Positions 1 to 64,000 of a stretch of DNA of 64,000 nt are shown here, in pieces. The stretch comes from Tetraselmis striata (Eukaryota > Chlorophyta > Chlorodendrophyceae > Chlorodendrales > Chlorodendraceae). Positions within the stretch are counted from its first letter, which is position 1. Every line of letters starts with the position of its first letter. Location of the stretch: NCBI GenBank assembly GCA_006384855.1, contig VCJN01003259.1, forward strand, positions 1 to 64,000, in the 5' to 3' direction. The notes below the pieces were generated by a model. The model was not told where the DNA came from, did not search any database, and worked only from the letters and a program-made list of their open reading frames with translations. The position numbers were made by a program, and so were the translations under genes.

Positions 1-3000
1 ATTATCCACCGCTAATAATTGCAATTGCCACCGTGTAATGTTGTCACGATGTGCGCACACAACAACACTTACTACCGGTTCCGACGCGGATGGAGGCGAG
101 GCTTGCGGAGTGCGTTGGGGGTGCGTAGAGTAGCGTGCTGCAAATAATTGGGGTGCATCGGACGCCGGATGCCCATCCACCCGGCATAAAAGACGCGTAA
201 TATTCACACTTTATTACCACACAAATGTGTGAAAACCGGACATTCCGTGCCGGATGGGTGGGAATACGGCGTCCGATGCAGCCAAAACCCCAGGGACACG
301 CTATTCTATGCACCGCCAATGCACTCCGCCAGCACCGCCTCATTCTCTGTCGATTTCGAAAACGCCTTCACATTATCCACCGCTAATAATTGCAATTGCC
401 ACCGTGTAATGTTGTCACGATGTGCGCACACAACAACACTTACTACCGGTTCCGACGCGGATGGAGGCGAGGCTTGCGGAGTGCGTTGGGGGTGCGTAGA
501 GTAGCGTGCTGCAAATAATTGGGGTGCATCGGACGCCGGATGCCCATCCACCCGGCGTAAAAGACGCGTAATATTCACACTTTATTAACACACAAATGTG
601 TGAAAACCGGACATTCCGTGCCGGATGGGTGGGAATACGGCGTCCGATGCAGCCAAAACCCCAGCAACACGCTATTCTATGCACCGCCAATGCACTCCGC
701 CAGCACCGCCTCATTCTCTGTCGATTTCGAAAACGCCTTCACATTATCCACCGCTAATAATTGCAATTGCCACCGTGTAATGTTGTCACGATGTGCGCAC
801 ACAACAACACTTACTACCGGTTCCGACGCGGATGGAGGCGAGGCTTGCGGAGTGCGTTGGGGGTGCGTAGAGTAGCGTGCTGCAAATAATTGGGGTGCAT
901 CGGACGCCGGATGCCCATCCACCCGGCATAAAAGACGCGTAATATTCACACTTTATTAACACACAAATGTGTGAAAACCGGACATTCCGTGCCGGATGGG
1001 TGGGAATACGGCGTCCGATGCAGCCAAAACCCCAGCAACACGCTATTCTATGCACCGCCAATGCACTCCGCCAGCACCGCCTCATTCTCTGTCGATTTCG
1101 AAAACGCCTTCACATTATCCACCGCTAATAATTGCAATTGCCACCGTGTAATGTTGTCACGATGTGCGCACACAACAACACTTACTACCGGTTCCGACGC
1201 GGATGGAGGCGAGGCTTGCGGAGTGCGTTGGGGGTGCGTAGAGTAGCGTGCTGCAAATAATTGGGGTGCATCGGACGCCGGATGCCCATCCACCCGGCAT
1301 AAAAGACGCGTAATATTCACACTTTATTAACACACAAATGTGTGAAAACCGGACATTCCGTGCCGGATGGGTGGGAATACGGCGTCCGATGCAGCCAAAA
1401 CCCCAGCAACACGCTATTCTATGCACCGCCAATGCACTCCGCCAGCACCGCCTCATTCTCTGTCGATTTCGAAAACGCCTTCACATTATCCACCGCTAAT
1501 AATTGCAATTGCCACCGTGTAATGTTGTCACGATGTGCGCACACAACAACACTTACTACCGGTTCCGACGCGGATGGAGGCGAGGCTTGCGGAGTGCGTT
1601 GGGGGTGCGTAGAGTAGCGTGCTGCAAATAATTGGGGTGCATCGGACGCCGGATGCCCATCCACCCGGTGTAAAAGACGCGTAATATTCACACTTTATTA
1701 ACACACAAATGTGTGAAAACCGGACATTCCGTGCCGGATGGGTGGGAATACGGCGTCCGATGCAGCCAAAACCCCAGCAACACGCTATTCTATGCACCGC
1801 CAATGCACTCCGCCAGCACCGCCTCATTCTCTGTCGATTTCGAAAACGCCTTCACATTATCCACCGCTAATAATTGCAATTGCCACCGTGGAATGTTGTC
1901 ACGATGTGCGCACACAACAACACTTACTACCGGTTCCGACGCGGATGGAGGCGAGGCTTGCGGAGTGCGTTGGGGGTGCGTAGAGTAGCGTGCTGCAAAT
2001 AATTGGGGTGCATCGGACGCCGGATGCCCATCCACCCGGCATAAAAGACGCGTAATATTCACACTTTATTACCACACAAATGTGTGAAAACCGGACATTC
2101 CGTGCCGGATGGGTGGGAATACGGCGTCCGATGCAGCCAAAACCCCAGGGACACGCTATTCTATGCACCGCCAATGCACTCCGCCAGCACCGCCTCATTC
2201 TCTGTCGATTTCGAAAACGCCTTCACATTATCCACCGCTAATAATTGCAATTGCCACCGTGTAATGTTGTCACGATGTGCGCACACAACAACACTTACTA
2301 CCGGTTCCGACGCGGATGGAGGCGAGGCTTGCGGAGTGCGTTGGGGGTGCGTAGAGTAGCGTGCTGCAAATAATTGGGGTGCATCGGACGCCGGATGCCC
2401 ATCCACCCGGCGTAAAAGACGCGTAATATTCACACTTTATTAACACACAAATGTGTGAAAACCGGACATTCCGTGCCGGATGGGTGGGAATACGGCGTCC
2501 GATGCAGCCAAAACCCCAGCAACACGCTATTCTATGCACCGCCAATGCACTCCGCCAGCACCGCCTCATTCTCTGTCGATTTCGAAAACGCCTTCACATT
2601 ATCCACCGCTAATAATTGCAATTGCCACCGTGTAATGTTGTCACGATGTGCGCACACAACAACACTTACTACCGGTTCCGACGCGGATGGAGGCGAGGCT
2701 TGCGGAGTGCGTTGGGGGTGCGTAGAGTAGCGTGCTGCAAATAATTGGGGTGCATCGGACGCCGGATGCCCATCCACCCGGCATAAAAGACGCGTAATAT
2801 TCACACTTTATTAACACACAAATGTGTGAAAACCGGACATTCCGTGCCGGATGGGTGGGAATACGGCGTCCGATGCAGCCAAAACCCCAGCAACACGCTA
2901 TTCTATGCACCGCCAATGCACTCCGCCAGCACCGCCTCATTCTCTGTCGATTTCGAAAACGCCTTCACATTATCCACCGCTAATAATTGCAATTGCCACC

Positions 3001-3080
3001 GTGTAATGTTGTCACGATGTGCGCACACAACAACACTTACTACCGGTTCCGACGCGGATGGAGGCGAGGCTTGCGGAGTG
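1..3080. repeat. 371-bp satellite array with higher-order organisation
   Basis: A near-identical unit recurs every 371 bases (equivalent points at 229, 600, 971, 1342, 1713, 2084, 2455 and 2826), about 8.3 copies, entering from the left edge. The last unit loses similarity near 3080, where a GCACTGGCGG-type junction replaces the unit sequence. Variant positions are shared by units five apart: the units at 229 and 2084 both read CCCAGGGACAC where the others read CCCAGCAACAC, and both are preceded by TTATTACCAC instead of TTATTAACAC. The higher-order period is therefore 1855 bp. The short ORFs present in every unit are by-products of the repeat. Such satellites are typical of centromeric, subtelomeric or other heterochromatic DNA; which applies here is not visible. 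Confidence 0.97.
93..341. repeat. Inverted duplication inside each satellite monomer
   Basis: The arm at 93-185, read in reverse complement, aligns over its whole length with the arm at 249-341. They share GGCGTCCGATGCA, CACGCTA-TCTA-GCACC and GCACTCCGC blocks. The arms are separated by a 63-base AT-richer spacer. The arrangement repeats in every 371-bp unit, so the monomer is an imperfect palindrome able to form a long hairpin. Confidence 0.85.
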
Positions 3081-3390
3081 CACTGGCGGTGCACAGACTA
3101 GCGGGAGACTAGATCCATTGTCGCTTATTTACAAGCACGGGCGGTGCTGCCAGACCTGATCGTCTACGGCCGATATAATATTCACACTATATTAACATCG
3201 GTGCACACCGCCGCACACCGCCGCACAACGCTGCGCGCGCACATTCGTCGCGCACATATACGCGCGCCCTACCGCACATATTATCCCGGATTCACTCGCC
3301 GTATCCATTACGCCGTGCTACTTCAACAATGAACATTGCGAAATTACACCGACACAATGCCGCACCGACTAGCTCTTGACAATACGTGCA

Positions 3391-3399
3391 TATAAATAG
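3391..3399 (+). promoter_or_regulatory. TATA box
   Basis: TATAAATAG lies about 140 bases before the ATG at 3532, a good match to a eukaryotic TATA element. It is the likely core promoter of the small spliced ORF that follows. It is assigned by sequence match only. Confidence 0.45.
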
Positions 3400-3531
3400 C
3401 AGTGGCGCGCTGCTCCTCGCCTCCGATGTGTCGTTGACTGCTGCGGAAGGCGGTCGTCGACTGGGTGTTAGTTTCTCCACCTCGGCCGCCCCCCCCCCCC
3501 CCCTCCCCGCCCCTTCACCGCTCACAGCGCC

Positions 3532-3824
3532 ATGGCCGGCAGACCTCGCCCCCCCGGGCAAAAGTGGGCGGCGAGCCTTGTTGTCCCGCGTGTCCGCGCC
3601 GCCGGCATCGAGGAGGACGAGAAATACATGAGGAAACTCGTGACAAGGTGGGCGCGCAACAAAACACTCCATCCTCCACATTAGCACGCACCCACTCGTG
3701 GCTAACTTGTGCCGCGCGCAGGTTCGTCCGGGAGCGCCGTAAGGCCCACCTCAACGCCAAGGCTTCCACAGTGCCAGCGGCGCAACTCGTGGTGGCCGAG
3801 GAGGCCGCATCCTCAGCCGCTTAA
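3532..3824 (+). CDS. Small basic hypothetical protein, two exons
   Basis: Function not recognised. The model joins exon 3532-3647 to exon 3722-3824 through a 74-base GT-AG intron (AAG|GTGGGC ... GCGCAG|GTTCG), giving 72 codons. The protein starts MAGRPRPPGQKW, has an acidic patch EEDEKY, a central basic helix-like stretch (KLVTRFVRERRKAHLNAK), and an alanine/valine-rich tail ending SSAA. Support is the TATA box upstream, good splice signals and open frames on both sides of the intron; I know no family match. A second lysine-rich ORF starts 73 bases downstream and could be part of the same transcript unit through alternative splicing. The long C run just 5' of the ATG resembles homopolymers elsewhere in the window. 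Confidence 0.4.
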
Positions 3825-3896
3825 AGACGAAACGATTGTGGCTTGTTGTGGGCGTCTGGGCACAGGGGGCGTCCCGACGCCAAGGTAAGGAAGCTC

Positions 3897-4136
3897 ATGG
3901 CGGCGTCGTCGACGGCACAGCCTCCCGGGGTGGTGAAGACACTGACGGATGACAAGAAGCGGAAGAGGCCAGTGAAGAAGCGCCGAGGTAAGAAACTGAC
4001 GGTCGCGGAGTCGGAGGCGGAGTCGGAGGCGCAGGCGCAGGCGCAGGCGCAGGCGGAGGCGGAGGCGGAGGCGGAGGCAGCGAGATCGTCGAAGCGGAGG
4101 GTCACCCTGGCACGCAAGAACAAGAACAAGCAGTAG
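3897..4136 (+). CDS. Lysine/alanine-glutamate-rich hypothetical ORF
   Basis: A 79-codon ORF from the ATG at 3897; the open frame itself extends further upstream. It encodes basic clusters (DDKKRKRPVKKRRGKK, SSKRRVTLARKNKNK) on either side of an ESEAESEA, then AQ and AE dipeptide stretch encoded by hexanucleotide repeats at about 4013-4080. The basic clusters resemble nuclear or nucleolar localisation signals. No domain is recognised. A donor-like CAAG|GTAAGG at 3881-3888 just before the ATG means this could instead be an exon or retained intron of the preceding gene. The repeat-encoded middle could make the ORF fortuitous. Confidence 0.3.
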   Translation: MAASSTAQPPGVVKTLTDDKKRKRPVKKRRGKKLTVAESEAESEAQAQAQAQAEAEAEAEAARSSKRRVTLARKNKNKQ

Positions 4137-4186
4137 CCCCCGCCCCCTTACCCCCCTCCCCTCACTCCCCCGGCGGGAGCGGCGGG

Positions 4187-4241
4187 CGGCGGGGGGGGGG
4201 GGGGGGGGGGGGGGGCGGCGGGGGGACCACGCCCGCCCGCC

Positions 4242-4278
<37 letters not shown>
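4187..4278. repeat. Adjacent poly-G and poly-C tracts
   Basis: A G run (about 4191-4215, continuing as GGCGGGGGG) is followed within about 30 bases by a C run (about 4243-4276). The two are complementary, so the strand can fold into a G:C hairpin; each tract alone can also form a G-quadruplex or i-motif. Exact lengths in an assembly are unreliable. Confidence 0.8.
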
Positions 4279-4554
4279 GCCACATTCCCCGATGGCAGCT
4301 GTCGCGAATATTGTAATTCAAACATTCTTCGGCAAACCGCTGCCTGCCCCCGCCCTCCCCCTCGCGAATATTTATGTAACGTGAGCACTCTTTGGCAAAA
4401 CATGGCAGCCAAACCGCCCGTGTGATGACCTTTGATCGGACGGCGGGCAGGCCCCTAGCCGAATAGTACGGCTGCGATTTGCGCTCCCATGTACTAATAG
4501 TCGTAGTTATCCACAGGACGACTGGTCATCGCGCCCGGGTTCGTACTAGATACC

Positions 4555-4620
4555 CGGTACCGGCTTAATAAATATATCGCGTACTACCCGGTACCACCCG
4601 GTACTACCCGGTACTACACG
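4555..4620. repeat. Short tandem repeat of CCCGGTACTA type
   Basis: CCCGGTACC or CCCGGTACTA is repeated about five times with small variations. Related GGTAC and CGTACT motifs recur elsewhere in the intergenic DNA (for example 11740-11820). Confidence 0.6.
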
Positions 4621-4844
4621 ACAACCTCGCACCTTGTACTTCAGTGCCATGTATCACATCACACGTCATGTACGACTACCACAATGATTACAAAAAGGAT
4701 TTATCGCCCGCCGGCAATAACGCCGGATGTACTCGCACGTAACTGGATGGACATGCCGCCACCAGCAGCAGCTTTCACGGATAATAGTGGTACCGGTACG
4801 GTAGTGCTTCCTCACCGCCCGTATGTCACATCTGAATCTCACAG

Positions 4845-6975
4845 TGACGGTCACCAGCAGTGGCGAGGCCACATCAACCGCTCGCGTGCATGCGACACTC
4901 GCAATTCGCGGGCGTGGGCGTGGGCGTGGGCGTGGGCGTGGGCGCGATGGCGGCCGTGGGCCCGGGCGCAGAGGTGAACGTGAGTGATGGCGTGGGGTGC
5001 CTTTCCGCGAAGCTGCCGGAGCTCTGCGATGGCTCCTTTCGATGAATACTGCATTTAGACCTTCTTACTCGGTGCGGCGCTCCATGCAGCGACAACCGAG
5101 TGCGGCTCAACCATCCACGACATTCACGTGACGGTGCAACCCGTCTCTCGTACCATTCCTTTACTGCGTCCTTCGGGTGTTGCTTTACGGGTTACAACTA
5201 GTTCGCAATGACCTTCATTCGCGCATGTATGTTACGCACGATACGCGCGCTACGAGCGCAATGTAGGTGAGCGCGGGGTGGCCCTTTGCCTACGTGAATC
5301 TTGCCATGCAAACCAATACCATGTCTAACCCGTTCAGCATTTGCAGTGCGACTACCGGCAACTTAACGGACGTTGTTCATTATTTTTCCCGAATGGTCCG
5401 GCCTCATGTTACCGCTTGTGTCAAACGTCGCACTTACGTGCTTGACGAGCCGAGGCCCTCGCCCCTTGGGCAGGTTCCCTTCGGACCCGTCCACATATGA
5501 GGCTTTCGGTTCACACAAGCTAGTACAGCGCACCCTTCACTTCCTCTCCAGCTCCCTCACCGCCTAGACTCTCAATAGCTACACCGTGAAGATGACTTTG
5601 TTCGCCGAGTTCTGCCACGACTCGGAAAATATCAGCCCCCATGGAGGCGAATATTCCTACTACTGATGTTCGGTACGTCGCATGGATCGGTGAGCGGGGC
5701 CACAAATGGGCTAAGTAGTCGTTCCAACCTTTCCTTTCGGCCATCATGAACATGTTCTTTGAGCGGCACTACATCGACCCCCTCGCCTATGACACTCTAC
5801 ACCTCACCGCTTCGCGTCGCGCCCTGATGCACTGGCAACGCCGCCTAGAATAAGTTGAAGTCGCTTTACGGGTCCCGCTACTTGTTGATATCGCATATAT
5901 TCGTTTGTTGAACGTGCCGAGCTAATCGCTCCTCCTCGCACCCCCCCCCCCCCCCCACCCCACGCACCCCCCCGCCCGAGTACCGGTACGACTTCCGGGC
6001 CCTCATGGCCGCCGTCGTCGTCAAGTTCATGTTTTCGCCCAAGGGCTTACTAGCATGTCCTGCCGAGTGCGGGACATGCACTTCGACTCGTACAACATTA
6101 CCATGCAATGTACCACAAGAAGGGTTGCATAAGCAAGCGCGGCCCCTGCGACATTCATGTTCCGCTCCTTCTAGTGGTTGAGCACCGCCGCGTTGCCCGT
6201 CTACTCCGTCACTTCATCGATACCGTCCAGTCAGCCCCCCTCGTCCTTGTTTCCTTGGCCAAGACTAACTTATGGGTTGTCACCCCTTGGCCAAGCACTC
6301 CAAGTTGTGGACGTACTAGTTGTCTTTACCGCCGTTCCTCTCGTCGGTGCCCCCCCCCCCACTGCCTTGCCGGTACCTTTTGGAGCTCGCACTGCCTCTG
6401 GAAGTGTGCTGCCTCTGCCGCGAACTCCATTGGTGTCCCGCTGTCCCACATCCGTCACCAGGGTGGGAAGGGGTGCAACTCCGACATCGTCATGGACTAC
6501 ATCGATCCCATTATTGTCCGCCCTTCACATGTGATTCGTCTTTGGCTACATCCCGTCCCTTCGCCACTTCCAAGGTCAACAAGACTCCGCAGCGGTGGCC
6601 CTCCCGGTACCTCCCACGTTACATGGCGCTACCCATGCCTCGTCAATCGGCCGCTCTCTTCGTTCGCTCTTCCCTGGCCAAGCAACCACTCAATGAACTT
6701 GGTTTGAATGACCTACACTAGTTTATGGGGTTCGTTCCTTTCCTAACCGCGTTCTAGCCGCATGTGCTGGAGCGGTACGGTACTAGTTCACCCGTTGCTG
6801 CGCCCCTTCAGTGCAGCACGAGCAGACATAATAGCAGCCGTAACAGCTGCTGAGCCTGCCCTCTTCTAATTTCGTTGTGTGTGTTCCACACAGCGCCCCG
6901 CTACTTCGGTTTCCCTCGTGTCGGTGTAAAAAGACTGCGCAATTCTTGGCAAATTCAGACTCAACTTGAAAAGCA
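4845..6975 (+). mobile_element. YR element, copy A (5'-truncated, most decayed)
   Basis: Homology to copies B and C begins within the C-terminal end of gag at about 4845, including the GGGCGT hexamer run that encodes the RG-rich tail. It continues through the middle segment, the YR region and the terminal repeats. The B1/A2 junction with its TTTATGGGGTT motif is near 6700-6735, and the terminal B2-like GGCAAATTCAGACTCAACTT ends near 6975. The A1 repeat and most of gag are absent, replaced on the left by unrelated DNA. Numerous frameshifts and an internal C run (5941-5956) show it is inactive. It is the oldest of the three copies by divergence. Confidence 0.85.
4985..6560 (+). pseudogene. Decayed middle segment plus tyrosine recombinase of copy A
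   Basis: Downstream of the TGA at 4985-4987 the old frame still reads into the middle segment. At about 5420-5450 it retains VKRRTYVLDEP in frame with the preceding GNLTDVVHYFSRM block, with a TGT codon near where copy C has a TAA stop. YR fragments follow, including the SAM-like N-terminal region near 5550-5830 and the box II end near 6410-6510 (SAANSIGVPLSHIR ... SDIVMDYIDP, with the nucleophile-type Tyr). Multiple frameshifts and stops abolish function. It is a useful outgroup for deciding which stops in copy C are ancestral. Confidence 0.75.
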
Positions 6976-7915
6976 TCGATACTCGTATCCGTGGTAACCA
7001 CGACACGCGGCCTGGCGACAGCAGCATGATGGATCGGATGCTGCTGCCACCTGTATGTCCCGGCCTGGCGGTAGTGCGGGCGGTGCTGTACTACGCGCTA
7101 TCCGGACATCCCGCCCCAGCAGAGCGGGATACCGTTCAGGTAACCCTTAATAACTGGCCCCGGAGAAGCGCGCCAGCGCGGCAGCGCGTCGGTTGCTCGA
7201 CGGGCGGAGAGCCGCGCGCGGCAGTAGTACAGCAGTACCGGTACCCATTTATATCATCCGGAAATCCTCAGTAGTTGGGCAGCATGTAAGGCAAGAATGC
7301 GCGCCCCGACGCAAACTGCCACCGCGCGCCCATACTCCGGACCTCCGGTACGGAAGCGCCAGACTATCTCATACCCGTGGCGCAGCAGCGAGAGCACCTT
7401 GACCCCTAGTGTGGGTGCAGCACGGCACTGAAGGCTAAAAGTCCTCTGTTCCAGCTGCCTGACGCCGCTGACTCTAGACCGCGGACCGTGCGCTGCACTC
7501 AGCTCGCCAGCTCTCGCGGGAGTCCTCGCTCCCTTCCCCGTATCTCGTATCTGGAGTGCGACCAACTGCCTGCTAGCAACCCCAGGGCCCTCGGTGCCGT
7601 GCAGTATCGTTTGCCGCTTCAGTTGTGCTGCGCCGTTCCAGACTCTCGGGCACGACTGCTGCGCCGGACTCTTGCGCTTCAGCTGCACGGCCAAAGTTGC
7701 ATCCAAGCCGTGTGCCCGCATCTGAGAGCAATACCCAGTGTCCTGTGGTTGCTGCCTTCAGCCGGCGCAAGGTCGCACCGTGCTTGGATCTGGGACCTGC
7801 CCAGCTCCGTCGCCGACTGCAGCGGGCCGCGCCGCGCAAGAGATCCAGACAAGCCGCCTACCAAGGAACCTCTCAGCAACACGAAACACCAACCCTAGCC
7901 TAATTGAGAGGCAGG
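6976..7915. other. Intergenic region upstream of RAD6
   Basis: GC-rich, with several overlapping ORFs on both strands (for example 7254-7721 minus and 7488-7898 plus). None has a recognisable domain or splice support. Degenerate repeats of the GTTCCAG / GCTTCAGCTGC type occur at 7440-7700. It presumably holds the promoter and 5' UTR of RAD6; no clear TATA box was seen. Confidence 0.5.
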
Positions 7916-9193
7916 ATGTCTACGCCCTCGCGCAAGGTGCGGGCCTGCACCGCCTTTTGTGTACCGCACAGTTGGGTCGCCCTTCAGCAGCAGTCCGCGC
8001 CTCCCTTTCTTGAGCAGTGTGTGTTATGGTGAGATACTTGCAGAATCATACTTGCATACCGCTTATGACTTTGATGAAGAACATAGTGCTTAACGACAGC
8101 GGCAGGGTCTGGGGATGTTGAATCACTCCGCCTGGCCTGCTGACTGGTTTTCTTCCAGGCTGCCAACTGGTCACTACTGTATGGGTTTAAGGCTTGTCTG
8201 CTGCGTGCTTTTCTGCTTACCTTCATGCAGCGGCTCATGCGGGATTTCAAGCGGCTACAGTCAGACCCGCCGCAAGGGGTGAATGGATCGCCCAACCCTG
8301 AGAACATCATGCTGTGGAACGCGGTAATTTTCGGGCCAGAGGACACGCCTTGGGACGGGGGTAGGGCCTGTGACTGATCCCACACTTTCCTCCCATCTGT
8401 ATGTAATCTGCGCCATGCAACATCCTGCCATTCACTGTCTAAGCACAGCCAGTTGGTCATCCAGGCACCTTCAAGCTCACGTTGCAGTTTTCTGAAGAGT
8501 ATCCCAACAAAGCCCCGGTTGTGAAGTTTGTGTCGACTATGTTCCACCCCAACAGTACGTTCCGCAAATTCCCTGCACTCCCGCCTGCATTTTCCGTGCA
8601 GCGCCCATATCAGTCTGACTTCAGGCCCATGCCACTGTCCTGCACAGGCGCTAAAGTGTTTGCTGTGCGTGCGCAGTATATGCGGATGGTGGCATCTGCT
8701 TGGATATTTTGCAAAATCAGTGGAGCCCAATTTACGATGTATCCGCGATTTTAACGTCTATTCAGGTAAGAGATAGGTTGCGCATCTGCCAGAGCTCGGG
8801 TGTGCTTCTGCCTGAGATTATCTGCATCCAACACTGGTTCATGTAGACTTGAGCTTTGGTTAGCGCTCTGAATACGGCTCTGGTGGTTTTTCCAGTCCCT
8901 GCTGTGCGATCCCAACCCAAACTCGCCTGCAAACTCCGAAGCTGCTCGCCTGTACAGTGAGAACAGGTAGTGCTCCTGCATGTGCACCCTGCAAGCCGCT
9001 GTGAGCGGAGTTTTCCCATGCCACCTCAGTGCGCAATATCCGCGATGATGCGGATGGATGTGTGTGTGTCTTTGTGACAAAATCTGACGACAGCCTCTAT
9101 CATTGCAGGCGTGAGTACAACCGGCGGGTAAAGGAAATTGTTGAGAACAGCTGGATGGATGAGCCTACAAAGGAGGCGCCGAAAGACTTGTAG
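7916..9193 (+). CDS. RAD6: Ubiquitin-conjugating enzyme E2, RAD6/UBC2 type
   Basis: An E2 enzyme that accepts ubiquitin from E1 on its active-site cysteine and, with RING E3 partners such as RAD18 and BRE1, modifies PCNA (DNA-damage tolerance) and histone H2B. Six exons: 7916-7936, 8231-8360, 8465-8554, 8677-8765, 8896-8966, 9109-9193; all introns are GT-AG and all phases match, giving 162 codons including the stop. Visible landmarks are [17 protein letters not shown] at the N-terminus, the HPN motif (MFHPN) at the exon 3 end, the catalytic Cys in [18 protein letters not shown], and the NPNSPAN loop. The length is close to plant RAD6 proteins, with a short C-terminal tail ending EAPKDL. The ATG follows directly from RAD6 alignment. 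A TGTAA signal lies 313 bases after the stop. Confidence 0.97.
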
Positions 9194-9505
9194 TTTCACA
9201 TCCTCCGGTCCATATTGCCATTTCTGACTGCGGCAGCCCGGCAGGATGACGGCTTTTCGGCTACTTTGGGTTGCTGTACGTGCGCAGGCCTCGAACACGG
9301 TAATGCCCAACGATACAGCAATGAGCCGGACCTCGATCCCAATGCCTGCCCACACTAGTACACATGTGGTGAGCGTGGAGAGAACGCCGGTAATGAGTGT
9401 GGAAGAAACAGGCTAAGGGCGCAGGATGTTTAGTCGCCGTACTAGAAGTGTCGGCAGGTTGTAGTATGGGCAGCGCATGGCAACACATTTTATGATGAAT
9501 TGCAA

Positions 9506-9510
9506 TGTAA
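9506..9510 (+). terminator. TGTAA polyadenylation signal of RAD6
   Basis: TGTAA, the usual chlorophyte poly(A) signal, lies about 310 bases after the RAD6 stop, a common distance in green algae. Assigned by position and motif only. Confidence 0.4.
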
Positions 9511-10580
9511 TATTTGCATAGAGAGATACACCCAGAGCAACAATCCCCACGAGTTTGCTGTCCTGGCCCATCCCACAACACATCACAACATGATGCGCAG
9601 AAGTTCAGCCACGGCCGTTTGGCATGATTTGCATTACCTTGCCATACACATGTGCGGTCTGAGCCAGGCATGTAGCTGGGACATGTATCAGGCTATCAAA
9701 AGGTTCATGGTTCTCCATGATGCCACCTGTGTGCTGTCAGCTAGCATCAGGCCAATCCAGCGGCCCTTGACGCATGGCACATCTATTTTTACCAGAGCTA
9801 AGAGTATTGGCAGAATGCTAGGAATGTCCCCACGGCAGTTCTGCAGGTTCCTAAAGCAGTCGAGCACCCGGACCCATCACCAATGGCTGACTTTTGGGCA
9901 TACTTGAATGCTGCAAGGACCGGCCTAATTCAAAGTCAGTGTGATTGCAAGAGCAAGTGGGCGAAATTCAAGCAGGGGGGTAATAAGGGGTGGGGGTGGT
10001 AGTCTTTAGAAGTTATTTGAGAAGTCGTAGCTTCTCAAGGGTAGTAGTAGACAGAGATCTGGAGATAGCCATGCCAGATAGTGCATAGATATTGGAAGAC
10101 AACCGTGTTGTGAGGGGACAAATGTGGATGAATGAATAGCTCTGCTGAACAGCGCCCTGCATTCATCCTGGCGTCATGTTGCTGCTGCTAGAGACAGCTG
10201 TTTACCGATCGAATCATCATCAATCCAGGCGTGCCCAGTCTGTGTTCAGGCCGCTTCTTCAGGTAGTGGCAGTGGACAATCTGGTATATGTGGCGACAGC
10301 ATCATATTTGCCTTCCGGGAGATAGATTATTCCCGGCAAGCAGTGCTGGACGATAGTAAAATATTTTGTTACACAAATGGGAAATTATGCACATGCATCG
10401 CTCAATGGGCAAACCCACTAAGGGTATGGCGCTAAAAAGCGGTGCGATATAATAATACGCCATACGTGGATAGTATCGTATGTTCACTATTTATTCTACC
10501 ATGTATGTGGCATCAGTTCCAATAGACCGGTAAGTACCGCATATGGATATTAATCTTATCGATATAATAAAATTAAAAAT

Positions 10581-10608
10581 TCGATTTCTTTTCATGAAAA
10601 GAAATCGA
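10581..10608. repeat. 28-bp perfect palindrome in AT-rich DNA
   Basis: TCGATTTCTTTTCA is followed directly by its exact reverse complement with no spacer. Flanking AAAAA (left) and TTTTT (right) extend it to 40 bp with a single mismatched pair. It lies just before the left end of the first copy of the dispersed repeat. Confidence 0.9.
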
Positions 10609-10669
10609 GTTTTTGAACTTGATATTGAACATAATATTGCGCATCATTCTGATGCCAGCTGGCAATATG

Positions 10670-12372
10670 CATACACACCCCCAAAAAAGTATTGCCCCCC
10701 AACATCACACAGCACACGGGAATTCCCTGTTGCGCGGGTATACAGCAGTATTATTGGATGCCATTCAACCAACCGCAGGCATACTCAATGGCCACTGGGT
10801 GCATCGTCTTAAGTTGACAGCTGGCGATTATTTTGGCGCGGAGAAGTGGGTTATAAAGTGGTAGAACAGCCGCAACTGTGCCCCAATTTAAGCATTGTAA
10901 GCGAGTTCAAAGCATATAAATAACAGTTTTTGGCAAGTGTAGGTGCGATTTTCTTCCAAATTCGCCGACATAGTGGTGTCATAAGACCACTCCGTGTTTT
11001 TATTGAGTAAAAATGAGTCTCTACGCGAGAGGGTACATGAATCTACTGAGCGCCGTCGTCAGTGTTGGAAAGTTGATGCTATTGTAATTTTTGGGAGGTG
11101 TGCCGAGAGGCATATCTTCGCGAAACGGCGTTGGATTGAGGCGTATGAGGTCGCGTTGGAAGGTGCATGGCGAAGTCGCTCTCGTCTAGATCGGAGGATT
11201 TATCTCTTCCGACGTTTAAGGGGTCTATGAACCCTATAACATGTTTTTCAACTTAGGAACCCAATGTCACGCGCCCGGCCCGTAGCGGGCACCTATATGC
11301 AACCCATAGTGCCGCCTCGGATGGAGCCCGCTATAAGGACTAGGTCTCAAGTAGCCAAATAACTCTGCATTATAGCGATCTTCAAATTTGCAAACCGTTT
11401 TTGATGGCAATGCATGGAAATTTCTGTGATTTCGCAGTAATCAGTGCTTTGCTTGGCACAATGCATGTCTTGCCTCCCAAACTTCCCGCGGTGTCGTGGC
11501 AGTAATGTGACAATTTCTAAATTGGTTACAAGGTTGTCACCACCCGCCGCTATATATACTATGGTTGGTGCCGGCACTTGTCGTCAGACCATGCCGACCT
11601 ATAGCAGCACACTCACTGCGAAGAGCGTCACCTTTGGAGAGACGAACAGAAGTCCAAACGTCTGCCTCGTTTTGGCATGGCATTGCTCAGTATATTGCCT
11701 GGTACTGACAAGTCCCAAGCAGACATATACGGACCTTGGGTAATCGATACCCGGTACGAGTACTAGTGCGCGCGTCGTGCGCGCCCTCGTACTAGTACCT
11801 GTCGTACCCGTACTCGTATAATTGTCACAGTAATGCATCGGAAGGACTTTGACATGGGCTTTCCACATGGTGAACCTTGGGGCATATAGCGCATCGCGTG
11901 TTAGGCTACCAATGGACTGCAATTTTGGGGCCCTTTTTGAGTACGGACAAAACTGTAGTAGGGATAATGATGGCGCGTGCACGGGTGCGATCCCACGTCA
12001 TCACCCAAATGGCACGACACTCCCACAATTGATTCATCACTAACTGTCATGTTCTCCGTGCGTAAAAGCTTTGAAGCATGCGCGCCCCCATGAAGTTGAA
12101 ACGCGTGCAATCGCATTGTGTAATTTTCTGCGGAGAAGCGGCATTTTCCACTGAGCGGAAAGACTGAGAGAGCACTGAAGAAAATGATGCATCGGCGCGC
12201 GACGTTTCGGAGGTGCGCTGCATTCAAGGGGATGGAAGCTATTTGTTATATTTGTAAGCTTATTCGTTATAAATAAAAGACTATACCTGGTTGTGGCTAG
12301 TATATGGCTAGTATAGTGCGCAGCGATGCGCCATACGCAGATTCGTGTAGGGCTAAACTTCAATGGGAGAGT
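10670..12372 (+). repeat. Dispersed repeat, copy 1 (interrupted by a MITE)
   Basis: Collinear with 16945-18285 at a level easy to see by eye. Shared blocks include GGGAATTC ... GCGCGGGTATAC, CAACCAACCGCAGG, AAATGAGTCTC-ACGCGAGAGG, GCATCGGAAGGACTTTGA, GGCTACCAATGGACT and GGGCTAAACTT at the right end. It holds only short ORFs in both copies, with no recognised domain. Relative to copy 2 it carries one clean 320-bp insertion. It could be a non-autonomous transposon or a segmental duplication; I cannot identify termini. Confidence 0.85.
11508..11827. mobile_element. hAT-like MITE with 8-bp target-site duplication
   Basis: A 320-bp insertion flanked by the direct repeat CAGTAATG (11500-11507 and 11828-11835). 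Its ends are inverted, TGACAATT at the left and AATTGTCA at the right. The paralogous site in the second repeat copy (about 17787) has a single CAGTAGTG and no insertion, a natural empty site that proves the boundaries. An 8-bp duplication with short inverted termini is the hallmark of the hAT superfamily. No transposase is encoded, so it depends on a source elsewhere. The interior holds a GTAC/GCGCGC-rich hairpin at about 11745-11815. Confidence 0.85.
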
Positions 12373-13704
12373 ATAGCGACTGTTGTTAATAGCGACTATA
12401 CTACCCGCGCCGCGCGCGCCGACTTAGTACCGGTACTTAATAAGGATTACCGCCGCCCGATAAATTAGTAAATTCAAGGTAAGATTTAAATGCCGGCCGT
12501 ACGGTAAGGGGTACCCGTCCGCCGAAAATGTAAACTGTCTGCCGATATATTGCTTGCATAAATCGAATTGGTATTATTTACCTACTGTAGATTGGTTTTC
12601 TACAAAACAATGCGAGGACTTATCGGGATTTATCACTGTTCGTTTATACAATAATTATACTGGGCAATTCAAAATATGCGTGTCGTTGTTTTCCGCCATC
12701 ATCGTCTGATATTTGATGTTGGTCGCTATTGTTTTTAATGAAATGGTGAATAATAGCGACTTGCACCAGTCGGCGCGCACCTTTTTGTAACTCGCACCAG
12801 TGGGCGCGGCAGTAGGCGGCCCTTCCCAGCAGCACGAGCAGGCCTCCGGATGAGTCCGGCGGGCCCTTCTTTGTTTTTCTTTTGCCCAGCCCTAGCCTGT
12901 TGGCCCAGCAGCGCGCAAAAACAGCACGAGCAACAACTGCAAATTGCAGTCTGCGCAGCAACGACGCAGAAGGCACCGGGCACACAACCCCGCCTAACGC
13001 GTGGCCGCTGTCGCATCTTATATTGTCGTCTCGCCAACACTGCCAGTCTACTGCGAGCTCGTACGCCCCTATCTGTACGGGAAGGTACAGCAGGTACCAG
13101 CAGGTGACACCCGTTGGGATCCTTGCCGATGCTACTGTACCTTGGGCGATGCCAGGCCTAGCACTCGGTGTTGGGCACACCTCGCAATCTGGGGCAACTT
13201 TACTCACTGCCTTGTGCTCCACTTTTGAGGCAACGACTGCCAACTGGCCTGGTGCCTGCGGATGCTGATATGTAGCGCAACTGTCGTGCGGCAGTCGTGT
13301 CTCGCGCCTGCTGATCGCGGTGCTAGCCGGGATGCGGTCCACAATACGAGCCCTGTTGTCGTCTGCGACCAGCAGCGGCAGCAGCAGGGGCAGCACACCA
13401 GCAGGCGGTAGCAGCAGCAGCAAGATCAAGGATACCTCGCCGATCCTCACGGTAAAGACTTGTACTTTTATAATGCTTCTCTTTTTCCCCCCACGGGCTA
13501 GCTACCCTTATGCACGCCCCTGGCACCCCCACTGTCCCTTTGCCAAATCCTCAGGTCCGCGCCCTGCAGAGCTTGACATTTTGCTATCTACTGCTTTCTG
13601 ATCCATGGCTGCATATGATGCGGCGACCAGCATATCGATCAGCATGGCGACCAGCAGTGTGCGATGGGCCGGGTGAGCGTGCTTTTGTGGCATTGACAGA
13701 TGAC
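12373..13704. other. Intergenic region upstream of CCZ1
   Basis: AT-rich on the left, then GC-rich with CAG/CTG-type trinucleotide runs (13370-13430). A 268-codon ORF on the minus strand (12644-13450) owes its leucine-rich start to the CAG run and shows no domain. It probably contains the CCZ1 promoter and possibly an upstream exon. Confidence 0.4.
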
Positions 13705-16327
13705 ATGCTTTGTCAGGTGTTCGACTTGCGGCGGGGGCAGCGCGAGGGGGATGAAGCTGATAAGATCCTGGGTTTCTATCCCACCCACCTGGATACAAAT
13801 GCGCAGACGGGCGTCGTTGGCTTTGCAGAGGCCGCAAATACATTCTTCTCCAACTTCTCTGAGGTGTGGACCTAGTGCCGATGCTTGGAAGAGATGCGGT
13901 CTCGTGCTACCCGCGTCAGCAATGGCCTGGCTGAGGAACCGTACGCATAATGCTCGGCAGGAGAAGCCCGTCCATAGCATTGTCACCAAACACCAGCGCT
14001 GGGTGCTGACTCAGGTGGAGCCATCCATCTTCTTCATGTTGGTGAGTGCACAGCTTGCAGTCGTTACCGCCCCCACCAACCCCTCACGGTCGGAAATGCC
14101 CCACCCTGCTACAAGTATTTCCTGGATTACCTGCTCGTATATGTGCTTACTTGGGACAATGCAGTGTGTCGTTCTGTTGCGCACTGTACAGAGCAGCAAC
14201 TGAAATATAGGCCGAAACCCTGGGTGGGCCGTCTTTGTTTTCTGTGTCCCCTGTTCTACCTGTTTGTGTGGTCCGCAGATCGTGCGCAGGGCAAGCTCAG
14301 CTGGCGAGGTGCGTGAGGAGGCACTGCAGCAGATGTTGCACCGAGTGCACAGCATCGTCTGCCTCGACAACAAGTCCATCCAGTGCATGCTTGATGCTGA
14401 TCCCACAGGCGAGGCCGCACGGCAGTGCCTACAGGTGCGCCATCATCGCTGCTCTTGTGTCTTGCGACTTGCCTTGCGGCGGGGAGCAATGCCTTTGGCC
14501 ACGCGAGGAGGAACTCGCTCTGAGGGTGACTGTGTTGACACAAAGCAGGGTCTGCTGGCGGACGTGGGCGCAGCTATTGCGGTGGACAAGGGCCGGGAGG
14601 TCACTGAGCTGGCCAATCCATTGAGCCAACGCTCCAGCTGTGCAACCCTGCGGGTCCCTCGGGAGGCGTTCTCATGCATGCAGACGCTGCTGAGCTCCAT
14701 CCTGACCTCGTACGGCGGCAAGGCGGTGCACGGCGTGACGGCCCTCTTTGACCGCCATCTGATCTGGAGCACTCTTACTGCCAAGGTGAGTTCAGCCCAG
14801 ATTTATTTTCGGCGGGCAGGTGGAAGCATTTTGCAGCTTGCAGACCTGGCCAGCAGCGCTCTGAATTGAGCAGGAGGACTCGCTGCCTGATGGATGCGCC
14901 GCCCTTTGCTGCAGGACACTGCTGTGCTCTACCAGCTTGCGCTGTCGGCGTTTCACGGTAAAAAGGTATCATCTTTGGGCGTGATATTCGTGAGAGGGGG
15001 GCATGTGCTATCTGCAGCAATGCGCATAGAGAGGGCGCTTTCCACACCAGGCAGTTGACACACAGAATGCCCATTGACAACCCAGAAAAAGGCGTCGAAT
15101 AATGGCCACAGCCACGCCCAGCGGCAATCGCCGCATTGGCAGCCAGATTGCTGGGAGGAGGTCATGCGCGGGTTCTACGCTATGAAGAGCTCCGCCTGGT
15201 GGGGGGTAGCACCCACTGCTTGCAGATTCACTCCCCGCACTTGACCCCTAACATTGTCACATGCATCAACGGCGACTTCTCATGAAATCTCGGCGTTGTA
15301 GGTCTGGGCTGAGCGCGAATTGCCCTGCAGGCGTGGTGCAGCCAACGGAGCCGTTTCGGGCCAGCAGGCGCCGCCGCACGGTCTCTATGCAGCACGTTTC
15401 CCCCGCGTGTTTGTGTCCCAGGGCGAGCAGACCTGCCTAGTGACGCCATACATGCAGGTAGAAGGCTGCGCCCCCGCACAGCAACCACTACGTCTCTGCG
15501 CCGTGCCTGCCTGGCGTTGAGCTGGCATGCTTTTCCCCGCAGGATGGCCTTCTGCTGCTTTTGCTTATCAACGACTGGGTTGATCCCAGCGATGAGATGC
15601 TGTCAGGTACTCTGCCACCCACTCACGCATGTGTGCAGCTATGCAGGATTACTGCACACTGTCCATGAATCTCAAGGTCTGGAACAATGGAATTATTGAT
15701 CCTCTGCATTCATGCGCCTGTAGGGCTTGCCGGTCTGATGCGCCCCAAAGCATGCAAACTGGCGTCAATGTGCCATACCCTGATCAGCAGCTACAAAGAC
15801 GGCCACGTGGCTGGATACCGTTACCTGTACGAGAGCTGCGGGACTCTGACAGCTCAGGGGAGTCCAGCTCCCAAGGTGCGTCTGCTTGGGACAAGCCGGG
15901 CATAATACTGATTGGTCAGGGAGCTTCACGCGCTGCCCTGGGCATGATGAGCAATGGAAGAAGTGCAATCAGCGCACGTAGTTGATATCTGCCAAAATGT
16001 GCGCAGGTTGCCACACTTTCGAAGGAGTCTACTTTGATGATCAGCTCCATCCGTTCCAGCCTTGAGCAGCAGAGGTTTGCGCTCGCGACCATGGAGCCCC
16101 ACTTGGACTCTATTTACAAGTCGAACATGTCTTCCTGGGAGCTGTTGCCGTCAGAACCTCGGGAGCTCATTGTCGAGAGCGCGAACGGTTGTTGGCTTGT
16201 GGTGCGGCAGTCAGGCCCTCGGCGCCTGTTCTGCATCATGGAGAGTGGACAGGATAATATGCTGGCTGCGTCGGAGGCTGCCTCGACCTTCGTCAACCTT
16301 AACTACCCTGGCTTGTTTGAAACATGA
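13705..16327 (+). CDS. CCZ1: Vacuolar fusion protein CCZ1 homologue
   Basis: CCZ1 pairs with MON1 to form the guanine-nucleotide exchange factor that activates Rab7 on late endosomes and vacuoles. The first recognisable exon (13705-13863) carries the family signature VFDLRRGQREGDEADKIL-FYP followed by QTGVVGFAEAANTFFSNFSE. Further exons: 13961-14041 (VEPSIFFML), 14279-14434 (REEALQQMLHRVHSIVCLDNKSI-like block), 14549-14785, 14915-14957, about 15302-15456, about 15541-15605, about 15724-15874, and the last from about 16007 to the TGA at 16325-16327. Longin folds are expected near both ends. The start is uncertain: the frame is open upstream of the ATG at 13705, so a 5' exon may be missing. Phases around 14957-15302 do not join cleanly, suggesting an unplaced small exon. 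Confidence 0.88.
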
Positions 16328-16944
16328 ACCTCCTGCGTGAGTATGCTTAACTTTACTGGAGGATTTAACGAACTGGTGAGTTTGTGCCATGTCTGTTTTT
16401 GGAGGCAACTCTGTACGTATCACTCATCATCCCAGATTCTGTCAGGCCAGGGTCGAAAATGCCAGGGGTCGTACCAAAACCCCTAATGCCACTGGAAGTG
16501 CCTACTGCTATTTATCGTTTCAAAATGACGGGCGCACCGCTGGTTTTTTCTTCGCCATTTACGCACCATGTCCATTTCCAAGGGATCTCAATATGACAAG
16601 AGGTGGGGGGGGGGGGGGGGGGGGGGGGTAAACGACAGTTTTGAAGTAGAGCCCAACAGCGCAAGGCTGAAACAGACAAGCTTTGATGTATAGAGTCTGC
16701 CTGCCAATCCATCCAGCTCTGCAGCGGCTATCAAGTGCTAGCAGACTGCGGGATGTTCCCAGTAAGCAACAGCATTCCGACACTGTTTGATGTTCCATGG
16801 ACATCATGCAGCGAGTACCGGCATATTATGCCACCATGTACTATTGGAACAACAAACAAAATGAAACCCTTTTTTTGTTTCTCCAGAAAAGGATTCACTG
16901 TCATCGACTAATACATCAGGAGCGGCAGAGACTATTGCATGCGG
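16328..16944. other. CCZ1 3' flank with poly-G tract
   Basis: Contains the presumed CCZ1 3' UTR and a G run at about 16604-16628. No other gene seen. AT-richer sequence at 16850-16900 leads into the second dispersed repeat copy. Confidence 0.4.
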
Positions 16945-18285
16945 CGCCTGTACACCCCCCCACAAAAGTCTTGTCCCCCAAAATCACACAACACGCGGGA
17001 ATTCACCGCTGCGCGGGTATACGGCAATATTATTGGGTGCCATCCAACCAACCGCAGGTGCACTCACTAGCCTCTGAGTGCATAGTCTTTAATTGGTAAA
17101 TGTCTGTTATTTTGCGCAGAGAAGTGTGTGATAAAGTGGTTTAACAGCTGCAAGTGCCCTATTTTTAGCCTTGTAAGCGGGTTTGGAGTATATTAGTAAC
17201 GGTTTTTGGCAAGTATAGGAGCGATTTTCTTCCAAATTGGCCCACATAGTAGTGGCATGCGACCACTCCGTGTTTTTTTAAGTAAGAATGAGTCTCCACG
17301 CGAGAGGATACATGAATCTGAGCGCCGTCAGTGTTGAAAAAAACTGCTGCACTTGCAGCTTTGGGAGATGTGTCAAGAGGCATATTTTCGTGACAGGGTG
17401 TCCGATTGAGGCGAACGAGGTCGCGCTGGAAAGCGCATGCCAAAAGCACATTCGTAGAAGTCGGGGGACTTGCAAAGCCCGGAATAACAGGCTCAGAATT
17501 GCCATTTGGTGACGTTTAAGGGGTTTGCGAGCCCCAGAACATGTTTTCAAGCTTTGGAGTCCAATGTTAGGCCCCTTAACGGGCACCTAGGTGCGACCCA
17601 TAGTGCCTCAGACTCGAGCCCACCATAGGTCTCAAGTAAACAAACAACTCTTGGTTATATAGCGTTTCTACAAATCAGCATGGTTTTCTGCTCGCAATGC
17701 GTAGAAATTTCTGCAATTTCGCAGCAATCGGTGCTTTGGCACGATGCCTATCTTTCCTCCCACACCTCCCGCGCTGCGCCGTGGCAGTAGTGCATCGGAA
17801 GGACTTTGATATGGGCTAGCCATATGGTGGGCCATATAGCGCGTTGCGTGCTAGGCTACCAATGGACTATAAGTTTAGGCCCTTTCGAGCACTGACAAAA
17901 CTGTAGGGGTAGTGGCGCGTGCACGGCTGCGATGCCACGTCATCACCGACATGGCACGACACTCTTAGAATTCATTCATTTACTATCATATTCTCCTTGC
18001 GTAAGAGCTTGGGGGCATGCGCAAGCCCATGAAGCTGAAACGTGTGCAATCGCATTGTGCAATTTTCTGTTGTAAAGCGGCATTTTTCACTGCGAGCGGA
18101 ATAAAAGCACTATATAAAACGATGTATCAGCGCGACGTTTCGGAGGGTGCGCTGCAACCAAGGTCATGGAAGCTGAGCTTCGGTATAAGTAACAGACTAT
18201 ATGTAGTTTTGGCTATATGCTAGTGCGGAGCGGTGCGCCCACATGCAGATTCGTTTAGGGCTAAACTTTTATGGTAGAGCTAAAG
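16945..18285 (+). repeat. Dispersed repeat, copy 2 (without the MITE)
   Basis: Partner of 10670-12372 in the same orientation, so the two direct copies bracket CCZ1. It lacks the 320-bp insertion seen in copy 1. An ORF at 17288-17512 (CTCSFGRCVKRHIF ... EANEVALESA) matches 10994-11230 (IVIFGRCAERHIF ... EAYEVALEGA) at protein level. This suggests either a decayed coding segment or simple nucleotide homology. Function unknown. Confidence 0.85.
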
Positions 18286-18597
18286 TTGAAAGACTGTCGT
18301 AGAGATACGATGCTTCAAAGGTTTCACTGGTACCATACATGTCTCGTGGGCGGAAAAGAAGTACACAAAAGAAGTGCGCCAGCAGCCCCGCCCACCCTCG
18401 CAAGCGTAGCGCTCGGGCGGATCGCGGCGGACGACCACAAGCAATTATGGTGGCTCGGACTCGCACGCCGTTGTGATGTCAAGTCGTCAATTTTGTTGTT
18501 CTTCGGCGACGGCGGCGGGATGTGCGCGGGCGTGAGGCGGTGAAATGATGACATAAGAAATCTAGTTTATTAAGCGGTGAAGAGCTGGCTTAAGAAT
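18286..18597. other. Spacer left of YR copy B
   Basis: No gene recognised. Short overlapping ORFs on both strands near 18324-18554 have no support. Confidence 0.4.
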
Positions 18598-18784
18598 ATG
18601 ATATAAACTCGTTTATGGGGTTTGCTCCTTTCCAAACCGCTTTTCCGGCTACCGTTGCTGCTAAGTGGTACGGGTTACTAGCTCCCTTGTCGTTGCGCCC
18701 TTTTGGGTGCAGCACAAGTAGACATAAAAACAGCGGTAACAGCTGGGCCTGTCATCTTCCAATTTCGCTACATTACACGCAGCG
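18598..18784 (+). repeat. A1 split direct repeat of copy B
   Basis: 187 bp matching A2 of the same copy (21634-21823). It contains TTTATGGGGTTT, the CGAGTAGACATAAAA-type promoter-like stretch, and a terminal GCAGCG hairpin remnant. Confidence 0.85.
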
Positions 18785-18891
18785 ATCAACTGTCTCGTAA
18801 CATGTTGCGAGAAAGGTCATGGGTTGTTTCACGACCACACCCGGCTCACCATCCGTGTTTGGAATTCTCATCCATACGGCCGTGCGTCACC

Positions 18892-19788
18892 ATGCCAGAT
18901 GGAAAAGAACCCGTCGTTAAGCCGACGCTCGAATCGCTACAAGCAGACGTGAAGCCCAAGTCTTCTGTATTGCGCGACATTGCAACAACGTTAGTTTAAT
19001 TGACGGCTCGTGATTGTGTTGTTGATGGAGACGGATAACATTATGGCTCCGGCTCATGGCAGCGCGTCGCGGGACAGCCGACATGCAGCGGGAGAGCCGA
19101 AGAGCGCCCCGACTTGCTAGAGCTAGCCCATAGCGGCCGTGTCGGAGCTAAATCCGCGAGTGACGAGGATGAAGACCTCACGGTGCCAGAGCTACTGCAG
19201 CGAGCAAAGCCTGGTTACGAGGCCGTTCGACCGGTCAGCCGAGTGCCTGGCCTCTCCCCATGAGTACCGACCCAATGAACGGGTACCTCATGCAGAATGG
19301 CCGGCATCCGCCGGCCCATGAGGAGCATCTTTGGATGTCGTGTTTCGGAGCCCACATGGGTGCTCTTTTCGTGGCTCTCAATGAGCTGGTACCTTACGCC
19401 TTTGCTGCTAATCAAGACTTCACCCCCTGCTACCTCGCACGCTCGTCGGAATCGCCCCGAGGCCGTCGACAAGGCGTTTTGCTTTTGTCTAGCCTTCATG
19501 CGGAGGCTTAACGAGATCAATCGTGTGCACGGTGACCAAGGTGTTATGGATGTACTACGGGCCCAGCATTTTCAGCATGCCGCCGACCATCTGGGCTGAG
19601 CGATTTTGGGGGATCTAATGAAGGACTACAAGCGTCGCGTCATCGAGGCGACGGTTATTGCCGGCAGCGCAAAAGCTACCGCAGCGACTTCTCGGGCAGC
19701 GGCGGCGTTCGCATGGCGCGGGCGTGGACGTGGACGTGGACGTGGCGGCGGTCGCGGGCGTGGCCGCGACGAAGGTGAGCACAAGTGA
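18892..19788 (+). pseudogene. Broken gag of YR copy B
   Basis: Starts with ATG at 18892 (MPDGKEPVVKPTLESLQADV) and aligns with gag of copy C. The frame is lost within about 45 codons and further shifts follow near 19080, 19255 and 19440. The Gag core (EEHLWMSCFGAHM, LPYAF/VPATNQDFTP) and the RG-rich tail encoded by CGTGGACGTGG repeats are still recognisable. It ends at TGA 19786-19788, exactly the position of the copy C gag stop. Confidence 0.88.
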
Positions 19789-21642
19789 CGGTGTGGGGCG
19801 CCTTTCGTCGGAGTTGATGGGGCATTTCGAGGCCACCTTTCGGTGCTGACCGCCGCACGGCGAATCCTACTCCTAGCAGCTCAGCGGCGGGATGAGCGCC
19901 ATTTGTCCGGACCGGACCCTCCCACCTTACAGACTTCATTTAGACCTTCCTCGGTGCGGCGCTTCTTACAGCCACAATCGAGTGCAGTTCCACCATCCGC
20001 ACACATGCACATGGCGGCTCAACAATCCGCCTCCCGTACCATTTCAACACTGCGTCCGTCAACTGTTACACTACGTGTTACAATTGGTTCGCAACGACCA
20101 ACTTCCGCGCGTGTACTTTACGCGCGTGACAGGCGCTACGAGGGCGACGGGCGCGCGGGGCGGCCCTCCTACCTGAACCTTGCCCCGCAAAACCGTACTG
20201 ATGCCCTCAGTAACCAGTCCAGCAATTACTGGCCAACCGGGAACCTAACCGCCGCGGCCAAGTACTATGCTAAAATGAACCAGCCCATGTTACTCCGTCG
20301 GCCAAGCGCCGTACTTGCTTAATTGACGAGCCCGAAGCTGTCGCCCCTTGGGCTACTTCACTCCGGTCTCGTATGCATGAGGCGTTCGGCTCGGACGAGT
20401 TATTTTAGGACAGCGGGCCCTCGACCCACTCTTTAGCTCCCTCGCCGCTCAGACGCTCAAGGGCTACGCCGGCAAACTATCTCAGTTCGCGAAGTTCTGC
20501 CACGACTCGTCCGAGAACATCAACCCGCTAGAGGCGACCACTGCTACTATCGTCTGGTACTTGGCTTGGATTGGTGAGCGGGGTCACATCGGGGCTAACC
20601 AAGTCGATACAGCCCTATCTGTCAACAATCAACATGTTCTTTGATCTACGCAACCTCGACTTTATCGCCACGGACAGCCTGCACCTTACCGCTCATCGTG
20701 GCTTGTTGCTAAGGCAACGCCGCATGGAGGCTGCCCCTTTGCGAGTCCCTATGCCCGCTAATGCCGCTTACAACTTCGTCGAGCGCGCAGAGTTGATTGT
20801 GTCCGCTCTCCCTCCCGAAGCGAGAACCAATACGACTTCCGAGCCCTCGTGGCCTCGGTTGTCATCTTCTTATTCTTTGCCAGGAGACTTACTGGCGTGT
20901 CCTACCGACGCCCACAGCATCACCATGCACGTGTACCGCGAGAATGGGCGCGCCGGTCGACGCGGCCCCGGCGACCTACGCGTACTGCTCCTTCCGCTCT
21001 CCTCTCCGAGTACCAATAATACGACTTCCGAGCCCTCGTGGCCTCGGTTGTCAACTTCTTGTTCTTTGCCAGGAGACCTACGCGTATTGCTCCTTCCAGT
21101 GTCGAAACACCCCCGCATCGCGCGTCTCCTGCACCACTTCATCGACCGCGTACAGTCTGCCCCCTAGCCCATGATGCCTTATCGGCCGAGACACACTTTT
21201 GGGCGGTCAGCCCGAGCGATCAATCCAAGTCTTGGACTGCCGCTACAATGTCGGACTGGCTTTACGGCCGTTGGTCTTATTGTCGGTGCCCCCCCCCCCC
21301 CCTTCCGGCACTTCGTGGAGGTCGCACAGCCTTCGCAAAGGTACCGCATCTCCAGATAACGCCATCGGAGCCCCGCTGTCCCACATCAGCTACCAACGTG
21401 GGTGGGCCACCACCTTCGACGTCGTTATGGACTACATCGACCCCAACGTCCTTCCTTATTTGCCTGGCGCGCATGGTTCTTCTTCGGTCACATCGCGCCC
21501 TTCGTCCAACAAGACTCCGCAGCGGTGGCCTGCCCGGTGCCCCCTTCATGACATGCATGGCGCTACCCCTTCTGCGTCAATCTACCGCTATCTCCGTTCG
21601 CTCATCACTGGCAAAACCAGACACAACTTTGAAATGCTCTAA
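19789..21642 (+). pseudogene. Broken middle segment and YR of copy B
   Basis: Immediately after the gag TGA the same frame is largely readable through the middle segment to 20322, with close protein similarity to copy C (QRRDER ... SGPDPPTLQTSFRPSS, YARDRRYEGDGRAGRPSYLNLAPQ). A frameshift near 20300 then breaks the KRRTCLIDEP block. The YR region (about 20330-21560) retains SQFAKFCHDS, LRKGTASPDNAIGAPLSHIS and DVVMDYIDPNVLP. It is split by frameshifts, a local duplication and a poly-C tract. Confidence 0.85.
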
Positions 21643-21943
21643 ACACGTCTATGGGGTTTCCTCCTTTCCAAACCGCTTTTCTGGCTACCGTTGCTGCTAA
21701 GTGGTACGGGTTACTAGTTTCCTTGTCGTTGCGCCCTTTTGGGTGCAGCACGAGTAGACATGAAAGCAGCGGTAACAGCTGCGCATGCCATCTTCCAATT
21801 TATTCGCCGCGTTACACGCAGCGCCCCCGCCCTCACTCCGTTTTCCCACGACGTTCTCAACCTTCCGCCTGCCAATTTTGGCTTTTGACCGTGTAAACCT
21901 GTCTGCTTGACCTTCTTGGCATAACCAGACTCAACTTTGAAAT
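21634..21943 (+). repeat. A2 and B2 repeats of copy B
   Basis: A2 (21634-21823) repeats A1. B2 (21918-21943) repeats the 26-bp B1 at 21610-21635. The junction of B1 with A2 overlaps by the dinucleotide AT. Confidence 0.85.
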
Positions 21944-22027
21944 TCGTCAGCACCGACCCGGCCGGTCAATTAGGCTACGGGTCATAATTTTGACCCGTAC
22001 GGTAGGACAAAATTGATCCGAGTTTTT

Positions 22028-22214
22028 ATGATCTAAACTAGTTTATGGGGTTTCCATCCTTGACCTAACCGCTTTTCAGCTACAAGTGCTGCGCAATGGT
22101 ACGGGAACTAGTAACTGTTGTTGCGCCCTTGTTGGGTGCAGCACGAGTAGACATAAAAGCAGCCATAACAGCTGAGCCTGCCATCTTCCAGTTTTCGCTG
22201 CGTTCCACGCAGCG
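22028..22214 (+). repeat. A1 split direct repeat of copy C
   Basis: 187 bp, almost identical to A2 at 24923-25109. It ends in a perfect 7-bp stem with a 5-base loop (CGCTGCG TTCCA CGCAGCG). Placed upstream of gag it is the likely promoter and leader; CATAAAA at about 22151 is a possible TATA-like element. Confidence 0.92.
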
Positions 22215-22327
22215 ATGTAAAAACTGTCTCGTAACCCGTTGCGAGCAAGGTCACCCCAGGTTGTTCAAGACCACACCCGGCTCGCCATCCGAGTGTGATA
22301 TTCTCGTCCGTACGTCCGTGCGTTACT

Positions 22328-23182
22328 ATGTCAGATGGAGAAGAACCCGTCGTTGAGCCGACGCTCAAGTCGTTGCAAGCAGATGTGCGTGCATTGGCTA
22401 CAGCTGTGGCACAATTGACGGCTCGAGATCGCGTTGTTGATGGAGAAGGGGCACATGGCTCCGACTCAGGGCAGCGCTTCGCGAGACAGCCGACAGGCAG
22501 CGGGGGAGCCGCAGAGCGCCCCGACTTGCTAGAGCTAGCCCAGAGCGGCCGTGTCGGAGCAAAATCCGTGAGTGCCGAGGATGATTACCTCGCGGTGCCA
22601 GAGCTACTGCAGAGAGCAGAGTCTGGTTACGAGGCCGTTCGACCGGTCAGCCGAGTGCCTGGACTTTTCCCTTTGAGCACCGACCTAACGAACGAGTACC
22701 TCAGGCAGGATGACCGGCGTCTGCCGGCCCAGGAGGAGTACTTGTGGATGTCGTGTTTCGGGGCCCACATGGCCGCCCTTTTCGTGGCGCTCGACGAGCT
22801 GCTACCTTACGTCCCCGCCACTAACCAGGACTTCACCCCCTACCTCGCGAGAGCTCGAAATCACGCCGAGGCCATCGACAAGGCGTTTCGTTTTCGTCTA
22901 GCCTTCCTGCGGAGGCTGAATGAGATCAAGCGTGTGCACGGTGACCAAGGTGTTCTGGATGTGCTGCGGGCTCAACATTTTCAGCCCGCTTCGGAGCATT
23001 TGGGTTCTGCGATTGTTGGGGACCTCATGAGGGACTACGAGCGTCGTGTCTTCGAGGCGACCGTTGCCAGCAGCGCCAAGGCGACCGCTACTTCTCGAGT
23101 AGCGGCTGCAGCTGCAGGTCGCGGGCGTGGGCGAGGACGTGGCGGCGGACGTGGACGCGGCCGCGAAGGTGAGCACGAGTGA
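22328..23182 (+). CDS. Gag-like structural protein of YR copy C
   Basis: 284 codons from ATG 22328 to TGA 23180-23182. The N-terminus (about residues 10-45, LKSLQADVRALATAVAQL) has hydrophobic spacing suggestive of a coiled coil. The middle (residues about 90-220) is helix-rich with EEYLWMSCFGAHMAALFVALDEL-type and FRLAFLRRLNEIKRVHG blocks (given here only in part). The C-terminus is an RG-rich tail (GRGRGRGRGGGRGRGR) suited to nucleic-acid binding. No CCHC knuckle is present. It is called Gag by position and composition, by analogy with DIRS ORF1; I recognise no named family. The stop TGA is followed in the same frame by conserved coding-like sequence. Confidence 0.75.
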   Translation: MSDGEEPVVEPTLKSLQADVRALATAVAQLTARDRVVDGEGAHGSDSGQRFARQPTGSGGAAERPDLLELAQSGRVGAKSVSAEDDYLAVPELLQRAESGYEAVRPVSRVPGLFPLSTDLTNEYLRQDDRRLPAQEEYLWMSCFGAHMAALFVALDELLPYVPATNQDFTPYLARARNHAEAIDKAFRFRLAFLRRLNEIKRVHGDQGVLDVLRAQHFQPASEHLGSAIVGDLMRDYERRVFEATVASSAKATATSRVAAAAAGRGRGRGRGGGRGRGREGEHE

Positions 23183-24844
23183 CGGCGTGGGGCGCCGCTC
23201 GTCGGAGCTGCAGGCGCCTTGCGAGGCCACCTTTCGGTGACCGCCGCAAGACGCACCCTTGCAGCTCAACGGCGGGATGAGCGCCCTGTGTCAGGACCTG
23301 ACCCCCCCACCTTACAGACTTCATTTAGACCTTCCTCGGTGCGGCGCTTCTTACAGCTACAGCCGAGTGCGGCTCAACCATCCGCACACCTGCACACGGC
23401 GGCTCAACCATCCGCCTTTCTTAGAACCCCATCTCTGCGTTCGACGGTTGTTACATTACGTGTTACAACCGGTTCGCAACGACCAAGTTTCGCGCGTGTA
23501 CGTTACGCACGGGACAGGCGCTACGAGCGCGAAGGGCGCGCGGGGCGGCCCTCCTACCTGAACCTAGCCCCGCAAACCCGTACTGGAGCTACTGCAAACC
23601 CGTCCAGCAACTACCGGCCAACCGCCGGGAACCTAACCGCTGCTGCCGAGTACTTTGCGAACAGTAGCCGTACCGGTGGAACTCTGTAAGTAAAACGACG
23701 CACTTACGTAATCGACGAGCCCGCAGCTATCGCTCCATGGGCTGCGTCACTGCGATCTCGGCTGCAGGACGCGTTCGGCTCAGACGAGCTGGGCCAGCGG
23801 ACGTTGGACCTGCTCTCCAGCTCCCTCAGCGCGCAGACCCTCAAGAGCTACGCCGGCAGACTGTCTCAGTTCGCTGAGTTCTGCCACGACTCCGAGAACA
23901 TCAGCCCGTTGGAAGCAACTACTGCTACTGTTGTTCGGTACGTTGCCTGGATCGGGGAGCGAGGGCACATCGCAGCTAAGTCGCTGCAGCCCTACCTGTC
24001 TGCCATCAACACCTTCTTCGAGCTGCACAACCTCGTCCCGATCGCCAAGGACAGCCTACACCTCACTTCGGCAAGGCGTGGGTTAATGTTGCGGCAGCGC
24101 CGACTGGACGCTGCCCCTCTGCGTGTCCCTCTGCCCGCGGATGTCGCTTACCGCTTCGTCTCAAAGGCCGAGCTAATTGTGTCTGCTCCTTACCCAGAGT
24201 CCCACCTCGACTACCGAGCCCTCTTGGCCTCGGTCGTCAACTTCCTGTTCTTTGCCAGGGGCCTTACTGGCGTCTCCTGTCGAGCGCAAGATGTGCATGT
24301 CGACACCTACAACATCACCTTGCAGATCTACCGCGAGAAGGGTCGAGCTGGCCGTCGGGGACCCGACGACCTGCGCGTACTTCTCCTTCCAGTGTCCGAG
24401 CACCCTCGAGTGGCACGACTCTTGCGCTACTTCATCAGCAACGTCCAGTCTGTCCCCCTGGTTACTGTTGGCTTGGCTGCCTCCAACTTCTGGGCTGTCA
24501 ATGTGGCTGAGCAGTCAAAACCTTGGACTGCGGCTACGATGTCAGACTGGTTGTCTACAGCAGTCAACCTAGTCAACGCTGCCCCTCCTGCTGGCACTTC
24601 CTGGACTTCACACAGTCTACGCAAGGGCGCAGCCTCTGCAGCGAACGCCATCGGAGCACCACTGTCCCACATCCGCTACCAAGGCGGTTGGGCCACTAAC
24701 TCCGATGTCGTTCTGGACTACATCGACCCCAACGTTCTTCCTTCTCCTGGCGCGTGGTTCTTCTTTGGACACATCGCCCCCCTCCGCCACTTCCAAGTCC
24801 AACAGGACTCCGCAGCGGTGGCCTTCCCAGTGCCTCCCTCATGA
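23183..24844 (+). CDS. Middle segment plus tyrosine recombinase, in frame with gag
   Basis: The gag frame continues after TGA 23180-23182 for 168 codons to TAA 23687-23689, then from 23690 to TGA 24842-24844. The first part is Arg/Ser/Pro-rich (QRRDERPVSGPDPP, RRYEREGRAGRPSY). The second is a YR with an N-terminal SAM-like domain (LSAQTLKSYAGRLSQFAEFC). Its catalytic domain shows a probable box I Arg in FFARGLTGVS, the HxxR signature in HSLRKGAASAAN, GGW, and the presumed nucleophile in VVLDYIDP. No in-frame ATG occurs between the gag stop and 24086, inside the YR, so independent initiation looks impossible. Expression needs readthrough, splicing or a non-ATG start. Apart from the TAA the frame is intact. 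Confidence 0.82.
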
Positions 24845-24898
24845 CTTGGCGCTACCCCTTCTCCGTCAATCCACCGCTCTCTACGTTCGCTCAAGACT

Positions 24899-25229
24899 GG
24901 CAAAACCAGACTCAACTTTGAAATGATCTAAACTAGTTTATGGGGTTTCCATCCTTGACCTAACCGCTTTTCAGCTACAAGTGCTGCGCAATGGTACGGG
25001 AACTAGTAACTGTTGTTGCGCCCTTGTTGGGTGCAGCACGAGTAGACATAAAAACAGCCAGAACAGCTGAGCCTGCCATCTTCCAGTTTTCGCTGCGTTC
25101 CACGCAGCGCCCCCCCTGACTCCGTTTTCCCTCCACGCTTTTCGCTAAACCTTCCTGCCAATTTCGGCTCTTGACCGTGTAAAACAGCCTGCGCGACCTT
25201 TTTGGCAAAACCAGACTCAACTTTGAAAT
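24899..25229 (+). repeat. B1-A2-B2 terminal repeats of copy C
   Basis: B1 (24899-24924) and B2 (25204-25229) are identical 26-mers starting GGCAAAACCAGACTC and ending TTGAAAT. A2 (24923-25109) repeats A1. The remaining 25110-25203 is unique to the right end and includes a short C run. Confidence 0.92.
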
Positions 25230-25424
25230 ATCCTGGGTGTACTACGTGCTGTATATGCATACACGACGGATGTCGTAGGGTAAACCCGTAGCGACTACAT
25301 GTAGCGACTATACGAGTACTACAGGGTCGCTCGGGCTGGTCAACACATGGCGCGCGCCGCGCCACATATCCCAGCGCGTAGCGACCATATATATCAGCTA
25401 ATACCGAGACGCGGGCAAATACTG

Positions 25425-25480
25425 ACATGAGCTAGCAGCAGAAGGAGATATCGGAAATCACCAAAATACCGTGACGCGGG
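25425..25480. repeat. Short dispersed repeat, member 1
   Basis: ATGAGCTAGCAGCAGAAGG followed by GATATCGGAAATCACC resembles 26606-26660 and 52716-52765. All three sit just after a TATATA-rich stretch, and the second and third continue with an AGAAAAGG-CAAT block. Confidence 0.7.
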
Positions 25481-26602
25481 CAAATCAAATGGGTGTAGCG
25501 ACTATATTGTGCGGTATAAATGGCTCCCGAAGTCCCAATCCGCCAAACGAAAGTGACTCAGCCCAAGCTGATCCGTACGAATACATAGAAAGTACTACGA
25601 GGACCGCATATAACAGCCGAAGGTTGTACACGCACTCATGGTACCTCGCCGCCCGCCATCCGAGTCATATTTATAGGAAGCGGACAGGTACTTTATCGGC
25701 CATCGGGCCGGTGATCGGTGGCTGTCACGTGCCTGCGACAGATTGGCCTTCGTCCGAAATGCGCTGACTATGCACTGATGTGTCCGCTGGTACCGATAGA
25801 AGATGGTGCGCTGAGAGCTGCGGACGGCCGCGGCGGATGGCGGAGAACCGCAGCGCGCGACGGCGAACCTCCTGCCAGCTCAGGCGCCACCCCTCGCTAC
25901 CATTGTGAAGACGTGCACAATCTCGACACCGCAGCTCTTGCAGGGATGCCTTCCCTACGTGGATATCGTAGGTCCGTGTGACAAATAACGCCCAACTTGC
26001 TCATTGTGCGACGCGTGATAAGCGTGATACGGGTTCGGAAGCAAGAACGCGCTACCTGTACCCGTGGTAGTCGTTCGTTCGCACGTCCGCCACAGCGACC
26101 ACGGCGACAGCTGCAATCACACCAAATCCTTTTCTTCAATCTGGAAATAGCGTCGTTATATATTTACTCCAGCCGACACTGAGAGGTGAGTCACCCCGCC
26201 CCGGGAGGCACTGCACTGGCGGCGCGCGCCCCTGCTCAGCACCGTCAGGCGACTATCCCTGATGCTGACGACCATCCAAAAGCTACTGGTCCGCTTCGAG
26301 TATCTTAGTATGTATCGGACGGGGCAGGGCCTCGGCAGTGCACTTTCGAAGCTCCAAACCGTCACAATTATTGCTGCTCGAAGCTCGCCTTACCAACACC
26401 GACTCCCAATAATCCGGCTGGGACGGCACCATGCCCCAGCGACGCCTGTTGCCCAGCCCAGGGCAGACACAGGGTGCCTTCCGCAGCCGCTGTCATGGAT
26501 GTCGGTCGCCCTGCTGGTATATAATATATCGCGCGCGGGCGGACTTGATGCGACTATTATTTCGGGTATTACCACCATATATACCTGCGGTACACATATA
26601 TA

Positions 26603-26680
26603 ATTACATGAACAAGCTGCAGAAGGCGATATCAGAAAATCACCAGAAAAGGACAATCGGAAAGGTCCTCCGATAGTCGC
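26603..26680. repeat. Short dispersed repeat, member 2
   Basis: ACATGAACAAGCTGCAGAAGG, GATATCAGAAAATCACC and AGAAAAGGACAATCGG blocks match the members at 25425 and 52716. Confidence 0.65.
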
Positions 26681-27577
26681 GCTACCTGATGGTCTAGCGG
26701 TACTGGTACCAGTACCCCCCATGAGTCGTCTGCTGATCGCACACGAACGACACTCGTACTACCGTGCAAATCACAAACGGTTATCTGCGGATAAATAATG
26801 CTTTTGGGCCCCCCTCCCCCCCATACACCCCGCCGCGAAGAGTGAGAAACTACTAAAAAGGAGAAAACACATAGAACATCGAACGAATACAGAACGAATA
26901 ATCCGACGCGAAGGTGCAAAACAATTCATTAAATTTTGGGCCGCGAACCTGCTAAATTCTACGGTACGTTACGCTACACTTTTATATTTTGCGGCTAGTA
27001 ATGCGGAAAGTACTGGGATGGGTGTAATTCACATATTATGGCGCATGTAGCTGCATTGCTGCCTCCTGTGCAATCATGCAAGTGCCCAGGGGAGGTCAAG
27101 ACAATGGCAGCATTTCGGATAGAGTGCATCAAGTGTGCAACCACAATTACAGGTTGTTGTGGCTAGGCCCCAGACCCTCCTGGCCTCGCGGCCTACCATC
27201 TTTTGGCTGTCCCGCTGTCACGTCGCCGTGTCTAGCTCGGTGTAAGAGCCGGTGCCGTTCCCTTTTTCCACGATTGTGGCACATGTGATTCGCCTCTGCT
27301 CAATCATGGCACATCAGCATCTGTACTGATGTTGCAGTGCATGGGCGCTTACATGCCCATGCCCGCCCTGAATCTGCAGGGTGTGTCGTTGCAACCTCTG
27401 GTGCCTGGAATAGCTGCTCTTCTTGAGGAGCCCTGGCGCAAATCTGGATCGCTACACCGACTGTCGGCCAATGTGGGTATCTGTCACATGACTACGTGAT
27501 TGGAAAGCGACCCCGAGTATATGGACTGCTGCTTGAGTTTCTATTTTACGCTCGTATCGCCGGCCCCTCCCTGACTC

Positions 27578-28795
27578 TTGGTCCTAACACCCCTGACCTG
27601 TAGCTACCACTTCCTTCCCTTATGCAGGGCCACAGCAGCGCCATGCATATCTGCACAGACCTTACTTCGTCAGGCGGACGGGGCAAGCACCAGCGCAGCC
27701 GCCCACTTGGCGACCTTTAACAACATGAAGTCCGCTGCTGCGCAACTGGCAGCTGGCAGCGACTCTTTACATGTAGAGGCAGGACGGGGCAACTTGCCTG
27801 CCGTGCTTCATTTGCTGGACTCGGGCCTTGCAAGTGTGAACGAGCGCGACTCCGGCGGCCGGACCCCCCTGCATCTGGCAGCCATCAGCGGCAGCCAGGC
27901 GTTGATGTTGGAGCTGCTTCGACGAGGGGCGGACGCGGATGCAGTGGACAAGCAAGGAAAGAGCCCACTCCACTGGGCCGTTGCTGCTGGCGACCTCTTG
28001 GCGGTTGAGGCACTGTCCAGGCGACCAGATGTCGACGTGAACCGCGCGTTTTGCAGCGGCGAGACCAGCCTGCACATCGCAGTCTATCTGGAACACGTGG
28101 AGACGGTGGATCTGCTCATCTCGCACAGCGCTGACTGCTGCAGCATCGACCGGCAGGGGCGCACCCCGCTGCACGTAGCAGCCACGGTGGGCAACGTAGT
28201 GATTATCCAGAAGTTGTTGGCAAAAGGCAGCTGTGGGTTCCGTCCTGACCGGACAGGGCGAACGGCGCTACACTGCGCGTGCGCCAAGGGCAAGGCAGAC
28301 GCAGTCACAGCACTGGTGTCGTCAGGCGCCAACGTGGAAGTATATGACAAGAGCGGCATCACGCCGCTCTACATCGCCGCCTTCAAGGGCCACAAGGAAG
28401 CGGTAGCAGCCTTACTCGAGCGGCACAACGCCAACATTGAGGCGATCGACCTGCACCGTGGCAGTACCGCTTTGCACGCTGCCGCTGCGATGGGGCACAT
28501 TGAGGTGGTGCAGCTGCTGCTCCGCCGAGGTGCCAACTGGCAGGCCAAGACCAAGCACGGGCAGCGGCCCGTTGACCTGGCGCTTGAGGCGGGCCACACA
28601 GACGTGGTGCAGCTGCTGCAGCTGGCCCCGCCGCCACCTCGGACTACACGCTCTCCAGCCATAAAGACAGGCATGAGGAAACGCATTGATAGCCATGAGC
28701 GCACCGGTCTGCCGGGCGCCCGCGCGATGGCACCATCCCTTGTCTTATCACCAAAGAAGCCACGCCCAGGCGTCATAAATTTTCCAACGGTATGA
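27578..28795 (+). CDS. Ankyrin-repeat protein
   Basis: A 405-codon open frame, of which the region from about 27725 (MKSAAAQLAAGSD) onward is clearly coding. About nine ankyrin repeats follow one another between residues 60 and 350, with canonical TPLHLAA-type turns: GGRTPLHLAAISG, QGKSPLHWAVAAGD, GETSLHIAVYLEH, QGRTPLHVAATVG, TGRTALHCACAKG, SGITPLYIAAFKG, GSTALHAAAAMGH and HGQRPVDLALEAGH. Ankyrin stacks bind partner proteins; no catalytic domain is present. The C-terminal 60 residues are basic and proline-rich (PPPPRTTRSP, LSPKKPRPG), probably unstructured. The N-terminal start is unsettled: the frame runs upstream of 27725 and a 5' exon may be spliced to a site near 27627. Confidence 0.85.
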   Translation: MVLTPLTCSYHFLPLCRATAAPCISAQTLLRQADGASTSAAAHLATFNNMKSAAAQLAAGSDSLHVEAGRGNLPAVLHLLDSGLASVNERDSGGRTPLHLAAISGSQALMLELLRRGADADAVDKQGKSPLHWAVAAGDLLAVEALSRRPDVDVNRAFCSGETSLHIAVYLEHVETVDLLISHSADCCSIDRQGRTPLHVAATVGNVVIIQKLLAKGSCGFRPDRTGRTALHCACAKGKADAVTALVSSGANVEVYDKSGITPLYIAAFKGHKEAVAALLERHNANIEAIDLHRGSTALHAAAAMGHIEVVQLLLRRGANWQAKTKHGQRPVDLALEAGHTDVVQLLQLAPPPPRTTRSPAIKTGMRKRIDSHERTGLPGARAMAPSLVLSPKKPRPGVINFPTV

Positions 28796-30630
28796 AGGAG
28801 CCAGTGCGGCATGAAGATCTCCATGTACTTTACCTCCAGGCGCAGTTCAGAGGGGCTTCAAATCTGTGGTGGTATCTGTGTGTACTTGTGTTGAATTGAA
28901 CAACGTAGAGAAAGAGAATCGTCTCATTTAGCAGGGCGGGATATAAAGACGCCTGCGTGAACCCAATAAGCCCTGATGGTCTACCCGCTGTATCAGAGCA
29001 TGTACAACTGCGCCAATAATTCTGTGAATGACTTCACGACGTGTGTGTGTACCTATTCATCACCTGACATTTTAAAACACATTAATCAGCTCTTCTATGC
29101 CACCGACCTGTACATGCGCCAACCATGTTGTGCAGCTCTTCCACCATCTCATTTCAAATTATCCAGGAACAGTAGCTCTACCCAAGGCAAGCAGCCCGCT
29201 GCATCTGTGCATGGTGTTCTGCCTCCTACCCTCGGAGTGCGTGTCGCCAGCTGAAGTAGGTAGGGCGGAATGCGCCAATATGGCCAAGTGCTCCTATATG
29301 GCCAGTTTTGAACGCTACTTGTAACCACTGAGCAGCAATGTCGCTGCACCCGCAACGACCGTGGATACTTGTACCACCGCAATGTGACCCCAATGGCCTG
29401 TCATGTACTGCGAAAAGAGGCCGTCTGGGAGAGATTATGACCTCCAGATCGGCTCTTGCAACCGACAGCGACGCCCCGAAGCTCAGCAGCTCGCTCCACC
29501 ATCGGTCGAGGGCGGTCAACAGCACCAAGTACCAGGCGATAGATGTCTTGAACTACGCCGCTAGGAGTGTGCAGTGGTGATGACGCGGTGATCTCGGAAT
29601 CCCCCCCCAAAACGGCCATACTTGCGCAGCCCCTTCCCTGTCAGAAATGCACAGGTCAGGTGGCCCCAATATTATTTTCTTCCAACGCAGAGACAACAGC
29701 CGGCACTTTTTCCACTGTGCGCGTCAGAACCATCATTCATTTGCCTGTTTAAGGGTTGCCACGGAATCGCGGCAGCTCTGTAGCGCGCAATGCCTCATGT
29801 TGTTCCCTGATGCGCCGGGAGGCATGACTGAGAGACGTCCGCTGCTCTTGTATGATCATCGCTGCTGCGGAATATATTCAGGGGTCTGCACTTCCTGTGA
29901 TTCCTGCTGAGACGGTACTGAAAATCTGGAGTTGCTCATGCTAGCACCGCAGGGCGCGTCAGCATTTGGATTTGTGCTGGAATTCTTTGAATGGCGGTTG
30001 TGCTTTACTGGTAGTGTGATGACACGTATAGCGAGAAGCTGCACCACCGACATGCCCGCTGTCAGCCTGCCAGAGCTGCACCAGTGCAGCGACACTACGC
30101 TGTGGACTCCGAACATCTACTCCATAGCATCTCGTCAGCAGCAGCACCAGCTCGCCACGCATCATAGCATCTGTGTGCTCTAGCCGCTCTAGCGGCCGCC
30201 GTATCGTATATCGCGATCAATAGAAATTATACTAGTGCGTGCTCGCTGCTTAATCTGTTTACGAAAAAACTAGCGCTCCGAAACCACCCATCACATCGCC
30301 TTTGCTCGTCGGTGTATGCCACTGCGCGTCGTTTTTGGGGGCTGCGCTGCCGCGCACCCCGTCCAGGTAATCGTCGCTGTGCTGCGCCGCTATCTAATTC
30401 CCCCTAAGCGGTGGTGCATATGCGACGCGCCTGCACCAGCAGCATCCACAGGTGCGCTGCCGCCAACAGCCAAGGCGGTCGTGGTGACGAATAAGTAGTT
30501 GCAAAGCCTTTTAAGTTGTTGTCGCCAGGGCCGCCGCTCGCGGTCGGCGCTATGGCGTATCCTGAAAGGCTCGGCTGCCATTAGCGGCCAGCAGGGTTGT
30601 CGACGACGAGGCAATAGTGAGGGTTGCGGC
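28796..30630. other. Intergenic region, ankyrin gene to FUSC gene
   Basis: Mostly unassigned. An ORF around 29097-29324 contains VVQLFHHLISNYPGTVALPKASSPLHLC (quoted in pieces: LFHHLISNYP, SPLHLC), which looks like a single degenerate ankyrin repeat and could be a remnant. The FUSC promoter should lie in 30180-30630; no clear TATA box seen. Confidence 0.4.
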
Positions 30631-33600
30631 ATGGCGGGCGGTACGGGGACAAGGCTCGACACGCGGTGGCCGCTTCGACTCATCACGGATATTCGCTCTG
30701 AGCGAGCTACCCGAACGGCCGCGGCTGCTCTTCTAGCATCTGCTGGAGCGATATACGTCGCACCGAATGTGAGCGCACCCCCCACCCCCTTCCCTCGCGG
30801 CTCGCTCCCTGCCACCCCTTGCGCAGCCTCCGTTTGCCTTGCAAATTTGCTCAGTAGTCCGTGGCATCTGAACCGATGACAGCTACCTCAGAGCACTTAG
30901 CTTTCGAACAGTCACGGGCCACTGAAACACCGCAGGGACGTGCTCCGGAGTGCCTGACTCGCGCTGAGCTGCGCCTCGCAGGAGAGGTACTGGGGGCTTG
31001 CCATGATTGCTGTGCAGGCAGTCATGTCGTACTTTCCCACCGTGTCTCTGGGCCAGGCGCTATGCCCTGCTGCGTGTGTGGCTTGGGGACTTGTGCTAGG
31101 GTGTGGCTTCACCAGCGCACTTTATCTTTGCGCCACTGCTGGCGCCACCGCCCTGTGGGTCGGCACTATTCTGACGGTGCTGCTTCTGGAGCCCGTAATC
31201 ACCAACAAGGTAATGCGCGTATGCCGTCATGCGGCGAGGCTATCCTCCATGAGCAATTGCGTGCGCAGGCATCAGTTCCCCTCGCACCGTTTCAGCCATC
31301 CAGTCCAGCGTAATAAATGGAGCAGCATCAGAACAGCAAAGCCCTGACTGCACCCCCCCATTTGTTGTGCAGGATCCATACGTTGCGGGCCTGACATTTG
31401 CGTTTGTGCTGGTGGTCGTTGACGGAGTGCTGCTAGAAGCGGTAGATAGGTGCGAACAGGAGCATCGAACCTCCCAGTGTATTCAGCAGCACACTGACCC
31501 ACGCCATTGGGTGCACCGGGAACATCAAACTCTGGCGTGTCTAATCTGCATCTGTGGCTGCTTCCCCCCCTCGAAATGTGGGTGCCACGGCCGCCTTGGA
31601 TCGGTGCAGCTTGGTTGCTGGCAGCCTCCAAGACAATGTGAGGCTTCTTTCCATCGAATGGGCACCCGGTGGCGAGATCAGGTACGCCCACTTCAATGCT
31701 TCGGGGACGGTGGCGCACATGGCAATACAAGCTGCACAGGACATTAGGCACATTAGGCTCAAATTATCCTCCTGACGCCACGGAACACTGCGACTTCTCC
31801 AGGACAAGATTTTTGGGCGCGTTCCTCTGCCTGGGCCTGGTCATCGCCATCCATCTGCTGCCTCCATGGCGCTCCACGTCCATGCTGAACAGCCGCCTGG
31901 TGTCCAACCACCTATCGAAAGCGGGAGCCACGCTGGAGGACATCGCAGCTGTTTTCGAGAGCAGTGTCTCCGACGGTGCCATGGGAGGGTCAGCGCTAGC
32001 TCAGGCCATACCGCTGGACCGGGTCCAGCAGCTGTCGCAGTGCTGCATGCAGCAGATGGTGAGCGTAGCTGGCCGTTTGGAGTTCACACCCATCCTCCCA
32101 AGCATTATTGGTTTGGCATGAATAAGCTGGCGCAGGGAGGGGTTCTGGGTGCTCCTTGATGGTGCATGCTGCATGATGGTGCGCCGGATGCTGCAGGGAG
32201 CCCTGAGGAGCCTGCCTGGCTTCCTCACGATGGTGGACTACGAACCGGTCCTCTGGCCACTCTCCGCTCGGCATGTGGGGATGCCCGGCTGGAAAGAGCT
32301 TCTCAGCAGGATCAGGGTCATGTTGCAGCGCATGTATGGTGAGCTCGGGTTTTCTGCGGGTTCCCTTTGCACTGATGCCCGACCCTCTATTCTCCAGGTA
32401 ACGGAGCCGGCCACGGGCTGACGTAACCGCCATCGCTCTGTCCCTGCCTCAGACTTGACGATCATGTTTGAGCGCCGCGGGCATCAGCTTTCCCTCAGGT
32501 CCAACATTCTGTCCGTTGAAGACAGCCGCGAGTTCGCGTTGCTGGCAACCGTGGTGAGGGAGTCTGTCGCCTTTGTGCCGCAATACGTGCTTGGCCTGGA
32601 GCAGCTGGGCGGCTTTCTCTGCCTGGGCTCGATGCCTGCCCTGGAGAGGCCGGTCGCGGGGACGGCAGAGGCAGGCTGGCCCCATACAGCGCAGCAGATC
32701 CAGGAGCTCCTCCAGCAGCGGCAGGCGCAGCAGCTGACCCTGCTGTGCGACTCGATGCTGTCCGGCAAAGACATGGCCTTGTATCGAAGGGCTGTCCTGG
32801 CCGCCTATTCGCGCACGATGTATGGCGGTACCGACCGCGAGTCCTTCTCAGATAGCGCTGAGGTCCCCAAGGTGTGCCTATTCCTGGAAATAATCAGCAC
32901 AGTTTTATCCATTTTTGTCTACATTTATTGTTATTATGACATTACACAGTAAAAATTTTAATCATCATAAGAAATAAAAAAGTTTTTATGCTTGGACATA
33001 GAATAACTATAAGCTAAACAAGAATACAACTTTCATCTTTGTAGGTAAAGATAATAATTGATGATATTATAATTATTATCTTTTAAGTCCTTTTTTCCTT
33101 GCCTAGCAAAAAGTCTGACAAACATCGAAATGATCGCGTGCTTTATCTCTCTCATCCCTGCTTCCACGCCGCCAGCTGGGATTCACACCGGAGGCTGTGG
33201 ATCGCTGTGTTGCAGGAGGAGGTGGCGAAGCTGAGCACTTCGCTTCTATCGTTCTACACAGATGCCCTGACAGCGTGCGTCGTCCGCCTCGTTGCGCCGA
33301 CTCATCTCAAGCTCCCGATGGCAGAGGCCTTGCTGGTGGTGTACCAGACCAGCAGCGCCCGGCACGGCTGGGCTGCCGTCTCGCACAACCTGTGGTGCTG
33401 GTGGGGGCGCCCCCTCTCGTTGTGCTGCGAGGCGTACCTCGCTACGCCCGGCGTATACCGCACGCCGCGGGCGTGGTGGCGCTCTCGAGGAAGACACTTT
33501 ATCCGTGTGCTGGTGGGTATGGCGGCCAGTAGCGTGCGTGTCTACATGACGTAGCAGCCCAACACTAATCGCAGCAGCGTGCTCTCATGCAGACGCTGGC

Positions 33601-36600
33601 GACAAGTTTATACTATTAAGCATCCAGCGCGCACTCTGTTTATACGATTGAGCATGGGATATCGGCACACAGCTAGACACTGATGCTGAACGGTGTTTCC
33701 CCACACCCGCGCTCGGTGCCGTGCAGGTGGGTGTGTCCTTCCTGCACGCGCTTGGCTTCCTGTGGCCTACGTACAGGAACTTCATTCTCCCGGGCAGCTT
33801 TGCCGGATGGCAGGTACGGGACCCAAGTTGATTTCCGCCCGCCATTCACTTGTATAACTTGCAGGGCGTCCGGACACGTGAATGTTTTGATGAGTCCTCC
33901 AGCGATTGCGCCAATTGTCCGGCAAAACCGCCCAACCCTGGCTTGACCCTAAACACCGCGTCTCCAGGGCGTCGCCTTCATCATCACACTGCAGGGTAAT
34001 GCGGAAGCCACGTTGAAAAAGGGGCTCCTGCGAATGGCTGGTACCCTTCTGGGCGGAGTGATTGGTGGGCTTGGGGCCTATGCCGGATTGTTCTCGTCGC
34101 CAGCGTTGGTCTGCATTGTCGTGCTTGTGAACATGGCGGTGGTCTGGGTCACGCCCACTCCACCCTTCACCAGGTATCGATGTGCAGCAGGAAGAGTGAT
34201 GTCTGCTGAAGTGATGTGCAGCGCATGCGAGACGTATGAGGTCAGACATGTCATTGCCGATTGTGAAGTTGACACGTCTCTCTGATGTTATCCAGGTTCC
34301 CAGTGAACAGTACAGACTACGAGTACGCCATTCAGTCTACAGGGATTACCTGCAATCTGATCCTTTTTGTCAAGCTCAGCGGGCCTGCAGACCTTACCCG
34401 AGTGGTTTTGGCAAGAGTCGTCTCGCAGGTCATTGGCATCGGGACCGCCATTGCCATCGCATGCTGCTGTTTCCCTCAGAGCGGCTACGCCCGCGCTCGC
34501 AAGTGCGCAACCCATCAGCCGTTGCGGCCCCCGTGTGCTTTCGGTCCCATTCACCCTGTCAAGCACCGCTTCATACCTGGTGCGTGCATACCTCCGCTTC
34601 TGATGGTGGCGATTGCCCGTGTCCGTGTGGTAGGCTGACCGGGCGCGCTCTGAAGCTCGGGGGTAGCCTGCTCCCGCACCTGGCGAAGCACTACTTTGGC
34701 ATCTACGGGGCGGATCCCAAAGATGTGGAGACCCGCCATGCGCGATCCTACGCAGACCTCGAGCGCCTGCAGCTGGCGATGGACAGGGAGGACTCGGGCC
34801 TATCGTTTGGGCCGCCCCCACTGAGCCGTCAACCATCGCAGCCAGTGAGCGATGGCCGTGAATCGCACTTGGCCCCGCAGCCACTGCCGGCGCCCTCTCC
34901 TCCCGGAAACAACGCATCTTGCGCTGCAACAGCAAGCTCCTCAGCCCGTGGCGCTCCTCAGCCGCAGGAGATACCCTCCAACACAAATGGTATCTGCTGC
35001 CAGACGTCAACAGAGATGCAGCCGAGAGGGGAGACATGTTCCGCCCGGCAAAATCCTACCCCATTGAGCCCGGAGGTACCTGATGCAGAGCCAGGGGCGC
35101 AGCGCTCCGGCTCGACATCGGATGATGAGGGCATCAGGCCCGTTATGTCATTTCCGTCATCGTCTGCTGCTGTGGGGTCCAACGGCGACAATGCCAGCAC
35201 ACTGGGGATCTCCATCGAGAATGTTGTGCTTTCTGTGGAGAATGGTGAGGACATCGATGCAGCTTCGATTATAGCGGGAACGGAGGCCGAGACCAACGCC
35301 GCGCACACATGGGCGGTCACAGATGACTGGGACATCAGTGGGCTGATGGGCGTTCAGCAGGACATTTCCCATGGGGCGCTGCTGGACGAAGTGCCACTCA
35401 CAGATGACAACGCACCCGACTGGGTACTGTGCCGGGTTGCCGGAGGTACATCGCAGACTGCAGGTTTGCATGGACCTCATGGATGCGGCAAATGCTCAGA
35501 TTAAACTGGCCGAAAAGGTGGGCGTGCATCTTGTTCCGTCACACTCTGAAATGCCCCACTCTGACGTTGCTCTTTGCGTTGCTGATGTCTCCGCTGTGCA
35601 CGGAATGGGCAGTATGGCTCTGCTTGGTCGAAGTTCATTCCCCTACTTGGGCTCCGACAACCTTGCGCGGGCAGGAGGCGCTGCTCGCTGAGAACTTCCT
35701 GGCGTGCATCCGCAGCATCGTGGAAGTTGTATCTGTTCCTGGCTCTGCTGTCTTCGGACCATTCCAGATCGCTCACGGATCGGCAATCTCTCGGCATGGC
35801 CTGATTTGCTTTCTGTCCACAGCAACCGCAAAACAGGGCGCCGAGGAGTTCGCAGAGGTAAGGCAACAACGGTGTGGGGTTTAATGTCCGTGGCGGGTTG
35901 TTTCAGGCGACGAGTAGGCGGCCGCCCGCTGGTGCTAGTAGTCATATAAATCAATTACGGGTATAACAGATAATATATCAAAACCGCCCACAGAGAAACG
36001 GTGGCCTTTCAAAACCTAATGACCCGTAAGGATGAATGGAGGATGAATGAAGTAAAGTGAATTAAGTGCGCCCGGGGGCATCGGCCGAAGCCGCCCCGGC
36101 ACTTGACATCTTGCCCCAACTGCAGTAGTAGGTAGGCATAGCCCTTGGAACATTGCCTGAGACTGTGACGATCGATGGAACAAAGTGTTTTCTGTATGAA
36201 GCTGATGTGAACCACTGTGAGCTGGAGAACGATGCGTGTTGGCCGTTCACGTGTGGCCAGCGTGTCTTATCTGGAAGCGTTGTTCTCGCTTGATTACACA
36301 ATTCCTGACGTGCCCGCAAATCATCCCTTCACTGGCCTGACATTCCGTGTTACTCTGCTGGTGTCAATGGCCCATGGCATGAGTAGCATTTCTCTGACGA
36401 GCTCATTGGCACCGCCGCACTCGGCATGCGCAGAACTGCTCATGGTACAGTGTTTTCCCGAGGACTGACCAACATCTGCTTGGGCTGCGCTACTCCCCAC
36501 AGAGCGCGGTGCGCCGATGGACAGCTCTCTCCGAAGCGGCGAACATCTTAGGGGAGAGAGTGAGTAGATTATATGGCTAACTCGTTCCGGACGTAAACCC

Positions 36601-37072
36601 TGGTGGCCGTGAAGCTGGGTCCACACCCGCCACGTTCTGCGATTGACATGTATGCCAATTGTGTGTGTATGTGTATGCGCGCGCCTTCCAGGTTCTCAGG
36701 CCAGGCCCGCTGTCCTGCACCGGCTGCAATAGAGCTGGGGGCGGAGCTTGCTGCAGCTTGCGCCATGCCTTCCATGCCCCGCCTTCCGGTGGGAGGACCG
36801 ATGCGCCGTCAGAACGCTTGCAAGTTGCCCAAGTTGTCAAGCAGCTTTGGGAGCACCAACAGAGCCAGATGGGCGCCTACATGCTGGCGTGGCTTGGCTT
36901 TGCCCAAGAGGTGGCCATGCTACTAGGCGGCCCAGAGGAACTGCTGCGCAGCGGGGTTGACCTGGTCACTGGATACAGCCCAGGCGATATATTTCGATTG
37001 CACTGCGTCATGGGGTCAGTAATGATGCTGCAGTCCATGGTGGACGCTGATCTCAGGTCCATCCCGGCGTAG
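30631..37072 (+). CDS. FUSC/ArAE-type multi-pass membrane transporter
   Basis: Related to the fusaric-acid-resistance / aromatic-acid-exporter superfamily (also ALMT-like), which moves organic anions across membranes. The actual substrate is unknown. Well-supported exons: 30631-30768, 30982-31209, 31373-31449, 31610-31681, 31803-32058, about 32140-32338, 32453-32871, 33216-33509 or so, 33727-33813, 33968-34173, 34296-about 34500, and about 34632-35445; phases match through most of them. Two sets of membrane helices occur: an N-terminal set (AMIAVQAVMSYFP, VAWGLVLGCGF, LAGLTFAFVLVV, FLGAFLCLGLVIAIHLLP) and a C-terminal set carrying the family signature GLLRMAGTLLGGVIGGLGAY, then NLILFVKLSG and VSQVIGIGTAIAIACC. 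A helical cytosolic region separates them. A Ser/Pro-rich 270-residue linker follows, then helical exons to the stop at 37070-37072. The 3' exons (35.5-36.6 kb) are only approximately placed. Confidence 0.82.
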
Positions 37073-37084
37073 CTGAAGTAGCAT

Positions 37085-37089
37085 TGTAA
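37085..37089 (+). terminator. TGTAA polyadenylation signal of the FUSC gene
   Basis: TGTAA 13 bases after the stop. Because it is so close, later TGTAA copies (near 37360 and 37477) may be the ones used. Confidence 0.35.
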
Positions 37090-37649
37090 TTGTAGAAATG
37101 AAGCCACAAGACTCCGCCAACTGCGGGAAGCGCGCCTTGAAGTCATTTAGCCTGGTATAAATACTGTGTATTTGCCAAAGTGTTTACATTCTTGTGCATC
37201 ATAATTCTAGCGCTAACAGGTAGCGCTTTGGCGAATGGTGTCTGCCACCACATCTCGGTGTTCCCGTGTGGGGCGCTGCCCCAGCTCAATGGGCTACCCT
37301 TCGCGCGTGATGGTGCCAGGCCACGTGAAGGTCCGTGCATTTAATGTGCTGTGAAACGTGTGTAATACTGAGGGCTTTGAATACCGTCAGCGCGGTTTCG
37401 CGTGCTGCAGAGGGGTGTGTTGCAGTTGTGCGCGCCTGTCGATAGAATTTGTGCTGCGGGATGAGCTGAAAGGCCTTGTAACATGGTGCCGAGCGGCCGC
37501 TTTCGCTCGGACGTGATGGCGACGACCGCAGACGGTGATTTGTTGCTGCGGCGCGTGATTTTCAGCGATGACGGCAGGTGGAGCCAAGACGGACATGACT
37601 GCAAATTGCACAGTGCGGTAGATTATTAATATTTGGAAAGCTTATTAGC

Positions 37650-37680
<31 letters not shown>

Positions 37681-37854
37681 GGGGGCGGGGGCGTACGGCA
37701 TTAGCAATCCCCGTACTGCCAATTAGCGGCGGTCGTCGGTATGGTGACCGCGCCCGCCGTAGTTCTCCACGAAAATGAAGCAGCTACTGAATCATAGAGA
37801 GGGACGTGGCGAGGACGACACGCCTCCATCCCCCGTACGGACTAGGGCGTAGCA

Positions 37855-37935
37855 GAGGACTTCACGCGACGCGAGTTCATTAGTGAACCCTGTGCGGGTT
37901 CGTGCGGTCACGCCGTAAGACAGCTGGCCCGGTAC
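37855..37935. repeat. Short dispersed repeat paired with 51485-51575
   Basis: CCCTGTGCGGGTTCG ... CGTAAGACAGCTGGCC here matches CCCTATGCGGGTTCG ... GTATTAAGACAGCTGGCC there. Same orientation, imperfect. Confidence 0.6.
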
Positions 37936-39529
37936 GTCCGCGAGTTACAAAGTTGTAAGAATTTCAAATTTATTCCATTTTATTCACCCATGCGACTGCA
38001 ATGTGCCGATGATGTAGTTGCGAATGCTGTGTCACTCGGATGGGCAAGCACTAAATGTTTTCTGCAGGTTTTTTAGGCGCTATGTGAATCAGCGCCGTGT
38101 TGGCTGCGCCACGACGTTAGGCAAAGTAACACATATAAAAAGCGCGCGCACTGTCGCCACATATTCCGCGCGCGCATGCCCATGCCACCCATACCGTGCG
38201 GCGTCCGCGCTGTTGAGCATTGCACGGGCAATTGCCCCATTGAGAGTAGCTCCGAAACCAATCCGCATATCTTACTATCTAAGCACAACACGTTGTGGAA
38301 CATGATGTTCCTGCCTAGTTATTCCAGGGACGAATAAGCTGAATAAGTGGTGACGTTTAGCATTTATCACGGCGTGAATAGGGCTCATCCACAAGGGCGA
38401 AGCTGGCATGGCTATATATTGACAAAGAAGTAAATAAAATACATCACCACGTAGTTTGGTGACCACTACGGTTATTGCGCATATCTTGGCAAAAGACGGC
38501 CTGCCAGCATCCGACCATTGACGAGCATCAGAATAATAGGAGATATTTAGTGCTGTCGACGATTACATTTTACATCACTGAGTGCATCACCCGCATAGTG
38601 TGATCATTGCTAACTACAGGCTCACCCCTCCCCGAAAGCTCCAAAACAAGTAGTTCACATCTGCTCTTCTCACCACCTATTGTTGTACTAGAACATGTCG
38701 CCCATTAAGCGAGAAGCAATCCCAAAATGATGACTAGTTTGCCACAGCATGGAATCCAATCCAAAAAGTTCTTCGCCACTACACGCCCGCGTGAAGTGGT
38801 TTTCGTATTATTGGCCCATCATGTGGCCCTACCAGCAAGCCATCTTGGGGCGGTGGCTGATCGGTATGCCGGAAAATCGCAACTAATAAAATCGTCGAAA
38901 AAGTACTTATCCGCGTCGTTTCTAGCATTGACGAGTCTTGCCTCACGCCATCAAATCCATCCCGTGTGTGACCCGCGCATACTGTGACTCCATGAAACGC
39001 GTGTAAAGTTGTAGCCGGCGATTTGATTGTATGATAATGAAACGGCGGCGCAGCAAATATATCCACCGTCCGCATGATCCCAGTCGTGTTTGAGTATTTG
39101 CATATGCTTTTTCCGAGTAGGAGGACTACCCGCCATATTACGCATGTTACATTCAGCCCGGTGGCTGACTATACAGTATGGCGGACTCCACACCGTGCGC
39201 CTAGCAGCACATGACGAGCGTGGTTATAATGACGATAACTCGGATCTCTCAGCAGCTGTGAGATAGATATGGCAATGACGTCCACTTTTCATTCATATCA
39301 CAATACCGGCATGTCATGCGTTCAACTACTCAACCACATACCTTTTATGTAACACATGTCGCAGCACTGATGTAGCCACACATCACGGGTTCCGAGCACA
39401 CCACACCTAAGCATGTCGAATCTTTAGCAGTAATAACGTATAATAGCGCTCACATGCTGTCGTGAGATCGCAAGTTATCCTCGCCATGCTGCTGGTTGAT
39501 GCAAGCTTGTATCAGGGCGACAGATAGTA

Positions 39530-39625
39530 TACAAATTCGAAATTTGCAACTGAAGTCATGCCAATCTTCCAACAACACATGCCAGCTACTGGCTTACGGC
39601 CCGGCTACTGCATGAACCCACATGG
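39530..39625. repeat. Short dispersed repeat paired with 51965-52045
   Basis: Shares CAATCTTCCAACAACACA / CAGTCTTCCAACGACACA, CTTACGGCCCGGC / CTTATGGCCCGGC and flanking AAATT-rich sequence. Same orientation. Confidence 0.65.
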
Positions 39626-40424
39626 AGCACACTAGCTCTATTTGAATTTTGAATTTAATACAACTTTGTTCCCGCTTAGCTTTGGCTAAACATGCTAGTT
39701 GTATTACGACACGGCTGTACTAATTCGCACAGGGTCCGATAATAATGAAAGCGCGTAGCGTGCAGCCCTATGATGGCCAAGACATATAGAGAACATATAT
39801 GGGTTATATGCCGTAGTTTGTCGACTAGAATCGACTAACCAACCGAATACATATCATGTAGTAGCAACACTTGGCTGTACATGGCTTCGAATAAGCTAGC
39901 AAATATATTATTATTATCATATATAGGAGAAACTGGAAACTTTTTATATATATGCATTGCGACACGAACACAGTAGAGGGAAATTATAGAGAAAGCGTAT
40001 GAGCCGCTCGCATAGGCGCTCCGCGTGCAGTAGTGCCCGGGCTGCGAAGTGCACATCATCCCGATCGTTATCAGCCGCACGTGCACCCCACACGCGCTCA
40101 CAGTCAACGGCCCTACTCAACTAGTATTGAGGCCCAGCTAACAAACCTCGGAGAAGATCACCGCATTTCTCAAATGCATACGTATCCACGCGGGTGCACT
40201 TGTTGCACAGACTGATCCAAGTCTACTCAATCCAACAACACTCTCACGCCGGCGGCAATAGAGGAAAACACCAAGCCAAACACAGAAAAAAACGAACGCG
40301 CCGGGATGATGGATCTCGCAGGCAAGACTGCGCGAAAGACGCACCCCTACATTGCCACCGGAAGGGGCGGGGGGGGGGGGGGGGGGGGCGGAGTAGCGAA
40401 GAGGATGAAGGGAGGAGTAAACGG

Positions 40425-40650
40425 CTCAACCGCGGAGGTGGTGGTGAGTGGAAGTGCTCGGAGCGTCTTACAGTTGGAGCAGCGAGCCGGGCTCGAACTG
40501 CGGGGACTGTGGACATGAAGAGAGGGAAAGCAAAGCGCCCGGCGGGCCGGGAGACAGGCACGCGCGCGCAAAGGCGCGTGAGACATGTGACCGGCCGGTG
40601 CTAGGGTATCGGCCGGTGCTAGGGCATTGGGCAGATTCCAACAGCCCCCT
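40425..40650 (+). repeat. Possible tRNA-derived SINE, copy 1
   Basis: About 225 bp repeated at 42435-42662 with roughly nine in ten bases identical by eye. A box A-like TGGTGAGTGG (40442) and a box B-like GGCTCGAACTG (about 40490) are about 48 bases apart, the spacing of an internal RNA polymerase III promoter. The 3' part holds two GGCCGGTGCTAGGG-type repeats and ends near GGCAGA-TCCAACA. The boxes are imperfect and no poly-A tail is evident, so SINE is a hypothesis; the repeat itself is certain. Confidence 0.55.
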
Positions 40651-41142
40651 CAATTGTACACGGGGTTCATCTCCGTCTGACCGCTGTGTGCAATGGGAAC
40701 AATGGCCGGCATCTTGCGCTAATACAGTATTGAATAGCGTAGCAGTAATCACTAGCGACTATCCTATACACCCTTGATAGCTTCCGGGCGACGCGCTCCC
40801 GCGTGCACTGCACTCTAGCATGCTGCAGTGTCGCCCCGCTGTGGAGGTGGTGAGCCGGAGCTGGCTGGTGATGACGCCGCGAGGGCGTCATTTTCGTGCC
40901 ATGGGAGATGCCGGGCCGTGCGCTGCGCAAGATGCTTCTGGCAGCCTCTCCGCAAGCGGCGGGGCTGCTGAGCACGAGCTGCTGGTAGCGAACGCAGTCG
41001 GGGGAGCACAGGGCGGGCTGCTCATAGCTGAGCTGCCGCCACCAAGTAGCAGCGCTGCCTCGCAGACGCTAGCCCCATCGCGCACGCACGCCTCCATGCC
41101 AAAGGGCAGATAGCCAACGTAGTCGGGGGGAGCTCAGGCAGC

Positions 41143-41400
41143 TCATACACAGGCTGCTTGTAGGCGAGCTGCTCGTAGGCAGGCTGCTGATCCGGATGGT
41201 GCAATCGCCCTCCTCGCGGTCGCCACTGCGCTCGCCGATGATGCAATGGCAGGGGCAGCCGTCGGGCGCGGCGCAGAAGTTGGTGTTCTTGCACGCCTAG
41301 CCGCCACACTGGCTGGCCTTGTCGCCGTTGCCGTCGGTGCATCGGGTTGGCCATGAAGCTCTGCGCAGTAGGCACAAGGGTCGTCGCAGCAGCCGCCCAT
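41143..41400 (-). pseudogene. Broken cysteine-rich ORF fragment
   Basis: On the minus strand, reading frames joined across a stop and a frameshift give cysteine-dense text: GGCCDDPCAYCAELHG, then CTDGNGDKASQCGG, a TAG stop, and ACKNTNFCAAPDGCPCHC. The spacing is reminiscent of secreted or metal-binding cysteine-rich proteins. No family is recognised. The nearby ORFs (41143-41979, 41297-41818) are otherwise low-complexity. It could be coincidence. Confidence 0.25.
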
Positions 41401-42087
41401 AGGATCCACGAGCACGGTGTCGTAGATGCGTCTTCTCGCTAGGCGGCCCGCGGACAAGTCGTCTTGCGGCGATCCGCTGCCGTTGAATGAAGCACGAAGT
41501 ACGAACCACGAACCACGAGGCACTATACGAAACACAAAGCAATGCACGATGAAGTGGATGCCCGCTACGCGGTCCACGTCGTCGGCAAGAGCACCAAGTT
41601 GTTGCTTCTCGGTAAGTGGGATGTGACAAGCGGGACCTGGGTAGGTAGGCACCTGGGTGGGTAGCCGTAGCCGGGTGGCTAGTACGCAGACTGCTAGTAG
41701 GCGGGCTGCCTGGAGACCCGTGCTGTGATATTGGAAGTGCTCGTGTTGTCCCCCATACGCTCGGTCGGCGAGTGTCTTGCAGCACCATATCGGTTGTCCA
41801 CTCCGTCGAAGGTGGCAAGCAAGACGTGATAGGCGGGACCTGGGTAGGTAGGCGTCTAAGCGGTTTGCATGTTGTTCTCGCTGCGACGATCTTGGGCGGC
41901 TTCTAAACGACGCGCTCCGCGCTGAAACGCTCCAGCATGTCACAACAACTTCGCGACGGTCACCCGGCGGTCCTTCCACTGAGCAAAAGCCACCAGCGGG
42001 CTCGCCGGTCGTTTCAACGGCTGCCTCCGTCCGGTGATATTATTGCTAGTGGAACCACGACCTGCGACGGCCTGGGTCGACGCAAGG

Positions 42088-42113
42088 TATATGTGTGTGT
42101 GTGTGTGTGTGTG
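42088..42113. repeat. (GT)n microsatellite
   Basis: An uninterrupted run of about 13 GT dinucleotides. Confidence 0.9.
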
Positions 42114-42434
42114 TTCGAATCTTATATCTAAGGTTTGAATCTAGTAGCTATGTACAGCGGTCGTTCGACAAAATCCCGGGGACTTGTCTGTTGAGCGCAG
42201 CCCCGGAGATTTGCTCTCTCGGGCCGGTAGGCGGAACGCCGATACGGTGTCGGGAGGGTTGTGTAATGGCCCCGGAGGCTTAGCGTGCATCCCTCGCCCC
42301 TTGTGGGCGTGTTTTCGGCGCCCTTGTGGCAGCCGCCTCGGTCGTTTTTCGAACGACTCCGGACGTGCGCACGGCGAACTCACGGACTTCTCCCTGCACT
42401 CTGCTCGCGCCCATGTGACGTGTGAGGGCCGATA

Positions 42435-42662
42435 ATCTTCACGGCTCAACCGCGGAGGTGATGGTGAGTGGAAGTGCTCGGAGCATCTTACAATGGGAGC
42501 AACGAGCCGGGCTCGAGCTGCGGGGACTGTGGACAGGAAGAAAGTGAAAGCATAGCGCCCGGCGGGCCGGGTGACGGGCACGTGCGCGCAAAGGCGCGCG
42601 GAATATGTGCCCGGCCGGTACTAGGCTATCGGCCGGTGCTAGGGTATTGGGCAGACTCCAAC
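42435..42662 (+). repeat. Possible tRNA-derived SINE, copy 2
   Basis: Partner of 40425-40650, same orientation. TGGTGAGTGG and GGGCTCGAGCTGCGG are retained. It lacks the poly-G tract that precedes copy 1, so the repeat's left boundary is near the CGGCTCAACCGCGGAGG motif in both. Confidence 0.55.
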
Positions 42663-43553
42663 ACGGAGGCGAGGCCCACACCCCTCTCACTTAGGTATAG
42701 GCCCTTGGTCTTCAAAGTAGGACTACATGCTCTCTTTTTCTTTTGCCGCCGGGACATGAATGGCAACGATGAAACCGTTGCAACGTCTCCACGACGGCCG
42801 TTTAGGCAGCCATCCAGTTACTAAAAAGCCCTGAGTAGGTGACGCTCCGTTACAGTCATCAAGCAAATTGCCGAAGCATTCTGCAAGACTGATAGGAGAC
42901 CAGTGGCGGAATTTCCAAGACTGTTGGATCACTCGTCCATAACACTGCCATGAAAATACCCTGAACTAACCACGAATAGTCTGCCCTACCCGTTTGGACG
43001 CCGGCCCATTCGAATAATGCGAGTTGGGGCAAGCCCCATCCCGCGGAGCAAAGCATTTCGGGATTGCGATACGTGTGCAATGTGAGGGAGGGCCCGACGC
43101 CACAACTGAAAAAGGCCCCATTCCCAGTAAAAAAATCATGGCGCCGTGAAGGGGAGGCGGGGGGTCCCAACACAAAGGAAGTTAATACATGCTACGTGTT
43201 ACATGTACACTTTCACTTACATGTTACAAGGGCTAGGCTAGATGTTACGGGCACAGCCGACCTTGCTATTCGGGTACGTGTAGCCAGATCGCAAGAGAGC
43301 TGTCCTAGGTAGTTCGCCCAGGAAATACCAAAATCGTGACAAATTCGAAATTCATTATATATCTCTATTAATCTTACTAAGACACAAGAAGTAATGGAGT
43401 TGCTAGTATATAGCGAATGCTGAAATATTTAAATACCTTCCACATAATTCACATCCTTACATGTTCGATTTTCGCCGAATCCGAGTTTACGCATAGTATG
43501 GCAGCTGAATATAGGGTTTATGACATGCAACCCTGGCTGGAATGTTGCACATT
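42663..43553. other. Spacer with no recognised gene
   Basis: Short ORFs on both strands only. No domains and no repeats recognised apart from TACATG/ACATGT words at 43188-43240. Confidence 0.4.
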
Positions 43554-43895
43554 TGTAACAATCAAATAAGAAGGCATCGATCCGTCTCAAAATCACAACC
43601 ATACGCTTGCCACACGGCATCATTATATCGCACATCACAGTACTCGTAGTTTCAGATACACACCGCACTAATATTCGTACTTATTGTACTCGTAGTTGTC
43701 AAACTACCCCCCCCCCCCCCCCCCCCCCGGACATACATTACGCCGGTTGACATCATGATGGTTCGAAATGGTGACCTCTAGGTCCCCTTATCGAGAACTC
43801 GTGCTCCGATGACCATCGTAACAATCGCAGCGCGGCATGGATCCGTCTCAAAAGCACAACGCCTGCCAAACGGCAGCATTTTATCGCACATCATA
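43554..43895. repeat. Direct repeat pair left of the inverted-repeat unit
   Basis: 43554-43640 and 43816-43895 share GTAACAATC, GATCCGTCTCAAAA-CACAAC, GCC-AACGGCA-CATT and ATCGCACATCA blocks in the same orientation. A C run (about 43706-43729) lies between them. Confidence 0.7.
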
Positions 43896-44094
43896 TAGAG
43901 GAGTTCCACAATAATGTGCCCGTACATAATTACGGTGTTAAGCATTCGTACCCGTATTTTCGCTACGGAGAACCGCTCCGCCGCAGCCCAGGGCCAGCGC
44001 ACTGCGCTCGCGCAGTTGCATTGCTGACCGCCGTCGGCACATCGTCATTCCAACCCTAACCGCACCTGACCGCTCCGTGTTGGCCACCCACGAG

Positions 44095-44232
44095 ATGGGC
44101 ATCCCAGGTCTCCTTACCCTCGTTGACCCCATATGCGAGAAGACCAACTTGTATGCACTGGCCCGCGGGAGGCGTTTAGGCATTGACGGTCACGTTTGGA
44201 TGCACCAGTTGGGCTACCGCCACGCGCAATCC
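44095..44232 (+). pseudogene. XPG/EXO1-family N-terminal fragment
   Basis: ATG 44095 opens MGIPGLLTLVDPI, then GRRLGIDGHVWMHQLGYRHA. This matches the start of XPG/FEN1/EXO1 structure-specific nucleases (MGI-GLL, then G-x-x-x-x-x-D-x-x-x-W-x-H), including the first metal-binding Asp. Similarity stops after about 45 residues. What follows, although open to 44457, is antisense to another ORF and not nuclease-like. The I-domain and the other acidic residues are absent, so it cannot be an active nuclease. It is a fragment inside the inverted-repeat unit. Confidence 0.6.
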
Positions 44233-44478
44233 ATTGTCCGCGAAGTGGGAGGTGTGTACCTTGTAGCTCCTAGGGTTCTTGAGCACCTTGTCGCGGTAAG
44301 TTGGGTCATTGAAGACGAGGATGTCGACGACCTTCCGGTAGTGGTATGGGTCACGTGCGAGCGTGTCCATGCCATGCGCATTCTTGGTGACCGGTTTGCG
44401 ACAGTTCGGGTGGTTGCAGACGCAGTATTCCCCGCGTGCATCTTTCGGGGTGGGTAGCGGAGTGTTTTGCGTCGACAT
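44176..44478 (-). CDS. THAP-like zinc-finger ORF (tentative)
   Basis: From a minus-strand ATG at 44478 (MSTQNTPLPTPKDARG) the ORF reads YCVCNHPNCRKP, then YHYRKVVDIL and YKVHTSHF. The pattern Cys ... Cys, about 50 residues, then His-x-x-x-His-Phe resembles the C2CH THAP DNA-binding fold, with His replacing the third Cys (usual motif C-S-x-H-F). THAP domains are common in transposases and their domesticated relatives. The last 19 residues are antisense to the XPG fragment. The frame is open upstream to 44775, through the inverted repeat. The assignment rests on eye matching only. Confidence 0.3.
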   Translation of the reverse strand: MSTQNTPLPTPKDARGEYCVCNHPNCRKPVTKNAHGMDTLARDPYHYRKVVDILVFNDPTYRDKVLKNPRSYKVHTSHFADNGLRVAVAQLVHPNVTVNA

Positions 44479-44779
44479 GATGTGGGTATGAGAGGTAGGA
44501 GATGACGATGTGGTGACTGGCGACAAGATGTCTGAGCAATGTGGGAGCGACCGAGTCAACAATTCTGCGCGGGCGCGGTGCGCTGGCCCTGGGCTGCGGC
44601 GGAGCGGTTCTCCGTAGCGAAAATACGGGTACGAATGCTTAACACCGTAATTCTGTACGGGCACCTTATTGTGGAACTCCTCTATATTCGTAGTCTCATG
44701 TACACGTGTACTAATACTTCTACACATCGTACTTGTACTAACCCGCAGCATATCGTACTCGTAATTGTTACACATTGAT

Positions 44780-47338
44780 GTTCAGCCATTATTATCATCG
44801 CCATAGGGTTTAAATACGTCCTTTCGGCCTAGCAAATGTCCTACACTAGTGGCATTTCGCGACATCGAGCGTTTCCGACAGTACCCCCGCATCAACTGGC
44901 TGGGATTATTGGTGTCATGCACATGCCAATGCGCATGAAATTCAAATTTAAATTGATTGCAACGTGCCAGCCTCGTGTTCAACATCGATCGTACTGAGTT
45001 GTTCTTAGGGCATGCTATTTCTGATCACAGTAAAGAACACATTGCAGCTCAAGCTATCGACCATCATGTTTTGTTTCCAACCCCGCCTCCTTCCATCACG
45101 TGATCATTAGCTGTGTTATTTTCCGGATAGCCTCGGGCAGTCGCCAAGACGAGCGACCGCCGGTAATTGGCAGTAGGGGGAATACCAATGCATCACTCGC
45201 CCCGTCCCCGTGTAGAATGTGTTCATGCACCGGCCCTGCGCAGTTTTCGGTCGCCGTGCTGCGTCTTAGCTCCACATGCCGTCGTAGCTGAAAATAATCC
45301 GCAGGTCGCGGCGCTGATCGCCCCGCATCACCGGTTGTGGCGATCCGCCGCGATCCGCCGCTGTTGCCTCCATCGCGCCCGCCCAAGCTCTTCGCGGTAG
45401 GGTGTCATCCGAGGAGGGCCAGAGGGGAAAGGCGGGCACCAAGCCACCCCCCAAGAAGCAATCGATACCTAGAGCTTGTAGTCCCATTTCAATGCCGTGC
45501 GTGGATGGTCACATGGCGGATAGTTATTATATACAAGGGCGATGTGGTATGAGTACGGGGGCATTGATGTCCCATGTTCTTTGTATGCACAAGCATGGTG
45601 CCGTATACATGGCATTTTATGGTTTGAAGCGCTAGCGCCAGAAGCTCGGTATCGCCTAAATGAAAGTGCTATTAACGGCAACGGCCACCGCATGGCAATA
45701 TCGGGTGTATCGCGCTATCGCGGTATTTTCGCCAGCGCAAGCCGTAGTGCCGCACGATCGTGAGAAACATTCATGCCCGCACGTACGGCCGATGTAGCTG
45801 TGCATGGCGATCGAATTCGCAAACCCCATACTTATTTGTTTATTTTGCTGCCGATTACTCGGTTCCTGAGGACACCGATTACTGTCCCGGGCATGCCGGC
45901 GCAAAGTATTGATTACAATGACTATTGTGCTAAGTATAACTCAGGTACAGTCCGCAGCACTCGTTTGCGCACAAGCACGAAGTCCGGGAGGACGGATCGA
46001 TCACCGGATGGCGGTTGCGGGCGAGCTCGTCAACTTGCGCGAAGTCTGTGTGGAAATGCTGCGGGCTAGTGAGGAGCTAGGCAGGCGACGGATACGTTAG
46101 TACGTCGGAACCAGCGTGTAGTGTGGGGAGAGGGGTGGGATAGGGCTCTTCCACGCGTGCAACACATAATGGGGAGTGTGCCGATGGTGCGGTATATTGC
46201 CGAAACGCGGCATTGCAACTTCCGTCGCAAGCTTAGGTAGCCAAAGGGAGGGGGCTCGTTGCCGACAAAGGAAAATAGGGCTGCAGTGTTGGATACTCAA
46301 AGACACGGGATAGTTAAGCGGTGCTCGAGTAGTGGGATGTTGCGTTGCATGTCCGCGTTGATGGGGTTGTTCGTCGGTGGAATGCAAGGAGGGGAGGGGG
46401 GTTCAACAGCGAGTTGCATGGCACCGTAGTGGTGTGCTCACATGACGTCCCAACGCACTACTCACGTCGGCACGATGTATTCAGGAATGTGGACTACGGT
46501 GTGCGGGTTCCCGCCGCCATTGACCCGCGCCGGAAGTCCGCGTGCATGCGCAGAGCATGGTGGGTGCTCGTGAGGGTTGACGCGGTTGTTGATCACGTAG
46601 GGTTAAAGGTCCCACCAAGAGTGTGGTGCGGAAGCTTATACGGGTGGACATACACGCACAATTGGGTTCGGGTGATGAAGATTTATTTACCGGCTGCTCA
46701 CCTTTGTCGCAAATCGCCACAAGGCGTGTCAGACCGTGGGTATACGATGGTTATTGGCGCGCTTGCTTGCGGAACTCGAGCCGGCGGGTCAATACTGGTC
46801 AGCGCATGCTCCGGAGGCTTGACCCTGGTCCCGCCTCGGCCGGACCGCCGGCGCAACCAGATGACGCGAAGATACCATGGATTAAAGTAATGTGTACTGC
46901 TAACAACCGGTGTCCTCTATATAATCTAATTACGATTCTCCATATTTATACTTATTTACGACCCCGATGCTACGGCCATAGGGCTACAACAGGTGTGCTA
47001 AATTGCAGACGTACGACTCGTAGAAAACCGACCGCTATTGAAAAAGTATAGGAGATCAATTCATCAGCACAAGCCGCCTTTTAACATAAGCGGCCCGCGC
47101 CGAAACTCGGATGAGACGGGATGGACATAGAGGGCTGAAGTTTTTAATTACCCGGGTACGCTACAGGTAGTCTCCGAAACCAGCAAACGCCTGGGGGCCC
47201 ATAGTCTGAGCAGACGACACGCTATGACACACCGCCGGCTCCGAAACCAACACGGTTGCTCTACAGGTACCTGATGTGCAGCACCAAACAACACACATCG
47301 AGCAGCAGCAGATATGGTTGTGCTGCTGTGTATACTTG
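44780..47338. other. Gene-poor spacer with unassigned ORFs
   Basis: The longest ORF (46345-46890 plus, 181 codons) is cysteine- and arginine-rich and shows no domain. Minus-strand ORFs overlap it (46097-46387, 46481-46720). Nothing can be assigned. The DNA mixes AT-rich and GC-rich patches, as expected for decayed transposons. Confidence 0.4.
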
Positions 47339-47372
47339 AGTGAGGGTATAGGATATATCCTATACCCTCACT
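47339..47372. repeat. 34-bp perfect palindrome
   Basis: AGTGAGGGTATAGGATA is followed immediately by its exact reverse complement, with no spacer. It lies about 380 bases upstream of the PAP2_C gene start, so it could be a cruciform site or a dimeric protein-binding site. Confidence 0.95.
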
Positions 47373-47754
47373 ACTTGCAAAGAGCGGGACTAATCCGTAC
47401 ATCAAGCGAGAGGGCACGACGCGGGAGCGCGGTGGGGCGGCGGACGTAGCGACTAGCAAGTATCTCCATACATGTATGCAGCAGGTATCTCGTCCCGGGA
47501 GCTGATAGTCCCACGAGCAGCAGCAGTAGCGGGCGGGGTCGAAATCGCTACAGGCGAGTATTTAATTAAACTGCTGCTGATATATATAACAGAGTCGCTG
47601 CAGCTACTCGCGCCACTACCACTACTCACCCTTAGCACTTCCCAGTTGCTAACCCAGCACTCGACTTGCCAGACGTTTGCTACCTGCTCCTTGCCCCAGG
47701 GTAGCCGTCACAACGACTATCGGCCATTTGTAGCCGGACGTCTCAGGGTGCAGG

Positions 47755-50743
47755 ATGGCGACGGCTACCAGCCGGCGGAAGGCTGCGCGGGCCGCCCTCG
47801 CGACAGGATTGCTCCGCGAAGACTCGCTGAGAACATCTTCGCCGCGGCTGTCACCGCGCCGCGATGGGCTGGCTGCCTTCATCTGCGGACTGCTGCTCAT
47901 CTACCGCCCGTTTCGAGCGCTTTTTCCAACGTGGCTGCTTCGAGTCGCTCTGCTACCAGGTGCATTCTCCCCCGCATGGCCGCGCACCCCGCAACACCAA
48001 GCAGGTCGAATTTGCGACAGCAAAAAGAAGCGCATCCCGCGTGTGCTCGCCCATATATCATCGCAGCAGCGAGTCTGCCCCCACGACTACCCGCAGCACG
48101 TCTGTGCAAGGTCACTGGCGGTCACGATGGTCCGCTGAGGATGTATTTATGCGGCAGTGGCGTATCCTCCCCAGGACGGGCTGCCCTTGATGGCGCTGAC
48201 CTGTCTGTTTGCCCGCCTCGTCCCAGGCGTCATCCACCTCGGCTGGAAGCTGTGGCGGTTCCCGCGCTGGGGCGACGAGAACAAGCACGTGCCGCGGTTT
48301 CTCCTGTGCGCAGCCGCTCTGACTGTACAGATGTTTCTTGAGCTGCTGCTCATCTGGTGCGCCGCATCATGCCCCCCCCCCCCCCCCCCCCCCCCCACCC
48401 CACCCCACCCCACCCCCCCAGGGTCCCCCATCCCTGCTCCCCCCGCGCTACCGGCCTCCCCCTCTTTGGGAAATGGCGAACTGCTGCCCCTGCCTGGGCT
48501 ACTAGCCTCACCAAGAAGCATTGATTCCTGAGACTGGCCGCTGGTTCTCAGGCTGGCGGCAGTGAGCGACCAAGCCAAGTACAGCACCGCTCCCGGGCTC
48601 CAGGACAACGTGGACATCGCGCTGGGCTGGCTGGCGGAGCGCAGCCCGCTGTGGCGCGCCGTCATCCGCGCGCACTGGTTGGACTCGCTGTCCTTCTTGC
48701 TGGTGTTCCTGGCCACCTTGCTGTCGCCGCTCTGGGACCAGGCAAGGCCCGCAGCCCTTCCCTTTGCTTCGGCCCCAACATTACCCACACCAAGGCAGTC
48801 AGCGATGAGAAGGGCAGCCACGCGCCGGCCTGCCCGCACATCCCCGCGACGCTGGCAGCGGCAGCGGCGCCCCTGAGCTGCCCCCCCCCCCCCCCCCCCC
48901 CGCCCACCCACCATCAACACCCCGGCCGCGCCACTGCTGGCCAGGTGCCCTTCTCCGGCTTCGCCATGGCCTCGCGCATGCTGCTGACGATTGCGGTCAG
49001 CCGGATGCTGCGCTGCGCCTGCTTCATGGCAACCATCCTGCCCAACCCGAGGCCCGACTGCTATAGGTTGCCACACCCCCCCACCTGCTTACCCGCACTG
49101 CCGCCGACCCGCATGTTTTCAATCGGGCCAACAAGGGGACGAGCAGGGGGATTGATGGGGCATGGCAGGTGGTGGTGGTGGTGGTGGTCGGGGGGGGGGG
49201 GGGGGGGGGGGCTGTCACCCTCAGATACCTCGCCCGCAGTTGGATGCCTCACGGGACTGAGGATTATGAGCAGGCTGATTAACGCACGAGGCTTGCAGCT
49301 GCGGCCCCGCGAGCCTCTGAGCAGATGCGCTGGTCGCTGCGTGTCCGGCACCCGCAGGCGCAAGTTCCCGCCGGTGCCCGGTACGACGTGGGAGACGCTG
49401 ACATACCCCTTCAGCCACGTCTCCTTCGCGGGAGGCTGCAACGACCTCATATTCAGGCGCGCCCTGGCCCACTGTAACATTCTCGGCTTTTTCAGAGAAC
49501 CACTCGCGGCATCCCCCCCCCCCCCCCCCCCCTCCCCCCTCTTCTCACCCGCGGCGTGTCCGAACCCTACGACCCCCCCCCCCCTCCTCCCCCCCGGGAG
49601 GCCCACCCTCGCCAGCCCTCTTCCAGCCCGCGGGTAATCCTGTCGTTGGCTTTTATCTCGTCACCGCTTCCGGCCTCGCGCGCCGGCGTGATCATAGCCC
49701 ACCCTAACGTTTTTTCCGGCTATGTTCCATGCCCTGTGTTCCTGCCGCCAGCAGCCGTCCCGTCCCATCCCCTCCCATCCTGTGCACGGGCACTTGCACG
49801 GTTTAGCCCTCTTGCCTGGCGACAGGAAGCACCCCGTACCGCCCCCCGGCGAGGCGAGCCCCTCGATTTGCAGCCCCCCCCCCCCCCCCCCCCTCTCCCC
49901 CAACACCTCCACCTGCACCCCCGCCACCCCCGGCCGAGCTATCCGGGCGCTGATGGGGCCTGGCTGCGGCGTCCTGCAGCGGGCACTGTGGCTTCTGGAC
50001 CACCTCCCTCCTGGTGCTTCACGCCTACTACCCCGGCCACCCAGGTTCCCCCCCCCCCCCCCCCCCCGCCCCCCCGGTTATGTATGCTCGTATGATGACC
50101 GCTGTAGAGGTAGCTTGGCATTGTGGTGGGCGCGGTAGGTCACTCGGCCCGAGCACGGCATTGGTATCGCTGGGCCAGCCGACCTCCCACAGCCACGTGG
50201 CGCCCGGCGGTCCGGCTGCTTGAGACACCGCAGCTTTGACAGCCGCGGCCACGTTGTCACCGAGCCGCTCCCGCGCTGCCTTCCCGGAGTCCGCCTGCAT
50301 GCCATGCCATGCCCACTTGCTCGACAGTGCCATCCGAGCCTGATGGAGGCGGTGTGTGGCCGTGTGCAAGGGCGCCGGCCAGCCCCCCCCTCCCCCCCCC
50401 CCCCCCCCAACCGGGTCAGCACCTCTCTGAGCCCCCTCCGCCTTTCCCTCCATCCCCGCTCCGGTGGACCCCCGCAGGCTGCTTGCTGCTGCTGGGCGCC
50501 GGGCTGGTGCAGACAGCCGCGCGCGACGTGGTGGAGCACTACCACTACTCGGTGGACATGATCCTGGGCGTCTTCTGCACCTGGGCCGTGTGGCGCTGGC
50601 TGGAGCCGCTCTACCCGCCGGAGGCCTCGCGGCTCCACCCGCGCCCGCCCGGCTTCCCGCCCGACCCGCGCCACCCGGGCGTCATGCTGCTGGCGGGCGC
50701 CGCGGTTGCCGGCGGCCTTGCGATCATCATCGGCCTGGACTGA
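47755..50743 (+). CDS. Sphingomyelin / inositol-phosphorylceramide synthase-like enzyme (PAP2_C)
   Basis: An integral membrane head-group transferase of the sphingomyelin-synthase-related family, expected to transfer a phospho-head group onto ceramide or a related lipid in Golgi or plasma membrane. Exons: 47755-47959, 48158 (or 48175)-48356, 48552-48741, 48945-49066, 49358-49456, 49980-50044, 50478-50743. Two introns begin with GC rather than GT (CAG|GCAAGG at 48742, CAG|GCGCGC at 49457). The second splits the catalytic motif, restored on splicing as CNDLIFSGHCGFW. The second catalytic block, HYHYSVDMILG, supplies the other His and the Asp. FMATILPNP and several hydrophobic helices fit the six-helix fold. 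The N-terminus is basic and has no SAM domain. Donor lipid specificity cannot be read from the sequence. Introns carry long C or G runs. Confidence 0.85.
48369..50400. repeat. Cluster of homopolymeric C/G tracts in PAP2_C introns
   Basis: C runs start near 48370, 48882, 49509, 49574, 49876, 50049 and 50384, and a G run near 49189. All lie in inferred introns, several close upstream of an acceptor where a pyrimidine tract is expected. The G run shows orientation is not fixed. Confidence 0.8.
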
Positions 50744-51484
50744 TGCCGTGCTGCGCCGGTCGGGGCGTGGTGGTCGACATTCTTCCTCCTCACCAACCGG
50801 CCGGCGGCGACTGAGATCTTGCGGGCTGGGTGCGGCCGGCCACCTGTGCCGATCCTGCCACTGGGCACGCAGCATGGCGCGCATCTCATCGCGTGATCGC
50901 GACGCACCGCCATCCGACCAACGCTCGGCAGGAGGCCAGCAGCTCACGCGAGGCCCGGCAGCACATCGCACCGGGGGGCTGTCGGATTTGTTGCTAAACC
51001 CCCCCCCCCCCCCCCCCGCCAAGTTCCCCTCCGCCTGGCACCCTTGAAGCCGCGGGTCATGCAGGCAGGGAGGTGACGAGAAATTTGAAATTTGATACCC
51101 CGCTAGTCTCGGAGACCCCCGCAAGAGAAAGGGGAGAGGGCGGGACGCCCAGGCTGCCTCAGTCCGCCTATTTCTGCCCTGCGGGACATGCCACACCAAA
51201 GGGAATGGGCTGCAACAAGGCGCCGTCCTAGCTGGATGCCTGCCCGGGGCGAAGACTGCCACCAGCGGGATCCGCTACCGGAGGCCGCCTGGAGCCCTAA
51301 ACTTGTAGCGCGCGTGGAGGAGAAACACGAGGTGCTGGAGTGAGATAGGGGATACAGGATGAGGAAGGTTGCCTGGGGCCGGGAACACAGCGGTGCAGGA
51401 GGGGCTTGGCCCACGAGGAATCACTGTGCTGGCTGCTTGTAGGGGAAGAATCGGGACCTGGCCTTCATAGGACCCCATGCTACG

Positions 51485-51575
51485 TGCAATGCCACCGCAA
51501 GGGGGTAGCAGACCCTATGCGGGTTCGCGAGTGCCGGGTCGTATTAAGACAGCTGGCCTGGTTAGCACCCAAAAC
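51485..51575. repeat. Short dispersed repeat, partner of 37855-37935
   Basis: TATGCGGGTTCG and TAAGACAGCTGGCC blocks shared with 37.9 kb. CGGGTTCG is box B-like, so a pol III-derived origin is possible but unproven. Confidence 0.6.
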
Positions 51576-51964
51576 TAAAGGGTTGTCGACGTGCGGCATG
51601 CGTCGGCATGCTCCTGCCCCGGGGGGGGGGGGGGGGGTATAACCCTTACTGCTTGGGTGCTTCTGGAGCCACATGTAGGCCTCCAGAGGCAACTTCGCGG
51701 TGGGCGCACTCCTCACGCTGCACCGCCAACCGAGAGCTGCGCCGCGGGTAGCTTCCGCCGGCACTCCCGGCGCAGCAGCCCCCGTGCGCTTCCACTACGC
51801 CGTCCGCTTCCGTCATGCCCGCCAGGAACCAGTCCAACAACAGGTACATGCCGCGCGCAGCCTCCGTCGAGTCGGCGCCCCGCGTGCTTACGTGCAGTTG
51901 TAAAGCATTGAGTGCAGTGGAGTGCAGCGCGCGGAGGCACTCCGCCAGCTTACGATAAAGTTGT

Positions 51965-52045
51965 TACACATTTCAAATTAAACTTGCCTGCCAGTCTTCC
52001 AACGACACAGGCCAACTGTCTTATGGCCCGGCCCGCATAGGGTTG
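51965..52045. repeat. Short dispersed repeat, partner of 39530-39625
   Basis: CCAGTCTTCCAACGACACAGG and CTTATGGCCCGGCC blocks shared with 39.55 kb, preceded in both by AAATT-rich DNA. Confidence 0.65.
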
Positions 52046-52715
52046 TCTGTAGCCCGTAGCATGCAACCCTCTGAAGGCCGGGTGCGGTGGCGAGATATGG
52101 TACCCAAGGCAAAGCCATGCATAGGCGCCCTGCCTGGCAGGAAGGCAATGACATGGGCAGCGAAGGACATCCGGCGTTGCCGGCTTTAGAAAGCTGATAT
52201 CCAGGCTGCCGGAGCACGCGAATAGCCCTATTGAAGTACGTCAGAAAAAGCTCCGTGTATACGAATGTCGGTGCGGTTATACGAGGCTTGCCAGAGTGGA
52301 GCACTTTGCCCAAAAGTGTTTTGCATCGTGTGCCCTCGTAAACTGAAAGGGAGCAAAAAGGTGAAATGAACTACGTCTCTTCGTGTATGATAAAGCGTAT
52401 TTCCACATATCAGAAAAGGTTGAATCGTAGCTGTACGCGCACAATGTATGTGGCATTAAGTATGACTGCGTGGCGGATGCAACGCGAGGTGTGCGAGGCC
52501 GGTGATGTATCATGTGTATGCTTCCATGATTGGCCTGTGTGATGACACGGATGAATGTACTGAAATTGAATGGTGGGCATCGGTAGCTTTGCGCAGTGCG
52601 GTCGTGATATGGACGCATAGTGGCGTGTACATGCTTCAACGAAATGATAAAGCCAAGTTGTGTTCATGCTGTAGTGTTGGCGTTTTTCGTAATTTTGATT
52701 GGTGTATATATAGTT

Positions 52716-52800
52716 ACATGAGCTAGCTGCAAAAGGCGATCAGGAAACCACCAGAAAAGGCAATAGAGAACGTCCACTACAGCAATTGCGCGGTGGACGA
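52716..52800. repeat. Short dispersed repeat, member 3
   Basis: ACATGAGCTAGCTGCAAAAGG, AGGAAACCACC and AGAAAAGGCAATAG match members near 25.43 and 26.60 kb. Confidence 0.65.
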
Positions 52801-53454
52801 TTGGTGTACTGTATATATCGTCCGGCACATCGGAACAAGGCAGTCGCACCGTACGCGCACCGTTGGCGCCCCTGAATTGGTACCTGCTGGTCGGGTGGCA
52901 GTCACCGGTGGACCATTTCCAGAGCGACACCCGCACTCACTCACCCAGCACTCGCGCGCGTCCCTGAGCGGGAGGAGCGCCTAATCTCGCCGCGGTACAG
53001 GCAAGAGTAGGCACCTGAAGCGGTGTTCGGCGAATCTGAAGCGCTCGTTGTGGAGGTGAGACGTTCGCCGCAGCTGGGCGTGGTTCGCCTTCTGCCTTGC
53101 TGTCGTGGGGGAAGCGCCAAGTCCGATTCACTGCAGCAGGGGTCTACTCATGGCTTGTTCGCCCCATTCATTTGTGGGAGTACAGTACATGCAGTTTCAA
53201 CATGTAAAAAAGCTGCTGCGGTTTTTCTAATTAAAAGCCACCGTAGCCGCTTACTACGACAGTGTCTAAGGATTACGTGTCTATGCGGGATGAACCGTGA
53301 ATCCAGCACATACCACGGTGCGGGTGCTAGCGACTAATCAGGATTTTATATATTTGCACTGCTATGTGTAGTAGCAGCGACGATAAAGTATTCGCCAGTC
53401 CATATATATCCTGCTGCAACCGCGCACGGCGCTGGCCAGGGGCTCGGGGGTCCA

Positions 53455-56400
53455 TTACGGGCGCGACGCATGCGATGATGGCCCTCCACCGCCACACGCT
53501 TCCGATTCCCAGGCGGCCACGACGAGCTCATCCAGGGAGTCGCACAGTTGGCTCAGCGTGGACAGCACCGCGCGCTGGGCGGTCAGGTCGGCGGCCGCCG
53601 CGCCAGAGCCGCAGAGTGCCTGCATGGAGCCCGCCAGCTTGGCGGCTTGGCTGCCTGGCGGGGCCGCGGTCTGGATGCTGCCGCAGAGCGCGGCGACGGA
53701 GGCCAGGTGGCTCGCCAGCTCCGGCGCGGCCAACGGGCTCTGCATCGCTGCGAGCCGCAGCAGCATGCGGGCAGAGGTGATGTGTGTCAGGATGAGCTCC
53801 ACTGCGTGGCCTCCACCTCCGCTGCCCCCGCCCGGCTGCCGGCCCGAGCGCAGCAGCTTGCCGGACGCGCTGGTGACTGCAGACGACGTGTCGCTGTGTG
53901 GAGCGGGCTGATATGCTGCGTTTGTCAGCATTGTCGCCTGCGCGGAGGGGCTCCTTGCTGGGCAACCGCCACGCACAGGGGAGACGCAGGAGTCGTCCTC
54001 GCTGGGCAGGTGCCGCTCGGGCGACCTCGCCAGCGGGTTGAAGTATGTAGACATGTCGGCGGCGTCTTCCGGCCGGCCCGCGGAGGCCAGCCGAGAGCGG
54101 CTCCGGAGGCCGCTGCTCCCGCTGGCGCCGCCCCGGGAGAACGGGGAGGTCTCCAAAATGCTGCCACCCGCGCCGGGAGTCGACAGCGCGGCCGGATCAT
54201 CGCCCTCGAGCGCCGCATCGACGAGGCGCAGCTGCGGCAGGTCGCCTGGCAGCGCACCGGTGCCGTTGTCGCTCGCCGGCACCGACGGGGCGTCATCGCC
54301 CGCATCGCCCTCGCCAGCAAACGCCCTGGCCAGCTTGCCGCGCTCGATGTGGGCGAGGTATGCGGCGGTCTTGGCCATGAGCGCCTGGTGCGTGTCGCGC
54401 GAGTTGCAGATGACGGTGTGGCGCACCGGCAGCTTGATGCCCAGCCCCGCCTTGACGCCCATCATTTTGGGGCGTTCCTTGGAGGCAAAGTGCAGCGCGA
54501 GGCGGTCCGGGTGGACGCTGCGCAGGTTGGCGGCCTTGACTTCCCAGACCGCCTTGGGGCTCGCCAGGTTGATGTAGACCAGCCGGGCGTCCGTGAACGC
54601 CAGCGCGCGCTCCTCCTTGACGTGCACAAAGTCGATCAGACGGTCCGCCTCGTACCGCCCACCCTTGAGCTCGCTCAGCAGCGCCTGCCATTCGTTCCGC
54701 TCCTGGCCTTGGTCGAAGAAGTTGGGCGACAGCGCGTAGTTGCGCGGGCTGCGCACGCGCTGCCGCACCGCCACCGGTGACAGGTGCACCTGCGCGCCCA
54801 CCCACAGCGGCGCAAGCTCGTTAGGGGCATCCGTGTCAGCGCTTCGCCCATATGCACACGACAGCCATAGCTTCACTGCCCGCGCCGCTCGGAGCTCGCC
54901 GCGCGATCGGCGGCGGTCCCGCGCACCTCGTCGCCCAAGGCCTTGATGCCGCCGCCGATGCCCGACACCGTCTTGGACGCAAACTCCAGCATCCCGGCCG
55001 TGGGCTTCAGCACCACGCCGGTCAGCCCGGTGGCCAAGCCCTGCACACAGCGCGCCGCGGGTGCGATCAGACGGCTGGGCGGTTGCCGTTGCTGCGGCAT
55101 GGTGGGCAGCTAGCAGACACAGCACGAACCCCCCCCCCCCCCCCCCCCCCTTGGCTCCTCCCAACCTTGAAGAAGCCCTTGATGCCGGCGGCCTCCGCGC
55201 CCCGCATGGGGTCGGTGAAGATGCCGGTGACGCCCTGGTAGATGCCGTAGCCCAGGTCCCGCGTGCCCTGCTTGATGCCGTCCGCCGCGGAGACCGGCCG
55301 CCGGTTGAAGCGCTGCACGTACTGGCGGTCCATGGAGAGCATGGCCAGCCCCTTGGACATGCCGCCCGTCACCTGGGGGCGGGTTGGGCGCGTGTTCAGT
55401 GGCCAAGCAGTGCACACGGGCGGTGCGGATGCAGCAGTGTTCGAGGCGAGAGAGCACAGGAGGGAGCGGGGCACCTGGCCGACGGTGTGGAAGATGCCGT
55501 AGGCGGAGTTTTTCAGCAGGGAGATAGTGCCGGTGGCGACGCCGCGAGCAAACTCGTCCGGCCCGTGCACGATCCCTTTGGCGGGCTCGTAGAAAAAGTC
55601 GACGACCCCCGTGCCAAGCGTGGAGATGAGGCTCACGGGCGCGCCCAGCAGCTCCACGCTGCCCAGGATCTTGTACAGCTCGCTCAGGACGTTGAACACC
55701 ATGTGGCGCATGATCTGGCACGCATCGAGCGGGGCAGGCAGGCAGGCGCAGGGCCCGCTGGTCAGGCGAAGGCAAAGGCGAATCGCATGCGGTGTGTTTG
55801 GCCTGCTTGTTGCTGCGGTGCCCCGGGTGGGGATTGCAGCGCGGCGCGGACCTGGTTCACCAGCGCCTGCGGCCGCACAAAGGCGTTCTTCAGGGCGAGC
55901 TGGTTGACGCGCAGGGAGACGTTGGTGATGGTGACGAGCTTGATGCCAAGCTGCGACACCGCGCGGAAGCGCGCCGACACCTCGTTGTGCATCACGCCGC
56001 CGCTGGGCACCACGGTCAGGTTGATCTGTTGGGGCCCGGCAACAGCGGGTCTCAGCGTTGGTGAATGGCGGACATGGCGGACTGCGGCCGGAATGCACCA
56101 AAGGGAGGCAGATACCCCGTTGGCGGCTACCCGATCCGGTCTGCAGATTGTTGTGGCTACCAGTAGCCAGCTCCAGCCATATACACATGCAGGCAGTGAT
56201 GGTCACACGCAGGCTGCATGATGGTCACGTTGGATCCCCCCCCCCCCCCCCCCCCCCCCCCCGCCCCGTAAAAAGGTCACAAGCAAGCGCATGAGACGGC
56301 CGCCGCCCCACCGCACCTTGAGCGGCTGGATGTGGAGCACCTCAAAGTACCACTTCCTGCCCGTTGTGGCGTGCGACTGCGTGGCCAGGCCCGAAAGCCG

Positions 56401-59400
56401 CGCCGCGGTGGGGCCACCCAGGCCCAGCAAGTCCCCGCGCATCCTCGACAGCGCCAGCCTGTCCGGCGCGTGCAGGTCCATGCTGCTGTAGTTGCGCACG
56501 GTCAGGCCCAGGTCCAGCGAGGGGAGGAGGTCCTCTATCGGCCGCTTCTGCAGCTGCCAGATGTCCTCCAGGGGCAAGTTGCGCGCCCAGAAGATGACGT
56601 GATCCAGCAGCTCCTCCTCCAGCACCAGGTTCATCTCCTGGGTGTTGGCACAGCGCACGGCGCCGGCTGAGGGAACAGGCGGTCTAGGGCAACTAGGCAC
56701 CGCACACAGGTGAGACCATCGGCTGTAGCCCATCGAAAAGGGACTGCCAGCAACCGCTCATTCACATCCTTGCAGCGCGAGCTGTCCAGGATGGCAACGG
56801 CTCCAGAGCACCACGATGCCGGCCCTCCGGCTTTGGGGGGGGGGGGGGGGGGCGGGGGGGTCGGCCAGACCTGCAGCAGGATGGTGAAGTACTGAAGGTA
56901 GAGCGCGGAGGGGTGCGCCAGCGAGCGCACACACGTGACCTCAAACACAGGCCGGCGCCCGGTGATGTTGTCCAGGCCGTTGTCCTCCATCGGCACCGCC
57001 CCGCCGTTGGCGCCGTCGCGGTGCCATTCCACGTGGGGCGACAGGATCACTGGCTGCTGGGAGGACAGCAGTTGGTTGTCCACCTGTGTCCCGTGCAGCG
57101 GCAGGCACGGCGATGAGCGGGACAGGTCAAGTGCCGCAGCCACTATGGAGGGGTGGCAGGTGTGCGGGGGCCGGGGGGGGGGGGGGGGGGGGGTGCCTGG
57201 AGTGTCTGAATGGCCAGGCGGACGGATTCCTCCTGGTCGGTGCGCCGAAAGTCCAAGTTGATGTCCTCCAGCAGGCAGTGTATCAGCTCGCAGGGCGGCC
57301 GGAGGGAGCTCGCCTGCGCCTGCACCAGGTTCAGCCCGATGCCTTGGAGCGACACCTGCGGCCGGGGCGCACCCGCATGCTCAGCGCCGCGACCCGCCAG
57401 CCACCCGCCAGTGGCGCAAAGGGGAGTGTGTGCACGCCCAGCGCTGGTGACCGCAGCAGGAGCCAACAACAGTTCCATTCAACATGCTGGCATGGTAACC
57501 CAGGCTAGCACGTAGCTGGCAACTATTCTGAATTGTCTGGCCGTGTTTTGCCACGCGTCTAGCGTAGGTTTTCCTATGATATTCTGCTCTTACCTGTAGC
57601 CTATTCTCCTGTTGTTGTTATTGCTGCAGATCCCTCGCAACCGTTTGTTTCGACTAAGGATCACGTCGCGTGCTAAGGATTACGATCATGCAGCATGTCT
57701 TCACCTGCTGATGATCGGTGATAAGTCGCTACTGGTACGGGTACGATTGCCTCATCGCGTTTGCAATAATCCTTATGACTCGAGCACTGGTACTATAGTA
57801 ATCCTGCAGTATCCTTCTATCCGTGTTGTACTGCTCGTACTAATAATGCGTATGTGCTAATCGTTGATGTTATGTCATTGTCATGCGTCGGTCCGCATTT
57901 CTGTTTCGATATCTATTTTCAAACAATGTACATGAACTTTTCCTGAATAAACGGGCAGTACCATGTAATTAGTGCCTGTCGAAATCAATTCGCAATACAA
58001 CTAAGCTGTATCTGTTGGATTTTTGTCCAAAAAGGTGAATTATCATCACATTTATATTCTCTTCTATTTCTCATTGCCCGAACTCCATCCTGATAGAGTA
58101 GTGAGTTGGTCCTTCCTATGCCCCCATCCCCACAACATCCCTGCAGGCACATGTCACGAGTCCCGCTACCAGCCAGTGCTGGCCCTGGACCTCTGGCAGG
58201 TGGGCGCACGAGGCATACTGGGAGCAAGCAGAGCGCAGGCAGGCGGCGTGGCGATGACACGGTGCTGTCGGACCCCAGGCTGTATGACTCACCTGCACGT
58301 TGCAAGCGCCGAGCAGGCGGAGGTACTGGTCGTCGCTGCGCAGCTGCACCCGGAGGTGCAGCTCTCCGCTGGTGGGGCGGTCCTTGCCGGTGCGCTTCTC
58401 CAGGGTGAGCCACTGGTAGTGGGGCTTGCAGTCCATGTACTCCATCACCGGGATGCGCACCTGCATGCGGCAGCACGCCGGCGCGCGTGAGGTGCGGATG
58501 CCAACGCGGCGGCGAGACAGCGCTCACCGGCGAGAGGACGCTCAGTGCGGAGGGGTGACATGTGCCCGGCATTCATTAATGGGCAGCATGGAAGGGGGGT
58601 GTGGCGATGGCATTGGTGGCTTGTTTGTGCCTGTGTGCCGGGAGAGAGAGAGGGGGCCCACCTCTCCCATGCAGACGTTGGAGGTGAACTTCTTGTGGTC
58701 CCACAGCTGCACGATGAGCATGTCTGTGGTGGCGACCTCGCTGAACGTGACCGCCTCCTGCCACACTGGGTTCAGCGTGCCCTTCTGCACCGCAGTCTGG
58801 TGGGTCTGTTGCCCCGAGTGACTCTCGCAGATGACGAGCACAAAGCAGTCCTGCCGCCATGCCACCAGTGGCCGTCAGTCGCAGCCTTCCCCATGCACAC
58901 AGCAGGCTCCGGAAGTGAGCCGCTGTGTGTGTGTGGGGGGGGGGGAGCCTGCATCGCGTGTTCTATGTGAAATGACCAACTCGGAAAATGACATGTGACT
59001 TTACGAAAGGTTCTAATGCCGGTGACACTGACATTCGATTTCACTGCTCTGTCTTGAGGATGGCGAAAGCAAGTTCAAGGCTGGCCGAATCCAAAGTCGC
59101 GGGCAATACCTTCTCCGACCGATCATTTGTGTAACGCAGCGCCTAGCGTGTCCCGTATCGGACAAGACAAGACGGCTTGCACCCAGCCGCACTCTGACGA
59201 ATATACCCACGCGAAGATTTGCTATCGGCTCTTTGCTAAAATAATCGCAATGTATTATTAAATAGTAATAATAGTAACACTTAGACATACATAAATAAAT
59301 ATTCCAATAACGGCGAGTGTCTCAATGTACACAACATGGGTGGACTCCCATTGCATTGCCTCCAGCCTGTGTCATCATCCGCATCTGCATCCCCCCCCCC

Positions 59401-62400
59401 CCCCCCCCCCCCTGTCAACGCGCAACGGTGGGGTTGGACGCGCACCAGCGAGGCGAGGCCACGCATTATTTCCGACGTGACTTGGAGGCTCCGCGCCTCG
59501 AGCACCTTGATTTCCAGCTGCCCTGCTATCTTCATCCACGGTCGGACACCGCGCTCGCGCTCCTCAGGGACAGCGCCGCCCCCTGGCCCTGGCTCGCCCT
59601 CCCCTGGGGCAACGGAGGGCGGGGCGTCCTCCTCCCGGGGCGCCCCAGCCACCGAGGCGGCCCCCAAGGCCGCCTCTCGCTCCATCCAGCTTGACGCGGC
59701 GCTGGGCGAGGGCGACAGCAGCGCCGCTGAGCGGCCCATGGTGGCCACGCTGCGCACCGTTCCTGCCAGGCTTGCGGTGTCACCGCTGTGGGGCGGTGGG
59801 CCGTTTGGGAGGGAGGCGCCCGACTCCGCAGCCGCCATGAGCGATAAGCTCCTCCGCGTCAGCCGGGCCGGTGCGTCTGCCGAGGGGCTCGCCGCCGCTG
59901 CGACCTCGTCCTCCTCCAGCGCCGTCATCTCGCTCACAAGGTCCCTCGCACTCTTTGCCCGGATCATAGCGCTTGCTGCCATCTCGCGCTCCGCCGCCCA
60001 GGGCATCGATATGCTGTACCTGCGCCCCGCCGCAACACACCGCCGGAGTGAGCCAGCCAGAAGCGCAGTAGCACACTGAGGGGAAGTCAGTGCGCCACAC
60101 CACCCCCATATCCGTAACGCGGAGAGCTGATGCAACTGGCGGCAATGGGTGACCGAGGAGGGCAGTGGGGCAGGCTGGATGGTCGGCGCTCGCCTGTCCA
60201 ACAGCAGCGCTATGATCTCCTGCTTGTCATCCAGCTCTGCCTGGCGCGCCTTGAGCTTCAGCGTGACGACATCCAGGGGGGTGATTCGCCACATGCTGGC
60301 CAGCTTGATGCGCCCAGTGACACGCTCTCTGTGCGGGCGGGCGGGCAGGGAGGGGGGGGGGGGGGGGGGTTCCCCAAGCAGCATTAAAAACCTAAGGCCC
60401 TACCATTCAGCCCTAGCGCCATAGCCACATGTAGTACACGCTTCCGCTGCTGTGTCGCAGTCTCACGTTGCTGCCGCTGCCAGTCAGGCGGGGAGGCAGC
60501 CTGGGCACCCGCAGCAGCCGTACCGTGTGCGGCGGGAGAGGTCGTAGGTGCTGATGCTGTCCAGCGAGTCCATGCTCTCCTGCAGATCTGCCAGCGGGAT
60601 CACTACCTCGCCCAGGAACAGGTCGGAGCGGAACATTTTGTTCTTGCCAAAGACGGTCACTGTCAGGTCCGACTCAATCTGCGCGTACAGGAGCAGGACA
60701 GCCGTCAGCACACGGCGCTTCGGGCAAGGAAACGGCATGCACACATGTACATTGCCTCGGCCGCCAAATGCGCCCCCCGACACACCTACCCCACAACCCT
60801 CGACGACAAGAGCAACTGCTAAACCCCCCCCCTCCCCCCCCCGCCCGCGCCCTGTCGGCTTCCGCCTCTTCCTACCTGCACGCTCTTGAAGGTGATCTCC
60901 TCGTCCCACACCGGGTTCTTGGTCTTGCTCGCCACAGAGGTGCGCTTCACCTGTCCCTGGCACTCCAACACCACGTACGAGTCCAGCTCCCCCGCCTGCG
61001 GGGCAACCCAGCCGCCACCGCTGTCAGCCAAGCCGCAGCGGGTCGCACCGCCAGTCCCTGGAAGCGACGTCGCTGGAGCGCCGCCGTCTCAGGCGCGCCC
61101 CGCTCGCTGTCGGGTGCCCCCAAGCCCACCGCACCCGGAAAAAGTTCTTCAGCTGGGCGTGGTCCTTCAGCACATCCACCACCGCATTCTTGTCGGCGGC
61201 GTCTGAATCGTCCGCATCCTCCAATACTTCCAGCAGCGCCCCACGTGTGCCGCGACCGCTGCCACTGCTGCCCCGCAGCTCCTTCAGCCGTGAGCTTTCT
61301 GGGTTCTTTTGCCTCTGGAGTTTTTTACCGCAGGGACGAGGGCGGGGAACGACTGGTCAGCGCCCTGATGCAGCCTGAGCGATCGTCGCGGTAGTGTTTT
61401 TGCAGGCGGCCTGGGGATACTGCGTGGCATTGGGGACCAGGAGGTGGCTGGGATGGCCTGCCTGCCCAGGGAGGGGGGGATCGGGGAAGGGGCAGGGGGG
61501 GGGGGGGGGGGGGGGCACCTGGGTCTTTACTATCGACGTGGAGGATCGCCGCCGCTTGCCAATGGCCACGATGTTCTCCGCGCCCAGAATGCGCACCACG
61601 AGCTCACCGCCCAGGATGGAGTCACGACCCTCCATGATGAGGTCTAGCTCGCTCGTCAGGCCGCCTCCGACTTCCCCTGCCGTACCGTCAGCTCGCTGCT
61701 CCACTCCAGCAGAGGAGCTGCGCACCAGGCCGCCATCCCGGCCGGTCCCTGGGTCCCTGCCGGCAGACAGCTCCCCGTCAAGCGGGAACAGCCCCGGCTG
61801 CGCGTCGGACGTCAAGGTCTGCCTCCTGCTGAGCCTGCTCAGGTGCGACCACCGGTCCGATGCGCTGGGGCGAGGCGCTTCCGGCCAAGCCTCTGGCCCC
61901 CGGTCTCCATCCCCGGCCGGCACGCTGGCGCTGCGAGGCATGCGCTCGCTCGCTGACGCCGGGTGGTCCCGCGCCTCCTCCAGGACAGACTTGCTGCGGC
62001 AGTGGCTGGTGTGCCGCGCCAGCCAGCCAGTGGATACCCCGCTGTTCTCCGCTGCCGAACCATCCAATGCCTGGCTGCCGCTGTCGGCGCCCGTGTAGGC
62101 TCCACTGCCTGTTGTTGCTGATGCGGTGCGCAGGCCCAGAAGGCTGGAGATGGTTTTCCGGTACCCGCCAGCGAGTCGGTGGGAGCCCGAGGCTGACAGC
62201 TCGCGGCGCAGGCTCGATGTCAGCCCTCCCTGCCACACAGCCAGCACAGGTTTTACGCGAGTCACATAGCTACGCCGGGACCACATCACGTCACGCCGCG
62301 ATGGGACTCGTCCAGCCGCTGCCCGCATGGAGAGACAAGTCATCGTTGGCGCAGGGACGCGAGATGCTCAGGAGCAAAAGGCGTGCAACGTAGACGCACG

Positions 62401-64000
62401 CCTCTGGATTCTTGTGAGACTACCGAGTGGGTGGAAGAACCGTTTTTACGGCGGTGCCTGGCCGTGTTTTGTCACCCTTCCAGCGTTTTCTTCGAATACT
62501 TTTATTCTATTTTGATATCATTCTTTTCCCATGTCATAATTGCCAGAGTTCCATCGTAATAGCCTGTTTGAATTACGTAATCTTCATGTCTAGTACACCT
62601 CATTACTACACGGCGTTTCTGTATCCTTGCTCGAGTAACATAATCCGTATACCAAACTCGCAATGTGTTCCTTACCAGTATGCTTACACATCTCTTACGC
62701 ATTTCGTTATATCGTATAAGGATTACCGGTAAACGCGGAATCGTTGTGCATCGGTCCGTATCCCTGTCATGTAATTCGTAATCGTTGCCATCAGTACGAT
62801 TAACGCCATCAAATCCCCGAGGCTGCATCGGTCCGCATCTCTGTATAGCTATCTAGTTTCAAACAATGCACACATACTTTCCCTGGATAAATGGGCAATA
62901 CAAACTGAAACACTGAAGCCAACGCTTTCCGAGATCGAATCGCAGTACAGCAGACGTATCCGTCAGTTTTCTTTCGAAATAATCCAAACTTTCAGCAAAT
63001 TTCTCTATTTATATTCCAGTCCTAATCGACTGTTGAGACAGAGAGGTGAACGGCTAAAAGACATCAAGTGTGTAGTGGTGGTCATCAGGGCTCCCCAGCT
63101 GTGATGATGCCTATGTTGGCTGGGGGCGGTGTTGTCTGTCAGGGGTAGACAGAGGGGATAATCTTCGATTCGATGCATGTCAATCACCGTAGGAACCCCG
63201 ATTCAGGACATTGCGAGCTAGTTACTTCTCCATGCACAGTGGGTTGAATTGGGTGGGAGGCACGGGCGTTTACCTCGTGGCCGTTCTGGAACCGACCGTT
63301 CAGTGACCCCGTTGGGCTGAACATCTGCTCCGAGTAGTCGTCATGCACAATCACTTCCGACTCGCCGACCACACCCAGTGACGCCTGCCTGGGGCGCCGC
63401 GGCGGGCTGGTTGAGGGCGACCACGACTCAACTCCGCTGAAGGCAACGTAGCTGGTGCTGTAAGACCGGTTGTGGCGCGTGATTGGCTCAGAATCTGCAG
63501 GGCACCGCCATGCGGAGTCAGCGGAAATCGCAGCATCTTGTGCGCCGTTGCACGTTTCGCCCCTCCGGCTGCAAGCACCCCCTGTTGCCCAGGCCCGTCC
63601 GCACCTGTGGGGGCCTCCGGTGTGGAGGGCTGTGCGGTGGGGGGCTCCACGTCTAGGGGACAATGGTGTGCCATTGCCAGCTCCAGGCTGATCCCGTGCT
63701 GCTGCTGCAGCACCGCCTGCAGCTCGTCCAGCTGCTTGTCGGCTTCCCCAATCTCGCCCTCGAGCGCCGCCAATTTGTTGGACAGCGACTGGAAGCGCTC
63801 CTCCTCCGTCTCCCGCGTGAAGTCGTCCTTGATGTCGGAGAAGTAGAGCACGCGCGTGGGGCCGTCCGCCACGACAGCAACGTACACATGCGCAAGGGGC
63901 TGCACCCAGGCACAGATGGGCAGGTCAGCCAGTCAGCCAGTCAGCCAGCCTTGTGCCCTTGTCCCCACCCCGGGTGTCCCAGTGACCCACACGCGGCCCT
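53455..64000 (-). CDS. VPS13: VPS13-type bridge lipid-transfer protein, C-terminal half (5' end beyond window)
   Basis: VPS13 proteins form a long hydrophobic channel that carries lipids between membranes at contact sites. Read on the minus strand from the right edge: HVYVAVVADGPTRVLYFSDI and a coiled coil (63.9-63.6 kb); a Ser-rich exon (62.3-61.6 kb); a split C2 domain (LVVRILGAENI, SYVVLECQGQVKRTS, KNPVWDEEITF, SDLFLGEVVIPL; 61.65-60.5 kb); a second C2 (LEIKVLEARSL, LNPVWQEAVTF, CMGEV; 59.5-58.3 kb); the IQTLQ|VDNQLLSSQQPVIL block (57.2-57.05 kb); and LEEELLDHVIFW (56.6 kb). Next comes the VPS13_C/ATG2_C-like region (YKILGSVELLGAPVSLI, VDFFYEPAKGIVHGP, GGMSKGLAMLSMD, YQGVTGIFTDP; 55.7-55.0 kb), then a PH-like domain (ADRLIDFVHVKEERALAF, WEVKAANLRSV; 54.7-54.3 kb) and a disordered tail to 53455. 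Many introns; exon limits approximate. Confidence 0.9.
57530..58085. repeat. AT-rich insertion in a VPS13 intron, copy 1
   Basis: Homologous to 62450-63010. Both start with CTGGCCGTGTTTTG-CAC and share CGGTCCGCAT-TCTGT, CTA-TTTCAAACAATG, a TGAATAAACGGGCA / TGGATAAATGGGCA block and a TTTATATTC end region. Both sit in unusually long introns of the same gene, and are AT-richer than the exons. No coding capacity. Confidence 0.8.
58960..59300. other. AT-rich stretch in another VPS13 intron
   Basis: AT-richer than flanking exons and lying in the intron between the second C2 domain's two halves. No clear match to the 57.5/62.5 kb pair and no gene seen. Confidence 0.4.
62450..63010. repeat. AT-rich insertion in a VPS13 intron, copy 2
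   Basis: Partner of 57530-58085, same orientation, strongest over the first about 25 and last about 180 bases. The central portions have diverged or been rearranged. It lies between the coiled-coil exon (63.3-63.5 kb) and the Ser-rich exon (up to about 62.34 kb). Confidence 0.8.

Follow-up and report, generated by a model that had tools for sequence, protein, structure and literature searches.

Most non-autonomous retroelements retain either their ends alone or gag alone. Among elements with a tyrosine recombinase (YR), the PAT, Toc and Kangaroo elements of the DIRS group and Ngaro are described in PMC4157794 with split direct repeats in the order A1-coding-B1-A2-B2, a Gag-like ORF, a YR and an internal junction, and they carry a reverse transcriptase (RT) with RNase H, to which PAT adds a methyltransferase. 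Here we describe an element that has the same arrangement and neither of these enzymes. It lies complete at positions 22029-25228 of the window, the whole 64,000-nt stretch of Tetraselmis striata DNA that was analysed, and is read in the order A1, Gag-like ORF, YR, B1, A2, B2. We think it likely that it represents a long-lived lineage of non-autonomous, protein-coding split-direct-repeat YR retroelements, for which RT would be supplied in trans.

Repeats and reading frames of the element

The features of the complete element and of two older copies in the window are listed in Table 1. The first-pass annotation had described near-identical A repeats of 187 bp, identical 26-mers as B1 and B2 and the order A1-coding-B1-A2-B2, and all three stand: the A repeats are 99% identical over 187 nt with a start-to-start distance of 2895, and the B copies form an identical stretch of 27 nt (24898-24924 and 25203-25229). 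The ends of the element, TGATCTAA (from 22029) and CTTTGAAA (to 25228), were set by comparing 23 insertions in which both ends are present. A TATA-like ACATAAAA inside A1 at 22151 may act as a promoter; among the 25 elements having both repeats, the octamer is found in 24 A1 and 23 A2.

Table 1. Window coordinates of the complete element and its older relatives
Feature	Position	Strand	Basis or remark
A1, left split direct repeat	22029..22214	+	repeat comparison, end comparison
ORF1, Gag-like, 284 aa, RG-rich tail, TGA then C	22328..23182	+	
ORF2 N-terminal part, 168 aa, gag frame, immediately 3′ of gag stop	23183..23686	+	
Premature TAA in the window copy's ORF2	23687..23689	+	
YR part of ORF2, 384 aa	23690..24844	+	Pfam, Cre match, motifs
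B1	24898..24923	+	internal B1-A2 junction at 24923/24924
A2, internal copy of left repeat	24924..25109	+	
Short tail, between A2 and B2	25110..25202	+	
B2, right end of the element	25203..25228	+	
Older damaged copy, same order, no RT	18599..21943	+	identity by segment 73-96%; gag contains stops
Oldest damaged copy: gag RG end, ORF2 N-terminal part, YR, B1, A2, tail, B2-like end	4906..6967	+	identity by segment 66-85%; translation contains stops; gag start not found

Foreign sequence upstream of window position 4906 resembles, by eye, the sequence that cuts another gag locus (L024) after 2555. In both places GGAATGTGGCC and long G/C runs are seen, in opposite orientation, and this is probably another mobile element.

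The YR part of ORF2 matches Phage_int_SAM_1 in Pfam at an E value of 6e-8, which passes the cut-off, together with Phage_integrase at 8e-4, which is below it, and Cre at 0.0017. The HSLRK and DYI motifs, which we take to be catalytic, are in place. Nearly all of the YR protein matches listed (119 of 120, out of 493) carry jgi/Tetstr1 names, and the remaining listed match, 90% identical, lies on a 5779-base contig from a JGI metagenome; no YR relatives were found in viral contigs and phage records. The Gag-like ORF matches no Pfam family within an E-value limit of 1, and its position, RG tail and selection suggest a Gag identity. For the N-terminal part of ORF2 there was no Pfam match either. 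Structure models of the Gag-like ORF (pLDDT 46) and of the YR (pLDDT 34) were too poor for a fold search.

The description of the coding part as a Gag-like ORF plus a YR was correct as to the motifs, while the extent of the YR frame has to be revised, because this frame starts at the gag stop and reaches 553 codons, open in many relatives among the 107 YR matches listed. ORF1 consists of 284 codons ending in TGA in 28 of 30 copies, with C as the next base in 26 and T in two, and the ORF2 frame begins directly 3′ of the gag UGA, in the same frame, in 28 of 30 copies. All 499 codons of ORF2 that were seen are open in 18 of the 30, the first ATG being at codon 71 or 301. This in-frame position directly after the gag UGA, and the broken ORF2 of the window copy, are additions to the first-pass annotation. 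The YR is probably made as a Gag-YR product by UGA readthrough from gag, which is the simplest route of expression. Splicing of gag to YR is the rival route: gene models join the two in this way, and readthrough gets little support from the N-terminal part of ORF2, where selection is weak.

Copies in the host genome and the absence of reverse transcriptase from those sampled

A search of the host genome, and of its family members for RT and RNase H between gag and YR, had been named as the check on these proposals. In the host assembly (224 Mb, 2903 contigs), the exact 37-nt B1/A2 junction is found at 625 places and at none in the reversed control, which excludes chance, the exact tail piece at 491 places and the gag start at 339. 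Tandem gag-YR arrays are seen at C2249:52789-62503 and C348:1462-7636, with a spacing of 2916-2921 nt that equals one A1-B1 unit.

With an E-value limit of 1, Pfam detected no RT, RNase H or methyltransferase in either gag or ORF2. Among the 30 loci chosen for the closest protein match to the window gag, gag is followed by the N-terminal part of ORF2 and the YR in 29 (two with a damaged YR), and the thirtieth (L024) is interrupted by the foreign sequence mentioned above. The gap between gag and YR measures 488-514 nt in all 34 gag matches that have a YR match within 8 kb, drawn from at least 126 gag matches and at least 107 YR matches, and this leaves no room for an RT. Furthermore, we measured the distance from gag to the junction for the 57 gag starts, out of 339, that lie on contigs up to C463; 12 of these have no listed junction within 30 kb, and for the 45 that do, the distance is 2384-2676 nt in 43, with 7390 nt (C385) and 11226 nt (C29:84797) in the others.

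The wide gap on C385 was considered as an RT-bearing member and rejected: in the 2.5 kb seen, gag is followed by 849 nt of YR and then a break, so that the extra DNA sits inside the YR. Collectively, no RT-bearing member of the family was found in the sampled copies (30 gag loci, 34 gaps and 45 distances, the latter without the content of the C29 interval), and RT elsewhere in the family with differing breakpoints did not appear. As these are samples out of hundreds of copies, a rare RT-bearing member is possible. The proposal of an RT-less lineage that keeps Gag and YR while borrowing RT is supported by the counts of loci, gaps and distances alike.

We also compared substitutions among 28 gag and 17 ORF2 sequences from the 30 loci, after dropping two with an early gag stop, the ORF2s that are not open and one locus with a deletion (L035). 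Substitutions present in two or more copies were regarded as shared. In the YR, 4 shared substitutions are non-synonymous and 39 synonymous (expected 2.38:1), and the YR has thus been under strong purifying selection during the spread of the family. Gag has been under purifying selection too (11 non-synonymous and 42 synonymous, expected 2.45:1), with the caveat that the loci were picked by their protein match to gag, which favours synonymous differences there; the YR played no part in this choice, and its figure is therefore safer. The N-terminal part of ORF2 has 13 shared substitutions of each kind (expected 2.21:1, p 0.03). For substitutions found in a single copy, the non-synonymous to synonymous counts are 44/36 in the YR, 41/50 in gag and 18/9 in the N-terminal part of ORF2, the last showing no sign of selection.

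These data bear on the idea of a family of internal deletions, in which an RT-bearing master copy persists unsampled and Gag and YR have been kept by recent amplification only. Such a master could have escaped samples that cover 57 of the 339 gag starts and the top-ranked part of the match lists in an assembly of 2903 contigs, the interval at C29:84797 lying outside what was read. We nevertheless regard this explanation as unlikely, since the layout is equal in window copies whose segments are 66-85% and 73-96% identical, the shared substitutions in the YR are almost all synonymous, and the sampled copies show no RT-bearing member. The three window copies, which differ in age, have a common order without RT, and the loss of RT was therefore no recent one-off; the argument that the first-pass annotation had drawn from them holds.

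Repeat pairing, insertion sites and a proposed route of transposition

A1 and A2 match within elements far beyond chance. We counted 31 differences over 25 pairs, while random re-pairing gave a mean of 85 and a minimum of 51 in 100,000 permutations (25 of 26 pairs, L019 being dropped as the surroundings of its locus are common with L015). Four A sites are variable across the family yet identical within every pair, and one element (L026) has five uncommon variants in both of its A repeats. The split-repeat model of reverse transcription calls for matching A repeats in new insertions, and such a match is expected if one repeat is copied from the other in that process. On the whole, the two A repeats appear to have matched when each insertion arose, as the repeats of LTR elements do. 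The stricter version, that A1 equals A2 at birth in every element, was rejected: only 8 of the 25 pairs are free of substitutions, and each kind of difference at A positions 117, 137, 138 and 184 recurs in two elements, so that a few differences may be inherited rather than all being acquired after insertion.

Solo A-tail units make up 2 of the first 75 of the 491 tail places; these units, with no coding part upstream, are near 291064 on C175 and near 70664 on C374. Forty listed junctions are without an exact tail, and of the five that were read, four consist of A2 and a tail with substitutions and one stops after 41 nt of A.

The insertion sites were compared for 23 of 26 elements, those lacking B2 (L015, L019 and L021) being left out. 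At position -2 of the left flank, 16 insertions have T, 5 have A and 2 have C; at position -1, 14 have A, 7 have T and 2 have C. On the right flank, the base next to the GAA of the right end is always A (23 of 23), and the one after it is T (12) or C (11). No consistent target duplication was found across the 23 insertions. One of them (L030) has empty paralogues at window 25427-25466 and in L027, relative to which its flanks overlap by 2-3 bases, and a target duplication of 2-3 bases is possible at this site.

Another account of the family is that of a DNA element intermediate between DIRS and Crypton: circles cut out or copied by its YR would re-integrate without a reverse-transcription step, and the Gag-like protein would have another purpose. 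The element is indeed without RT, its YR is present and conserved, and entry of circles at the internal junction could produce the one-unit spacing of the tandem copies. However, a traffic of unit circles does not predict an A1/A2 match beyond chance within elements, and solos, the expected leftovers of excision, are found at only 2 of 75 tails. Cryptons are moreover low in copy number, according to PMC3212892 and PMC4157794, as against 625 junctions here. We therefore hold this explanation to be improbable, and the matching repeats and rare solos likewise speak against the suggestion in the first-pass annotation of a new class between DIRS and Crypton with no need of RT. An assembly artefact or passive segmental duplication without transposition, to which some tandem arrays, a fragmented assembly and the common flanks of L015 and L019 might point, can be set aside as very improbable, given 23 insertions with the same two ends and, on inspection, differing flanks, one of them with empty paralogous sites.

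On the sequence evidence, the best reading is a DIRS-like way of working with a borrowed RT. We infer an RNA intermediate. Its transcription would begin behind the TATA-like box, close to where A1 ends on its 3′ side. Gag would package this RNA, with the YR presumably supplied by readthrough, the RT of a donor element would make cDNA and rebuild both ends from the internal B1-A2 junction, and a closed circle would then enter new sites through the element's own YR. DNA recombination could also make the tandem copies, a point that counts against this reading.

A possible donor was sought among the RT-bearing elements of the genome. A search with RVT_1, for which the best 150 of 3001 candidates were scored, was uninformative on DIRS RTs, and a search with the Dam methyltransferase was used instead, from which five loci were read (L069, L070, L091, L092 and L093). 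The first of these, on C2571 (L069:489-6346), encodes a CCHC Gag, RVT_1 (7e-15), RNase H and Dam, with an overlapping YR-type frame (PHROG integrase, 1.4e-5). It has a 207-nt A and a 68-nt B repeat in the same split order as the RT-less element, with a TATA-like box within A. In a search with its pol frame, 64 scored candidates yielded 75 matches; 23 of these are full-length, stop-free and 97-100% identical, and L069 represents a young RT-bearing DIRS family. L070 (L070:2-5545) is a second element bearing RT and Dam, with a long frame of 1331 aa and again an overlapping YR-type frame. By eye, L091 and L093 resemble LTR-type elements; their weak partial Dam (PF05869) matches look spurious. Relatives of the L069 YR are 40-47% identical in metagenomes, and a single one, at 31%, comes from Chlamydomonas incerta.

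In direct comparison, the YRs of L069 and L070 and the Gag of L069 have no recognisable relation to those of the RT-less family, and YR profile comparison with L069 and L070 gave probabilities of 12% and 0.4%, which is nothing firm. The borrowed-RT reading thus draws no support from these proteins for a recognition or origin in common, and L069 and L070 are candidate helpers rather than proven parents. The RT-RNaseH-methyltransferase DIRS family of the L069 type is the simplest candidate for the RT donor. At two loci (L015/L071 on C1548 and L019/L074 on C2741) an RT-less element with a truncated right end lies, by eye, inside an L069-type copy in the opposite orientation, with TTTAGGG-like telomeric repeats adjoining.

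We raise one further proposal tentatively: that the family may be a lasting class of YR elements which has given up RT for good, a Gag-YR element dependent on UGA readthrough that would be an obligate parasite of the RT of other elements, has outcopied them, and stands between DIRS and Crypton. Whichever the status of the class, a capsid-like protein and an integration enzyme have been retained and the copying enzyme is gone, in a family whose YRs differ by up to about a third between copies. This suggests that RT can be supplied in trans to elements whose Gag and YR work in cis. Such a lineage would be a natural system in which to test DIRS-type replication, a process still largely deduced, and it opens a route linking DIRS-like to Crypton-like lifestyles.

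Relation to known elements

The open-access PMC literature yielded no paper on an RT-less Gag-YR element with split repeats or on DIRS in Tetraselmis; a description in print elsewhere is possible. Of the traits of the DIRS order, the element has the YR and the A1-B1-A2-B2 repeats and lacks RT-RNaseH. Since RT was tested for and not found, we do not file it as DIRS, PAT or Ngaro. Its ORFs gave no Pfam match, with E limited to 1, to a Dam-like methyltransferase, a trait of PAT. The element is without a CCHC knuckle, as are Toc and Kangaroo according to PMC4157794.

VIPER and SIRE also have split direct repeats, and SIRE, being A2-B2, is like the solo units of the RT-less family; SIRE is non-coding and VIPER has RT-RNaseH (PMC6681497), whereas the element described here encodes a Gag-like protein and a YR. 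Cryptons have, as here, a YR without RT, but PMC3212892 presents them as low-copy elements without long direct repeats, in contrast to the 187-nt A and 27-nt B of the RT-less element. With its long direct repeats, the element is therefore not a Crypton, and with the same E-value limit of 1, Pfam matched its ORFs to neither DUF3504 nor GCR1_C, which occur in some Crypton groups.

Within the same genome, the L069 family has in common with the RT-less element the split-repeat order, a Gag or Gag-like protein, a YR-type frame and the TATA-like box in A, and differs in its RT-RNaseH-Dam and in the CCHC of its Gag, none of which the RT-less element has. TR-GAG, LARD and other non-autonomous LTR elements likewise keep a part and borrow the rest, TR-GAG keeping Gag. 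Unlike the RT-less element, however, elements of the TR-GAG and LARD type do not keep the integration enzyme.
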